Assembly (NCBI GenBank): GCA_002154345.1
Contig: MUNB01000052.1
Coordinates: forward strand, 1 to 42,140
DNA: 42,140 nucleotides
Origin: Streptomyces griseus
GTDB taxonomy: Bacteria > Actinomycetota > Actinomycetes > Streptomycetales > Streptomycetaceae
Direction: 5' to 3'
The notes below the pieces were generated by a model, which ran no database searches, was not told the DNA's origin, and saw nothing but the letters and a program-made list of their open reading frames with translations. A program made the position numbers and the translations under genes. The first letter of the stretch is position 1, and each line of letters begins with the position of its first letter. Shown in pieces: positions 1 to 42,140 of the stretch.

Positions 1-2067
1 GGAACCGAACAGCTCCCCGACGACCTTCATCCCCTCCAGGAGGGTGTTGTTCACGATGTCGAGGGCGGGGGTGGTCTGGAGTGCCTCATCCAGGTCGGCT
101 TCCAGGCCGTTCTTCTCACCGTCGATGATCCGCCGCTGGAGCCGTTCGTCCAGCGGGAGGGCCATCAGCTCCTCGGCCTTGCCCGCCTTCATCGACTTCA
201 TGTTGACGCCCTCGAACAGCTCCATCAGCCGCTGCAAGGGGTCATAGCCCTCCGCCCGGCGGTCGTAGATCAGATCGAGAGCGACCTTGACCTGCTCCTC
301 CTCCAGCCGGGCGATCGGCAGAATCTTCGAAGCGTGCACGATCGCGGAATCCAGCCCCGCCTTCACACACTCGTCCAGGAACACGGAGTTCAGCACCACC
401 CGGGCCGCCGGGTTCAGACCGAAGGAAATGTTGGAGAGGCCCAGCGTGGTCTGGACGTCGGGGTGGCGCTGCTTCAGCTCACGGATCGCCCCGATCGTCG
501 CGATGCCATCACCACGCGACTCCTCCTGCCCCGTGCAGATCGTGAAGGTCAGGGTGTCGATGAGAATGTCCGACTCGCGGATACCCCAGTTCGTGGTCAG
601 GTCCTCGATCAGCCGCTCCGCGATCGCGACCTTGTGCTCGACGGTGCGGGCCTGCCCCTCCTCATCGATCGTCAACGCGATCAACGCCGCACCGTGCTCA
701 GCAGCCAGGGCACTGACCTGCGCGAAACGGGACTCGGGGCCGTCACCATCCTCGTAGTTCACCGAGTTCAGCACCGCCCGCCCACCCAGCTTCTCCAACC
801 CAGCCCGCAGCACAGGAAGTTCGGTGGAGTCCAGCACGATCGGCAGCGTCGAAGCGGTCGCGAAGCGGCCGGCCAGCTCCGCCATGTCCGCAACACCGTC
901 ACGGCCCACGTAGTCGACGCAGAGGTCGAGCATGTGCGCGCCCTCACGGATCTGATCGCGAGCCATCTCCACACAGTCGTCCCACCGCGCCTCCAGCATC
1001 GCCTCACGGAACTTCTTCGAACCGTTCGCGTTCGTCCGCTCCCCGATCGCCAGATACGCGGTGTCCTGCCGGAACGGAATGTGCTGGTACAGCGAGGCGG
1101 CACCGGGCTCGGGGCGCGGGTCGCGCTCGGTCGGTGTGAGCTCGCGGGCGCGGTCGACGACGGCCTTCAGGTGCGCCGGCGTCGTACCGCAGCAGCCGCC
1201 GATGAGGGAGAGGCCGTAGTCCCGGACGAAGTGCTCCTGGGAGTCGGCGAGTCCGTCGGGGCCGAGCGGGAAGTGCGCACCGTCCTTGGTGAGGACCGGC
1301 AGGCCGGCGTTCGGCATGCACATCAACGGCGTACGCGAATGACGGGCGAGATAGCGCAAGTGCTCGCTCATCTCGTCCGGACCCGTCGAGCAGTTCAACC
1401 CGATCAGATCAATACCCAACGGCTCCAGAGCGGTCAGGGCCGCGCCGATCTCGGAGCCCAGCAGCATGACGCCGGTGGTCTCGAAGGCGAGGGAGCAGAT
1501 CAGCGGCACCTGAACACCCAGCGCGTCCATCGCCCGGCGCGCCCCGATGATGCTCGACTTCGTCTGCAACAGATCCTGGGTGGTCTCCACGATCAGCGCG
1601 TCGGAGCCGCCCGCGAGGAGGCCCTCCGCGTTCTTCTGGTAACCGTCGCGCAGGATGTCGTACGTGATGTGGCCGAGCGAGGGCAGCTTGGTGCCGGGGC
1701 CGATCGAGCCGAGGACCCACCGCTGGCGGCCGTCCTTCGCACCGAACTCATCCGCGACCTCGCGGGCGATCCGGGCACCCGACTCGGACAGCTCGTAGAT
1801 CCGGTCCGCGATCTCATACTCATTCGCCGCCGAATGGTTCGCACCAAACGTGTTCGTCTCCACACAGTCGACACCGACCGCGAAGTACTCCTCATGCACC
1901 GACCGCACGATGTCGGGCCGCGTGACGTTCAGGATCTCGTTGCAGCCTTCGAGATTCTCGAAATCCTCCAGTGTCGGGTCCTGTGCCTGGAGCATGGTGC
2001 CCATCGCCCCGTCGGCCACCACCACACGCGTGGCGAGTGCCTCTCGGAGCGCGTCTGCGCGGGTCAC
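1..2067 (-). CDS. metH: Cobalamin-dependent methionine synthase, partial (C-terminus beyond window edge)
   Basis: It transfers the methyl group of methyltetrahydrofolate to homocysteine via methylcobalamin and acts in the cytoplasm. The reading frame is open from a GTG at 2067 to base 1, giving 689 codons of a protein that is normally about 1,150 residues. The N-terminal homocysteine-binding domain shows its zinc ligands: GLNCSTG (around 1390) and the GGCCGT pair (around 1190). The pterin-binding domain follows, and the frame is cut in the helical cap of the B12 module. The GTG overlaps the metK stop (GTGA at 2064-2067), so the two genes are probably translated together. Together they would turn homocysteine into SAM, a plausible supply for the methyltransferase at 7327. 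Primary metabolism would be the alternative role. Identity is secure; dedication to the cluster is inference. Confidence 0.95.
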
Positions 2068-3293
2068 GACGAGTGGCCGGCGGCGGCGCGGAGTGCGTCC
2101 ACGCGGTCGGTGCGCTCCCAGGTGAAGTCCGGCAGCTCACGGCCGAAGTGGCCGTACGCCGCGGTCTGGGCGTAGATCGGGCGCAGCAGGTCGAGGTCGC
2201 GGATGATCGCGGCCGGGCGGAGGTCGAAGACCTCGCCGATCGCGTGCTCGATCTTCTCCGTGTCGACCGCGGCGGTGCCGAAGGTCTCCACGAAGAGACC
2301 GACCGGCTCGGCCTTGCCGATCGCGTACGCGACCTGGACCTCGCAGCGCGCGGCGAGACCGGCGGCGACCACGTTCTTGGCGACCCAGCGCATCGCGTAC
2401 GCCGCCGAGCGGTCGACCTTGGACGGGTCCTTGCCCGAGAACGCGCCGCCACCGTGGCGGGCCATGCCGCCGTACGTGTCGATGATGATCTTCCGGCCGG
2501 TCAGACCCGCGTCGCCCATCGGGCCGCCGATCTCGAAACGGCCGGTCGGGTTCACCAGCAGGCGGTAGCCCTCGGTGTCCAGCTTGATCCCGTCCTCGGC
2601 CAGTTGCGCGAGCACGTGCTCGACGACGTACTCGCGGATGTCGGGCGCGAGCAGCGAGTCCAGGTCGATGTCGCTCGCGTGCTGCGAGGAGACGACCACC
2701 GTGTCCAGCCGCACCGCCTTGTCACCGTCGTACTCGATGGTGACCTGCGTCTTGCCGTCCGGACGCAGATACGGGACGGTCCCGTCCTTGCGTACCTCGG
2801 ACAGTCGGCGCGAGAGGCGGTGGGCGAGGTGGATCGGGAGCGGCATCAGCTCCGGCGTCTCGTCGCAGGCGTAGCCGAACATCAGGCCCTGGTCGCCGGC
2901 GCCCTGCTTGTCGAGCTCGTCGGCCTCTCCCCCGGCCGCCGCACCCTCGACCCGCTTCTCGTACGCGGTGTCGACGCCCTGCGCGATGTCCGGCGACTGC
3001 GCGCCGATCGACACCGAGACGCCACAGGAAGCACCGTCGAAGCCCTTCCGCGAGGAGTCGTAGCCGATGTCGAGGATCTTGTCGCGCACGAGCTGGGCGA
3101 TCGGTGCGTACGCCTTGGTCGTGACCTCGCCGGCCACGTGCACCAGACCGGTGGTGATCAGCGTCTCGACGGCGACCCGGGACGACGGGTCCTCGCGCAG
3201 GAGCGCGTCCAGGATCGTGTCGCTGATCTGGTCGGCGATCTTGTCGGGATGGCCCTCGGTGACGGACTCCGAGGTGAAAAGGCGGCGAGACAC
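2064..3293 (-). CDS. metK: S-adenosylmethionine synthetase
   Basis: It makes SAM from methionine and ATP. The 409-residue product has the family's usual length and opens with [20 protein letters not shown], the ATP/methionine-binding N-terminus. The glycine-rich [19 protein letters not shown] segment lies near residue 270. I chose the GTG at 3293 because a GGAGGAG ribosome site lies 6 bases upstream and the conserved N-terminus begins there; the frame stays open for 18 more unconserved codons. The stop overlaps the metH start by GTGA. In S. coelicolor metK and metH are not adjacent as far as I recall, so a paired copy next to a polyketide cluster suggests a second set serving secondary metabolism. 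Confidence 0.96.
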
Positions 3294-3405
3294 GGTGAGC
3301 TCCTCCGGCTGGGCGGTGTCCTGTCGAACAGTCGGCCCGACCCTCACCGTCGCAACTGGAGTACGGCTCGGAAACCGCTACAGCGCGCACGTGGCGGACC
3401 GGGCT

Positions 3406-3437
3406 TCGAGGACCGTTCGAGTCGGCGGCGAACCCGG
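3406..3437 (+). promoter_or_regulatory. SARP-type direct repeat upstream of glycosyltransferase
   Basis: Heptamers TCGAGGA (3406-3412) and TCGAGTC (3417-3423) are spaced exactly 11 bp. A hexamer 8 bp further on (3432-3437, ACCCGG) would occupy the -10 position but is a poor match. The start codon at 3447 lies only about 10 bases beyond it, so the transcript could be leaderless. Confidence 0.5.
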
Positions 3438-3446
3438 ACCCGGACC

Positions 3447-4592
3447 ATGCCCGTCATGAAGATTCTCTTTGTGGCGGGCGGCACGTCGGGTGTCATCTTC
3501 TCGCTGATCCCGCTGGCACAGGCGGCCAGGAACGCCGGACACGAGGTCGTGATGGCGGCCCCCGAGGACTGCATGCGCACGATCAACGGCGCCGGCGTTC
3601 CCGGCTTCCCGGTGACCTCCATGACGATGAAGGACTTCCTCCACGACCGACGAGGGGTCCTGCAGACGATTCCCGAGGACCTCCACGAGCGCTATCTCTT
3701 CAACGGGCGCTGCTTCGGACGGTACGCGGCGGCCTGCGTGGACGGCCTCATCTCGCTGATCGACAGCTGGCGGCCGGACGTGGTCGTCGGCGGTGTGCTG
3801 GCGTTCGCCGGTCCGCTGGCCGCCGCGTACGCCGGAGTTCCGTATGTGAAGCATGCCGTGGACATGGGAGAGCCGCGGACGATCGACCTCGCGGCGGCGG
3901 CGGAGCTCGGCCCCGAGCTGGAGGCGCTCGGCCTCTACGAGATGCCGGGCGCCGATCTGTTCATCGACACCTGCCCGCCGTCGCTCCGGCCGGCCGACGC
4001 TCCGCCCGCGCAGCTGATGCGCTATGTCCCGTACACGGCGCAGAAGCCGTTGGAGCCGTGGATGTTCACCCGGGGCGACCGGCCGCGGGTGCTGGTGAGC
4101 GCGGGCAGCCGGGTCACCAAGGACTCCGACTTCGAGATCCTCTCCGGTCTGGTGGAGAAGGTGGCCGCGCTGGACGTGGAACTGCTGGTCGCCGCGCCCG
4201 AGGCGGTGGCGGCGGAGCTGGGGCCGCTGCCGGAGAACGTACGGGCCGGATGGATACCGCTGGACGTGGTGGCCAGGACCTGCGACCTGACGGTCAGCCA
4301 CGCCGGAGGCAACACCGTGCTCGGCAGCATGGCGGCCGGTGTGCCGCAGGTGCTGATCCCGTATCTGCCGTACGTGGTCGGCTACACCGAGCGGTTGAGC
4401 GCCTACGGCGCGGCCAGGATGGTCGATCCCGCGCAGGACTCGCCGAAGAACATCGCCGAGGCCTGCCGCGAGGTGCTGGAGGACGGGGCGTACCGGGAGC
4501 GGGCACGAGCGGTGTCGGCGGAGATGGCGCTGCTCCCGGCTCCGGCGCAGGTGGTCGGCGCGGTGGAGGAGCTGGTGGCGCGGAGGGCCTGA
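3447..4592 (+). CDS. GT1-family glycosyltransferase (UrdGT2/DnrS-like)
   Basis: Predicted to transfer an NDP-deoxysugar to the aromatic aglycone. The 381-residue protein has the two-domain GT-B layout of actinobacterial polyketide glycosyltransferases. The N-terminus MKILFVAGGTSGVIFSLIPL resembles UrdGT2, a C-glycosyltransferase. The nucleotide-sugar segment HAGGNTVLGSMAAGVPQVLI lies near residues 284-303. Two in-frame ATGs, at 3447 and 3456, are possible. Neither has a clear ribosome site, and the SARP-like repeat just upstream would fit a leaderless mRNA starting near 3447. It is convergent with the gene at 4737. Linkage type (O or C) cannot be told from sequence. Given the sugar genes, a forosamine-type donor is the likely substrate. 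Confidence 0.88.
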   Translation: MPVMKILFVAGGTSGVIFSLIPLAQAARNAGHEVVMAAPEDCMRTINGAGVPGFPVTSMTMKDFLHDRRGVLQTIPEDLHERYLFNGRCFGRYAAACVDGLISLIDSWRPDVVVGGVLAFAGPLAAAYAGVPYVKHAVDMGEPRTIDLAAAAELGPELEALGLYEMPGADLFIDTCPPSLRPADAPPAQLMRYVPYTAQKPLEPWMFTRGDRPRVLVSAGSRVTKDSDFEILSGLVEKVAALDVELLVAAPEAVAAELGPLPENVRAGWIPLDVVARTCDLTVSHAGGNTVLGSMAAGVPQVLIPYLPYVVGYTERLSAYGAARMVDPAQDSPKNIAEACREVLEDGAYRERARAVSAEMALLPAPAQVVGAVEELVARRA

Positions 4593-4608
4593 GTCCGCGG
4601 GGCCGCGA

Positions 4609-4661
4609 ACGCCTCGGCTCCGGCACGGCCTCCGGAGGAGGTCCGGCCGGAGCCGAGGCGT
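4609..4661. terminator. Inverted repeat between convergent genes (first)
   Basis: A perfect 16-bp stem (4609-4624 with 4646-4661) encloses a 21-base loop that holds a smaller CCTCC/GGAGG palindrome. It lies 16 bases after the stop of the plus-strand glycosyltransferase and is symmetric enough to act in both directions. There is no T tract, as is common in Streptomyces. Confidence 0.65.
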
Positions 4662-4697
4662 GTTCCTGTTCCGTTCGGCCGTCGGCGGCTGTCCGCG

Positions 4698-4729
4698 GCC
4701 GGCCACGGCCGAGAGCGGCCGTGGCCGGC
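4698..4729. terminator. Inverted repeat between convergent genes (second)
   Basis: A perfect 13-bp stem (4698-4710 with 4717-4729) has a 6-base loop GAGAGC. It lies just downstream of the stop of the minus-strand gene at 4737 and probably terminates that operon. Confidence 0.65.
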
Positions 4730-4736
4730 GCCGTGC

Positions 4737-6011
4737 TCAGCCGCCCAGACCCAGGCGGCCGACCGCCTCGGTGAACGTCTGTGCCGTCTCCGGCAGCGCG
4801 GCCACGGCGTCCCGGTAGCCGGCTCGCTCCGCGGCGAGCCGGTCCCGCTCCGGCTCGTCGTACAGGATCTGCTCCAGGCCGTCGACCAGGCCCCGCTCGT
4901 CGAGGAGTTCGGCGCGGCGCAGCGTGTCGGTGAACGGATTGGCCTCCAGCAGCGGCCGCAGCACCTCGTTCCAGCGCAGCGGCCACATCTGGAAGTCCGG
5001 CAGCGGTCCCGGATAGTCGGCGAGCCAGTCCCGGACCCGGTCGGTCGCACCGCCGGGAAACGCGGCGTCCAGGCGGTCGACGTCCGCCGGGCCGGTGACC
5101 GGATGGTTGTTGACGGCGAGCAGGCCCGGTACGTCCGCCAGCACCGCGCGCTCCAGCGCGTAGCTCGGCAGGTGGAAGGAGAACACCGCGTCGGACGCGC
5201 CGAGCAGCCGGTGGTAGTCGTCGGCGGTGTACTCCGGCCGGTGGTGGACGCGCTCGGCCGGCAGTCCCTCGGCGAAGCCGTCGAAGAGCGGTCCGGTCAG
5301 CAGGAAGTGGGTGTCCCGCGGCAGCCGTGACAGGTGGTGGGCGAGCAGGCGCGGCAGCCGGCCGGCGAGTTCCCGGGTCGGTGGGCCGGCGTGGACCTGC
5401 ATCAGCTGCTGCCACGGCAGCGTCGGCACCATGAGCAGGCGGGCCGGGTCCGGCAGGCCGAGCGCGCGCCGGGTCGCGTCGCGGACGTCCGTGGTGAGCG
5501 GTTCGATGGTGCGGTTGGCGCGGTACGGGAGGCCGCGGCCGGACGCGGTGATCTGCGGCCGGTTCATCGGCACGGGCAGCAGCTGCACCGGCATCCGCAG
5601 CAGGTTGTCGTCGACCTCCATGGTGGTGCCGAGGATCTCGACGCGGCGGCTGGTGTTCTCCAGGTCGTACAGGTCGAGCGGAATGACCGGCAGTCCGAGG
5701 TCCTCGACGAACCACGGATCGGTCCGGTAGCCGACCTTGAAGGTCATCCAGTGGGCGAGGTAGTCGACGAGGACGACGGCGTCGGCCCGGAACTCCTTCA
5801 CCACGCGCTGCACGGTCTCGCGGACGTCCGCGCCGAGCTCCGGCTCGACCAGGGTGTACGGCGTCGCCGCGGTGCGCAGCTGGTCCTCGTTGTACGGGTT
5901 GACGACGAAGTGGCTCTCGATGCCCGCGTCGGCGAGCTGTTCCGCCAGGTCGAGGCCGATGGTGACCTCGTGCAGCGTCTTGGCCAGGGCCGCGAGGAAG
6001 ACAAGGCGCAT
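4737..6011 (-). CDS. GT-B-like protein of uncertain family, putative second glycosyltransferase
   Basis: This 424-residue protein is not a standard GT1 enzyme. Its N-terminus (MRLVFLAALAKTLHEVTIGL) followed by an HFVVNP segment has the alternating strand-helix look of a GT-B N-domain. A late segment around SYALERAVLADVPGLLAVNN could be the donor-binding half. I do not see the HAGG motif of polyketide glycosyltransferases. Its ATG lies 3 bases after the stop of the SpnR-like aminotransferase, with the GGGGAG ribosome site inside that gene, so the two are co-translated and it likely acts on the same amino sugar. It may belong to an uncharacterised actinobacterial family such as DUF6365 (from memory, unverified). 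A sugar transferase or a helper to the enzyme at 3447 are both possible. Confidence 0.6.
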   Translation of the reverse strand: MRLVFLAALAKTLHEVTIGLDLAEQLADAGIESHFVVNPYNEDQLRTAATPYTLVEPELGADVRETVQRVVKEFRADAVVLVDYLAHWMTFKVGYRTDPWFVEDLGLPVIPLDLYDLENTSRRVEILGTTMEVDDNLLRMPVQLLPVPMNRPQITASGRGLPYRANRTIEPLTTDVRDATRRALGLPDPARLLMVPTLPWQQLMQVHAGPPTRELAGRLPRLLAHHLSRLPRDTHFLLTGPLFDGFAEGLPAERVHHRPEYTADDYHRLLGASDAVFSFHLPSYALERAVLADVPGLLAVNNHPVTGPADVDRLDAAFPGGATDRVRDWLADYPGPLPDFQMWPLRWNEVLRPLLEANPFTDTLRRAELLDERGLVDGLEQILYDEPERDRLAAERAGYRDAVAALPETAQTFTEAVGRLGLGG

Positions 6012-6014
6012 CGG

Positions 6015-7160
6015 TCACTCCCCGCCGTGGGCCGCGACGGCCTTGCGGAGCGTCGCGGCGACCGTGCGGACGTCGTCGTCGGACAGGCCCGGGTGCAGCG
6101 GCAGGCAGAGCGTGCGGACGGCCGCGTGGTCGGAGGAGGGCAGGGCGCGCCCGTCGTGGCCGTAGGCAGCCACCTTGTGCAGCGGCGCGTAGCGGAAGGT
6201 CGTGTAGATGTCCGCGGCCAGCAGTTCGCTCGCGATGATGTCGCGGAGCTCGTCCTGCTCGAACTGCACCCAGTAGAAGTAGTACGTCGACTCCTGGCCG
6301 TCCGGCAGCGGAGGGGGCGTCAGTACACCGGGTGTGCCCGCCAGTTCGCGGTCGTACAGCTCGACGATCCGTCGGCGCGCGGCCAGGAACTCCGGCAGTC
6401 TGCGCAGCTGCACCCGGCCGATGGCGGCGGTCATGTCGTTGCCGATGACGCGGCGGCCGATCTCCGGCACGTCCAGCTCCCACCAGCGGTGCGAGACCTT
6501 GGCGTGGCCGATGCCGCTGGCCTGGACGAGGCCGTGGTAGGCCAGTCGGCGGGCGCGGACGGCGAGTTCGGCGTCGCGTACGTAGAGCATGCCGCCGTCG
6601 CCGGTGACCAGCACCTTCATGGCGTCGAAGCTCCACATGGCGAGGTCGCCGAAGCTGCCGACGGTCCGGCCGTCGACCCGCGATCCGGGCGAGCAGGCCG
6701 CGTCCTCCACCAGCGGCACCCCGCGGTCGCGGCAGAGGGCCGCGACGGCCTCGATGTCGCCCGGGTATCCGCCGTAGTGCAGGACGATCACGGCCTTGGT
6801 GCGGTCGGTGAGCGCGGCCTCGATGTGCGCGGCCGTGGCGTTGAGCGTGCGCGGGTCCACGTCGCAGAAGACCGGGCGCGCTCCGGTGGCCAGGATGGCG
6901 TTGGCGGCGGCCAGGAAGCTGAGCGAGGGCAGCACGACCTCGTCGCCCTCGCCGAGTCCGAGGCACTCCAGTGCCAGGAAGAGGCCGGCCGTACCGGAGT
7001 TGAGGAAGATCATGTGCTCGGGTTCCACGCCGACGTGCGCGGCGAACTCGGCCTCGAACGCCTTCGTGCGCGGCCCGTGACCGAGCCACTTGTCGGCGAA
7101 CACCTCCGAGACGGCGGCCAGTTCCTCGTCACCGGTCTGTGGCTGGAATAGATGGATCAC
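6015..7160 (-). CDS. TDP-4-keto-2,3,6-trideoxyhexose 4-aminotransferase (SpnR-like, DegT/DnrJ/EryC1 family)
   Basis: A PLP enzyme predicted to install the 4-amino group on a TDP-4-keto-2,3,6-trideoxyhexose. The product has 381 residues, the family's usual length. The Schiff-base lysine lies in SFDAMKVLVTGDGG near residue 182, and FLNSGTAGLFLALECLGLG is the cofactor-phosphate loop. From memory, long stretches resemble SpnR of the spinosyn forosamine pathway (for example the MIHLFQP-type start and the LAYHGL, RWWE and IGNDMTAAIG segments). The GTG at 7160 is preceded by GAGGGG at proper spacing; an upstream extension is unconserved. Together with the dehydratases at 24826-27572 it defines a 4-amino-2,3,4,6-tetradeoxy sugar. 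A SARP-like repeat precedes it. Confidence 0.9.
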   Translation of the reverse strand: MIHLFQPQTGDEELAAVSEVFADKWLGHGPRTKAFEAEFAAHVGVEPEHMIFLNSGTAGLFLALECLGLGEGDEVVLPSLSFLAAANAILATGARPVFCDVDPRTLNATAAHIEAALTDRTKAVIVLHYGGYPGDIEAVAALCRDRGVPLVEDAACSPGSRVDGRTVGSFGDLAMWSFDAMKVLVTGDGGMLYVRDAELAVRARRLAYHGLVQASGIGHAKVSHRWWELDVPEIGRRVIGNDMTAAIGRVQLRRLPEFLAARRRIVELYDRELAGTPGVLTPPPLPDGQESTYYFYWVQFEQDELRDIIASELLAADIYTTFRYAPLHKVAAYGHDGRALPSSDHAAVRTLCLPLHPGLSDDDVRTVAATLRKAVAAHGGE

Positions 7161-7192
7161 GGTGGTCCCCTCTGATGCGGACGGATGTGCGC

Positions 7193-7224
7193 AGGCTGGC
7201 CGAGGCGGCTTGACGCGGCTTCGA
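7193..7224 (-). promoter_or_regulatory. SARP-type promoter for the aminotransferase operon
   Basis: Read on the minus strand: TCGAAGC (7224-7218), an 11-bp step to TCAAGCC (7213-7207), 8 bp, then CAGCCT (7198-7193) in the -10 position. The leader to the GTG at 7160 would be about 25-30 bases. Confidence 0.55.
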
Positions 7225-7257
7225 GGGGCGATGGAGAACGGCGGGTTGGAGGCCGCC

Positions 7258-7289
7258 TCCACCGGACTTCGAGAGGGGCTCAGCAGCGT
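7258..7289 (+). promoter_or_regulatory. Possible SARP-type promoter for the methyltransferase operon
   Basis: TCCACCG (7258-7264) is followed at 11 bp by TCGAGAG (7269-7275), then 8 bp, then CAGCGT (7284-7289), the same -10-like hexamer seen at 11856. The first heptamer is degenerate, so this is weaker than the divergent minus-strand site. Confidence 0.45.
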
Positions 7290-7326
7290 GGGGCGGGACG
7301 GATTGTCGCTTGATTGGGGTGCCGGC

Positions 7327-8157
7327 ATGACCACGTACGAATCCAAGACGGCTGACGAGGTCGGCGAGTACTTCGACGACCGCAGCTGGCTGTTCGGGCT
7401 GAGCGGCTTCAACCTGCACATCGGCTACTTCGACGACGAGAAGCCGGACACCGACCCGAAGGAGCGCCACACGGAGGTGATGATCGAGGCCGCCGAGCTC
7501 GGTGCGGGCTCGCGTCTCCTCGACGTCGGCTGCGGTTTCGGCCGCCCGGCCGTCGCGGCCGCCAAGACCACCGGCGCGCAGGTCCTGGGCATCAACGTCA
7601 GCGCCGAGCAGGTCCGCCAGGGCCAGAAGCTCGCCGAGGAGGCGGGCGTCTCCGAGCTGGTCTCCTTCGAGCAGGCCGACGGCATGGCGCTGCCGTATCC
7701 GGACGGTTCGTTCGACGCGGTGTGGGCCTCCGAGGCCATCATGTACATGTCCGACCGGCCGAAGGCGCTCCGCGAGATCGAGCGCGTCCTCGTCCCCGGC
7801 GGCCGGTTCGTGCTCTCGGACTACGCGGAGCGCGAGAACCTCTCCGACGAGCAGCGCACCGCGCTGAAGGAGGGCTTCACGGTCGAGGCGCTGCCGACCA
7901 TCGAGGGATACCGCGGGCTGCTGCTGGACGCCGGTCTGGAGATCACCCGGTTCGAGGACGCCACCGCGCATCTGCACCGCTCGGCCGCGCGGATCCCGGA
8001 GGTCCTGGACGAGAAGTACGCGTACATCGCCGAGCGCGGCGGCAAGGAGTTCGCCGACGAGTTCAAGGAGATGCTCTCCAAGGTCGGCGTACTGGAGGGC
8101 GAAGTCCTCGGCTACGTCATCGCGGTCGGCCGCAAGGCGGCGGAGCCCCGGGCGTGA
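7327..8157 (+). CDS. SAM-dependent class I methyltransferase (RebM/sugar-MT-like)
   Basis: A cytoplasmic methyltransferase of 276 residues. Motif I, LLDVGCGFG, is at residues 64-72, the acidic loop is near ADGMALPYPDGSFDAVWA, and ERVLVPGGRFVLSDY is the post-motif strand. The fold matches the RebM and cyclopropane-synthase-like subgroup that methylates sugar oxygens or nitrogens, prenyl diphosphates and similar substrates. It faces the SpnR-like aminotransferase across a shared promoter region, so N-methylation of the 4-amino sugar is my first guess and O-methylation of sugar or aglycone the second. The upstream frame is open from 7090, but the conserved N-terminus begins at the ATG at 7327. 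The stop overlaps the next gene by GTGA. Confidence 0.85.
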   Translation: MTTYESKTADEVGEYFDDRSWLFGLSGFNLHIGYFDDEKPDTDPKERHTEVMIEAAELGAGSRLLDVGCGFGRPAVAAAKTTGAQVLGINVSAEQVRQGQKLAEEAGVSELVSFEQADGMALPYPDGSFDAVWASEAIMYMSDRPKALREIERVLVPGGRFVLSDYAERENLSDEQRTALKEGFTVEALPTIEGYRGLLLDAGLEITRFEDATAHLHRSAARIPEVLDEKYAYIAERGGKEFADEFKEMLSKVGVLEGEVLGYVIAVGRKAAEPRA

Positions 8158-9347
8158 GCGCCGACCTCGCCGGCGGCAGCGGACCGCCCGCGACGAGACG
8201 GCCCTCCCGGCTGCCCACGCTGACCGGCATGCGGTTCGTGGCCTCGCTGATGGTGTTCGTGTGCCACGCGTTCACCTACGGCGTCTTCACCGACAAGGAG
8301 CTCGAACAGAATCTGATCACCTACGTGGCCAAGCTCGGCTTCGTCGGCGTCGGATTCTTCTTCGTCCTCAGCGGATTCGTCCTGACCTGGTCGGCCCGCG
8401 ACTCCGGCCGGCCGCTGACCTTCTGGCGGCGGCGGGCCGCGAAGATCTTCCCGAACCACCTGGTGACGTGGGCCATCGGCCTGCTGCTCATGGTCTGGCT
8501 CGGGGGCTACGCGGCCACGGTGAGCAACACCGTGCCGTCCTTCTTCCTCGTCCAGGCGTGGTTCCCGTCCGAGGAGATCTTCTTCGGCACCAACGGGCCC
8601 AGCTGGTCGCTCGCCGCGGAGCTGCTGTTCTACCTGTCCTTCCCGTGGCTGGTGCGCTGGATCCGGGCCATTCCGGCCCGGCGGCTCTGGCTCTGCGCCG
8701 GCCTGCTGGTGGCCGCGACCGTGGTGGTGGCGCTCGCCTCCCAACTGCTGCCCACCGACCCGGACATGCCGTACTACCCGATCTCCTGGTACCAGTACTG
8801 GTTCGTCTACTGCCTTCCGGCCACCCGGATGCTGGAGTTCGCCCTCGGCATCGTGATGGCCAGGATCGTGATGACGGGCCGGTGGATTCCGCTCGGCCTC
8901 GGACCGGCGCTGCTCACGCTGATCCCCGGCTACGCGCTGACCGTCTGGCTGCCGGACGCCTACGGCATCGTCGCGCCGACGGTGCTGCCGCTGGCGCTGA
9001 TCGTGGCGGCCGGAGCCGCCGCCGACGCCGAGGGCCGGCCGTCGATCTTCCGGAACCGCACCGCGGTCTTCTTCGGCGAGATCTCCTTCGCCTTCTACAT
9101 GGTCCACATGCTGGTCATGTGGTACGGCCCGATGGGCCGGGTTCCGGGCCGGACCTGGGACACCTGGCCGGCCATCGGCATGATCGTGCTGGACTTCGCG
9201 CTCACGGTGCTCGCGGCCTGGATCCTCTACCGGCTGGTCGAGGTGCCGGCCGTCCGCAGGTTCTCCAACGCCCGTACGAAGAAGGGCCTTCCACCACCGG
9301 CGGCTCCGGCGGACGAGACGCCGCTCACGGCTCCGGCGGGACGGTGA
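8154..9347 (+). CDS. Membrane O-acyltransferase (acyltransferase 3 / OafA family)
   Basis: A polytopic membrane protein of 397 residues with about ten hydrophobic segments. The signature pieces are TGMRFVASLMVFVCHAF, with the family's catalytic-type histidine, GFFFVLSGFVLTW, and PSWSLAAELLFYLSFP. Such enzymes move an acyl group, often acetyl, to a hydroxyl of a sugar or polyketide. The start is a GTG overlapping the methyltransferase stop (GTGA), so it is translationally coupled. The C-terminal 25 residues are Pro/Ala-rich and probably cytoplasmic. In this setting it may acetylate or acylate a hydroxyl of the polyketide during or before export. The substrate cannot be deduced. Confidence 0.85.
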   Translation: MSADLAGGSGPPATRRPSRLPTLTGMRFVASLMVFVCHAFTYGVFTDKELEQNLITYVAKLGFVGVGFFFVLSGFVLTWSARDSGRPLTFWRRRAAKIFPNHLVTWAIGLLLMVWLGGYAATVSNTVPSFFLVQAWFPSEEIFFGTNGPSWSLAAELLFYLSFPWLVRWIRAIPARRLWLCAGLLVAATVVVALASQLLPTDPDMPYYPISWYQYWFVYCLPATRMLEFALGIVMARIVMTGRWIPLGLGPALLTLIPGYALTVWLPDAYGIVAPTVLPLALIVAAGAAADAEGRPSIFRNRTAVFFGEISFAFYMVHMLVMWYGPMGRVPGRTWDTWPAIGMIVLDFALTVLAAWILYRLVEVPAVRRFSNARTKKGLPPPAAPADETPLTAPAGR

Positions 9348-9351
9348 CGGC

Positions 9352-10140
9352 ATGGACCTGGGTCTGAGCAACCGCACCGTCCTGGTCACCGGCGCGTCCG
9401 GCGGCATGGGCCGTGAGATCGCGGCCGCCTTCGGCGCGGAGGGCGCCGACGTGGTGATCGGCTACCGCTCGCGGCCGCAGGACGCGGACGCCACCGCCGA
9501 GCGGGTCGAGAAGGCGGGCGGCCGCGCGCTCACCGTCTCCTACGACCTGAGCGATCCGGCCTCCGCGCGCGCTCTGGTGGACAGCGCGCTCGCCTGGACC
9601 GGCCGGACCGACGTCCTGGTCAACAACGCGTTCCGTCCGTTCGGTTTCCGTCCGCCGGAGGACCGCTTCGAGGAGGTCGGCGACGACTGGCGGGACAAGG
9701 TCCGCGACAACGTCGAAGGCGCGATCGAACTGACGCGCCTCGTCGCTCCGTCGATGCGCGAGCACGGCTGGGGCCGGATCGTGCATCTGTCCTCCAGCCT
9801 GGTCACCGAAGGCGTGCTGGAGACCGACGCCGGACGGATCGGCTCCGAGTACTACGCGGCGGCCAAGGCGGCGCTGCACGGCTTCTCGCGGAGCACGGCC
9901 TTCGGTCTCGGCCGCGACGGAGACATCCTCTCCAATGTGGTGGTGCCGGGCCTGACCCGGACCTTCCGCAACGAGGAGCGGATGTCCGGCAGCTTCGGCG
10001 TCGCCGAGCGCTACGCGGCCCGCGCTCCGCTCGGCCGGCTGCTGGACGCGCCCGAAGTGGCGCGGGTGGTGGTGTTCCTGGCCTCGGCGGCGAACACCGC
10101 CGTCACCGGCCAGAGCATCGCGGTCACGGGCGGCGCCTGA
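9352..10140 (+). CDS. Short-chain dehydrogenase/reductase
   Basis: A 262-residue classical SDR with cofactor loop TGASGGMG, a Ser in LSSSLVTEG and the catalytic YYAAAK (Tyr-x3-Lys). The usual NNAG is altered to NNAF, a mild oddity at the core strand. The ATG is 4 bases after the acyltransferase stop, so it closes the 7327-10140 operon before a strong hairpin. The role is not resolvable: candidates are a ketone of the polyketide or the 4-keto sugar. It is distinct from the ActIII-like ketoreductase at 36185. Confidence 0.82.
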   Translation: MDLGLSNRTVLVTGASGGMGREIAAAFGAEGADVVIGYRSRPQDADATAERVEKAGGRALTVSYDLSDPASARALVDSALAWTGRTDVLVNNAFRPFGFRPPEDRFEEVGDDWRDKVRDNVEGAIELTRLVAPSMREHGWGRIVHLSSSLVTEGVLETDAGRIGSEYYAAAKAALHGFSRSTAFGLGRDGDILSNVVVPGLTRTFRNEERMSGSFGVAERYAARAPLGRLLDAPEVARVVVFLASAANTAVTGQSIAVTGGA

Positions 10141-10152
10141 GACGACGGCGGA

Positions 10153-10196
10153 ACGGCTGAGGGCGGCTCCCGGAACAGGGAGCCGCCCTCAGCCGT
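10153..10196. terminator. Bidirectional terminator between convergent SDR genes
   Basis: A perfect 19-bp stem (10153-10171 with 10178-10196) has the loop GGAACA. It lies between the stops at 10140 (plus) and 10219 (minus). Confidence 0.8.
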
Positions 10197-10218
10197 GTTC
10201 ACCGCACCGGCGACGACG

Positions 10219-10956
10219 TCACCAGGCGAGACCGCCGTTGACCTCCAGCACATGGCCGTTGACGTACGAGGCGGCGGCGGAGGCGAGATAGACGGCCGCG
10301 TCCGCCACCTCCTGGCCCTGGCCCATCCGGCCGAGCGAGACCTTCGGCGCGTACTGGCTCCACACGGCCTCGTTCTTCTTCAGCAACGTGCCCATGCCCT
10401 CGTCGATGAAGCCCGGCGAGAGGCAGTTGACGGTGATGCCGAGCGGCGCCAGCTCCAGCGCGACCACCCGGGTGAACATCTCCACCGCCGCCTTGGTCGA
10501 GCAGTACGAGGACGCGCCGCGCGTGGGCCGGCTGCCGAGAGCCGAGGACAGCGTGATGATCCGGCCGCCGCCGCTCTTCTCCAGGTGGGGCACGGCCTCC
10601 TTGACGCAGTGGAAGAGCCCGTTCACGTTCGTGTCCACCACGTCCGACCAGTCCTCGAAGGACAGCGCCGAGACCGGCCCCGGCCGGCTCAGGCCCGCGT
10701 TCGCCACGACGATGTCGACGCCGCCGAACCGGTCCGCCGCCACGCTCAGCAGCGACCGCACCGATGCCGGATCGCGGACGTCCGCCTGCTCGAAGACGGC
10801 CCGGTCGCCGAGGTGGGCGAGGCTCTCCACGGCTCCGTCGGCCCCGCGCGCGGCCGCCACCACCTGCGCCCCTTCGGCGACGAATGCCTCGGTGATCCTC
10901 AGTCCCAGACCTCTGGTACCTCCGGTGACCACGGCGACCTTGTCCTTGAGGTTCAT
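10219..10956 (-). CDS. FabG-like short-chain reductase
   Basis: A 245-residue SDR with cofactor loop TGGTRGLG, ANAG, a catalytic Ser in LSSALGS and Tyr-x3-Lys as SYCSTK. The ATG at 10956 has GAAGGGTG 6 bases upstream; the in-frame GTG at 10965 would put the ribosome site too close. It is transcribed alone, divergent from the secreted-protein gene. Angucycline clusters carry a separate LanV/UrdR-type ketoreductase and this could be such an enzyme, but the sequence alone does not say which ketone it reduces. Confidence 0.82.
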   Translation of the reverse strand: MNLKDKVAVVTGGTRGLGLRITEAFVAEGAQVVAAARGADGAVESLAHLGDRAVFEQADVRDPASVRSLLSVAADRFGGVDIVVANAGLSRPGPVSALSFEDWSDVVDTNVNGLFHCVKEAVPHLEKSGGGRIITLSSALGSRPTRGASSYCSTKAAVEMFTRVVALELAPLGITVNCLSPGFIDEGMGTLLKKNEAVWSQYAPKVSLGRMGQGQEVADAAVYLASAAASYVNGHVLEVNGGLAW

Positions 10957-11059
10957 TGCTTTCACCCTTCAGCCCCGCTCAGCATTCGGACGGCTTTTTG
11001 CCAGGAAGGCTGCCGGGGCACGGTCTCGGGCCGCTCAAGGACCGTTGGAAAAGCCATTT

Positions 11060-11091
11060 TCAAGCCAGTCTCCAGAACGTGGGCCTAGCTT
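11060..11091 (+). promoter_or_regulatory. SARP-type promoter for secreted-protein gene
   Basis: TCAAGCC (11060-11066), an 11-bp step to TCCAGAA (11071-11077), 8 bp, then TAGCTT (11086-11091) at the -10 position. Another TCAAGGA at 11035-11041 lies 25 bp upstream. The 5' leader then holds a perfect 8-bp hairpin (11097-11104 with 11111-11118) just before the ribosome site. Confidence 0.6.
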
Positions 11092-11136
11092 CCGTCGTGC
11101 TGCCGGACGAGGCAGCACGAACGCTAGGAGAGACCT

Positions 11137-11760
11137 GTGATCCGCAAAACCGTCGCACGCCGGTTCCTCGCCGCCACCGCACTGGCGACCGCCGGAGTGA
11201 TGGCCGCCTCCGGCAGCGCCGTCGCCGCACCCGCCACCGTCCCGTTCCTGTGCCGTGTGCCGGAGAACGGCGTGTGGACCGAGTACGGCAGCAACCGCGT
11301 CTTCGACGTCACCGCACCGGCCACGGTGCAGGCCGGCACGAAGTTCAAGGTGACCTACGCACAAGGCCCGTTCACCCTCAACCCGGCGTACCAGCAGGAG
11401 GTCAAGGACATAGCCGTCAAGATCAACCAGCCGGCCGGCGCGCACCTGGTCAGCCTGAAGCTGACCGGCGGCAGCAACCTCGGCAACTCCACCCGTTCCG
11501 TCGTCTCCGCCAACGGCAAGCTGACGCTGCGGGCCGGCGGTCCGTTCTACGGCGGAACCACCTTCGAACTGCCGGTCATCGAGGCCGTCTACACCGCTCC
11601 GGCCGGCGGCACGCTCGTCACCTCCGCCGGCGGCACCGGCTTCGGCGACACCGGCCTGAGCATGAAGCGTCTGGACACCAGCATCAACGAGTTCACCTCG
11701 GTCCAGTGCTATCCGGATCCGGCCACACCGGTTCAGCTGTCCAGCACCACCGTGCAGTGA
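11137..11760 (+). CDS. Secreted protein, possibly ActVI-ORF3-like
   Basis: A 207-residue protein with a clear signal peptide: a basic start (MIRKTVARRF), a hydrophobic stretch LAATALATAGVMAASGSAVA, and a signal peptidase I site around AVA-AP near residue 29. The mature part has about 180 residues, is Gly/Thr/Val-rich with predicted beta strands, and has two Cys (CRVPE near the start, QCYPD near the end) that could form a disulfide. The GTG at 11137 has AGGAG upstream. It sits among ActVI-like genes, and ActVI-ORF3 of actinorhodin is also reported outside the cytoplasm, so an extracytoplasmic role on the polyketide is an attractive guess. I cannot confirm homology. An unrelated secreted beta-sandwich protein is the alternative. 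Confidence 0.75.
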   Translation: MIRKTVARRFLAATALATAGVMAASGSAVAAPATVPFLCRVPENGVWTEYGSNRVFDVTAPATVQAGTKFKVTYAQGPFTLNPAYQQEVKDIAVKINQPAGAHLVSLKLTGGSNLGNSTRSVVSANGKLTLRAGGPFYGGTTFELPVIEAVYTAPAGGTLVTSAGGTGFGDTGLSMKRLDTSINEFTSVQCYPDPATPVQLSSTTVQ

Positions 11761-11790
11761 TCTCGTACCGCTGAACAACGCTCACCCCCG

Positions 11791-11832
11791 CGACGCCGGG
11801 CGGGAGAGACCTCGTCTCCCCACCCGGCGTCG
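11791..11832 (+). terminator. Terminator hairpin after secreted-protein gene
   Basis: The outer stem CGACGCCGGG (11791-11800) pairs with CCCGGCGTCG (11823-11832), and an inner GGGAGA/TCTCCC extends the structure. It lies 30 bases past the stop. Its right arm overlaps the first SARP heptamer of the next promoter. Confidence 0.65.
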
Positions 11833-11861
11833 AGCCGTTCTCGACCGGCGTCGTGCAGCGT
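11830..11861 (+). promoter_or_regulatory. SARP-type promoter for first NTF2-like gene
   Basis: TCGAGCC (11830-11836), an 11-bp step to TCGACCG (11841-11847), exactly 8 bp, then CAGCGT (11856-11861). This is the cleanest plus-strand copy of the motif in the window and leaves a leader of about 60 bases to the ATG at 11931. Confidence 0.7.
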
Positions 11862-11930
11862 GAAGAGCCCGCTCACGGCATCCGGCCCGTGCGCGAGCAG
11901 CGATGGCGAAGTCCCGGAAAGGCGGACCGG

Positions 11931-12431
11931 ATGAGCGAGGCGTCCTCAGGTCAGATGGTGGACGGTCAGGTGCCCGACGGCCAGGTGCGCGGCACCGGCG
12001 TCGGCGCCGGGCTGTATGCGGAGATCCAGCAGTTCTACGCCCGCCAGGCGGGGCTGCTGGACGACGGCCGCGCCGTCGAATGGGCCCGGACCTTCACCGA
12101 GGACGGGGTGTTCCGCGACGCGAGCCGTCCGCAGGACGCGCTCGTCGGCCGGCGGGCGATCGGCACGCAGGCCGGTGCGCACCACGACCGGCGGGTGGCC
12201 GAGGGCGTCGACGTACGCCACTGGCTCGGCATGCTCGACCTGCGGGCCGAGGACGACGGCAGCCTGCGCGTGCGTTCCTACGCGCTGACGCCCAGCACCG
12301 GCCGCGACGGCTCCGGCCTGCGGATCTCCGCGAGCGTCGTCTGTCACGACCGCCTGGTCCGCGAGGACGGCCGCTGGTACGTCGCCGACCGCACGCTGCG
12401 CCGTGACGGTGTGGTGATTCCGGTCAACTAA
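11931..12431 (+). CDS. NTF2-like (SnoaL-type/ActVI-A-like) small protein, copy 1
   Basis: A 166-residue alpha+beta-barrel protein of the NTF2/SnoaL superfamily. A polar N-terminal extension of about 25 residues (with VDGQVPDGQV) precedes the domain, which starts at LYAEIQQFYARQAGLLDDGR. It is clearly paralogous to the protein at 19233: IQQFYARQ, LDDGR/IDDGR, TFTEDG, HWLGMLD and ASVVCHDRL recur at the same places. ActVI-ORFA of the actinorhodin cluster is an NTF2-like protein needed for efficient pyran-stage chemistry, the best functional parallel. The ATG at 11931 has a GGAAAGG site. It ends in TAA just before the SoxR-type promoter. Confidence 0.8.
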   Translation: MSEASSGQMVDGQVPDGQVRGTGVGAGLYAEIQQFYARQAGLLDDGRAVEWARTFTEDGVFRDASRPQDALVGRRAIGTQAGAHHDRRVAEGVDVRHWLGMLDLRAEDDGSLRVRSYALTPSTGRDGSGLRISASVVCHDRLVREDGRWYVADRTLRRDGVVIPVN

Positions 12432-12442
12432 CCGGCCACCGC

Positions 12443-12473
12443 TTGACCTCAAGTGCGCTTGAGATTTTACGTT
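12443..12473 (+). promoter_or_regulatory. SoxR box in a 19-bp-spacer promoter
   Basis: The -35 TTGACC (12443-12448) and -10 TACGTT (12468-12473) are separated by 19 bp, the overlong spacer typical of MerR-family promoters. The spacer carries the palindrome CTCAAG-TGCG-CTTGAG (12448-12463), which matches the SoxR operator core known from E. coli soxS and the S. coelicolor SoxR regulon. No soxR gene is in the window, so the host's SoxR would act here. It controls the quinone reductase, FMN reductase and exporter operon. Confidence 0.88.
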
Positions 12474-12534
12474 CTTCACGTGGCCCTCCCACGGGCCGCG
12501 ACAGCGAAACCATTGATACAAAGGGGTGTTGAAC

Positions 12535-13446
12535 ATGAAGGCTGCCGCGTTCCACGCATTCGGGGGTCCCGAGGTCCTGGAGCTGGTGGAGGTCCCGATT
12601 CCCGAGGTCGGAGCCGGTGAGGTGCGCGTCCGGGTGAAGGCCGCGGGCTCCCAGCCCACCGACTGCGCCGTGCGCGGCGGCTGGAACCCGCCGGGCTTCA
12701 CCATCACCTTCCCGCACATCACCGGCGGCGACTTCGCCGGCGTGGTGGACGCGGTCGGCGAGGGCGTCAGCGGCTTCGCTCCCGGCGACGAGGTCCTCGG
12801 TTACCGTACGCAGCTGACCTACGCGGAGTACGTGGTCGCTCCCGCCGACCAGATCGTGGCCAAGCCCGCCGCGCTCTCCTGGGAGGTCGCCGGCAGCCTC
12901 TCCGCCTCCGGCCAGACCGCGCACACCGCGATCGAGATCCTCGGTGTCGCCGCGGGCGAGACCGTGCTGATCAACGGCGCGGCCGGCGGGGTCGGCACCA
13001 TCGCGGTACAGCTCGCGGTCGCGCGCGGCGCCAAGGTGATCGCCACCGGCCGCGAGGAGAACCACGCCTACCTGCGCGAGCTCGGCGCGATCCCGGTCGC
13101 CTACGGCGACGGCCTGATCGACCGGGTGCGCGAGGCCGCTCCGGAGGGTGTGGACGCGGCGCTGGACGCGGCGAGCGCCGACGGCCTGCGGGTCGCGGCC
13201 GAGCTGGTCAAGGACAAGGACCGGGTGGGCACGATCTTCGCCTACGAGGTCTACCAGGAGCTCGGCGTGCGGTGGATCGGCAGCCAGCGCTCCGCGCAGC
13301 GGCTCGCCGAGCTGGCCGGTCTGGTCGCCGACGGCAAGCTCAAGGTCCACGTGCGCAAGACCTTCCCGCTGGCCGAGGCCGCCGAGGCGCACCGCGAGCT
13401 GGAGACCGGCCACGGTCGCGGCAAGATCGTTCTGCTGACCGACTGA
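12535..13446 (+). CDS. NADPH:quinone oxidoreductase (zinc-independent MDR family)
   Basis: A 303-residue medium-chain reductase of the quinone oxidoreductase class. The start MKAAAFHAFGGPEVLEL is the family N-terminus and VLINGAAGGVGTIAVQLA (around residue 145) is the NADPH-binding loop; the catalytic-zinc ligands of alcohol dehydrogenases are absent. The ATG at 12535 has AAGGGG 8 bases before it. ActVI-2/ActVI-4 enoyl reductases belong to the same superfamily, but the SoxR box upstream and the FMN reductase downstream match SoxR-regulon oxidoreductases of S. coelicolor better. Its likely job is reducing the quinone product or intermediates, as detoxification or tailoring. Confidence 0.87.
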   Translation: MKAAAFHAFGGPEVLELVEVPIPEVGAGEVRVRVKAAGSQPTDCAVRGGWNPPGFTITFPHITGGDFAGVVDAVGEGVSGFAPGDEVLGYRTQLTYAEYVVAPADQIVAKPAALSWEVAGSLSASGQTAHTAIEILGVAAGETVLINGAAGGVGTIAVQLAVARGAKVIATGREENHAYLRELGAIPVAYGDGLIDRVREAAPEGVDAALDAASADGLRVAAELVKDKDRVGTIFAYEVYQELGVRWIGSQRSAQRLAELAGLVADGKLKVHVRKTFPLAEAAEAHRELETGHGRGKIVLLTD

Positions 13447-13566
13447 TCCACGCCGGACGGGCCGAGGAGTACGCCGCACCACCGCGTCTCCTCGGCCCCG
13501 CACAGGCCGCACCACCCTTCCGCTCCGTCCCGTCCGCTCGTACTTTCCCGAAAGAGGAACCCCCAC

Positions 13567-14154
13567 ATGTCCCAGAACCCGCTCAAGATCGGCGTCCTCA
13601 TCGGCAGCGTGCGCACCGGACGGTTCGCCGACAAGATCGCCCAGTGGTTCATCTCCGAGATCAGCCAGCGCGAGAACCTGGAGATCCACGTCATCGACCT
13701 GTCCGAGCCCGCTCTCGTCGAGGAGCTCAAGCTCAGCCTCGACGCCCTGGAGCCCGCGGACGGCGCGCCGTGCCTGGCCCAGCGCATCGGCGGACTCGAC
13801 GGCTTCGTCATCATCACGCCGGAGTACAACCACGGCTACCCGGCCTCGCTGAAGCTGGCCATCGACTACGTCTACAACGAGTGGCGCGCCAAGCCGGTCG
13901 GCTTCGTCTCGTACGGCGGCATGGCGGGCGGGCACCGGGCCGTGGAGCAGCTGCGCCAGGTCTTCGCCGAGATGCACGCCGTGACGCTGCGTGACACCGT
14001 CAGCTTCCACATGGCCTGGGAGAAGTTCGACGAGAGCGGTCAGCCGCTCGACGCGGCCGGCGCCTCCAAGGCCTCCGCCGTCCTGCTGGACCAGCTCACG
14101 TGGTGGGGCCTGACCCTGCGCGAGGGCCGTGCCGCACGTCCTTACGAGGGCTGA
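13567..14154 (+). CDS. NADPH-dependent FMN reductase (flavodoxin-like)
   Basis: A 195-residue flavoprotein. GSVRTGRFADKIAQW is the flavin-phosphate loop and TPEYNHGYPASLKLAIDYVYNEW is the second flavin segment that defines this family (ArsH/azoreductase-like). It lies 120 bases after the quinone reductase and 3 bases before the exporter ATG, in the SoxR-type operon; S. coelicolor has an FMN reductase in its SoxR regulon. It could also supply reduced flavin to the class D monooxygenase at 17943 or the luciferase-like enzyme at 19708, as no ActVB-like flavin reductase is seen in the window. Confidence 0.86.
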   Translation: MSQNPLKIGVLIGSVRTGRFADKIAQWFISEISQRENLEIHVIDLSEPALVEELKLSLDALEPADGAPCLAQRIGGLDGFVIITPEYNHGYPASLKLAIDYVYNEWRAKPVGFVSYGGMAGGHRAVEQLRQVFAEMHAVTLRDTVSFHMAWEKFDESGQPLDAAGASKASAVLLDQLTWWGLTLREGRAARPYEG

Positions 14155-14157
14155 GCC

Positions 14158-15822
14158 ATGGCAGAGGAGCGAGTAGCGGCGGAGACGCCGGGCACGCCGG
14201 AGTTCCGGGCGGTGCGCATGGTCATCATCGGGCTGATGCTGGGCCTGATGCTGTCGTCGCTCGACTTCGTCATCGTCGCCGCCTCGATGCGGACGATCGC
14301 CGACGAGTTGCAGGGCCAGACGATGCAGGCCTGGGCCACCACGGCCTACATCGTCACCTCGACGATCGCCACGCCGCTGTTCGGCAAGCTGTCCGACCTC
14401 TACGGTCGCAAGAAGCTGTACATGCTGGCGATCGGCATCTTCCTGCTCGGCTCGCTGCTCTGCGGCCTGGCCGGGTCGATGTACCAGCTCGCGGGCTTCC
14501 GTGCGTTGCAGGGCATCGGCGGCGGCGGACTCATGGCACTCGCCTTCGCGATCATGGGCGACATCCTGACGCCCGAGCTGCGGGCCCGCTACCAGGTGTG
14601 GTTCTCCGCCGTCTCGGCCATCGCCGGTGTGGCCGGCGCTCCGGTCGGCGGCCTCTTCGCCGGTGCGGACACGCTGCTCGGCATCGACGGCTGGCGCTGG
14701 GCGTTCCTGATCAACCTTCCGATCGGGATCATCGCGCTGGTCGTGGTGCACCTGAAGTTCACGATGCCCGCCAAGCGGCGCGAGCAGCGGATCGACTACG
14801 TCGGCGCGGCCTGGCTCATCGTCTGTCTCGGGCCGTGGCTGGTCGTCTCGGAGGAGGGGCGGCACTGGGGCTGGGGATCGCCGCTCACGCTGTCGCTGCT
14901 GCTGACCGGTCTGGTCGGCCTGGTGCTCTTCCTGGCCACCGAACGGCGGATGGCGGACGCCGCCGTGATTCCGCTGCGGCTGTTCAGGAACCGGTTGTTC
15001 TCGGTGATCAACGGCGCCAACGTCATCATCGGCATCGGCGTGTTCGGATCCTTGATCTTCCTTCCCCTCTACCTCCAGCTGGTCAAGGGCCAGACTCCCG
15101 GCGAAGCCGGACTGATGCTGATCCTGCAGACCGCGGGCGTGCTCACCACCAGCCGGAGCCTGAGCAAGGTCATCAACCGTTCCGGCCGGTACCGGGCGTT
15201 CCTGCTGCTCGGCATGGGCGTGGTCTCCGGATCGCTGTTCGCCTTCGCCGCGCTGGACCAGGGTTCGCCGCTCTGGCTGGTCGGCGCGCTGATCTATCTG
15301 CTGGGCGCGGGCGTCGGCATCTGCTTCCCGGTCACGCTGCTGGCGCTGCAGAACAACGCCGCCAAGGAGGACATGGGCGTCTCCAGCGCCGCCTACTCCT
15401 TCTTCCGCGGCATCGGCGGCGCGGCCGGTACGGCGCTGTTCCTGTCGATGATGTTCTCGCTGGCCGACAGCCGGATCGCGGAGGCGCTGGCGAAGGTCGA
15501 GCGGAGCACGGAGTTCCGGGCCGCGCTGAACGATCCGGCGGTGCTGGCCGACGCGTCCAACCTGCCGATCGTGGAGACCGTGAAGGGGACCGGCGGGATC
15601 AACCTCGACGACACCTCCTTCCTGATCACCGCCGACCCGAGGCTCACGGCGCCGATCGTGAACGGCATCGCCGAGGCGATGAGCGCGGTCTTCCTGGCCG
15701 GCGGCTGTGTGATGCTGATCGGCTTCGGTCTCTCCTTCATGCTGCCCAGGCGGGCCCAGCAGAAGGAGGAACCGGCGGCGGACGCCGAGGAGCAGGAGTC
15801 GCAGCCGGCCGCCTCCTCCTGA
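14158..15822 (+). CDS. DHA2-family (14-TM) drug exporter of the MFS
   Basis: A 554-residue inner-membrane antiporter with about 14 hydrophobic segments. The motif A region LFGKLSDLYGRKKLYM is near residue 75 and the motif C-like stretch is near VSAIAGVAGAPVGGLFAG. It belongs to the EmrB/QacA group. The long extracytoplasmic loop before the last helices and the charged C-terminal tail are usual. The ATG follows the FMN reductase stop by 3 bases. As the third gene of the SoxR-box operon it is the prime candidate for product export and self-resistance. A second exporter is encoded at 31827. Confidence 0.93.
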   Translation: MAEERVAAETPGTPEFRAVRMVIIGLMLGLMLSSLDFVIVAASMRTIADELQGQTMQAWATTAYIVTSTIATPLFGKLSDLYGRKKLYMLAIGIFLLGSLLCGLAGSMYQLAGFRALQGIGGGGLMALAFAIMGDILTPELRARYQVWFSAVSAIAGVAGAPVGGLFAGADTLLGIDGWRWAFLINLPIGIIALVVVHLKFTMPAKRREQRIDYVGAAWLIVCLGPWLVVSEEGRHWGWGSPLTLSLLLTGLVGLVLFLATERRMADAAVIPLRLFRNRLFSVINGANVIIGIGVFGSLIFLPLYLQLVKGQTPGEAGLMLILQTAGVLTTSRSLSKVINRSGRYRAFLLLGMGVVSGSLFAFAALDQGSPLWLVGALIYLLGAGVGICFPVTLLALQNNAAKEDMGVSSAAYSFFRGIGGAAGTALFLSMMFSLADSRIAEALAKVERSTEFRAALNDPAVLADASNLPIVETVKGTGGINLDDTSFLITADPRLTAPIVNGIAEAMSAVFLAGGCVMLIGFGLSFMLPRRAQQKEEPAADAEEQESQPAASS

Positions 15823-15840
15823 CCGGCCGGCACGGCACGC

Positions 15841-15880
15841 GGGCGGGGCCCCACGGACTTCGGTCCGTGGGGCCCCGCCC
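15841..15880. terminator. Strong bidirectional terminator
   Basis: A perfect 18-bp stem (15841-15858 with 15863-15880) with a TTCG tetraloop, between the convergent exporter (plus) and DsbA-like (minus) genes. Confidence 0.92.
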
Positions 15881-15915
15881 TTCGCCCGTGTACGCGTACG
15901 TACCAGTGCGGTGGC

Positions 15916-16638
15916 TCAGGCGGCCGGTGTCGGGACCGGGCGCGGCGTGACCCGGCGCAGTTCGAGGAAGGCGTCCTCGCGCACCAGCGCGGCGAAGCCG
16001 TCCCACAGCGCACCGGCCCGTTCTCCGGCCGGCGCCGAACGCAGCACCGGTCCGAACACGCCGACCCGGCCGCCGACCGAGACCACCGGCACGCCGATGA
16101 CGTCGAGTTCCGCACCGTCGCGCGGAATGGACTCGTGCGCCGTACGCAGGTCCTCGTCCCACTCCGCCGAGCCCATGGACGCCACGAGGCCGGCCGGCAG
16201 TCCGCGCTCGGCCAGCGCATCGGCGACCACGTCGCGCGCCTGCTCCAGGAGCGAGGCCTGCACCTCGCGCTTGGCCTCCGCGGACAGCCCGCGCACCCGC
16301 TCGTGCAGCCCGTCGTAGAGACCGCCCGGCGCGTGGAAGCGGCGGGCCACCGCCTCGTACAGCGGGCCGACGCTCTGCGCGCCGTGCCCGGCCGCCGCCG
16401 CGGCGAGCACCCGTACCGGTCCCGGCGCCAGCTCCAGGAAGCGTGCGTGCTCCTTGTCCAGGCCCGGCGCTCCTTCCAGATAGCCGAGTCCCGTCGGACG
16501 GACGGACAGCGACAGCGGACGCACCGAGGCCGCCTCGCGGAGCCACTTGTACGTGATCCAGGTCCAGGCACAGACCGGATCGACCCAGAGGGTGACCTCC
16601 TCCGGGTCCGTGACACCGTGCGTGCGGTCGTCGGTCAT
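15916..16638 (-). CDS. DsbA-like protein of the mycothiol-dependent nitroreductase (Rv2466c) type, with altered active site
   Basis: A cytoplasmic thioredoxin-fold protein of 240 residues with no signal peptide. The segment DPVCAWTWITYKWL (residues 20-33) lines up with DPLCPWCWITSRWI as I recall it for Rv2466c. The first Cys (23) is kept, the second is Thr26 and the Pro is Ala24. A later VPVVSVGGRVGVFGPVL matches the family's cis-Pro region. DsbA-like proteins occur in aromatic polyketide clusters (FrnE in frenolicin). The loss of the resolving Cys argues against a disulfide exchanger and for a one-Cys mechanism using mycothiol, or a non-redox role. The ATG at 16638 has GGAGG 6 bases upstream. 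A SARP-like tandem repeat lies in front of it. Confidence 0.8.
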   Translation of the reverse strand: MTDDRTHGVTDPEEVTLWVDPVCAWTWITYKWLREAASVRPLSLSVRPTGLGYLEGAPGLDKEHARFLELAPGPVRVLAAAAAGHGAQSVGPLYEAVARRFHAPGGLYDGLHERVRGLSAEAKREVQASLLEQARDVVADALAERGLPAGLVASMGSAEWDEDLRTAHESIPRDGAELDVIGVPVVSVGGRVGVFGPVLRSAPAGERAGALWDGFAALVREDAFLELRRVTPRPVPTPAA

Positions 16639-16710
16639 CGTGTTCCTCCAGGGAATAGGTGGACCCGGGCGGGACCCGGATCCGGCTTGCGGCGCCTCCA
16701 CGCCAGCACG

Positions 16711-16756
16711 CTACGACGGAGTCCCGCTCGAACCTCGCTCGAACGGACTCCGTCGT
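16711..16756 (-). promoter_or_regulatory. SARP-type tandem repeat nested in an inverted repeat
   Basis: Read on the minus strand, two identical TCGAGCG heptamers (16742-16736 and 16731-16725) are spaced 11 bp, with a TCGTAGCGT -10-like region after 8 bp. An 11-bp perfect inverted repeat (16713-16723 with 16746-16756) flanks both. The site would drive the DsbA-like gene; the inverted repeat could also terminate rmlA transcription. Confidence 0.68.
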
Positions 16757-16773
16757 CCCGGCGGCAGCGGCGC

Positions 16774-17724
16774 TCAGACGGCCGCCGGCAGCTCCGAGCG
16801 ACCGCCGCGCCCCGGTCCGGCCAGCGAGCCGGCCCGTTCGCGCGGACCGGCGTCCCGCAGCGACCCCGCGATCTCCATCACGTACTGCCCGTATCCGGAC
16901 TTGCCCAGCCGCTCGCCGAGCCGGTGGCACGCCTCCGCGTCGATGAAGCCCATCCGCAGCGCCACCTCCTCCAGGCAGGCGATGCGCAGGCCCTGCCGGT
17001 GCTCCAGCGTCTGGATGTACTGACCGGCGTCCAGCAGCGAGTCGTGTGTGCCGGTGTCCAGCCAGGTGAAGCCGCGTCCCAGGTCCACCAGCCGCGCCCG
17101 GCCCCTGGCCAGGTACTCCTTGTTGACGTCGGTGATCTCCAGCTCGCCGCGGGCCGACGGCCGCAGACCGCGCGCGATGGAGATCACGTCGTTGTCGTAG
17201 AAGTACAGGCCGGTGATCGCGCGGTTGGAACGCGGCCGTGCCGGTTTCTCCTCGATCGAGACCAGCCGGCCGTGCTCGTCGGCCTCGCCGACGCCGTACC
17301 GCTCCGGATCGCGGACCGGATAGCCGAACAGCAGCGCGCCGTCGGTGTGCGGCATGTGCTCCTGGAGCAGCAGCGAGAAGCCCGGTCCGTGGAAGATGTT
17401 GTCGCCGAGCACCAGTGCGACGGACTCGTCGCCGATGTGGTCGGCCCCGATGGTGAACGCCTCGGCGAGACCGCCCGGCCGGGCCTGCTCGGCGTAGGAC
17501 AGGCTGATGCCGAGCGGACTGCCGTCGCCGAGCACCCGGCGGAACTGCGGCAGGTCGCGCGGCGAGGAGATGACGAGGATGTCCCGGATGCCGGCCAGCA
17601 TCAGCACGGACAGCGGATAGTAGATCATCGGTTTGTCGTAGACCGGCAGCAGCTGCTTGGAGACCCCCAGGGTGATGGGGTGCAGCCGGGTGCCGTGGCC
17701 TCCGGCCAGGATGATTCCCTTCAC
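16774..17724 (-). CDS. rmlA: Glucose-1-phosphate thymidylyltransferase (TDP-glucose synthase)
   Basis: It activates glucose-1-phosphate with dTTP, the first step of the deoxysugar pathway. The 316-residue product begins [20 protein letters not shown], the nucleotidyltransferase signature, followed by [28 protein letters not shown] is the metal-binding region, and [19 protein letters not shown] and [14 protein letters not shown] are conserved further on. The C-terminus (about 20 Gly/Arg/Ser-rich residues) is longer than the usual 290-residue enzyme. The start is a GTG at 17724 with only a weak ribosome site. It lies 9-11 kb from its partner rmlB, the only sugar nucleotide gene placed outside the 23.8-28.6 kb block and the 6-7 kb pair. 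Confidence 0.94.
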
Positions 17725-17780
17725 TGGCTTCTCATCTCACGTCGTCGGTCCGTGGACAGCCATGTGCCCCTTGTCCCCCG

Positions 17781-17812
17781 AGACTGATCGCCTCCGGTCG
17801 AACCCGGGTCGA
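17781..17812 (-). promoter_or_regulatory. SARP-type promoter for rmlA
   Basis: On the minus strand: TCGACCC (17812-17806), an 11-bp step to TCGACCG (17801-17795), 8 bp, then CAGTCT (17786-17781) at the -10 position. The geometry is identical to the site at 11830. Confidence 0.65.
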
Positions 17813-17842
17813 GAGCGCGCCGCCGCGCCGTCCCCCGAGGTG

Positions 17843-17874
17843 TCGAGCCGTGCTCCATCGGTGCTGGATCACCT
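17843..17874 (+). promoter_or_regulatory. Weak SARP-type repeat toward the flavin monooxygenase gene
   Basis: TCGAGCC (17843-17849) is followed at 11 bp by the degenerate TCCATCG (17854-17860); 8 bp on is TCACCT (17869-17874). It could serve the divergent gene starting at 17943. Confidence 0.35.
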
Positions 17875-17942
17875 CCGGTCACGGTTGCGGTGTTGTCCGC
17901 CCGCACGGCCGCGTGCCCCGAGGAACAAGGAAGTGGTCCCCG

Positions 17943-19118
17943 ATGACCGGTCGGCCCAGGTCCGCCACAGAGCTCGTCAGCGCGGCGCGGGACGCGGCCG
18001 CCGTGGCCGCCCGCCACGCCGAACGCGCCGACGCCGAGCGCTCGTTGCCGGGCGCGGTCGCCGAGGCCGTCGTCGACGCCGGTTTCGCACGGCACTTCGT
18101 GCCGGCCCGGCACGGCGGCCCGGCCGGCTCCACGAGCGACCTGCTGAGCGGCGTCTCGGCGCTCGCCGAAGGCTGCACCTCCGCCGCCTGGTGTGCGTCG
18201 GTGATCGCCGGCGCGGCCCGGACCGGCGCGTTCCTGCCCGCGGAGGGCCAGAGCGACCTGTGGTCCAAGGGCCCCGACACCGTGGTGGCCGGCGCGCTCA
18301 TCCCGCGCGGCGCGGCCGTCCCGGTGCCCGGCGGCTGGCGGGTGACCGGCGCGTGGCCCTACACCAGCGCCGTCGGTTTCTCCGACTGGGCGCTGGTGTG
18401 CGCGCCCACACCGCTCGACGGCGCGGACGTCCCGTGGTTCTTCGCCGTACCGCGCCAGGACTTCCGCGTGGTGGACTCCTGGAATCCGGTCGGCATGCGC
18501 GGAACCGGCAGCAACACGCTCGTCGTCGACGACGTCTTCGTACCGGCGCACCGCGGCTTCGCCCGCGAGGACATGATCACCGGCCGCAGCGTCGGCTCCC
18601 CGGCCCGCTGCCACACCGCGCCGCTGCGCCTGCTCAGCGGAGTGCTCTTCGGTGCGCCCGCGCTCGGCGCGGCCCGCGCGGCCCTGCGCGCCTGGAGCGA
18701 GCACACCGTCTCCGGCGGCGGCGCGGCGAATCCGGCCGCCGCGGGCGTGCTGGCCCGGGCCACCATCGCCACCGACGCCGCGGCCCTGCTGCTGGAACGG
18801 ACGGCCCGGGTGGCCGACGCCGCCGCACCGTCGGCGCTCGAACAGCTGCGGTCGCCGGCGGACTGCGCGTACGCCGTGGAGCAGCTGGTCGACGTCGCCG
18901 AACGGCTGCTGCGCACCGCGGGCAGCTCCGCGCAGCTGGCCGGGCATCCGCTCCAGCGCGTCTGGCGCGACCTCCACGGACTGGCCGGTCATGTCGCGCT
19001 GCGCTTCGACCCGGCCGGCGCCGGCTACGGCGGGCGGCTGCTGTCGGACACCACACCGCCGGACGCCACACCGCCGGACGCCACACCGCCGTCCGCCACG
19101 CCGCCGGACCCTCGCTGA
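17943..19118 (+). CDS. Acyl-CoA-dehydrogenase-like flavin monooxygenase (class D, ActVA-5-like group)
   Basis: A 391-residue protein with an acyl-CoA dehydrogenase fold. The N-terminal helical part is followed by a beta domain (GWRVTGAWPYTSAVGFSDWALV; VDSWNPVGMRGTGSNTLVVDDVFVP) typical of two-component flavin hydroxylases such as HpaB-like class D enzymes and ActVA-ORF5. The catalytic Glu of true acyl-CoA dehydrogenases is not evident. Such enzymes use free reduced flavin to hydroxylate phenols or naphthols. The reductase partner may be the gene at 13567. The last 25 residues are a DATPP repeat tail encoded by a 15-bp tandem repeat. The ATG at 17943 has AAGGAAG upstream. Confidence 0.8.
   Translation: MTGRPRSATELVSAARDAAAVAARHAERADAERSLPGAVAEAVVDAGFARHFVPARHGGPAGSTSDLLSGVSALAEGCTSAAWCASVIAGAARTGAFLPAEGQSDLWSKGPDTVVAGALIPRGAAVPVPGGWRVTGAWPYTSAVGFSDWALVCAPTPLDGADVPWFFAVPRQDFRVVDSWNPVGMRGTGSNTLVVDDVFVPAHRGFAREDMITGRSVGSPARCHTAPLRLLSGVLFGAPALGAARAALRAWSEHTVSGGGAANPAAAGVLARATIATDAAALLLERTARVADAAAPSALEQLRSPADCAYAVEQLVDVAERLLRTAGSSAQLAGHPLQRVWRDLHGLAGHVALRFDPAGAGYGGRLLSDTTPPDATPPDATPPSATPPDPR
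19051..19110 (+). repeat. Four 15-bp tandem repeats in the monooxygenase 3' end
   Basis: The unit CCACACCGCCGGACG occurs perfectly at 19051-19065 and 19066-19080, then with changes at 19081-19095 and 19096-19110. It encodes a low-complexity Asp-Ala-Thr-Pro-Pro tail. Confidence 0.9.
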
Positions 19119-19232
19119 CCCGGACGGCCGTCCGCCACGGCAGCACGGCGCCTCGTCGAAGGCCACCGGCAGCCATCAGAAGACCTCCCGATCCCCCGGA
19201 CCCCCGGCACCCCTTCAGGAAAGGCAGTCGCC

Positions 19233-19697
19233 ATGAGCACGAGCCCTGTGAACCCGGTTACGACGGAGCCCTTCGTCTCCGCCGACCTGTACGCGCAGAT
19301 CCAGCAGTTCTACGCCCGCCAGATGGGCCTGATCGACGACGGCCGGCCCGCCGACTGGGCCGAGACGTTCACCGAGGACGCCACGTTCCAGGAGGCGAGC
19401 CGGCTGGACGCTCCGCTCACGGGCCGCGCCGCGATCCGTGAGTCCTCCACCGCCCGGCAGGCCCGGCTCGACGCCGACAAGATCGACTTCCGGCACTGGC
19501 TGGCCATGCTCGACGTCCGTCCGCAGCCGGACGGCACGCTGCGCACCCGTACCTACGCGCTGGCCATGCGCACACCGCGCGGCGGCCCGCTCGACATCTT
19601 CGCCAGCGTCGTCTGCCACGACCACCTGGTCCCGGCCGGCGACGGCTGGCAGGTACAGGAGCGCGAGCTCCACCACGACGGCTCCGGCCGCGACTGA
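19233..19697 (+). CDS. NTF2-like (SnoaL-type/ActVI-A-like) small protein, copy 2
   Basis: A 155-residue paralogue of the protein at 11931. It has LYAQIQQFYARQMGLIDDGR, WAETFTEDATF, a HWLAMLDVRP segment and ASVVCHDHL, but lacks the longer N-terminal extension. No His-Asp pair of SnoaL cyclases can be assigned with certainty; TFTEDA provides acidic residues. AGGAAAGG lies before the ATG. It is placed between two flavin monooxygenases, so it may bind or shuttle a naphthol intermediate between them, or act as a cyclase or dehydratase. Members of this superfamily include scytalone-dehydratase-like and cyclase enzymes, so assignment by fold alone is weak. Confidence 0.8.
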   Translation: MSTSPVNPVTTEPFVSADLYAQIQQFYARQMGLIDDGRPADWAETFTEDATFQEASRLDAPLTGRAAIRESSTARQARLDADKIDFRHWLAMLDVRPQPDGTLRTRTYALAMRTPRGGPLDIFASVVCHDHLVPAGDGWQVQERELHHDGSGRD

Positions 19698-19707
19698 GGA
19701 GAGTCCC

Positions 19708-20778
19708 ATGAAATTCGGCATCGTCTTCTTTCCCACCGTCGGCCCCGCCGACAAGTCCGGCCTCCAGTACTTCGACGAGGCGCTCCGTCTGGTCGACCTG
19801 GCCGAGGAACTCGGCTTCGACCACGTGAAGATGGTCGAGCACTACTTCTTCCCGTACGGCGGCTACAGCCCCGACCCGGTGACCTTCCTGGCCGCCGCGG
19901 CCGGACGGACCGAGCGGGTGCGGCTCGGCACCAGCGCGACCATCCCGGCCTTCCAGCACCCCGTCAAACTCGCCGGGAAGCTGGCCATGCTGGACAACAT
20001 CTCCGGCGGCCGCGTCGACGCGGCGTTCGGCCGCGCCTTCCTGCCGGACGAGTTCAAGGCGTTCGGCGTGCCGATCGACGAGTCGAAGGACCGGTTCGTC
20101 GAGGGCGTCGGCGCGATCAAGCGGCTCTGGTCCGAGGAGGACGTGGTCGTCGACGGCCGCTTCCACCGGTTCGGACCGGTCACCCTGCTGCCGCGTCCGG
20201 TGCAGCAGCCGCACCCGCCGGTGTTCGTCACCACCGCGCGCAGCGCCGAGTCCTGCGCCGAGGCCGGCCGGGCCGGGCACAACCTCCAGTCGGTGCCGAA
20301 CGTGATGTCCACCGAGGAGCTGCAGAACCGGCTCGGCGTCTACCGCGCCGAGTGGGCCGCCTCCGGACGCACGCCCGGAACCGAGCAGATCCACCTCAGC
20401 TATCCGTGCGTCATGGCCGAGGACGGCGAGGAGGCCCGCGCCAAGGGCCGGTACGACGACGAGCGCAACAGCACCGCGATCCGCGACGCCGTCGCCTCCT
20501 GGGCCGACACCCGGTCGGACGCCTACCCCGGCTACGAGAAGCTGGTCGAGGCCACCAAGACCTCGCACTTCGAGAAGAAGCTGGCGGAGAAGAAGCTGCT
20601 CATCGGCTCGCCCGAGCAGGTCCGGGACCAACTGGAGCAGATTTCCGCGTGGTTCGGCGACGACATCACCATCAGTCTCGGTGTGCACTCCGGGCATCTG
20701 TCGTTCGAGGACGCGGCCACCACCATGCGGCTGATGGCCGAACAGGTCATCCCGAAGCTGAAGGCGGGTCGCGCATGA
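19708..20778 (+). CDS. Luciferase-like flavin-dependent monooxygenase
   Basis: A 356-residue TIM-barrel protein of the bacterial luciferase-like family. MKFGIVFFPTVGP, the EHYFFPYGGYSPDPVTFLAA segment, RVRLGTSATIPAFQHPVKLA and GSPEQVRDQL are its characteristic pieces. It could use FMNH2 and oxygen or F420; the EHYF...P pattern favours the FMN alkanal-type group. A GAGGAGAG site precedes the ATG, 10 bases after the NTF2-like stop. Its stop overlaps the next ATG (ATGA). The likely role is an oxidative step on the polyketide (Baeyer-Villiger-like cleavage, hydroxylation or epoxidation), not resolvable here. Confidence 0.87.
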   Translation: MKFGIVFFPTVGPADKSGLQYFDEALRLVDLAEELGFDHVKMVEHYFFPYGGYSPDPVTFLAAAAGRTERVRLGTSATIPAFQHPVKLAGKLAMLDNISGGRVDAAFGRAFLPDEFKAFGVPIDESKDRFVEGVGAIKRLWSEEDVVVDGRFHRFGPVTLLPRPVQQPHPPVFVTTARSAESCAEAGRAGHNLQSVPNVMSTEELQNRLGVYRAEWAASGRTPGTEQIHLSYPCVMAEDGEEARAKGRYDDERNSTAIRDAVASWADTRSDAYPGYEKLVEATKTSHFEKKLAEKKLLIGSPEQVRDQLEQISAWFGDDITISLGVHSGHLSFEDAATTMRLMAEQVIPKLKAGRA

Positions 20779-21752
20779 GCACCGTCGACGCACCCGGCGC
20801 CGAGGCCGCGGGCGCCGCGCCGCGTACGGTCACCGTCATCGGGGCCGGCACGATCGGCCTCGGCTGGATCGCGCTGTTCCTCGGCCACGGTCTGCGGGTC
20901 CGGGTCAACAGCCGGCGCGAGGAGGCGCCGGCCGTCGTCGCCGAGGCCCTCGACCTGTTCGCGCCGTATCTGCCCGAAGGCGCCGCCGATCCGGCGGAGT
21001 TCGCCGCACGGCTGGAGTTCGAGCCGGACCTGGAACGCGCGGTCGCCGACGCCGACGTCATCGTCGAGAACGCGCCGGAGAACCTGGAGCTCAAGCAGGA
21101 GCTGTTCGAGCGGATCGGCAAGGCGGCCCCGGCCGGGGCGCTCATCCTCTCCTCCACCTCCACGCTCGACCCCGACGCCATGGGCGCGCGGATGGCGGAC
21201 TCCTCGCGGCTGGTCGTCGGCCACCCCTTCAACCCGCCGCACGTGGTGCCGCTGGTGGAGGTCGTGGCCGGCGAGCGGACCGCACCGGAGGCGGTCGAGG
21301 AGGCGGTGGCGTTCTTCGAGTCCGTCAGCCGGGTGCCGATCGTGCTGCACCGGCCGATCCTGGCCTTCGCCGCCAACCGGCTCCAGTCGGCGCTGCTGCG
21401 CGAGTCGGTGCATCTGGTCCGCGAGGGCGTGGTGACGCTGGAGGAACTGGACCGGGTCGTCACGCACTCCATCGGGCTGCGCTGGGCCACCGTCGGACCG
21501 TTCCTGGCCTTCCACCTCGGCGGCGGCCAGGGCGGTCTGCGCAAGTGGCTCGGCACGCTCGGCTCGGGCCTGGAGCGCGGCTGGGAGGTGCTGGGCCGGC
21601 CGTCCATGGACCAGGCCACCATCGACTCGCTCATCGAGCAGGCGGAGGCCGCGTACGGTTCCCGGTCCTACGAGGAGTGGGTCCAGGTGCGGGACGCCAA
21701 GCAGACCGCGATCCTGCGCTCGCTCGCCGAGGTGGACCGGAACCAGGCGTAG
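20775..21752 (+). CDS. 3-hydroxyacyl-CoA dehydrogenase-like ketoreductase (ActVI-1-like)
   Basis: A 325-residue NAD(P)-dependent reductase with Rossmann loop VIGAGTIGLGWIALFLGHG (residues 20-38). The active-site region is VGHPFNPPHVVPLVEVVAGE, with the family's catalytic His, followed by a C-terminal helical domain. ActVI-ORF1 of actinorhodin and RED1 of medermycin have this architecture; they reduce the C3 side-chain ketone of the bicyclic intermediate before pyran closure. Its presence suggests that a pyran-type ring is formed from a side-chain ketone, unexpected for a plain angucycline. It overlaps the luciferase-like gene by ATGA and ends the plus-strand operon. Confidence 0.86.
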   Translation: MSTVDAPGAEAAGAAPRTVTVIGAGTIGLGWIALFLGHGLRVRVNSRREEAPAVVAEALDLFAPYLPEGAADPAEFAARLEFEPDLERAVADADVIVENAPENLELKQELFERIGKAAPAGALILSSTSTLDPDAMGARMADSSRLVVGHPFNPPHVVPLVEVVAGERTAPEAVEEAVAFFESVSRVPIVLHRPILAFAANRLQSALLRESVHLVREGVVTLEELDRVVTHSIGLRWATVGPFLAFHLGGGQGGLRKWLGTLGSGLERGWEVLGRPSMDQATIDSLIEQAEAAYGSRSYEEWVQVRDAKQTAILRSLAEVDRNQA

Positions 21753-21784
21753 CGGAACCCGGGACACCGGAACAGCCGAACAGA

Positions 21785-21816
21785 GAAACAGCGAAACAGC
21801 GAAACAGCGAAACAGC
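21785..21816. repeat. Four perfect 8-bp tandem repeats
   Basis: The unit GAAACAGC repeats four times, with decayed copies on the upstream side from about 21768. It lies between the end of the ActVI-1-like gene and a terminator. It is A-rich and unlike the surrounding DNA. Confidence 0.92.
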
Positions 21817-21820
21817 GAAA

Positions 21821-21858
21821 AACGGCCCGACGGGAAAGAGAAATCCCGTCGGGCCGTT
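21821..21858. terminator. Bidirectional terminator
   Basis: A perfect 15-bp stem (21821-21835 with 21844-21858) with an 8-base A-rich loop, between the plus-strand tailoring operon and the convergent SARP gene. Confidence 0.88.
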
Positions 21859-21994
21859 GTCGAAAACCTCCTCCGTACACCGGGCGGAGGAGAAACCTCC
21901 CGGAGAGGGCGGAGAAATGCTGGTCGGGGAAGGGCGGAAGAAGGGCGCACAGCATCTGATTTCGCGACCGTGTACCGGTGCTTCACCGATGGCC

Positions 21995-22804
21995 TCAGGC
22001 GGACCGCGCGACCAGCGTACGGTGCGGCGCGCGCACGGCCGCCTCGCCCGGCTCCGGGTTCAGCAACCGCAGCTGGATGCGCTTGAGTTCCACCGACGGC
22101 TCCAGGCCCAGCTCGTCGGCGAGCAGCCGGCGCACGTTCTGGTAGGCCTGGAGCGCCTCCGCGCGGCGGCCGGTGGCGCCGAGAGCGGCGATCAGCCGGT
22201 TGTGGAACCACTCGTTGAGCGGGTAGTCGTTGATCAGCCGGCGCAGCTCCGCGATGGACTCCCGGTGCTGGCCGAGCCGGTCCTTGGCCTCGATGCGGAT
22301 CTCGTAGGCCCGGATGCGCAGCTCCTCCAGATGCGCGAGGTGGCCGGTGAGCACGTCACCGGCCGGGAAGTTGGCCAGCGCCGGTCCGCGCCACAGCTCC
22401 AGCGCCTGTCCGACGGCCAGCAGCGCCATGGTCGGGTCCCCGTCGGCCAGCAGCAGCCGGGCGCGGTTGACCAGCCGCTCGAAGACCTGGACGTCGACCT
22501 CGTCCTCGTCCACCTGGATCGCGTAACCCGGCGGGCAGGTGACGATCAGGTGGCGGTCGGGGTCGGTCAGGCGCTCGTTCACGAACATCCGGCGCGCGTG
22601 GTAGACGTACGTCTGGAGCGTGGTGACGGCGCTGCGCGGCGGCCGCTCCCCCCACAGCTCCTGAATGAGCGACTCGGCCGTGATGATCTCGTTCGGCCGG
22701 GTGAGCAGAAGTGCCAGGGTCTGACAGACCTTCGGGGTTCCGGGACGGTGGACACGGCCGTCGTCGGTGACGATCTCGAAGGGTCCGATGAGATTGAATC
22801 GCAC
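21995..22804 (-). CDS. SARP-family transcriptional activator
   Basis: A 269-residue regulator of the small ActII-ORF4 type. Residues 1-95 form the OmpR-like winged helix (FEIVTDDGRVHRPGTPKVCQ; LIQELWGERPPRSAVTTLQT; a VTCPPGYAIQV wing). The rest is the bacterial transcriptional activation domain (FPAGDVLTGHLAHLEELRIR; EALQAYQNVRRLLADELGLE). The start is a GTG at 22804 with GAGGAGC 7 bases upstream; the open frame before it is unconserved. SARPs bind direct repeats with an 11-bp step overlapping the -35 region, and such repeats precede many transcription units here, so it is very probably the pathway activator. It is in line with the sugar genes but separated by 148 bases that may hold its own promoter. 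Confidence 0.95.
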   Translation of the reverse strand: MRFNLIGPFEIVTDDGRVHRPGTPKVCQTLALLLTRPNEIITAESLIQELWGERPPRSAVTTLQTYVYHARRMFVNERLTDPDRHLIVTCPPGYAIQVDEDEVDVQVFERLVNRARLLLADGDPTMALLAVGQALELWRGPALANFPAGDVLTGHLAHLEELRIRAYEIRIEAKDRLGQHRESIAELRRLINDYPLNEWFHNRLIAALGATGRRAEALQAYQNVRRLLADELGLEPSVELKRIQLRLLNPEPGEAAVRAPHRTLVARSA

Positions 22805-22952
22805 GGAAATTGCTCCTCGTCGAATTCGGGCTGATTTCTTGTGCCACGGCGCCTGTCGCAGAAATTCGGATGGAGTGCAGGTTCGCAGTCGAGTCTCCAA
22901 GCAGTGCATTCCGCATGCAACCATCGCCGCGTCAGGCCGATGTCAACTTTCG

Positions 22953-23840
22953 TCAGGTCTGTGCCGCGCGCGGTACCGGAGCCGCTGATTCCCGTGCCAG
23001 CAGGCATTCCTCCAGGAACGCCAGCGCCCGCAGGTGGTAGGTGCGCGCCGCCCGGCCGAGGCTGATGTTGTGTCCGGCGTCCGGCTGTCCGACCACCTCC
23101 GCGGGCACTCCGGCCAGCGGGGCGAGCAGCGCGCGCACGGCCTCCTCGTCGCTCCGCCACCACTGCTCCTGCTCGGCGAAGGTGAACCGGACCGGGACCC
23201 GGACCCGGGCCGCCAGAGCGGCGTACATCCGGGGCCAGAGCAGGGTCTCGCGCGCCTCCAGGTCCGGCACCGGCCGCACCAGCCGCTGCCCCTCCAGGAA
23301 CGCGCCCGGCGGATACAGCCGCAGCGCGCCCCAGTGCCGTCGCCACGCTCCGCGGGCGCCGGACCCCGGGAGTTGTCCGGGGCCGACGGCGAGCATGCTG
23401 CCGAGGCCGGAGACGTCCAGACCGATCAGATCGGGCGGTGCGTGCTCGGCCGCGGCCGTGGACAGCGCCAGGCGGCCGCCGTTGGAGTGCGCGAGGAGGA
23501 AGAGTCCGGCGCCGTGGTCGTGGGAACGGCGGAAGGCGGCCAGCGCCGCGCCGAGCGTCCCGGTCTGGTCGGCCAGGTTCTGTCCCAGCGGCAGCCGCCG
23601 CGCCGACGCGCCGTAGCCGGGACGGTCCAACGACAGGACGGTGTAGCCGAGTTCGGCTCCCAGGGTCAGCAGCGACAGGCCGGGCCCGGCGCGGTTGTCG
23701 AAGTATCCGGCGCTCATGCCGCTGCCGTGCAGCGCCACCACCACCGCACGCGGCGGTCCGTGCGGGGGCTCCGCCAGCAGGCCCGAGATCGGAATGCCGT
23801 CGACGTCGAGCGTGACGGCCCGCGCCGTGGGCCCGCTCAC
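22953..23840 (-). CDS. Alpha/beta hydrolase
   Basis: A 295-residue hydrolase. The oxyanion region is LHGSGMSAGYFDNR, the nucleophile Ser is in LLAHSNGGRLAL, and the catalytic His is in DAGHNISLG near the C-terminus; an acidic residue in the RFTFAEQEQWWRSDEEA stretch may be the third member. The GTG start at 23840 overlaps the stop of the sugar 3-ketoreductase by GTGA, so expression is tied to the sugar operon. There is no signal peptide. It might release, lactonise or deacylate an intermediate, or remove the group added by the acyltransferase at 8154. No specific substrate is supported. Confidence 0.85.
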   Translation of the reverse strand: MSGPTARAVTLDVDGIPISGLLAEPPHGPPRAVVVALHGSGMSAGYFDNRAGPGLSLLTLGAELGYTVLSLDRPGYGASARRLPLGQNLADQTGTLGAALAAFRRSHDHGAGLFLLAHSNGGRLALSTAAAEHAPPDLIGLDVSGLGSMLAVGPGQLPGSGARGAWRRHWGALRLYPPGAFLEGQRLVRPVPDLEARETLLWPRMYAALAARVRVPVRFTFAEQEQWWRSDEEAVRALLAPLAGVPAEVVGQPDAGHNISLGRAARTYHLRALAFLEECLLARESAAPVPRAAQT

Positions 23841-24826
23841 CGGGCCGGCCCGGCCGGGCCGGTGACGACGCGGGCGTCCGCACGGATCCGGGCCAGCAGG
23901 TCCGCCTGCCGGAAGAGCACCGGGTCCGGTGGCGCGCCGGTACGCGCGGCCTCGGCGAACTCGGCGACGGAAGCCAGGACTTGGTCGTGGGCCGGCAGGT
24001 CGAGCTGTTCGGCGCCGGTGCCCCGCTCCCACCGGACCAGCGGCCGCGCTCCGGCCGGCGGGGTGAACGCGCGGTCCACCGTGAGCGCGCCCGCGCTGCC
24101 GAGGATCTCGTACCGCGACCGGTAGCCGTGGTCGAGTCCGAAGGTCAGCTGGACACCCGTACCGGCGGCGTCCCGGAGCAGCGCGACGCCGGCCGTGTCC
24201 ACGGACCGGTGCGGCACACCGTGTGTCAGGACGGCGCCGACGAGCTCCAGGCCGTCGCCGAGGAAGTGCAGCGCGGCGCGGACCGGATAGACGCCGGTGT
24301 CGAACAGCGCGCCGCCGCCGAGCGCCGGATCGTAGCGGATGTCGTCGTCCGGCAGCCTCGGCACGGTGAACTCGGCGCGGAAGGACCGCACGTCACCGAT
24401 GGCTCCGTCGGCCACCAGGTGTGCCACGGCGGCGTGCTGCGGATGGTGGACGAACATCACGTTCTCCCGCAGCGCCAGTCCCGACGCGGCGGCCAGCGCG
24501 GCCAGCCGTGCGGTGGCCGCCGGGTCGGTGGTCAGCGGCTTCTCGCCGAGCACATGCTTGCCGGCCTCCAGCGCCGCCCGTGCCCACCGCTCGTGCAGGG
24601 CCGCGGGCAGCGGCAGGTACACGGCGTCGATGTCGGTGCGGGCCAGCAGCTCGGCGTATCCGTGCACGGCCTCGCACTTCGCCTCCGCCGCCGTCTCGCG
24701 GGAGCGCAGGCGGTCCCGCGAGGCGACGGCGACGAGCTCCGTGCCGGGGCAGGCGCGGAAGGCCGGCAGCATCCGGCGGCGTGCGATGCCCGCGCAGCCG
24801 AGCACGCCGATGCGCAACGGTTCCAT
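23837..24826 (-). CDS. TDP-sugar 3-ketoreductase (SpnN-like, Gfo/Idh/MocA family)
   Basis: Predicted to reduce the 3-keto group left by the 2,3-dehydratase, giving TDP-4-keto-2,6-dideoxyhexose. The 329-residue product has the Rossmann start LRIGVLGCAGIARRRMLPAF and the family's catalytic-site EKP in LGEKPLTTDPAATARL. GGGALFDTGVYPVRA is the C-terminal domain signature. The ATG overlaps the 2,3-dehydratase stop by one base (TGATG), so the two enzymes are made together. That fits the need to trap the unstable 3,4-diketo sugar. The stereochemistry of the reduction cannot be read from sequence. Confidence 0.92.
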   Translation of the reverse strand: MEPLRIGVLGCAGIARRRMLPAFRACPGTELVAVASRDRLRSRETAAEAKCEAVHGYAELLARTDIDAVYLPLPAALHERWARAALEAGKHVLGEKPLTTDPAATARLAALAAASGLALRENVMFVHHPQHAAVAHLVADGAIGDVRSFRAEFTVPRLPDDDIRYDPALGGGALFDTGVYPVRAALHFLGDGLELVGAVLTHGVPHRSVDTAGVALLRDAAGTGVQLTFGLDHGYRSRYEILGSAGALTVDRAFTPPAGARPLVRWERGTGAEQLDLPAHDQVLASVAEFAEAARTGAPPDPVLFRQADLLARIRADARVVTGPAGPAR

Positions 24827-26271
24827 CAGAGCCGTACCGTCCCGGAGGTCAGGCAGGACAGCAGCGTGCGCGCCTGCACATTGAGGTAGTGGTTGTGCCG
24901 CACCAGCCGCGTGAGCTGGCGCGGAGTGACCCAGACGTAGCCCGGCGGGGGCGTCAGCGGCGCGTCCGACTCGTCGGCGTCGACGAAGAGGTAGCGGCTC
25001 TCCGCGTTCAGGAACCGGCCGCCCTCCTCCGAGTGCAGCGCCTCGTAGCGGATGCGCGACGGATCGGCGTTCAGCACCGCGTCCAGGAACGGCGGTCGCT
25101 CCGGCAGATGTGCGTAGTTCTCCGGTGTGTACTGCACGGTCGGCCCGAGCTCCACCGTGTCGGCGAACCCGCCCTCCACGCGCGCGTGCGCGAGCAGGTG
25201 CGCGACGCCGCCGATGCGCCGGGTCAGGAAGGCGGTCACCCCGGTGCCGCGCGGTTCGAACAGCGGCTGCGTCCAGCCGGTCACCTCGCGGCTTCCGGCG
25301 GCCACCGAGACGGCGACGACGCTGAAGTAGCGGCCGTCCTCGTGGTCGATGGACCGCTCGCCCCGCCGCCATCCGGGAATGCCGTCGAGCGGCACGCGTT
25401 CGGCCACCACGTCGTGGCCGGAGCGCTCGGAGGTGAACCAGGACAGCAGCGCGGTGTCGGAGTGCAGCGCGGTGTCCTCGGCGGCCCCGACGTCACCGAC
25501 GTCACCGACGTCACCGGACGGAGCGCAGGCCAGCACCGTCCGCGCGTCCATGTTGATCACGTTGTCGCGGTGCAGCAGCTCGCCGACCTGGCCGAGGGTC
25601 AGCCAGCAGAAGTCCTCGTGCAACGGCACCTCGTCGACCGCTTCCACGATCATGTTGCGGTTGCTCTTGCGGTGGAACCAGGAGCCGTGCTCGGACTGGA
25701 GGACATCGGCCAGCACCCGGCCGCGCGTGCGGTCGGTGAAGTACTCCAGATACCGCACCGCGCCGCCGCGGTGCGTCTTGGTGTAGTTGCTGCGCGTGGC
25801 CTGGACGGTCGGCGAGAGCTGGAGCAGGTTGCGGTTGCCGGGCTCCATCTTGGCCTGCATCAGAAGGTGCAGTACGCCGTCGAACTCCTTGACGACGATG
25901 CCGAGGATGCCGACCTCCGGCTGCTTGATGATGGGCTGGTGCCATCGGTGGCCGGATCCGGTCTCCACCCGCAGCCCCTCGACGGTGAAGAACCGGCCGG
26001 TGCGGTGGACGAGGTTGCCGGTGCCCTCCTGGAAGGACCAGCCCTCCAGCTCCGCGAACGCGATGCGGTCGACCTGGAAGCGATGGGCGGCGCGGCGTCC
26101 GTCGAGCCAGCCGGCGACGTCCTCGGTACGCAGCTGAGCGCCTTCGGCGGCGGCCGCCGAGCGCGCGAAGCGGTCCGGCAGCCGCCGGTCGGACGACGCG
26201 CTCAGCCGGACCCCGGCGGCCGGATCCGCCGGTCCGCCCACGGCGGCGGTGAACGAGGCGGCCGCGCTCAT
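24826..26271 (-). CDS. TDP-4-keto-6-deoxyglucose 2,3-dehydratase (SpnO-like)
   Basis: It removes the 2-hydroxyl from TDP-4-keto-6-deoxyglucose. The 481-residue protein is an internal duplication: a first half with RTGRFFTVEGLRVETG, WHQPIIKQPEVGILGIVVKE and LQLSPTVQATRSNY, and a second half with DGRYFSVVAVSV, GWTQPLFEPRGTGVTAFLTR and ELGPTVQYTPENY. Length and architecture match NDP-hexose 2,3-dehydratases. A linker between the halves contains GDVGDVGDVG, encoded by a 9-bp tandem repeat at 25490-25516. The ATG overlaps the upstream stop (ATGA at 26268-26271). Confidence 0.94.
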   Translation of the reverse strand: MSAAASFTAAVGGPADPAAGVRLSASSDRRLPDRFARSAAAAEGAQLRTEDVAGWLDGRRAAHRFQVDRIAFAELEGWSFQEGTGNLVHRTGRFFTVEGLRVETGSGHRWHQPIIKQPEVGILGIVVKEFDGVLHLLMQAKMEPGNRNLLQLSPTVQATRSNYTKTHRGGAVRYLEYFTDRTRGRVLADVLQSEHGSWFHRKSNRNMIVEAVDEVPLHEDFCWLTLGQVGELLHRDNVINMDARTVLACAPSGDVGDVGDVGAAEDTALHSDTALLSWFTSERSGHDVVAERVPLDGIPGWRRGERSIDHEDGRYFSVVAVSVAAGSREVTGWTQPLFEPRGTGVTAFLTRRIGGVAHLLAHARVEGGFADTVELGPTVQYTPENYAHLPERPPFLDAVLNADPSRIRYEALHSEEGGRFLNAESRYLFVDADESDAPLTPPPGYVWVTPRQLTRLVRHNHYLNVQARTLLSCLTSGTVRL

Positions 26272-27572
26272 GAGTTGGCCCCCACGAACTCCTTCACCGA
26301 GGCGATCACATAGTCGAGCATCTCCTCGGTCAGCGCCGGATAGACGCCGACCCAGAAGGTCTGCGCGGTGACGATGTCGCTGTTGGTCAGATCGCCGACG
26401 ACGCGGAACTCCCGGTCGAGATAGGCCGGGTGGCGGGTCAGGTTCCCGGCGAACAGCCGCCGGGTGCCGATCTTGCGCTGCTCCAGGAAGTCCACCAGCG
26501 CGGCCCGGCTGAACGGCGCGTCCGGATCGACGGTCAGCGCGAAGCCGAACCAGCTCGGATCGCTGCGCTCGGTGGCCTCCGGCAGCACGAGGTGCGGCAC
26601 GCCGTCCAGGCCCTCGCGCAGCCGCTTCCAGTTGCGGCGGCGCGCGTCGCAGAAGCGGTCCAGCTTGTCGAGCTGTGTCAGGCCGAGCGCGGCCTGGAGA
26701 TCGGTGGCCTTCAAGTTGTAACCGATGTGGCTGAAGATGTACTTGTGGTCGTACCCCTCCGGGAGGGTGCCCATCTGGTAGTTGAACCGCTTGAGGCACT
26801 TGTTGGTCTCGCCCGGCTCGCACCAGCAGTCCCGGCCCCAGTCGCGCAGCGACTCCACGATCCGCGCCAGCGCCAGGTTCGAGGTGAGGACACAGCCGCC
26901 CTCGCCCATGGAGAGGTGGTGCGCCGGATAGAAGCTGACCGTGGTGATGTCGCCGAACGTGCCGGTGAGCCGGCCGTCGTAGGTGGAGCCGACCGCGTCG
27001 CAGTTGTCCTCGATCAGATAGAGGTCGTGGTCCGCGGCCAGCTGCGCGATCTCGGCCACCTCGAAGGGGTTGCCGAGCGCGTGCGCGATCATGATGGCCC
27101 GGGTCCGCGGTCCGATGGCCGCGGCGACCCGGGCCGCGGTGGTGTTGTACGTACCGAGCTCCACATCGACGAAGACCGGGACCAGGCCGTTCTGGATGAT
27201 CGGATTGACCGTGGTCGGGAAGCCCGCCGCGACCGTGATCACCTCGTCGCCGGCCACCAGCCTGCGGTCCTCCAGCAGATGCGAGGTGAAGGCCGACAGC
27301 GCCAGCAGATTGGCGGAGGAGCCCGAGTTGGTCAGATGCGCCTTGCGCAGGCCGAGCGTGCGCGCGAAGCGCGACTCGAACTTGCGCGAGCTGGGACCGG
27401 CGGCGATCCGCATCTCCAGCGCCGCCTCGACGAGAGCCGTACGGTCCGCCTCGTCGAGCACCGCGCCGGCCGGCCAGATCTCCGTCGTCCCCGGCACGAA
27501 CGGCCGGTCGTCCTGGAGGTCCTGGTGGTACTTGACGGTCTCGTCGAGGATCAGACCCTTGTGCGTGTTCAT
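26268..27572 (-). CDS. TDP-4-keto-2,6-dideoxyhexose 3-dehydrase (SpnQ-like, PMP and [2Fe-2S] enzyme)
   Basis: A pyridoxamine-phosphate enzyme that removes the sugar C3 hydroxyl. In the 434-residue sequence the Schiff-base Lys is replaced by His219 in SFYPAHHLSMGEGG, the mark of E1/SpnQ-type 3-dehydrases. The cluster cysteines C191, C249, C251 and C259 follow C-X57-C-X-C-X7-C exactly. The ATG overlaps the rmlB stop (ATGA), and the C-terminus overlaps the 2,3-dehydratase start. No dedicated flavin/ferredoxin reductase (E3-like) is present; SpnQ is reported to use general cellular reductases, so this need not be a gap. It commits the pathway to a 2,3-dideoxy sugar. Confidence 0.95.
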   Translation of the reverse strand: MNTHKGLILDETVKYHQDLQDDRPFVPGTTEIWPAGAVLDEADRTALVEAALEMRIAAGPSSRKFESRFARTLGLRKAHLTNSGSSANLLALSAFTSHLLEDRRLVAGDEVITVAAGFPTTVNPIIQNGLVPVFVDVELGTYNTTAARVAAAIGPRTRAIMIAHALGNPFEVAEIAQLAADHDLYLIEDNCDAVGSTYDGRLTGTFGDITTVSFYPAHHLSMGEGGCVLTSNLALARIVESLRDWGRDCWCEPGETNKCLKRFNYQMGTLPEGYDHKYIFSHIGYNLKATDLQAALGLTQLDKLDRFCDARRRNWKRLREGLDGVPHLVLPEATERSDPSWFGFALTVDPDAPFSRAALVDFLEQRKIGTRRLFAGNLTRHPAYLDREFRVVGDLTNSDIVTAQTFWVGVYPALTEEMLDYVIASVKEFVGANS

Positions 27573-28579
27573 GACGCGATGCCTTCCTTGTCCTGTCCGG
27601 CGGACCGGGCGCTGCGGTCCTTGGCGGCCTTCCACCAGTTCGGGTTGGAGCGGTACCAGGCGACGACGTCGGCGAGACCGTCCTCGAAGGAGATGCGCGG
27701 TGCGTATCCGAGTTCCGTGCGGATCTTGGTCTCGTCCAGCGCGTACCGCAGGTCGTGGCCCTTGCGGTCGGCGACCCTCCGCACCCGCGAACGGTCGGCG
27801 TCGCACAGCGCGAGCAGCCGCTCGGTGACGGCCAGGTTGGTCTGCTCGTTGCCGCCGCCGATGTTGTAGACCTCGCCGGGGCGGCCGCCGTCCAGCACCA
27901 GCGCGATGGCCCGGCAGTGGTCGTCGACGTGCAGCCACTCACGGACGTTGAGCCCGTCGCCGTACAGCGGCACCGGCTCGCCTTCGAGCAGGTTGGTCAC
28001 GAAGAGCGGAATCAGCTTCTCCGGGTGCTGGTACGGGCCGTAGTTGTTGGAGCAGCGCGTGACCGACACGTTCAGGCCGTGCGTACGGTGGTAGGCGCGG
28101 GCCATCAGGTCGGACGCGGCCTTGGAGGCGGCGTACGGGGAGTTCGGCAGCAGCGGCCACTCCTCCGTCCAGGCGCCTTCGGCGATCGAGCCGTACACCT
28201 CGTCGGTGGAGACGTGCACGATCCGCCGCACGCCGGCCGCCAGACAGGCGTCCAGCAGCGTCTGGGTGCCGAGCACATTGGTCCGGACGAACGCGGCCGC
28301 GGACCGCACCGACCGGTCCACGTGCGACTCGGCGGCGAAGTGCACCACCGCGTCGTGGCCCGGCAGCACGCGGCCGAGGAGCTCCGCGTCGCAGATGTCG
28401 CCGTGGACGAACTCCAGCCGCGGATGGTCCGGCGGCAGGTTGTCCCGGTTTCCGGCGTAGGTGAGCTTGTCGACCACGGTGACCCGGGTCGTTCCGTGGC
28501 CCGGATAGCCGCCGTCGAGCAGGGTGCGGACGAAGTGCGAGCCGATGAATCCGGCGCCGCCGGTGACCAGCAGTCTCAT
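27569..28579 (-). CDS. rmlB: dTDP-glucose 4,6-dehydratase
   Basis: It converts dTDP-glucose to dTDP-4-keto-6-deoxyglucose, the common intermediate of all 6-deoxysugars. The 336-residue extended SDR shows the NAD loop TGGAGFIG (6-13), HFAAESHVDRS, catalytic STDEVYGS (Asp126, Glu127) and Tyr149-x3-Lys153, followed by RCSNNYGPYQHPEKLIPLF and WLHVDDHC. The ATG at 28579 begins the first of four overlapping sugar genes running leftwards. There is no RmlC-type epimerase in the window, so the sugar should stay in the D-series. Confidence 0.96.
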   Translation of the reverse strand: MRLLVTGGAGFIGSHFVRTLLDGGYPGHGTTRVTVVDKLTYAGNRDNLPPDHPRLEFVHGDICDAELLGRVLPGHDAVVHFAAESHVDRSVRSAAAFVRTNVLGTQTLLDACLAAGVRRIVHVSTDEVYGSIAEGAWTEEWPLLPNSPYAASKAASDLMARAYHRTHGLNVSVTRCSNNYGPYQHPEKLIPLFVTNLLEGEPVPLYGDGLNVREWLHVDDHCRAIALVLDGGRPGEVYNIGGGNEQTNLAVTERLLALCDADRSRVRRVADRKGHDLRYALDETKIRTELGYAPRISFEDGLADVVAWYRSNPNWWKAAKDRSARSAGQDKEGIAS

Positions 28580-28717
28580 GCCGCCGCCCCGGTGCCGGTA
28601 CGGACGGAAGTGCGCTGCCTCATGGAGTGCTCCTCGTACGGAGGGAAGAGAGGGACCGGAGACCCGCAGCATGCGGGGCCGGGGAAGAGGGGAGGACGAG
28701 GAAGGAACGAGGCCGGC

Positions 28718-28975
28718 TCAGGAGCGCCGCGCGGCGGCGGTGTTCTCGCGCCAGGTGCGGGGCCCCTGGAAGCCGCGGACCCGCTCCCGCCGACGCCAGC
28801 CGGCCGGCAGCGGACCCGAGGACGCCGTGCCGCCGCGCTCGGCCTCGGCCGCCGCCGCGCGGGCCAGGACGACGGCCGTCAGCGCGGCCAGCTCCTCGGC
28901 GTCCGGCTCTCCGCGCACCACCCGGATCACCTGGGCCGGATCGGGCGCACCGGTCGTGGACGTCGTGTCGGTCAT
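28718..28975 (-). CDS. Acyl-CoA carboxylase epsilon subunit
   Basis: An 85-residue protein with VIRVVRGEPDAEELAALTAV, the conserved start of actinobacterial AccE/PccE subunits, and an Arg/Trp-rich tail GWRRRERVRGFQGPRTWREN that is also typical. These small proteins stimulate the beta subunit in the acyl-CoA carboxylase complex. It lies 69 bases downstream of the beta subunit gene, as is usual. The ATG at 28975 has AAGGAG about 12 bases before it. Confidence 0.88.
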   Translation of the reverse strand: MTDTTSTTGAPDPAQVIRVVRGEPDAEELAALTAVVLARAAAAEAERGGTASSGPLPAGWRRRERVRGFQGPRTWRENTAAARRS

Positions 28976-29044
28976 GCTGATCACTGCTCCTTCGTTGTCC
29001 GCACCGGCGGGCGGTGCGCGGCGAGGCGCTGGGGGACCCGGTTC

Positions 29045-30625
29045 TCACTGCGGCGGATTGCCGTGCTTGCGCGCCGGCAGGTCGGCGTGTTTGGCGCGCA
29101 GCATCTCCAGCGACCGGATCAGCACCGAACGCGTCGCGCGGGGATCGACGACGTCGTCGATCAGCCCGCGCTCGGCCGCGTAGTACGGATGCATGAGCTG
29201 TTCCTTGTACTCCGCGATGCGCTGGGCGCGGACCGCGTCCGGGTCCTCCGCCGCGTTGATCTCGCGGCGGAACACCACGTTCGCCGCGCCCTCAGCGCCC
29301 ATGACCGCGATCTCGTTGGTCGGCCAGGCCAGCGCCAGGTCCGCGCCGATCGAGCGGGAGTCCATCACGATGTACGCGCCGCCGTACGCCTTGCGCAGCA
29401 CCAGCGAGATCCGCGGCACGGTCGCGTTGCAGTACGCGTACAGGAGCTTCGCGCCGCGCCGGATGATGCCGTTGTGCTCCTGGTCGACGCCCGGCAGGAA
29501 GCCCGGCACGTCGACCAGCGTCACCAGCGGGATGTTGAACGCGTCGCAGAACTGCACGAACCGCGCGCCCTTCTCGGACGCCTCGATGTCCAGCACACCG
29601 GCGAAGGCCGACGGATTGTTCGCGACGATGCCGACCACATGGCCGTCCAGCCGGGCCAGCGAGCAGACCAGGTTCGGCGCCCACGCGGAGTGCACCTCGA
29701 AGTGGTCGCCGTCGTCGACGATCTCCTCGATGACCGCGCGGATGTCGTACGCCTGGCCGGCCTGCACCGGAACGAGGTCCAGCAGCCGGTCGTTCAGCCG
29801 CTCGGCCGGATCGCCGGACTGTTCGACCGGGGCCAGCTCACGGTTGTTCGACGGCAGCAGCGACAGCAGATGGCGCACGTCCTCCAGGCACTCCTCCTCG
29901 GAGTCGTACGCGAAGTGCGAGACGCCGGACACGCCCGCGTGGACGTCCGCGCCGCCGAGGCCGTTCTGGGTGATCTCCTCGCCGGTGACGGCCTTCACCA
30001 CGTCCGGTCCGGTGATGAACATCTGCGAGGTCTCCCGGACCATGAACACGAAGTCCGTCAACGCCGGGGAGTACGCGGCCCCGCCCGCACACGGGCCGAG
30101 CATCACGCTGATCTGCGGAATCACCCCGGAAGCCCGGGTGTTGCGCCGGAAGATGCCGCCGTATCCGGCGAGCGCGGTGACGCCTTCCTGGATCCGGGCT
30201 CCGGCGCCGTCGTTGAGCGAGACCAGCGGCGCGCCGGCCGCCTCCGCCAGGTCCATCACCTTGTGGATCTTCGCGGCGTGCGCCTCGCCGAGCGCACCGC
30301 CGAAGGCCCTAAAGTCGTGCGCGTAGACGAAGACGCTCCGGCCGTGCACGGTGCCCCAGCCGGTGACGACGCCGTCGCCGGCCGGCTTTTTCGCCTCCAG
30401 GCCGAAACCGGTCGCGCGGTGCCGCCGCAACCCTTCCACCTCGGTGAAGGAGCCCTTGTCGAGCAGCAGCCCGATCCGCTCGTACGCGGTCAGCTTGCCC
30501 TTGGCGTGCTGGCGTCGCGTGGCCTCGGCGTCTCCGGCGCGCGCGCTGTCCTTCATCGCGAGGAGCGCGTCGACGCGGCCGTGGACGGTGTCCGCCGTCC
30601 CGGCCCTGTCCTGTGCTGTGGGCAT
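29045..30625 (-). CDS. Acyl-CoA carboxylase beta (carboxyltransferase) subunit
   Basis: It moves carboxyl from biotin to acetyl- or propionyl-CoA; in a type II cluster it boosts malonyl-CoA supply, like JadJ-associated carboxylases. The 526-residue product has the crotonase-fold pair. The N-half has RIQEGVTALAGYGGIFRRN and GPCAGGAAYSPALTDF; the C-half has LVDVPGFLPGVDQEHNGIIR and RKAYGGAYIVMDSRSIGADL. The biotin-carrier alpha subunit is not in the window and would come from primary metabolism. It lies between the PPTase and epsilon genes. Confidence 0.94.
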   Translation of the reverse strand: MPTAQDRAGTADTVHGRVDALLAMKDSARAGDAEATRRQHAKGKLTAYERIGLLLDKGSFTEVEGLRRHRATGFGLEAKKPAGDGVVTGWGTVHGRSVFVYAHDFRAFGGALGEAHAAKIHKVMDLAEAAGAPLVSLNDGAGARIQEGVTALAGYGGIFRRNTRASGVIPQISVMLGPCAGGAAYSPALTDFVFMVRETSQMFITGPDVVKAVTGEEITQNGLGGADVHAGVSGVSHFAYDSEEECLEDVRHLLSLLPSNNRELAPVEQSGDPAERLNDRLLDLVPVQAGQAYDIRAVIEEIVDDGDHFEVHSAWAPNLVCSLARLDGHVVGIVANNPSAFAGVLDIEASEKGARFVQFCDAFNIPLVTLVDVPGFLPGVDQEHNGIIRRGAKLLYAYCNATVPRISLVLRKAYGGAYIVMDSRSIGADLALAWPTNEIAVMGAEGAANVVFRREINAAEDPDAVRAQRIAEYKEQLMHPYYAAERGLIDDVVDPRATRSVLIRSLEMLRAKHADLPARKHGNPPQ

Positions 30626-30660
30626 GGGTGTGCCTCCTGGTTCGACGTGTCGGTGTGCGG

Positions 30661-30684
30661 TACGGCGGTACGGCGGTACGGCGG
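30661..30684. repeat. Three 8-bp tandem repeats
   Basis: TACGGCGG repeats three times in the gap between the PPTase stop and the carboxylase beta start. Confidence 0.9.
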
Positions 30685-30695
30685 AGCGGGCCCGG

Positions 30696-31493
30696 TCAGG
30701 CCGGGGCGGCAGGCGGCCGGCCGTCCGTCAGCCAGGCCCCGGGCAGGGTGCGCACCTCGGCGACGGCGGGCGGTGTGCCGCGCACGGCGGCCGACGCCGC
30801 GTGCGTGGCGACGCACGGGATGCCGACCATCGTCCAGTCGCCCGGATGCCGGTCCCGGTCCGCTCCCAGGTAGTCCTCGGCCGGCGAGCGGCTCAGCCCC
30901 GTCCCGAGACCCTTGAGGTAGGCCTCCTTGCGGGTCCAGATCCGGCCGAACAGCTTCCGCCGCGCTTCTCCCGCCGGAACCTCGTTCAGTTCCGCCTGTT
31001 CCTCCGGGTGCAGCGACCGGGAGCAGATGTCCACGGTCTCCGCGCCCGGCAGCCGCTCCACGTCGACGCCGATCGGCCGGTCGGCCACGCCGACCAGCGC
31101 CACTCCCGCGCTGTGCGAGAGCGAGAAGTGCAGCGGCGGTGGCGGCGGGGCGACGGCGGGTCTGCCGTGGCTCTCGCCGCAGCCGGGGCAGGCCTCGCGC
31201 ATGAAGCGCACGTCCTGCGGCCGGCCGGCGGTGTAGGCCGCGATCAGCCGGCGGAGCGCCACATGCGCGGCGGCGTAGAGCAGTCCGTCGGACGGCCGGA
31301 CGAAGGCGTCGGCACGGGCCCGTTCGCGCTCGTCCAGCTCGTCCCGGGCCAGGGCCCCGGCGGCGTCGCCCTCGGGCGGGTGGATCAGCCACAGGTCGAT
31401 CCGGTCCGCCGCCACGGTGAAGGCGCTCGGCTCGTCCGGGCCGGGCTGCCGGATCTCGGTGGCGGTGGCCGGAAGCAGGATCGATCCGTTCAT
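30696..31493 (-). CDS. Sfp-type 4'-phosphopantetheinyl transferase
   Basis: It activates carrier proteins by adding phosphopantetheine. The 265-residue product has the Mg-binding PIGVDVERL (GVDVE at 142-146) and WTRKEAYLKGLGTGL (186-200), the two Sfp signatures, plus LHFSLSHSAGVALVGV before them. A CPGCGESHG Cys motif at 102-110 is common in actinobacterial Sfp-type enzymes. The ATG overlaps the stop of the second ACP (ATGA at 31490-31493), which points to that ACP and the PKS ACP at 37090 as its clients. Confidence 0.93.
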   Translation of the reverse strand: MNGSILLPATATEIRQPGPDEPSAFTVAADRIDLWLIHPPEGDAAGALARDELDERERARADAFVRPSDGLLYAAAHVALRRLIAAYTAGRPQDVRFMREACPGCGESHGRPAVAPPPPPLHFSLSHSAGVALVGVADRPIGVDVERLPGAETVDICSRSLHPEEQAELNEVPAGEARRKLFGRIWTRKEAYLKGLGTGLSRSPAEDYLGADRDRHPGDWTMVGIPCVATHAASAAVRGTPPAVAEVRTLPGAWLTDGRPPAAPA

Positions 31494-31873
31494 GAGGCCA
31501 CCGCGGTCCCGTACTTGCCGGCGCCTTCCGGGCCGAACTGCCAGGCCAGGCAGTCGATCAGCTCCTGGGCGCTGTTGGCCAGCAGCAGCCTCTGGAGGTG
31601 GAGTTCGACGCCGAGCGCATCCTCCATGCGGTACTGCAGTTCCATACCGGAGATCGAGCCGATGCCCAGGCAGCCCATCGGCCGGCCGGTGGTGTCGACC
31701 CGGCTCGGGTGGACGGCGAGGACGCGGCCGAGCTGCTCGCGGACGTACCGCTCCAGGATCGCGGTGCGTTCGGCCAGGTCGACGGAGTGCAGGACGGCGA
31801 TGTCCGGGACGGTCATCGTGATCGTGTCACCGTCCTCCGTCTCGTACGTACGGGACAGTTGAAGGGTCGTCAT
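31490..31873 (-). CDS. Second, discrete acyl carrier protein
   Basis: A 127-residue protein with a carrier domain at about residues 35-115. The attachment site is CLGIGSISGMELQYRMED with Ser73, where Asp of the usual D-S-L is Gly. The N-terminal 30 residues form a separate extension. It is unlike the minimal-PKS ACP at 37090 and looks closer to free-standing or type I-derived carrier domains. It is translationally coupled to the PPTase. It may carry a starter, an acyl group for the acyltransferase, or an amino-acid or aryl unit. No adenylation or acyl-ligase gene is in the window. Confidence 0.8.
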   Translation of the reverse strand: MTTLQLSRTYETEDGDTITMTVPDIAVLHSVDLAERTAILERYVREQLGRVLAVHPSRVDTTGRPMGCLGIGSISGMELQYRMEDALGVELHLQRLLLANSAQELIDCLAWQFGPEGAGKYGTAVAS

Positions 31874-33134
31874 GAGAGCTCCGTGGTCGTGGTGTCGAAG
31901 GAGGTCCGGGCGTCCCGGACGGAAGCAGGCCGGTGACGGCCACCAGGGCGCCGGACGCCGCGACGGCGGTCACCAGCCACAGCGCCGGGCCGATGTCCGC
32001 TCCCGCGGTGACCAGCGCCGCCGCCGGAGCGGTCAGCAGGACCGGTCCCGACTGCACCCAGGTCTGGTAGAAGGCCGTCGCCGCCGGACGCAGCTCCTCC
32101 GGGACCGCGTCGACCGCCTGGAGGTGCAGCGCGGTGAAGGCCAGGAGGAACGCCAGGCCGAGCACCGCGGTCGCCGGCAACAGTCCGGCCGCGCCCGAGC
32201 CGGCCGCTCCGGCGTCGCGCGGCACGAGCAGACAGCCGACGACGGCGAGCACGGCTCCGGCGGCCGCCGACCGGTCCGGACCCAGCCGGACGGCGATCCG
32301 CGCCGACCACAGGGCGGTCAGCGCCGCCGGGGCCGCCGCGGGCAGGAACACCAGGGCCGTCCGCAACGGGGTCCAGCCGCGGTGGTGCACCTGCCAGGCG
32401 GTGACGAGCAGCAGGACGACGTACGCGCCGTTGAACGCGGCGGCCGTCAGCGCGGCGCGGCGCAGCGGCCGGCAGCGCCACAGCACACGCGGTCCGGCCG
32501 ACGACCGCCCCGGGCGGCCCCGCGGACGGGCCCGCCGGCGGACCGGCGGATCGCGCGGGACGAGCCGGGCGGCGAGGACCAGCAGCAGCAGCGCCGCCGG
32601 CACCGGCAGGGCCGGCACGAGCCGCCAGTCCACTCCGGTCAGCAGGCCCGCCAGCAGCAGTCCGCCGCAGAATCCGGCGGTGCCGCACAGCGCGTACCCG
32701 GAGACCGCACGACGGCGGTCCGGCCCGTCCGGGACGGCGGCCAGGATGATGGCGAGCCCGGTCGGCGCGGTGAGCGCCGCGCAGCCGCCCTTGACCGCAC
32801 GGCCGAGGATCAGCCAGCCGCCGGAGTCGGCGGCCGCGCTCGCCGCGGACGCCAGCGCGAACACCGCGAGCGCGACGAGCTGGACGCGCCGCCGGCCGAA
32901 CCGCCGGCCCAGCGCGGCGGCCCAGGGCAGCACCGCGGCGAACCCGGCGGCGAACCCTCCGACCAGCCAGAACAGCACGGCCGGTGTCAGGTCCAGCGCG
33001 TCTCCGACGACCGGTGCGGACACCACGGCGGCGGAGACCTCCAGCGCGTCGACGAGCATCGTGGCCGCCAGCACGCAGACCAGCGGCCACGGCGTCCGCC
33101 GGACCGCCGGAGGGCCGACGGGGCCCGGCCCCAT
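31827..33134 (-). CDS. MFS transporter (second exporter)
   Basis: A 435-residue polytopic membrane protein with about 12-14 hydrophobic segments. The motif A-like loop is ALGRRFGRRRVQLVALAVFA near residue 75, followed by long Leu/Ala/Val helices. It is very Arg- and Pro-rich between helices (RLVPRDPPVRRRARPRGRPG). It resembles drug:H+ antiporters of polyketide clusters. The ATG overlaps the upstream stop (TGATG at 33132-33136). Its C-terminus overlaps the second ACP gene by 47 bases, a longer overlap than others here. It is probably export or resistance, redundant with the gene at 14158. Confidence 0.85.
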   Translation of the reverse strand: MGPGPVGPPAVRRTPWPLVCVLAATMLVDALEVSAAVVSAPVVGDALDLTPAVLFWLVGGFAAGFAAVLPWAAALGRRFGRRRVQLVALAVFALASAASAAADSGGWLILGRAVKGGCAALTAPTGLAIILAAVPDGPDRRRAVSGYALCGTAGFCGGLLLAGLLTGVDWRLVPALPVPAALLLLVLAARLVPRDPPVRRRARPRGRPGRSSAGPRVLWRCRPLRRAALTAAAFNGAYVVLLLVTAWQVHHRGWTPLRTALVFLPAAAPAALTALWSARIAVRLGPDRSAAAGAVLAVVGCLLVPRDAGAAGSGAAGLLPATAVLGLAFLLAFTALHLQAVDAVPEELRPAATAFYQTWVQSGPVLLTAPAAALVTAGADIGPALWLVTAVAASGALVAVTGLLPSGTPGPPSTPRPRSSHDDPSTVPYVRDGGR

Positions 33135-35158
33135 CAGCCGACCAGCGTGCCGCCGGTGGCGTCCACGAAGGACCCCGTGATCCAGCGGGCCTCGTCCGTG
33201 GCCAGGAACGCCACCACGTCGGCGATGTCCTCCGGCTCGCCGATCCGGTGGAACACGGACCGGGCGGCCATCTGGTCGACCGCCTCCGCGATCCGGAAGA
33301 CCGGCTGGTCGTTGCGGGTGATGCCGGGGGCCACCGAGTTGACGGTGATGCCGCGCGGACCGAGGAGCTTGGCGAAGTGCAGGGCGAGCTGCTCCAGCGC
33401 GCCCTTGCTCATCGCGTACACGATCTCGTCCGGATTCGCGCACCGCGTCAGGCCGGACGAGATGTTGACGATGCGGCCGCCGTCCGGCATGTTCTCCAGC
33501 GCCCGCCGGATCAGGAAGTACGGCGCTCTGGCGTTGACGGCGAACAGCCGGTCGAAGCCCTCCGTCGTCCTGCTGAGCGGCTCCGTCCCGCTCATCACTC
33601 CGGCGTTGTTGACCAGGATGTTCAGATCGGTGGAGCCGGTGCGGTCGAGCAGGGCCGGCTCCAGGGCGCCGAACAACTCCTCGACGTCTCCGGGCACACC
33701 GAGCCTCGCGCCCACCGCGAAGGCCCGTCCGCCGTCCGACTCGATCGCGGCGACCACGTCGGCGGCCGCGTCCTTGTTCTCCGCGTAGTGGACCGCGACC
33801 AGCGCGCCGTCCGCCGCCAGCCGGATCGCGGTCGCCCGGCCCATGCCGCGGCTCGATCCGGTGACCAGGGCCGTACGGCCCGTCAGCCTGCCCATCGCCT
33901 CACCTCTTCTCCCTCGCACATCGCCGTCGCCGGCTCCGTGGTCGTCTCCGTGGTCGTGGTCGTGGTCGTGGTCGTGGATGCCGGTGCCGGTGCCTGCCGT
34001 CGCCGGACGGCCGTCCGGCCGGTCCGGCCAGCCGCCGATCCGCCGGGCCAGGTGGACGCGGACCCGCTCGTGGCCGGTCAGCTCCGCCAGCACCTGACGG
34101 ACGCCGTCCACCTCCGGCCCGCCGAACAGCAGCAGCGCCTGCGCCCGTACGTCGTCCTGCACCTGCCGGCCGGCTCGGTGCCGCTCCTCGTGATAGCTGT
34201 CGAGCAGCGCGGCGGGGGCCCGGCCGCAGGCCACCGCCGCCAGCTTCCGGCCCAGGTCCCAGGCGTCCTGGAGGCCCAGGTTCAAGGACTGGCCGCCGAT
34301 CGGCAGCTGCCGGTGGGCCGCGTCCCCGGCCAGCAGCAGACGGCCGATCCGGTACCGGTCGGCCTGGCGGCAGGCGTCGTCGAAGGAGTTCACCCACAGC
34401 GGCACGCCGCCCGCGATGTCCTCCCCGGCGACCCGCCGCCAGGCCGCCACCAGGTCCGCGAACCGCGCCGGACCGGGCAGCGGCTCAGCGCCGCGCTCGT
34501 GGACCATGACGCGGGTCACGCCGCCGGGAAGGGGAGCCGCGACCAGCAGGCCCCTTTCGGCCCGCTCGAAGCGCCGGGCCGCGATGGTCAGGCCCGCCAC
34601 ATCGGCCCGCAGCAGCTCCCGCCGTGCCGGGCCGCCGGTGAACGTGAACCCGCCGAGCCGGCCCACCGCGCCGCGCTCACCGTCACAGCCCACCAGCCAG
34701 CCGGCCCGGACCGTGCCGCGGACCGCACGGCCCGGACCGTGCCGTCGTACGTCCACGGTCACGTGGTCTGCGGCCCGCGTCAGCCCGATCACCTCGTGGC
34801 CGCGCCGGATCCGCACACCGAGCTCCCGTGCCCACCGCGCGAGCACCTCCTCCAGCCGCGTCTGCGGCACCTTCCACTGGCCCGGACGGGGAACGGGCAG
34901 CGTCAGGTCGAGGCCGATGCCGCCGAAGTGCCCGCGCGGCTCGCGCTCCACCGCGCCCAGCCGGTCCCGCACACCGCAGCCGTCGAGGATCTCCATGGTG
35001 CGGGCGTGCAGGGTGGAGGCGCGGGACTCGGTGGTGGGCGCGGTGAGCTGTTCGAGGACGACCACGTCCGCGCCGGACCGGCGCAGCAGCCCGGCGAGCA
35101 GCAGCCCGACCGGGCCCGCGCCGACCACGACGATCCGCGCGTCGTCGTCCTCCGGCAC
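33134..35158 (-). CDS. Fused FAD oxygenase-SDR reductase (UrdM/LanM2/PgaM-like)
   Basis: A single 674-residue frame holds two enzymes. Residues 5-390 form an aromatic hydroxylase: VVGAGPVGLLLAGLL (12-26), LVGCDGERG, and LLLAGDAAHRQLPIGGQSL. A His/Asp-rich linker (HDHDHDHDHGDDHG, about 394-410) leads to an SDR from residue 422: TGSSRGMG, NNAG, SSG and Tyr-x3-Lys as YAMSK. This matches UrdM, LanM2 and PgaM of angucycline clusters. There the oxygenase part acts on the tetracyclic intermediate, the reductase part reduces C6, and an internal start gives a free reductase. The start GTG at 35158 comes 2 bases after the aromatase stop; an upstream extension in the frame is unconserved. Confidence 0.9.
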   Translation of the reverse strand: MPEDDDARIVVVGAGPVGLLLAGLLRRSGADVVVLEQLTAPTTESRASTLHARTMEILDGCGVRDRLGAVEREPRGHFGGIGLDLTLPVPRPGQWKVPQTRLEEVLARWARELGVRIRRGHEVIGLTRAADHVTVDVRRHGPGRAVRGTVRAGWLVGCDGERGAVGRLGGFTFTGGPARRELLRADVAGLTIAARRFERAERGLLVAAPLPGGVTRVMVHERGAEPLPGPARFADLVAAWRRVAGEDIAGGVPLWVNSFDDACRQADRYRIGRLLLAGDAAHRQLPIGGQSLNLGLQDAWDLGRKLAAVACGRAPAALLDSYHEERHRAGRQVQDDVRAQALLLFGGPEVDGVRQVLAELTGHERVRVHLARRIGGWPDRPDGRPATAGTGTGIHDHDHDHDHGDDHGAGDGDVRGRRGEAMGRLTGRTALVTGSSRGMGRATAIRLAADGALVAVHYAENKDAAADVVAAIESDGGRAFAVGARLGVPGDVEELFGALEPALLDRTGSTDLNILVNNAGVMSGTEPLSRTTEGFDRLFAVNARAPYFLIRRALENMPDGGRIVNISSGLTRCANPDEIVYAMSKGALEQLALHFAKLLGPRGITVNSVAPGITRNDQPVFRIAEAVDQMAARSVFHRIGEPEDIADVVAFLATDEARWITGSFVDATGGTLVG
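33893..33895 (-). other. Probable internal translation start for the free reductase domain
   Basis: An ATG at 33895 starts MGRLTGRTALVTGSS, the natural N-terminus of an SDR. GAGGTGAG lies just upstream on the minus strand, inside the linker codons. A 253-residue stand-alone reductase would result, as described for PgaM. Confidence 0.65.
33951..33974. repeat. Hexamer tandem repeat encoding the His-Asp linker
   Basis: TGGTCG repeats three times in a row (33951-33968) and then continues with one changed copy, in frame, giving alternating His and Asp on the minus strand. It lies in the linker of the fused oxygenase-reductase. Confidence 0.85.
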
Positions 35159-35160
35159 GG

Positions 35161-36120
35161 TCAGCCCCGCCGGCCCGCGGCACGCTCCTCGGCGAACCGC
35201 TTGGCGTGGTTCAGCGTGGCCGTGCTGTTGGTGGACAGCGCGGTGTGCACATACGCCTTGGCGTCCTCGACGGTGGCCTCCGGGCCGAGGACGCGGGCGA
35301 TGTTGGCGGTGTTGATGGTGACCGTGTGCTGGGAGGAGGCCAGCACGCCCCGGTCGTCCTCGGCGAAGGTCCAGTAGCCGGTGTGCAGGGTCATCAGCGC
35401 CGGCAGCGTGGTCTGCTTGTAGGCGATCCGATGGTGCGGAAAGGTCACCCGGTACGACTTGGTGGTGTGGGTCGAGCCGTCCTTGGCCCGGGTGTCCATC
35501 TCCAGCTCCTGGAGGCCGGGAGTGTCCTCGCGCAGCCGTACGGTGGCGACGTGCGGCAGCCGCTCGTGCCACAGGTCGGCCTCGTTGACGAAGTCGTAGA
35601 CGTCCTTCGCCGCACCGTCGACCCGCACCGTGTCCTCGAAGGAGAACGTCAGCCCCTCCTCGGCGTGCGCCTTCTCGACGTTGCCCTTCAGGGCCGCCAG
35701 TTCGGAGCGGGAGTTGCGGTCGACCGCCTGGTCGATCCACTCCAGGTGCGCCGGGTCGTCGTCGACCGCGCGGTAGTCGTGCAGCAGACGGATCCGTGAC
35801 TCGGCGTCGCCGAGCGGCTCGATGATCCAGGCGCCGCCCATGGCGGCGACCGGCGGCGCCGGAACCTCCTGGCGGAAGGTGATCCGCAGGCCTTCCGGGT
35901 CCAGCGTGCGGCGCGAGGTCCAGTTCTTGGCCTCGTCGTTGGCCGTGGCCCAGATACGGATGCGCTCCTCGTCGCCGTTCTCCTCGACGTGGTCGACGTA
36001 GATGGTCGGCGGGAAGATCCGGGGCCAGTTGCGGACCTCGGCGATCAGACGGTAGACGGCGACGGCGGGAGCGGAGACCGTGATCTCGTGCTCCACCTCG
36101 CGCAGGCCGGGCTGCGACAT
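35161..36120 (-). CDS. Didomain polyketide aromatase/cyclase (ActVII/UrdL-like)
   Basis: It folds and aromatises the first ring of the C9-reduced poly-beta-ketone. The 319-residue product has two START/Bet v1-like halves. The N-half has VEHEITVSAPAVAVYRLIAE and NWPRIFPPTIYVDHVEEN; the C-half has FSFEDTVRVDGAAKDVYDFV and LWHERLPHVATVRLRED. Didomain ARO/CYCs of this type go with reduced polyketides (actinorhodin, angucyclines, anthracyclines), in line with the ActIII-like reductase at 36185. The ATG at 36120 is the conserved start. Confidence 0.94.
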   Translation of the reverse strand: MSQPGLREVEHEITVSAPAVAVYRLIAEVRNWPRIFPPTIYVDHVEENGDEERIRIWATANDEAKNWTSRRTLDPEGLRITFRQEVPAPPVAAMGGAWIIEPLGDAESRIRLLHDYRAVDDDPAHLEWIDQAVDRNSRSELAALKGNVEKAHAEEGLTFSFEDTVRVDGAAKDVYDFVNEADLWHERLPHVATVRLREDTPGLQELEMDTRAKDGSTHTTKSYRVTFPHHRIAYKQTTLPALMTLHTGYWTFAEDDRGVLASSQHTVTINTANIARVLGPEATVEDAKAYVHTALSTNSTATLNHAKRFAEERAAGRRG

Positions 36121-36184
36121 GCTCGTACTCCTCGATGGTCGTGTCGGGTGGGTACCGGACCGCTTCGGCCCGGATCGGTACGGC

Positions 36185-36970
36185 TCAGAAGTTGCCGAGT
36201 CCGCCGCAGACGTTGAGCGCCTGCGAGGTGATGGAGGCCGCGGTGTCCGAGGCCAGGTAGCCGACGAGTCCGGCGACCTCGTCCGGCGTGGAGTAGCGGC
36301 CGAGCGGGATCTTCGCCTGGAACTTCTCCAGGATCGCGTCCTCGGTGGCGTCGTACGCCGCGGCGTACCCCTGCCGCACGCGCTGCGCCATCGGCGTCTC
36401 GACGTATCCGGGGCAGACGGCGTTGACGGTGATGCCGGTCGGCGCCAGCTCGTTGCCGAGCGCCTTGGTGAAGCCGACCACCCCGTGCTTGGACGCGGAG
36501 TACGGCGCACCGAGCACCACACCCTGCTTGCCGGCCGTGGAGGCGATGTTGATGATCCGGCCGCGGCTCTTGGACCGCAGGCCGCCGGTGTTCAGCGCCG
36601 AACGCGTGACGCGGAAGACCGAGTTGAGATTGGTGTCGATGACGTCGTGCCACAGCTCCGGGTCGATGTCCGCGGTGACGCCGCCGCCGGAGCGGCCCGC
36701 GTTGTTGACGACGACGTCGACGGTGCCGAAGCGGTCCACGGCGGCCTGGATCCAGGCCTCGACATCGGCGTCGCTGCGGACGTCCACGACCGCGCCATCG
36801 ACGTCGAGGCCCTCGGCCACGAGCTCCTTGACGGTCGCCGCGACGTTCTCCGCGCTGCGCGCGCCGATGAACACACGGTGGCCCTGTGAGGCCAGCAGGC
36901 GCGCGACGGACAGTCCGATGCCGCTGGTGGCTCCGGTGACGACGGCGACGCGCTTGTCCTGATCCGACAT
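36185..36970 (-). CDS. C9 polyketide ketoreductase (ActIII-like)
   Basis: It reduces the C9 ketone of the ACP-bound decaketide or octaketide. The 261-residue SDR has TGATSGIG (12-19), VNNAGRSGGG, Ser in NIASTAGKQG and Tyr157-x3-Lys161. Those numbers equal ActIII's catalytic Tyr157 and Lys161 as I recall them. VCPGYVETPMAQRVRQGYA is the substrate lid typical of type II PKS ketoreductases, and ALNVCGGLGNF is the usual C-terminus. It lies between ACP and aromatase in the order KS-CLF-ACP-KR-ARO. Confidence 0.96.
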   Translation of the reverse strand: MSDQDKRVAVVTGATSGIGLSVARLLASQGHRVFIGARSAENVAATVKELVAEGLDVDGAVVDVRSDADVEAWIQAAVDRFGTVDVVVNNAGRSGGGVTADIDPELWHDVIDTNLNSVFRVTRSALNTGGLRSKSRGRIINIASTAGKQGVVLGAPYSASKHGVVGFTKALGNELAPTGITVNAVCPGYVETPMAQRVRQGYAAAYDATEDAILEKFQAKIPLGRYSTPDEVAGLVGYLASDTAASITSQALNVCGGLGNF

Positions 36971-37089
36971 GTTTCTGGTCTCCCAACAAGACGAGAAGAG
37001 TGGGCTGTTGCGCCTCGGCGGGGCCGTCGCGCACAGGTGCGGCGGCCCCGCCGGACAGAGGGATGGTGGTGCGGTGGTGCGAGAGGGGC

Positions 37090-37359
37090 TCAGGCCCCGA
37101 CGAGGCCCTGGAACGCGGCGTTGATGGCGGCTATCAGCGAGCGCGGCGTACGGCTGTCGGCGAGCACGTCGTCGTCGAGCGTGATCCCGTACTCGCGCTC
37201 GATCCGGCCGCCGGTCTCCAGCAACGCCAGTGACTCGTAGCCGAGTTCCTCGAAATCGGTGTCGAGGATGTCGCCGTCGAGGTCGACGCCCTCGTCCGCA
37301 CCGGCGCCTTCCAGAAGGATGCGCTTGAGGTCTTCGAGGGTGAACTCCTGCTTGGACAC
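37090..37359 (-). CDS. Minimal-PKS acyl carrier protein
   Basis: An 89-residue ACP. The phosphopantetheine Ser43 is in DTDFEELGYESLALLETGG, the form typical of type II PKS ACPs (LGYDS/LGYES). Acidic helices follow. The start is a GTG at 37359 with AAGGAAGGG upstream; the open frame to 37401 is unconserved. It is third in the KS-alpha, KS-beta, ACP order. Confidence 0.96.
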   Translation of the reverse strand: MSKQEFTLEDLKRILLEGAGADEGVDLDGDILDTDFEELGYESLALLETGGRIEREYGITLDDDVLADSRTPRSLIAAINAAFQGLVGA

Positions 37360-37476
37360 GGTCGATCCCTTCCTTGGCTCCCGTACGCCCGGACGGGCCA
37401 CGGGTGAAATGAGGCGCCCGCGGACCGTCCGGGGGGGGAGACGGCCGCGGGCGCGGTCTTCGGGGTGGCGGGCCGG

Positions 37477-38715
37477 TCAGTCGACGGCCCGCAGCACGAC
37501 GGCCGAGTTGAATCCGCCGTGCCCTCGCGCGAGTACCAGCGCGGTGCCGACCGAGGCGGTCCGGGGCCGTCCGACGACCAGGTCCAGCTCACGGGCCGTG
37601 GCGGACTCCGCGTCGGCGGTCGGCGGGATCAGGCCTTCGCGGATGGCGAGGACGGCGGTCACCACGTCCACCGGGGCGCCGCCCGCCTGGAGCCGGCCGA
37701 TCATGGTCTTCGGCGCGGTGACCGGCACCGCGCGCGGTCCGAACACACCGGCCACGGCCGCCACTTCCACCGCGTCCGGCTCCGGTGAGCCGGCGGCGTC
37801 GGCGAAGACGACGTCCACCTCGGCCGGTGCGACGCCGGCGTCCGCCAGCGCCAGTTCGATGGCGCGCCGCAGACCGGGCTCGCGCCCGCTGCCGGGGCGC
37901 GGATCCAGCGTCGCGCTGTACCCGGCCAGTTCGGCGTGGGCGGTGGCCGCGCCGCGGACCAGGGCGCTGCGCTCGTCCTCCAGGATCAGCAGTGCGCCGC
38001 CCTCGCCGGGAACGTAGCCGCGCGCCGCCGGATGGAACGGCAGATAGGCGCGGTCGGGATCGTCGCTGGTCGACATCAGTCCGGTCGACAGCCGTGCCGT
38101 CCAGCCGAGCGGTGTCAGCGACGCCTCGAAGCCGCCCGCGGCGACCAGCCCGGTGCCGCGGCGGATGAGCCGCCGGGCCTGTCCGAGCGCGTCGAGGCCG
38201 CCGGCCTGGTCGCCGACGACCACGCCGTTCGGTCCGCGGCTGTCGCTGCGGATCGCGATCTGGCCGGTGTTGGCGGTCGGGAACCAGGCGAACGACTGGT
38301 AGGCGCTCACGTGGTTCGCGCCGAGGCTCCAGAGCTTGCGCAACTCCCGCTCGCCGAACTCGAAACCGCCGGAACCGGCCGCCGTGACCACGCCCATCCC
38401 GTTCGCGGGAAGGTCGCCCGGAGCCACCCCGGCGTCCCGGAACGCGCGGTCCGCGGCGACCAGGGCCAGTTGGGTCACCCGGTCGGTCTGCGCCACCAGC
38501 CGGCCCGGCAGATGGTCCGCGGCCGAGAATCCGCGGATCTCTCCCGCCAGCCGCGCCGGGTAGCCGGACGCGTCGAACCGGGTGACCGGTCCGATGGCGT
38601 TCTTGCCGACCCGTGTCGCCGCCCAGAAATCCTCCACGTCGACGCCGTGCGGTGTGGCCAGTCCCATGCCGGTGATCAACGTGCGGCCGCGGTCGCCGCC
38701 GCCCGGGGCGCTCAC
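37477..38715 (-). CDS. Ketosynthase beta / chain length factor
   Basis: Partner of KS-alpha that sets chain length and primes by malonyl decarboxylation. The 412-residue thiolase-fold protein has Gln170 in VVVGDQAGGLDAL where KS-alpha has Cys, the diagnostic CLF change. The later PAARGYVPGEGGALLILED and TMIGRLQAGGAPVDVV correspond to KS regions without its active-site His residues. The start is a GTG at 38715 overlapping the KS-alpha stop (GTGA), the usual coupling that keeps a 1:1 ratio. The number of extensions cannot be read with confidence; a C20 decaketide would fit an angucycline-like core. Confidence 0.96.
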   Translation of the reverse strand: MSAPGGGDRGRTLITGMGLATPHGVDVEDFWAATRVGKNAIGPVTRFDASGYPARLAGEIRGFSAADHLPGRLVAQTDRVTQLALVAADRAFRDAGVAPGDLPANGMGVVTAAGSGGFEFGERELRKLWSLGANHVSAYQSFAWFPTANTGQIAIRSDSRGPNGVVVGDQAGGLDALGQARRLIRRGTGLVAAGGFEASLTPLGWTARLSTGLMSTSDDPDRAYLPFHPAARGYVPGEGGALLILEDERSALVRGAATAHAELAGYSATLDPRPGSGREPGLRRAIELALADAGVAPAEVDVVFADAAGSPEPDAVEVAAVAGVFGPRAVPVTAPKTMIGRLQAGGAPVDVVTAVLAIREGLIPPTADAESATARELDLVVGRPRTASVGTALVLARGHGGFNSAVVLRAVD

Positions 38716-39980
38716 GCGGCGCTCCTGTCGGGACGGGCCAGCACCATCGCGCTCTGGAAGCCGCCGAATCCGCTGCCGATGGTGAGGACGGCATCGGTGC
38801 GCTGCGCGCGGGCCGTCAGCGGGACATAGTCGAGATCGCACTCGGGATCCGGGGTGTGCAGATTGGCGGTCGGAGGGATGACGTGGTGCCGCATGGCCAG
38901 TGCGCAGGCGGCGATCTCGATGGAGCCGATCGCCCCGAGCGAGTGCCCGACCATCGACTTGATCGCGCTGACCGGCACCCGGTGGGCGTGCTGTCCCAGA
39001 GCCGACTTGAGCGCGACCGTCTCGTGCCGGTCGTTCTGGCGGGTGCCGGAGCCGTGCGCGTTGACGTAGTCCACCGCCGACGCGTCGAGCCGGGCCTCGT
39101 CCAGCGCCGCCCGGATCGCGGCGGCCAGCTCCGCTCCGTCGGACCGCAGTCCGGTCATGTGGAAGGCGTTGCCGCGCGAGGCGTATCCGGCGATCTCCGC
39201 GTACACGTACGCGCCTCTGCGCCGTGCGTGCTCCGCCTCCTCCAGGACGAACACCGCCGCCCCCTCACCGAGGACGAAGCCCTTGCGTGACGCGTCGAAG
39301 GGGCGGGAGGCGGTGTCCGCCTCGTCGTTGAGGGACGTGGTGGCGCGGATCGCGTCGAAGGCCGCCATCGTGAGCGGGGTGATCGGCGCGTCCACCGCGC
39401 CGGTGACCATCACATCGGCGCTGCCGTCGCGGATCGCCTCCACCGCGTGGCCCACCGCGTCGATCCCGGCGGTGCAGCCGGTGGACACCACCGTCGCCGG
39501 TCCTTCCGCGCCGACGGCCCAGGCCACTTCGGTCGCGAAGGAGCTCGGCACGAACAGGTCGTACAGATGCGGGGTCGCGTACCGGTGGTCGACCAGCTCC
39601 AGCCGGCCGTCGTCGCTGACCACGCGGTACTCCGCGTCCAGGCCGCCGGCCGCGCCGATCGCGGTGCCGAGGCTGACTCCCGTACGGAACGGATCGAGCG
39701 CGGCGCCGTCGAGACCGCTGTCGGCGAAGGCCTCCCGTGCCGTCACCACGCCGAACTGCGCGGCCCGGTCCATCCGCCGGACCTCCTGCGGCGTCAGTCC
39801 GTGCGCCCGCGGGTCGAAGTCGATCTCGGCGGCGACCCTGGAGCGGTACGGAGACGGGTCGAAGAGGGTGATGCCGCGGGTGGCCGTCCGGCCGTCGCAC
39901 ATCAGCTCCCAGAAGCTGTCCGCACCGGTTCCGCCCGGTGCGCACACACCGATCCCCGTGATCACTGCCCGGCGTTCCAC
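38712..39980 (-). CDS. Ketosynthase alpha
   Basis: It condenses malonyl units on the ACP-bound chain. The 422-residue protein has Cys169 in TVVSTGCTAGIDAVGHA, a VNAHGSGTRQNDRHE segment with catalytic His, and KSMVGHSLGAIGS with the second His. KGFVLGEGAAVFVLEE is also conserved. The GTG at 39980 precedes the conserved ERRAVITGIGVCAPGG. No KSIII or dedicated malonyltransferase is present, which suggests acetate priming by decarboxylation. Confidence 0.97.
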   Translation of the reverse strand: MERRAVITGIGVCAPGGTGADSFWELMCDGRTATRGITLFDPSPYRSRVAAEIDFDPRAHGLTPQEVRRMDRAAQFGVVTAREAFADSGLDGAALDPFRTGVSLGTAIGAAGGLDAEYRVVSDDGRLELVDHRYATPHLYDLFVPSSFATEVAWAVGAEGPATVVSTGCTAGIDAVGHAVEAIRDGSADVMVTGAVDAPITPLTMAAFDAIRATTSLNDEADTASRPFDASRKGFVLGEGAAVFVLEEAEHARRRGAYVYAEIAGYASRGNAFHMTGLRSDGAELAAAIRAALDEARLDASAVDYVNAHGSGTRQNDRHETVALKSALGQHAHRVPVSAIKSMVGHSLGAIGSIEIAACALAMRHHVIPPTANLHTPDPECDLDYVPLTARAQRTDAVLTIGSGFGGFQSAMVLARPDRSAA

Positions 39981-40023
39981 TGCTGCCGTCCTCCTTCCGG
40001 TCCGGTGCGGTGCCGTGCCGAGG

Positions 40024-40356
40024 TCACTCGCCTGCCGACCAGTCGTAGAAGCGCGTGGCCATCGCGTCGGCCGGCGTCCGCCAGGTCTCCGGGTCGTACG
40101 GCTCGATGAACGGCTTGAGTTCATGGCTGATCTGCACGAAGCGCGGATCGTTGCGGGAGTTCTGGATCCGGGTGCCGCCGTCGTCGGACGCGAAGTCCTG
40201 GAGGTGGAAGTACAGGCCGTTGAACATGAACAGCCGCCGGCGCAGCGTGCCCATCCGGTGCGGCATGTCCGTCCGGTCGAACTCGGTGAAGAGCTGGGCC
40301 ACTTCGGTGCTCGACCGCTCGTCCATCCTGGCGACGATCAGGTTGCTGTGCTTCAT
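40024..40356 (-). CDS. Second-/third-ring cyclase (TcmI/UrdF-like)
   Basis: A small dimeric ferredoxin-fold cyclase of 110 residues. MKHSNLIVARMDERSSTEVA, FDRTDMPHRMGTLRRRLF and LYFHLQDF, together with the PFIEPYDPETWRTPADAMA end, match the polyketide synthase cyclase family of angucycline clusters (UrdF, JadI). Those proteins guide closure of the later rings. I chose the ATG at 40356, the conserved start with GAGAG 5 bases upstream; an ATG four codons earlier is possible. It lies between KS-alpha and the UrdE-like oxygenase, exactly as in urdamycin-type clusters. Confidence 0.93.
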   Translation of the reverse strand: MKHSNLIVARMDERSSTEVAQLFTEFDRTDMPHRMGTLRRRLFMFNGLYFHLQDFASDDGGTRIQNSRNDPRFVQISHELKPFIEPYDPETWRTPADAMATRFYDWSAGE

Positions 40357-40447
40357 GACGTCTCTCATCTCTCCGTCGGTGTACGCGTGGTCGCGTACCG
40401 GTGGTGGATCGCACGCACGCCCTCGGAAGGGGCGGCTGTCCGCGCGC

Positions 40448-41917
40448 TCAGGAAGAGCCGAACCAGCGTTCGAGCGCCATCGGCAGGTCGTGGTGACTGC
40501 CCGGAGCGGCCCAGGCCACATGCCCGTCCGGCCGGATCAGCAGCGCCGTGGTGCCGGCGAGGCCCTGGACCGCCGGCCCGTCCTGCGGCTCGGCGACCAC
40601 GGTGTCCACCCGGGCCGCCCACGGCACGGCCCGCTGCCGCAGCCGGGCGTTGCCGGTCAGGTCGAGCAGGAGTCCGCGGCCGGTGCGGAGCAGTTCGGTG
40701 GTGGAGGTCTTGTGCTCGGCGCCGAGCAGTTCCAGGTGCGGCATGCGCCGGCCCAGCAGCGGATGGCCGCCGCCGCCGACGTCGTAACGGATCTCCTGGC
40801 CGCTCACCATGGCGGCCAGGTGCCGCGCGACCTCGTCGAAGCGGACGAGTTCGCCGAACACCTCGCGCAGCGGCTGCACTTCGGGTCCGCCGAGGAGCAG
40901 CAGGCCCTGGGCCCGCGTGTTCATCAGGAGGCGGCTGCCGACCGGGTGGCGTTCCTCGTGGTACGAGTCGAGCAGGCTCTCCGGCGCCCGGCCGGTCGCG
41001 ACCGCGCCGAGCTTCCAGCCCAGGTTCATGGCGTCCTGGATGCCGGTGTTCATGCCCTGGCCGCCGGCCGGCAGATGGATGTGCGCGGCGTCGCCGGCCA
41101 GCAGCACCCGGCCGCGCCGGTACGTGGTGACCTGGCGCGTGGCGTCGCCGAAGCAGCTCACCCACACCGGTTCGGCGTGCGCGATCGACTCTCCGGTCAG
41201 CCGCTCCCAGGCCGCCGCGACCTCCGCGAACTCCGGCGGCGACTCACGTCTGCGCGGCGGGGTGCCGCGCTCGCACACCACGATCCTGGTGACGCCGCCC
41301 GGCAGGGGGCCCACCATCACCATGCCGCCGGACAGCGTCTGCCCCGTCATCCGGGGCGCCAGCTCGACGCCCTTGACGTCGGCGAGGAACATCTCCATGG
41401 TCGCGGCGGTGCCGGGGAAGTCGAAGCCGGCCGCGCCGCGGACCGTGCTGCGTCCGCCGTCGCATCCGACCAGCCACGGCGCGGTCAGCGTCGCCGGTCC
41501 GTCCGGACCGCGCAGGTCCACCTCGACACCGGCGCCGCCCTCACGCACGGCGAGCACCTCGTCACCGCGCCGGATGTCGGCGCCGAGCTCGACGGCCCAC
41601 TCCTCCAGGCGGCTCTCGGTCTCGGACTGCGGCACCGACTTGGCCGCCCGGCCCGCACCGTCCAGGAGCGAGAAGTCGATCGGAAGACCGCCGAAGTGTC
41701 CGACGGTGCTGGTCTCGATGTCGCCGAAGCGCGACAGCAGGCCCCGCTGGTCGAGGATCTCCATCGTGCGGGTGGTGAAGCCCAGCCCCCGGGATTCGCC
41801 GCTGCGTCGCGCCAGCCGTTCCAGCACGGTCACCCGTGCGCCGGCGAGCCGGAGCTCGGCCGCCAGGGTCATTCCGGTGGGCCCGGCGCCCACGACGAGC
41901 ACATCGGCGTTCCTCAC
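40448..41917 (-). CDS. FAD-dependent aromatic hydroxylase (UrdE/PgaE-like)
   Basis: A class A flavin monooxygenase of 489 residues, the size of PgaE and UrdE. VLVVGAGPTGMTLAAELRLA (7-26) binds FAD. LVGCDGGRSTVRGAAG is the DG motif and RRGRVLLAGDAAHIHLPAGG is the GD motif; a C-terminal thioredoxin-like domain follows without its cysteines. In angucycline pathways this enzyme makes the ring-B quinone (C12 hydroxylation). The start is a GTG at 41917 with GGAGGAG about 7 bases upstream. It is the first gene of the minus-strand core operon. Confidence 0.94.
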   Translation of the reverse strand: MRNADVLVVGAGPTGMTLAAELRLAGARVTVLERLARRSGESRGLGFTTRTMEILDQRGLLSRFGDIETSTVGHFGGLPIDFSLLDGAGRAAKSVPQSETESRLEEWAVELGADIRRGDEVLAVREGGAGVEVDLRGPDGPATLTAPWLVGCDGGRSTVRGAAGFDFPGTAATMEMFLADVKGVELAPRMTGQTLSGGMVMVGPLPGGVTRIVVCERGTPPRRRESPPEFAEVAAAWERLTGESIAHAEPVWVSCFGDATRQVTTYRRGRVLLAGDAAHIHLPAGGQGMNTGIQDAMNLGWKLGAVATGRAPESLLDSYHEERHPVGSRLLMNTRAQGLLLLGGPEVQPLREVFGELVRFDEVARHLAAMVSGQEIRYDVGGGGHPLLGRRMPHLELLGAEHKTSTTELLRTGRGLLLDLTGNARLRQRAVPWAARVDTVVAEPQDGPAVQGLAGTTALLIRPDGHVAWAAPGSHHDLPMALERWFGSS

Positions 41918-42140
41918 GGCTCTCTCCTCCCGAACACACCGCACCGGATCCTGAACTCAAGGTTCTTCGGCCGCGTCCGCCGCTTCAACAGCGGCGGTTA
42001 AAGGCTTCCGTCAGGTTCCGCAAGCGCGTGTCCGGTGCGTCCGGGGCACGCAAGGTGTACGTCAAGGCGGTGCGAAGTCGGGAGCCGCGGGCGCGGCGGC
42101 GCGGGCCCGCCGGACGGCCCCGCCCGCGCCTCCCGTGCCC
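41918..42140 (-). promoter_or_regulatory. Upstream region of the core operon with hairpin
   Basis: There is no gene in these 223 bases. A perfect 8-bp hairpin (41977-41984 with 41990-41997) and several minus-strand TTGA cores (near 41957-41960, 41985-41988 and 42062-42065) are present. I could not fit them to a clean 11-bp SARP pair with a -10. The region probably contains the promoter of the core operon. Confidence 0.4.

Follow-up and report, generated by a model that had tools for sequence, protein, structure and literature searches.

Within the window, the whole 42,140-nt stretch of Streptomyces griseus DNA analysed here, three consecutive genes encode an MDR-type quinone reductase (QR), a member of the NADPH-dependent FMN reductase family (FMNR) and an MFS exporter. 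They are preceded by a promoter whose long spacer holds a predicted SoxR-type operator (Table 1). The promoter lies 92 nt from the QR start, and an alternative in-frame GTG start for this gene is present at 12526. For the exporter, the top NCBIfam models, OtrB and Tcr3, both fall far short of their cut-offs; TIGR00711, the model of the DHA2 family, narrowly misses its own (222.2 bits versus 230.2); the 14 transmembrane segments expected of the protein are a family-based figure, not cleanly resolved in a hydropathy count. The 120-nt gap between QR and FMNR contains a GC-rich hairpin that could lower read-through. We considered this hairpin as a conserved attenuator and set the idea aside, as by eye it is seen in some relatives and missing from others. 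The 3' end of the predicted operon precedes a strong hairpin, and we infer that the three genes share a single transcript.

Table 1. Features of the predicted operon and its promoter, and the regulator gene of the surrounding cluster (window coordinates)
Feature	Position	Strand	Basis
-35 element TTGACC	12443..12448	+	read from sequence; invariant in 12/12 aligned upstream regions
Predicted SoxR-type operator, perfect dyad CTCAAG-TGCG-CTTGAG, inside spacer	12448..12463	+	sequence, genome scan, alignment
Spacer, 19 nt	12449-12467	+	read from sequence
-10 element TACGTT	12468..12473	+	read from sequence; TANGTT-like in relatives (alignment)
QR, MDR-type quinone reductase	12535..13446	+	PF13602, PF08240, PF00107; NCBIfam model of PIG3 type, under its cut-off
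GC-rich hairpin between QR and FMNR	13459..13498	+	z -2.4 when 13447-13566 is folded
FMNR, NADPH-dependent FMN reductase family	13567..14154	+	PF03358, 129 bits
MFS exporter, OtrB/Tcr3-like	14158..15822	+	PF07690; NCBIfam
Terminator-like hairpin where the MFS and DsbA-like genes converge	15841..15880	.	stem of 18 bp; 15823-15900 folds with z -6.2
Gene of a SARP-family regulator, candidate switch for biosynthesis	21995..22924	-	PF03704 158 bits, PF00486; 75% identical to pSA3239 SARP

Judged by its genes, the surrounding cluster resembles aur1, the cluster for auricin (a pyranonaphthoquinone pathway) on pSA3239 of S. lavendulae CCM 3239. The genes for the type II PKS, for deoxysugars and for accessory functions are largely colinear, and 25 of the 33 pSA3239 proteins compared (33 of the 49 features in that stretch) match the window, the matching genes being mostly 64-92% identical. 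Like the window, aur1 has a SoxR-type site (hereafter box) with 0 mismatches at its FMNR. Unlike the window, it lacks QR and this exporter beside FMNR; conversely, the aur1 MFS gene (which is unboxed) and the MAT and TetR genes have no counterpart in the window. The first-pass annotation had placed SARP-type sites across the rest of the cluster, which would put resistance and synthesis on separate switches. Although a SARP gene is present, a simple heptad scan gave no support to such sites: 3 heptad triplets were found versus 2.0 ± 1.6, and 2 strong heptad pairs versus 2.2 ± 1.5, in random sequence of the window's dinucleotide make-up.

The promoter described in that annotation, TTGACC, a 19-bp spacer with CTCAAG-TGCG-CTTGAG, and TACGTT, is indeed present; a spacing of 19 nt separates the two hexamers, and a TCAA-N6-TTGA dyad lies between them. 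A sigma-70 promoter scan found nothing, because it permits only spacers of 16-18 nt. In the 7.82-Mb draft genome, exact CTCAAG-N4-CTTGAG occurs once, at this operator; base composition alone predicts 0.13 copies per genome for this motif and 0.0008 for TTGACCTCAA-N6-TTGAG. No second operator was seen elsewhere in the window at ≤2 mismatches. At ≤3 mismatches the window holds 5 matches versus 10.2 in shuffles, fewer than chance, and hence only the exact copy stands out.

Extending the scan to the 7.8-Mb host genome, as the first-pass annotation had suggested, recovered the same operator at 8 sites with ≤1 mismatch, compared to 0 for the reversed pattern. The seven outside the window are upstream of genes for an ABC exporter, an MFS exporter (the second boxed MFS gene of the host), an FMN reductase, an MDR-type reductase, a transketolase and two ABM monooxygenases. 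Most of these classes recur in the S. coelicolor SoxR regulon (SCO7008, SCO1909, SCO1178, SCO4266, SCO2478 and SCO0320ext), in which SoxR binding was demonstrated by EMSA, near 5-10 nM (PMC4146615); apart from MFS, every class has members among the SoxR targets, known or predicted, of Streptomyces. The same qualification applies to the operon itself. Its genes had been assigned to the SoxR-regulated classes, and Pfam and NCBIfam do place them among redox enzymes (quinone reductase, FMN reductase) and transporters, but the exporter of the S. coelicolor regulon is of the ABC type, not MFS (PMC4146615). A further host site, with 2 mismatches, lies upstream of an NmrA-type epimerase gene, which likewise belongs to such a target class. 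L068 is a host site at 3 mismatches.

Twenty host proteins match the SoxR model, one of them above the curated cut-off (231.3 bits versus 116.9) and the next best at 48.5. The high-scoring protein carries the four-cysteine [2Fe-2S] motif C-x2-C-x-C-x5-C and is closely similar to E. coli SoxR (2zhg), including through the DNA-binding region. Its gene is on another contig. None of the 20 matches maps to contig C468, which holds the window, in agreement with the claim that the window is free of soxR. On these sequence grounds, SoxR control of the operon is very likely.

Related clusters conserve the box. TTGACCTCAA is unchanged in all 12 aligned upstream regions (11 genomes, window included) while the flanks diverge, and the -35 and -10 elements are kept alongside it; several relatives have an imperfect dyad. 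Matches to QR occur in 164 of 199 genomes, and 30 of these loci enter the box counts. The box is present in 6/6 loci with QR identity of at least 60%, versus just 2/24 below 60% (box within 250 nt); L030 (59%), with a box ∼1.45 kb upstream, falls outside the count. Among 15 named-genome loci, 7 have a box with 0 mismatches. In G096, QR is 92% identical, yet the right half-site carries two changes. Exporter matches at E ≤ 1e-150 number 7, in 6 of 392 genomes, and every one lies downstream of a box. Of 15 genomes searched, 13 have a SoxR that scores above cut-off; the other two are Cohnella, where the QR relatives are box-free. In these tallies L027 and L096 (G181 = G395), as well as L101 and L128 (G248 = G396), were merged as one genome each, G341 and G393 were counted as one by coordinates, the KS and SoxR searches left out the genomes of L091 and L093, and the L033 locus ends at a contig end.

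We propose, with a probability of roughly 0.7, that this is a SoxR-switched QR-FMNR-MFS operon protecting against the cluster's own quinone. Starting from the elements read in the sequence (promoter, operator, genome-wide site set, SoxR cysteine motif, conservation, gene order and terminator-like hairpin), we infer SoxR binding, an inducer, a single transcript and a protective role as follows. SoxR, a redox sensor of the host core encoded on another contig, would occupy the operator between the over-spaced -35 and -10 elements and, when reduced, leave the promoter nearly silent. The cluster's quinone product, or a late intermediate, would oxidise the [2Fe-2S] centre, and oxidised SoxR would reshape the 19-bp spacer such that RNA polymerase can transcribe all three genes. 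The two reductases probably convert the quinone to a form less prone to redox cycling, and the pump would export it. That the product acts as inducer, and that the operon serves self-protection, is plausible given the auricin-like character of the cluster. Counting against the proposal are the few boxes at QR loci below 60% identity, the altered half-site of G096, a second FMNR-like gene (52%) that is unboxed in G089, a distant type II PKS cluster, the lack of QR and this exporter beside the boxed FMNR of pSA3239, whose MFS gene is unboxed, and the hairpin between QR and FMNR.

SoxR might also control the operon for a different end, with the reductases engaged in tailoring. FMNR would then feed reduced flavin to monooxygenases of the acyl-CoA-dehydrogenase-like and luciferase-like families, QR would reduce an intermediate, and SoxR would provide feed-forward timing of late steps. 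Both families often require a flavin reductase. The window holds a gene of each, and pSA3239 retains its boxed FMNR beside the same monooxygenase-type set, with QR absent; in S. coelicolor, some of the proteins under SoxR are similar to enzymes that tailor actinorhodin (PMC4146615). Several observations nonetheless make tailoring unlikely. In S. eurythermus, S. achromogenes, S. mutabilis and S. caniscabiei, boxed QR-FMNR pairs have no such monooxygenase or PKS match within 10 kb, which speaks for a function outside biosynthesis; in trees these pairs nest among cluster-borne copies. In the window, NRRL S-31, S. seoulensis and G096, the set also includes an exporter. In G089, QR, FMNR and exporter are dispersed and each has its own box. 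Finally, another contig of the host carries an FMNR paralogue (50% identical) that is boxed. Self-protection is the better reading, though unproven.

Could another MerR-family regulator read the site? Long spacers are common to MerR-type promoters, and the 19 weaker SoxR-model matches in the host, all under the cut-off, supply candidates. However, the host sites precede gene classes of the S. coelicolor regulon, where EMSA binding was obtained, the host SoxR is like the E. coli protein through the DNA-binding region, and the window is without any SoxR-model match; we consider such a regulator very improbable. It is scarcely credible that the dyad terminates the upstream gene (a pattern scan flags it as terminator-like, with a 6-bp stem followed by ATTTTACGTT) or is a chance palindrome, given the short stem, the conserved -35 and -10 elements alongside, the imperfect dyads of relatives, the persistence of the box while the upstream gene varies by locus (SnoaL-like, hydrolase, aconitase, transposase) and the very low expectation for the exact core.

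The self-protecting operon proposed here has partial precedents. Streptomyces SoxR was already known to answer self-made quinones via targets scattered across the genome. As in S. coelicolor, where SoxR targets are induced with a self-made quinone antibiotic (PMC4146615), the system proposed here combines a long-spacer dyad promoter, a chromosomal SoxR, and redox enzymes with an exporter. Unlike the S. coelicolor targets, which are separate genes with an ABC-type exporter (PMC4146615), the window has one predicted operon in a PKS cluster, with two reductases and an MFS pump. The granaticin cluster, for a pyranonaphthoquinone, is linked to a SoxR-like regulator through the soxR-like gra-orf20 (PMC8733708). 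There the regulator gene belongs to the cluster, and production rose when it was lost; the window is free of soxR, and the predicted SoxR targets in it are genes of the resistance type. In Stenotrophomonas maltophilia, mfsA is reported to encode an MFS pump directly regulated by SoxR, but for paraquat resistance, and the start of the abstract mentions no tie to a biosynthetic cluster (PMC4411124). SoxR of S. avermitilis is the subject of PMC8867992, as cited in PMC12527672. Among the open-access titles and abstract starts listed, none describes an operon driven by SoxR within a type II PKS cluster, and the auricin papers listed contain 0 occurrences of SoxR.

Here a putative SoxR-type operator is built into a quinone-type cluster, before a dedicated operon, and QR, FMNR and exporter recur with separate boxes in another cluster (G089). 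We tentatively suggest, at rather less than even odds, that the three genes form a portable, regulator-free immunity module against quinone antibiotics that plugs into the resident SoxR. Such a module would work on arrival, move with clusters between linear plasmids and chromosomes, be buildable gene by gene with separate boxes, and be retained by cluster-free species against quinone-making neighbours. Whether a mobile cluster's protection works on arrival through the host's existing sensor becomes testable. A SoxR box next to genes for reductases and an exporter may also serve as a sequence tag, both to find clusters whose products are redox-active and to predict which of their genes confer resistance.

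Genus-wide, the promoter pattern matches in 187 of 392 genomes, with 0 for the reversed control among the matches listed. Of 30 loci from this search, 16 lie ahead of an ABC exporter that shares 79-84% identity with the boxed one of the host, 2 precede QR-FMNR (one being the window) and 12 precede neither; promoter type alone thus does not identify the QR-FMNR-MFS operon. A box scan over 483,474 bases, in regions picked for holding QR or FMNR and hence not a blind survey, gave 19 raw hits (reversed control, 1). Removal of the L055/L105 overlap and of two reverse readings of one site left 15 distinct sites; QR, FMNR or MFS follows 10 of these, and other genes follow the remaining 5.

The predicted SoxR-type operator (box) of the quinone reductase gene (QR) is a perfect dyad between TTGACC and TACGTT elements spaced 19 nt apart, in a promoter 92 nt upstream of the QR ATG. 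The core TTGACCTCAA-N6-TTGAG has eight occurrences at ≤1 mismatch in the host genome, the reversed pattern none. We translated the genes behind all eight sites and one two-mismatch site; Pfam was then run on the eight that lie outside the window. Boxed genes outside the window encode an ABC exporter, an MFS exporter, an FMN reductase, an MDR-type reductase, a transketolase and two ABM monooxygenases; an NmrA-type epimerase lies downstream of the two-mismatch site. Compared by class, these genes agree with the targets of SoxR in S. coelicolor, a regulon established by RNA-Seq, qRT-PCR and EMSA, except for the MFS and the transketolase; transketolase is a predicted S. avermitilis target (PMC4146615). 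A single host SoxR scores above the curated cut-off (231.3 versus 116.9 bits; next best, 48.5). It carries the four-cysteine motif and strongly resembles E. coli SoxR (2zhg) across the DNA-binding region. This kind of promoter is not confined to the operon: 16 of the 30 loci found with the promoter pattern have an ABC exporter downstream. At three others (L106, L117, L134), in other genomes, small proteins lie downstream that look glyoxalase/VOC-like by eye.

Most likely, the cluster product would oxidise SoxR, which in oxidised form would activate the product's reduction and export; here we infer both product and inducer. S. coelicolor SoxR directly senses redox-active compounds, its response to actinorhodin and plumbagin having been tested (PMC5288332). 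SoxR has been linked to antibiotic clusters before: the granaticin cluster contains a soxR-like gene (PMC8733708), and for the oligomycin cluster a SoxR site has been tabulated (PMC12527672). Searches of an open-access library listed no SoxR-driven protective operon within a type II PKS cluster.

QR is followed after 120 nt by the FMN reductase gene (FMNR), and this by the exporter gene (MFS) after 3 nt. A single transcript is likely, with a GC-rich hairpin in the QR-FMNR gap as a caveat.

Positions of features in the window and in related loci
Feature	Sequence	Position	Strand	Remark
MetK gene	window	2064-3347		in the place of the second ketosynthase (KS) gene of G096 and NRRL S-31
ORF	window	3378-4706	-	opposite the glycosyltransferase gene; no Pfam family matched
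EryCIII-like glycosyltransferase gene	window	3519-4592	+	end of a long + strand ORF
QR	window	12535-13446		
FMNR	window	13567-14154		
MFS	window	14158-15822		
Very stable hairpin	window	15841-15880		between MFS and convergent DsbA-like gene
Mycothiol-dependent nitroreductase family Rv2466c gene	window	15916-16701	-	PF22234; faces operon; no box at ≤2 mismatches
Interval between ACP and FAD-SDR genes	window	31874-33133		~1.3 kb; no Pfam match, ORFs tried on either strand; pSA3239 counterpart is an MFS gene
Second KS gene	G096 (L138)	10365-12925		past end matching the window's left edge
Second KS gene	NRRL S-31 (L090)	38-1303		past end matching the window's left edge
QR-FMNR gap	NRRL S-31 (L090)	10904-11528		~620 nt; GC-rich, repetitive-looking by eye
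Operon	S. caniscabiei (L101)	10001-12085		
Box 1	NBC_00158 (L152)			before QR-FMNR; 0 mismatches
Box 2	NBC_00158 (L152)			before MFS-glycosyltransferase-QR2 (MFS differs from the window's); 1 mismatch
Box 3	NBC_00158 (L152)	45628	-	before DsbA-family gene, unlike the Rv2466c-family gene of the window; 1 mismatch
Weaker box	auricin plasmid (L105)	2727	-	upstream of MarR-family regulator gene; 2 mismatches

The window (all of contig C468, 1-42140, in a draft genome of 7.82 Mb and 846 contigs) holds a type II polyketide cluster with ketosynthase, chain-length factor, ACP, ketoreductase, aromatase and TcmI-type cyclase, together with FAD monooxygenases, an acyl-CoA carboxylase, deoxysugar genes, a glycosyltransferase and a SARP regulator. 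The first-pass annotation assigned SARP-type sites to the rest of the cluster; scan counts for such sites were not above chance.

Within the genus, 164 of 199 genomes gave QR matches. Among 30 loci examined, a box (≤2 mismatches, ≤250 nt) precedes all six at ≥60% identity and two of the 24 below. A named-genome search, in which Streptomyces were the closest named relatives of the operon, gave 15 loci: seven with a perfect box (all Streptomyces, QR at least 79%), two with two mismatches and six without a box before QR. Twelve upstream regions from 11 genomes, the window's among them, were aligned: all 12 have TTGACCTCAA unchanged amid diverged flanks, and two changes in the right half occur in G096 alone. 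Around the operon, Streptomyces sp. NRRL S-31 and S. seoulensis keep nearly the gene order of the window, including the exporter.

The strongest new evidence comes from separate boxes in other clusters. FMNR, MFS and QR are non-adjacent in the distant cluster G089 (KS 65%, QR 61%, FMNR 66%, MFS 59%). They occupy three places within ~19 kb in a single PKS region, and a separate box (2, 1 and 2 mismatches, respectively) stands ~70-100 nt before each start codon; a second FMNR-like gene in the region (52%) has no box. Streptomyces sp. NBC_00158 carries three boxes in its plasmid cluster, with none at another MFS gene there. Exporter matches at E ≤ 1e-150 number seven, in six of 392 genomes, all downstream of a box: three in a QR-FMNR-MFS operon (window, G096, S. 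seoulensis), and the rest in G089 (own box), a host copy on C27, and G019 and G149 (box 829 nt upstream). Across the window and eight related regions, which were chosen for holding QR or FMNR, there are 15 distinct sites versus one reversed-pattern match. On pSA3239, the S. lavendulae CCM 3239 plasmid bearing the auricin cluster aur1, a perfect box lies directly upstream of FMNR. Together, the boxes in G089, NBC_00158, pSA3239 and the exporter loci argue for same-box control of these functions in more than one arrangement, a pattern in the DNA that linkage or chance would explain poorly.

We compared 33 of 49 annotated genes in the 50-kb stretch carrying aur1, and 25 matched the window, largely colinear and mostly 64-92% identical. 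Auricin is a spiroketal pyranonaphthoquinone with D-forosamine (PMC10409956). That FMNR is kept on this plasmid favours a tailoring role for the two reductases, the main rival to the mechanism proposed above, but copies of QR-FMNR that stand free of clusters argue against it. Boxed pairs lacking a PKS match within 10 kb occur in four species. In S. eurythermus the pair, flanked by aconitase and GH92 genes, adjoins a hydrolase and a 4,6-dehydratase that resemble the cluster's, and the three KS matches of this species all lie on other contigs; S. achromogenes shares this hydrolase and dehydratase. The S. mutabilis pair adjoins a transposase gene. In S. caniscabiei the box remains complete (0 mismatches), but QR is apparently frameshifted (matching in three pieces in different frames) and MFS matches only in part, a state that looks like decay of the operon. 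In trees, copies without PKS nearby fall among cluster-borne ones: S. mutabilis with S. seoulensis (QR 97/92; FMNR gives no resolution), S. eurythermus and S. achromogenes with NRRL S-31 (QR 88/94; FMNR 100/97), and S. caniscabiei FMNR with G096 (90/89). The PKS-free pairs would be either relics of lost clusters or pairs transferred alone.
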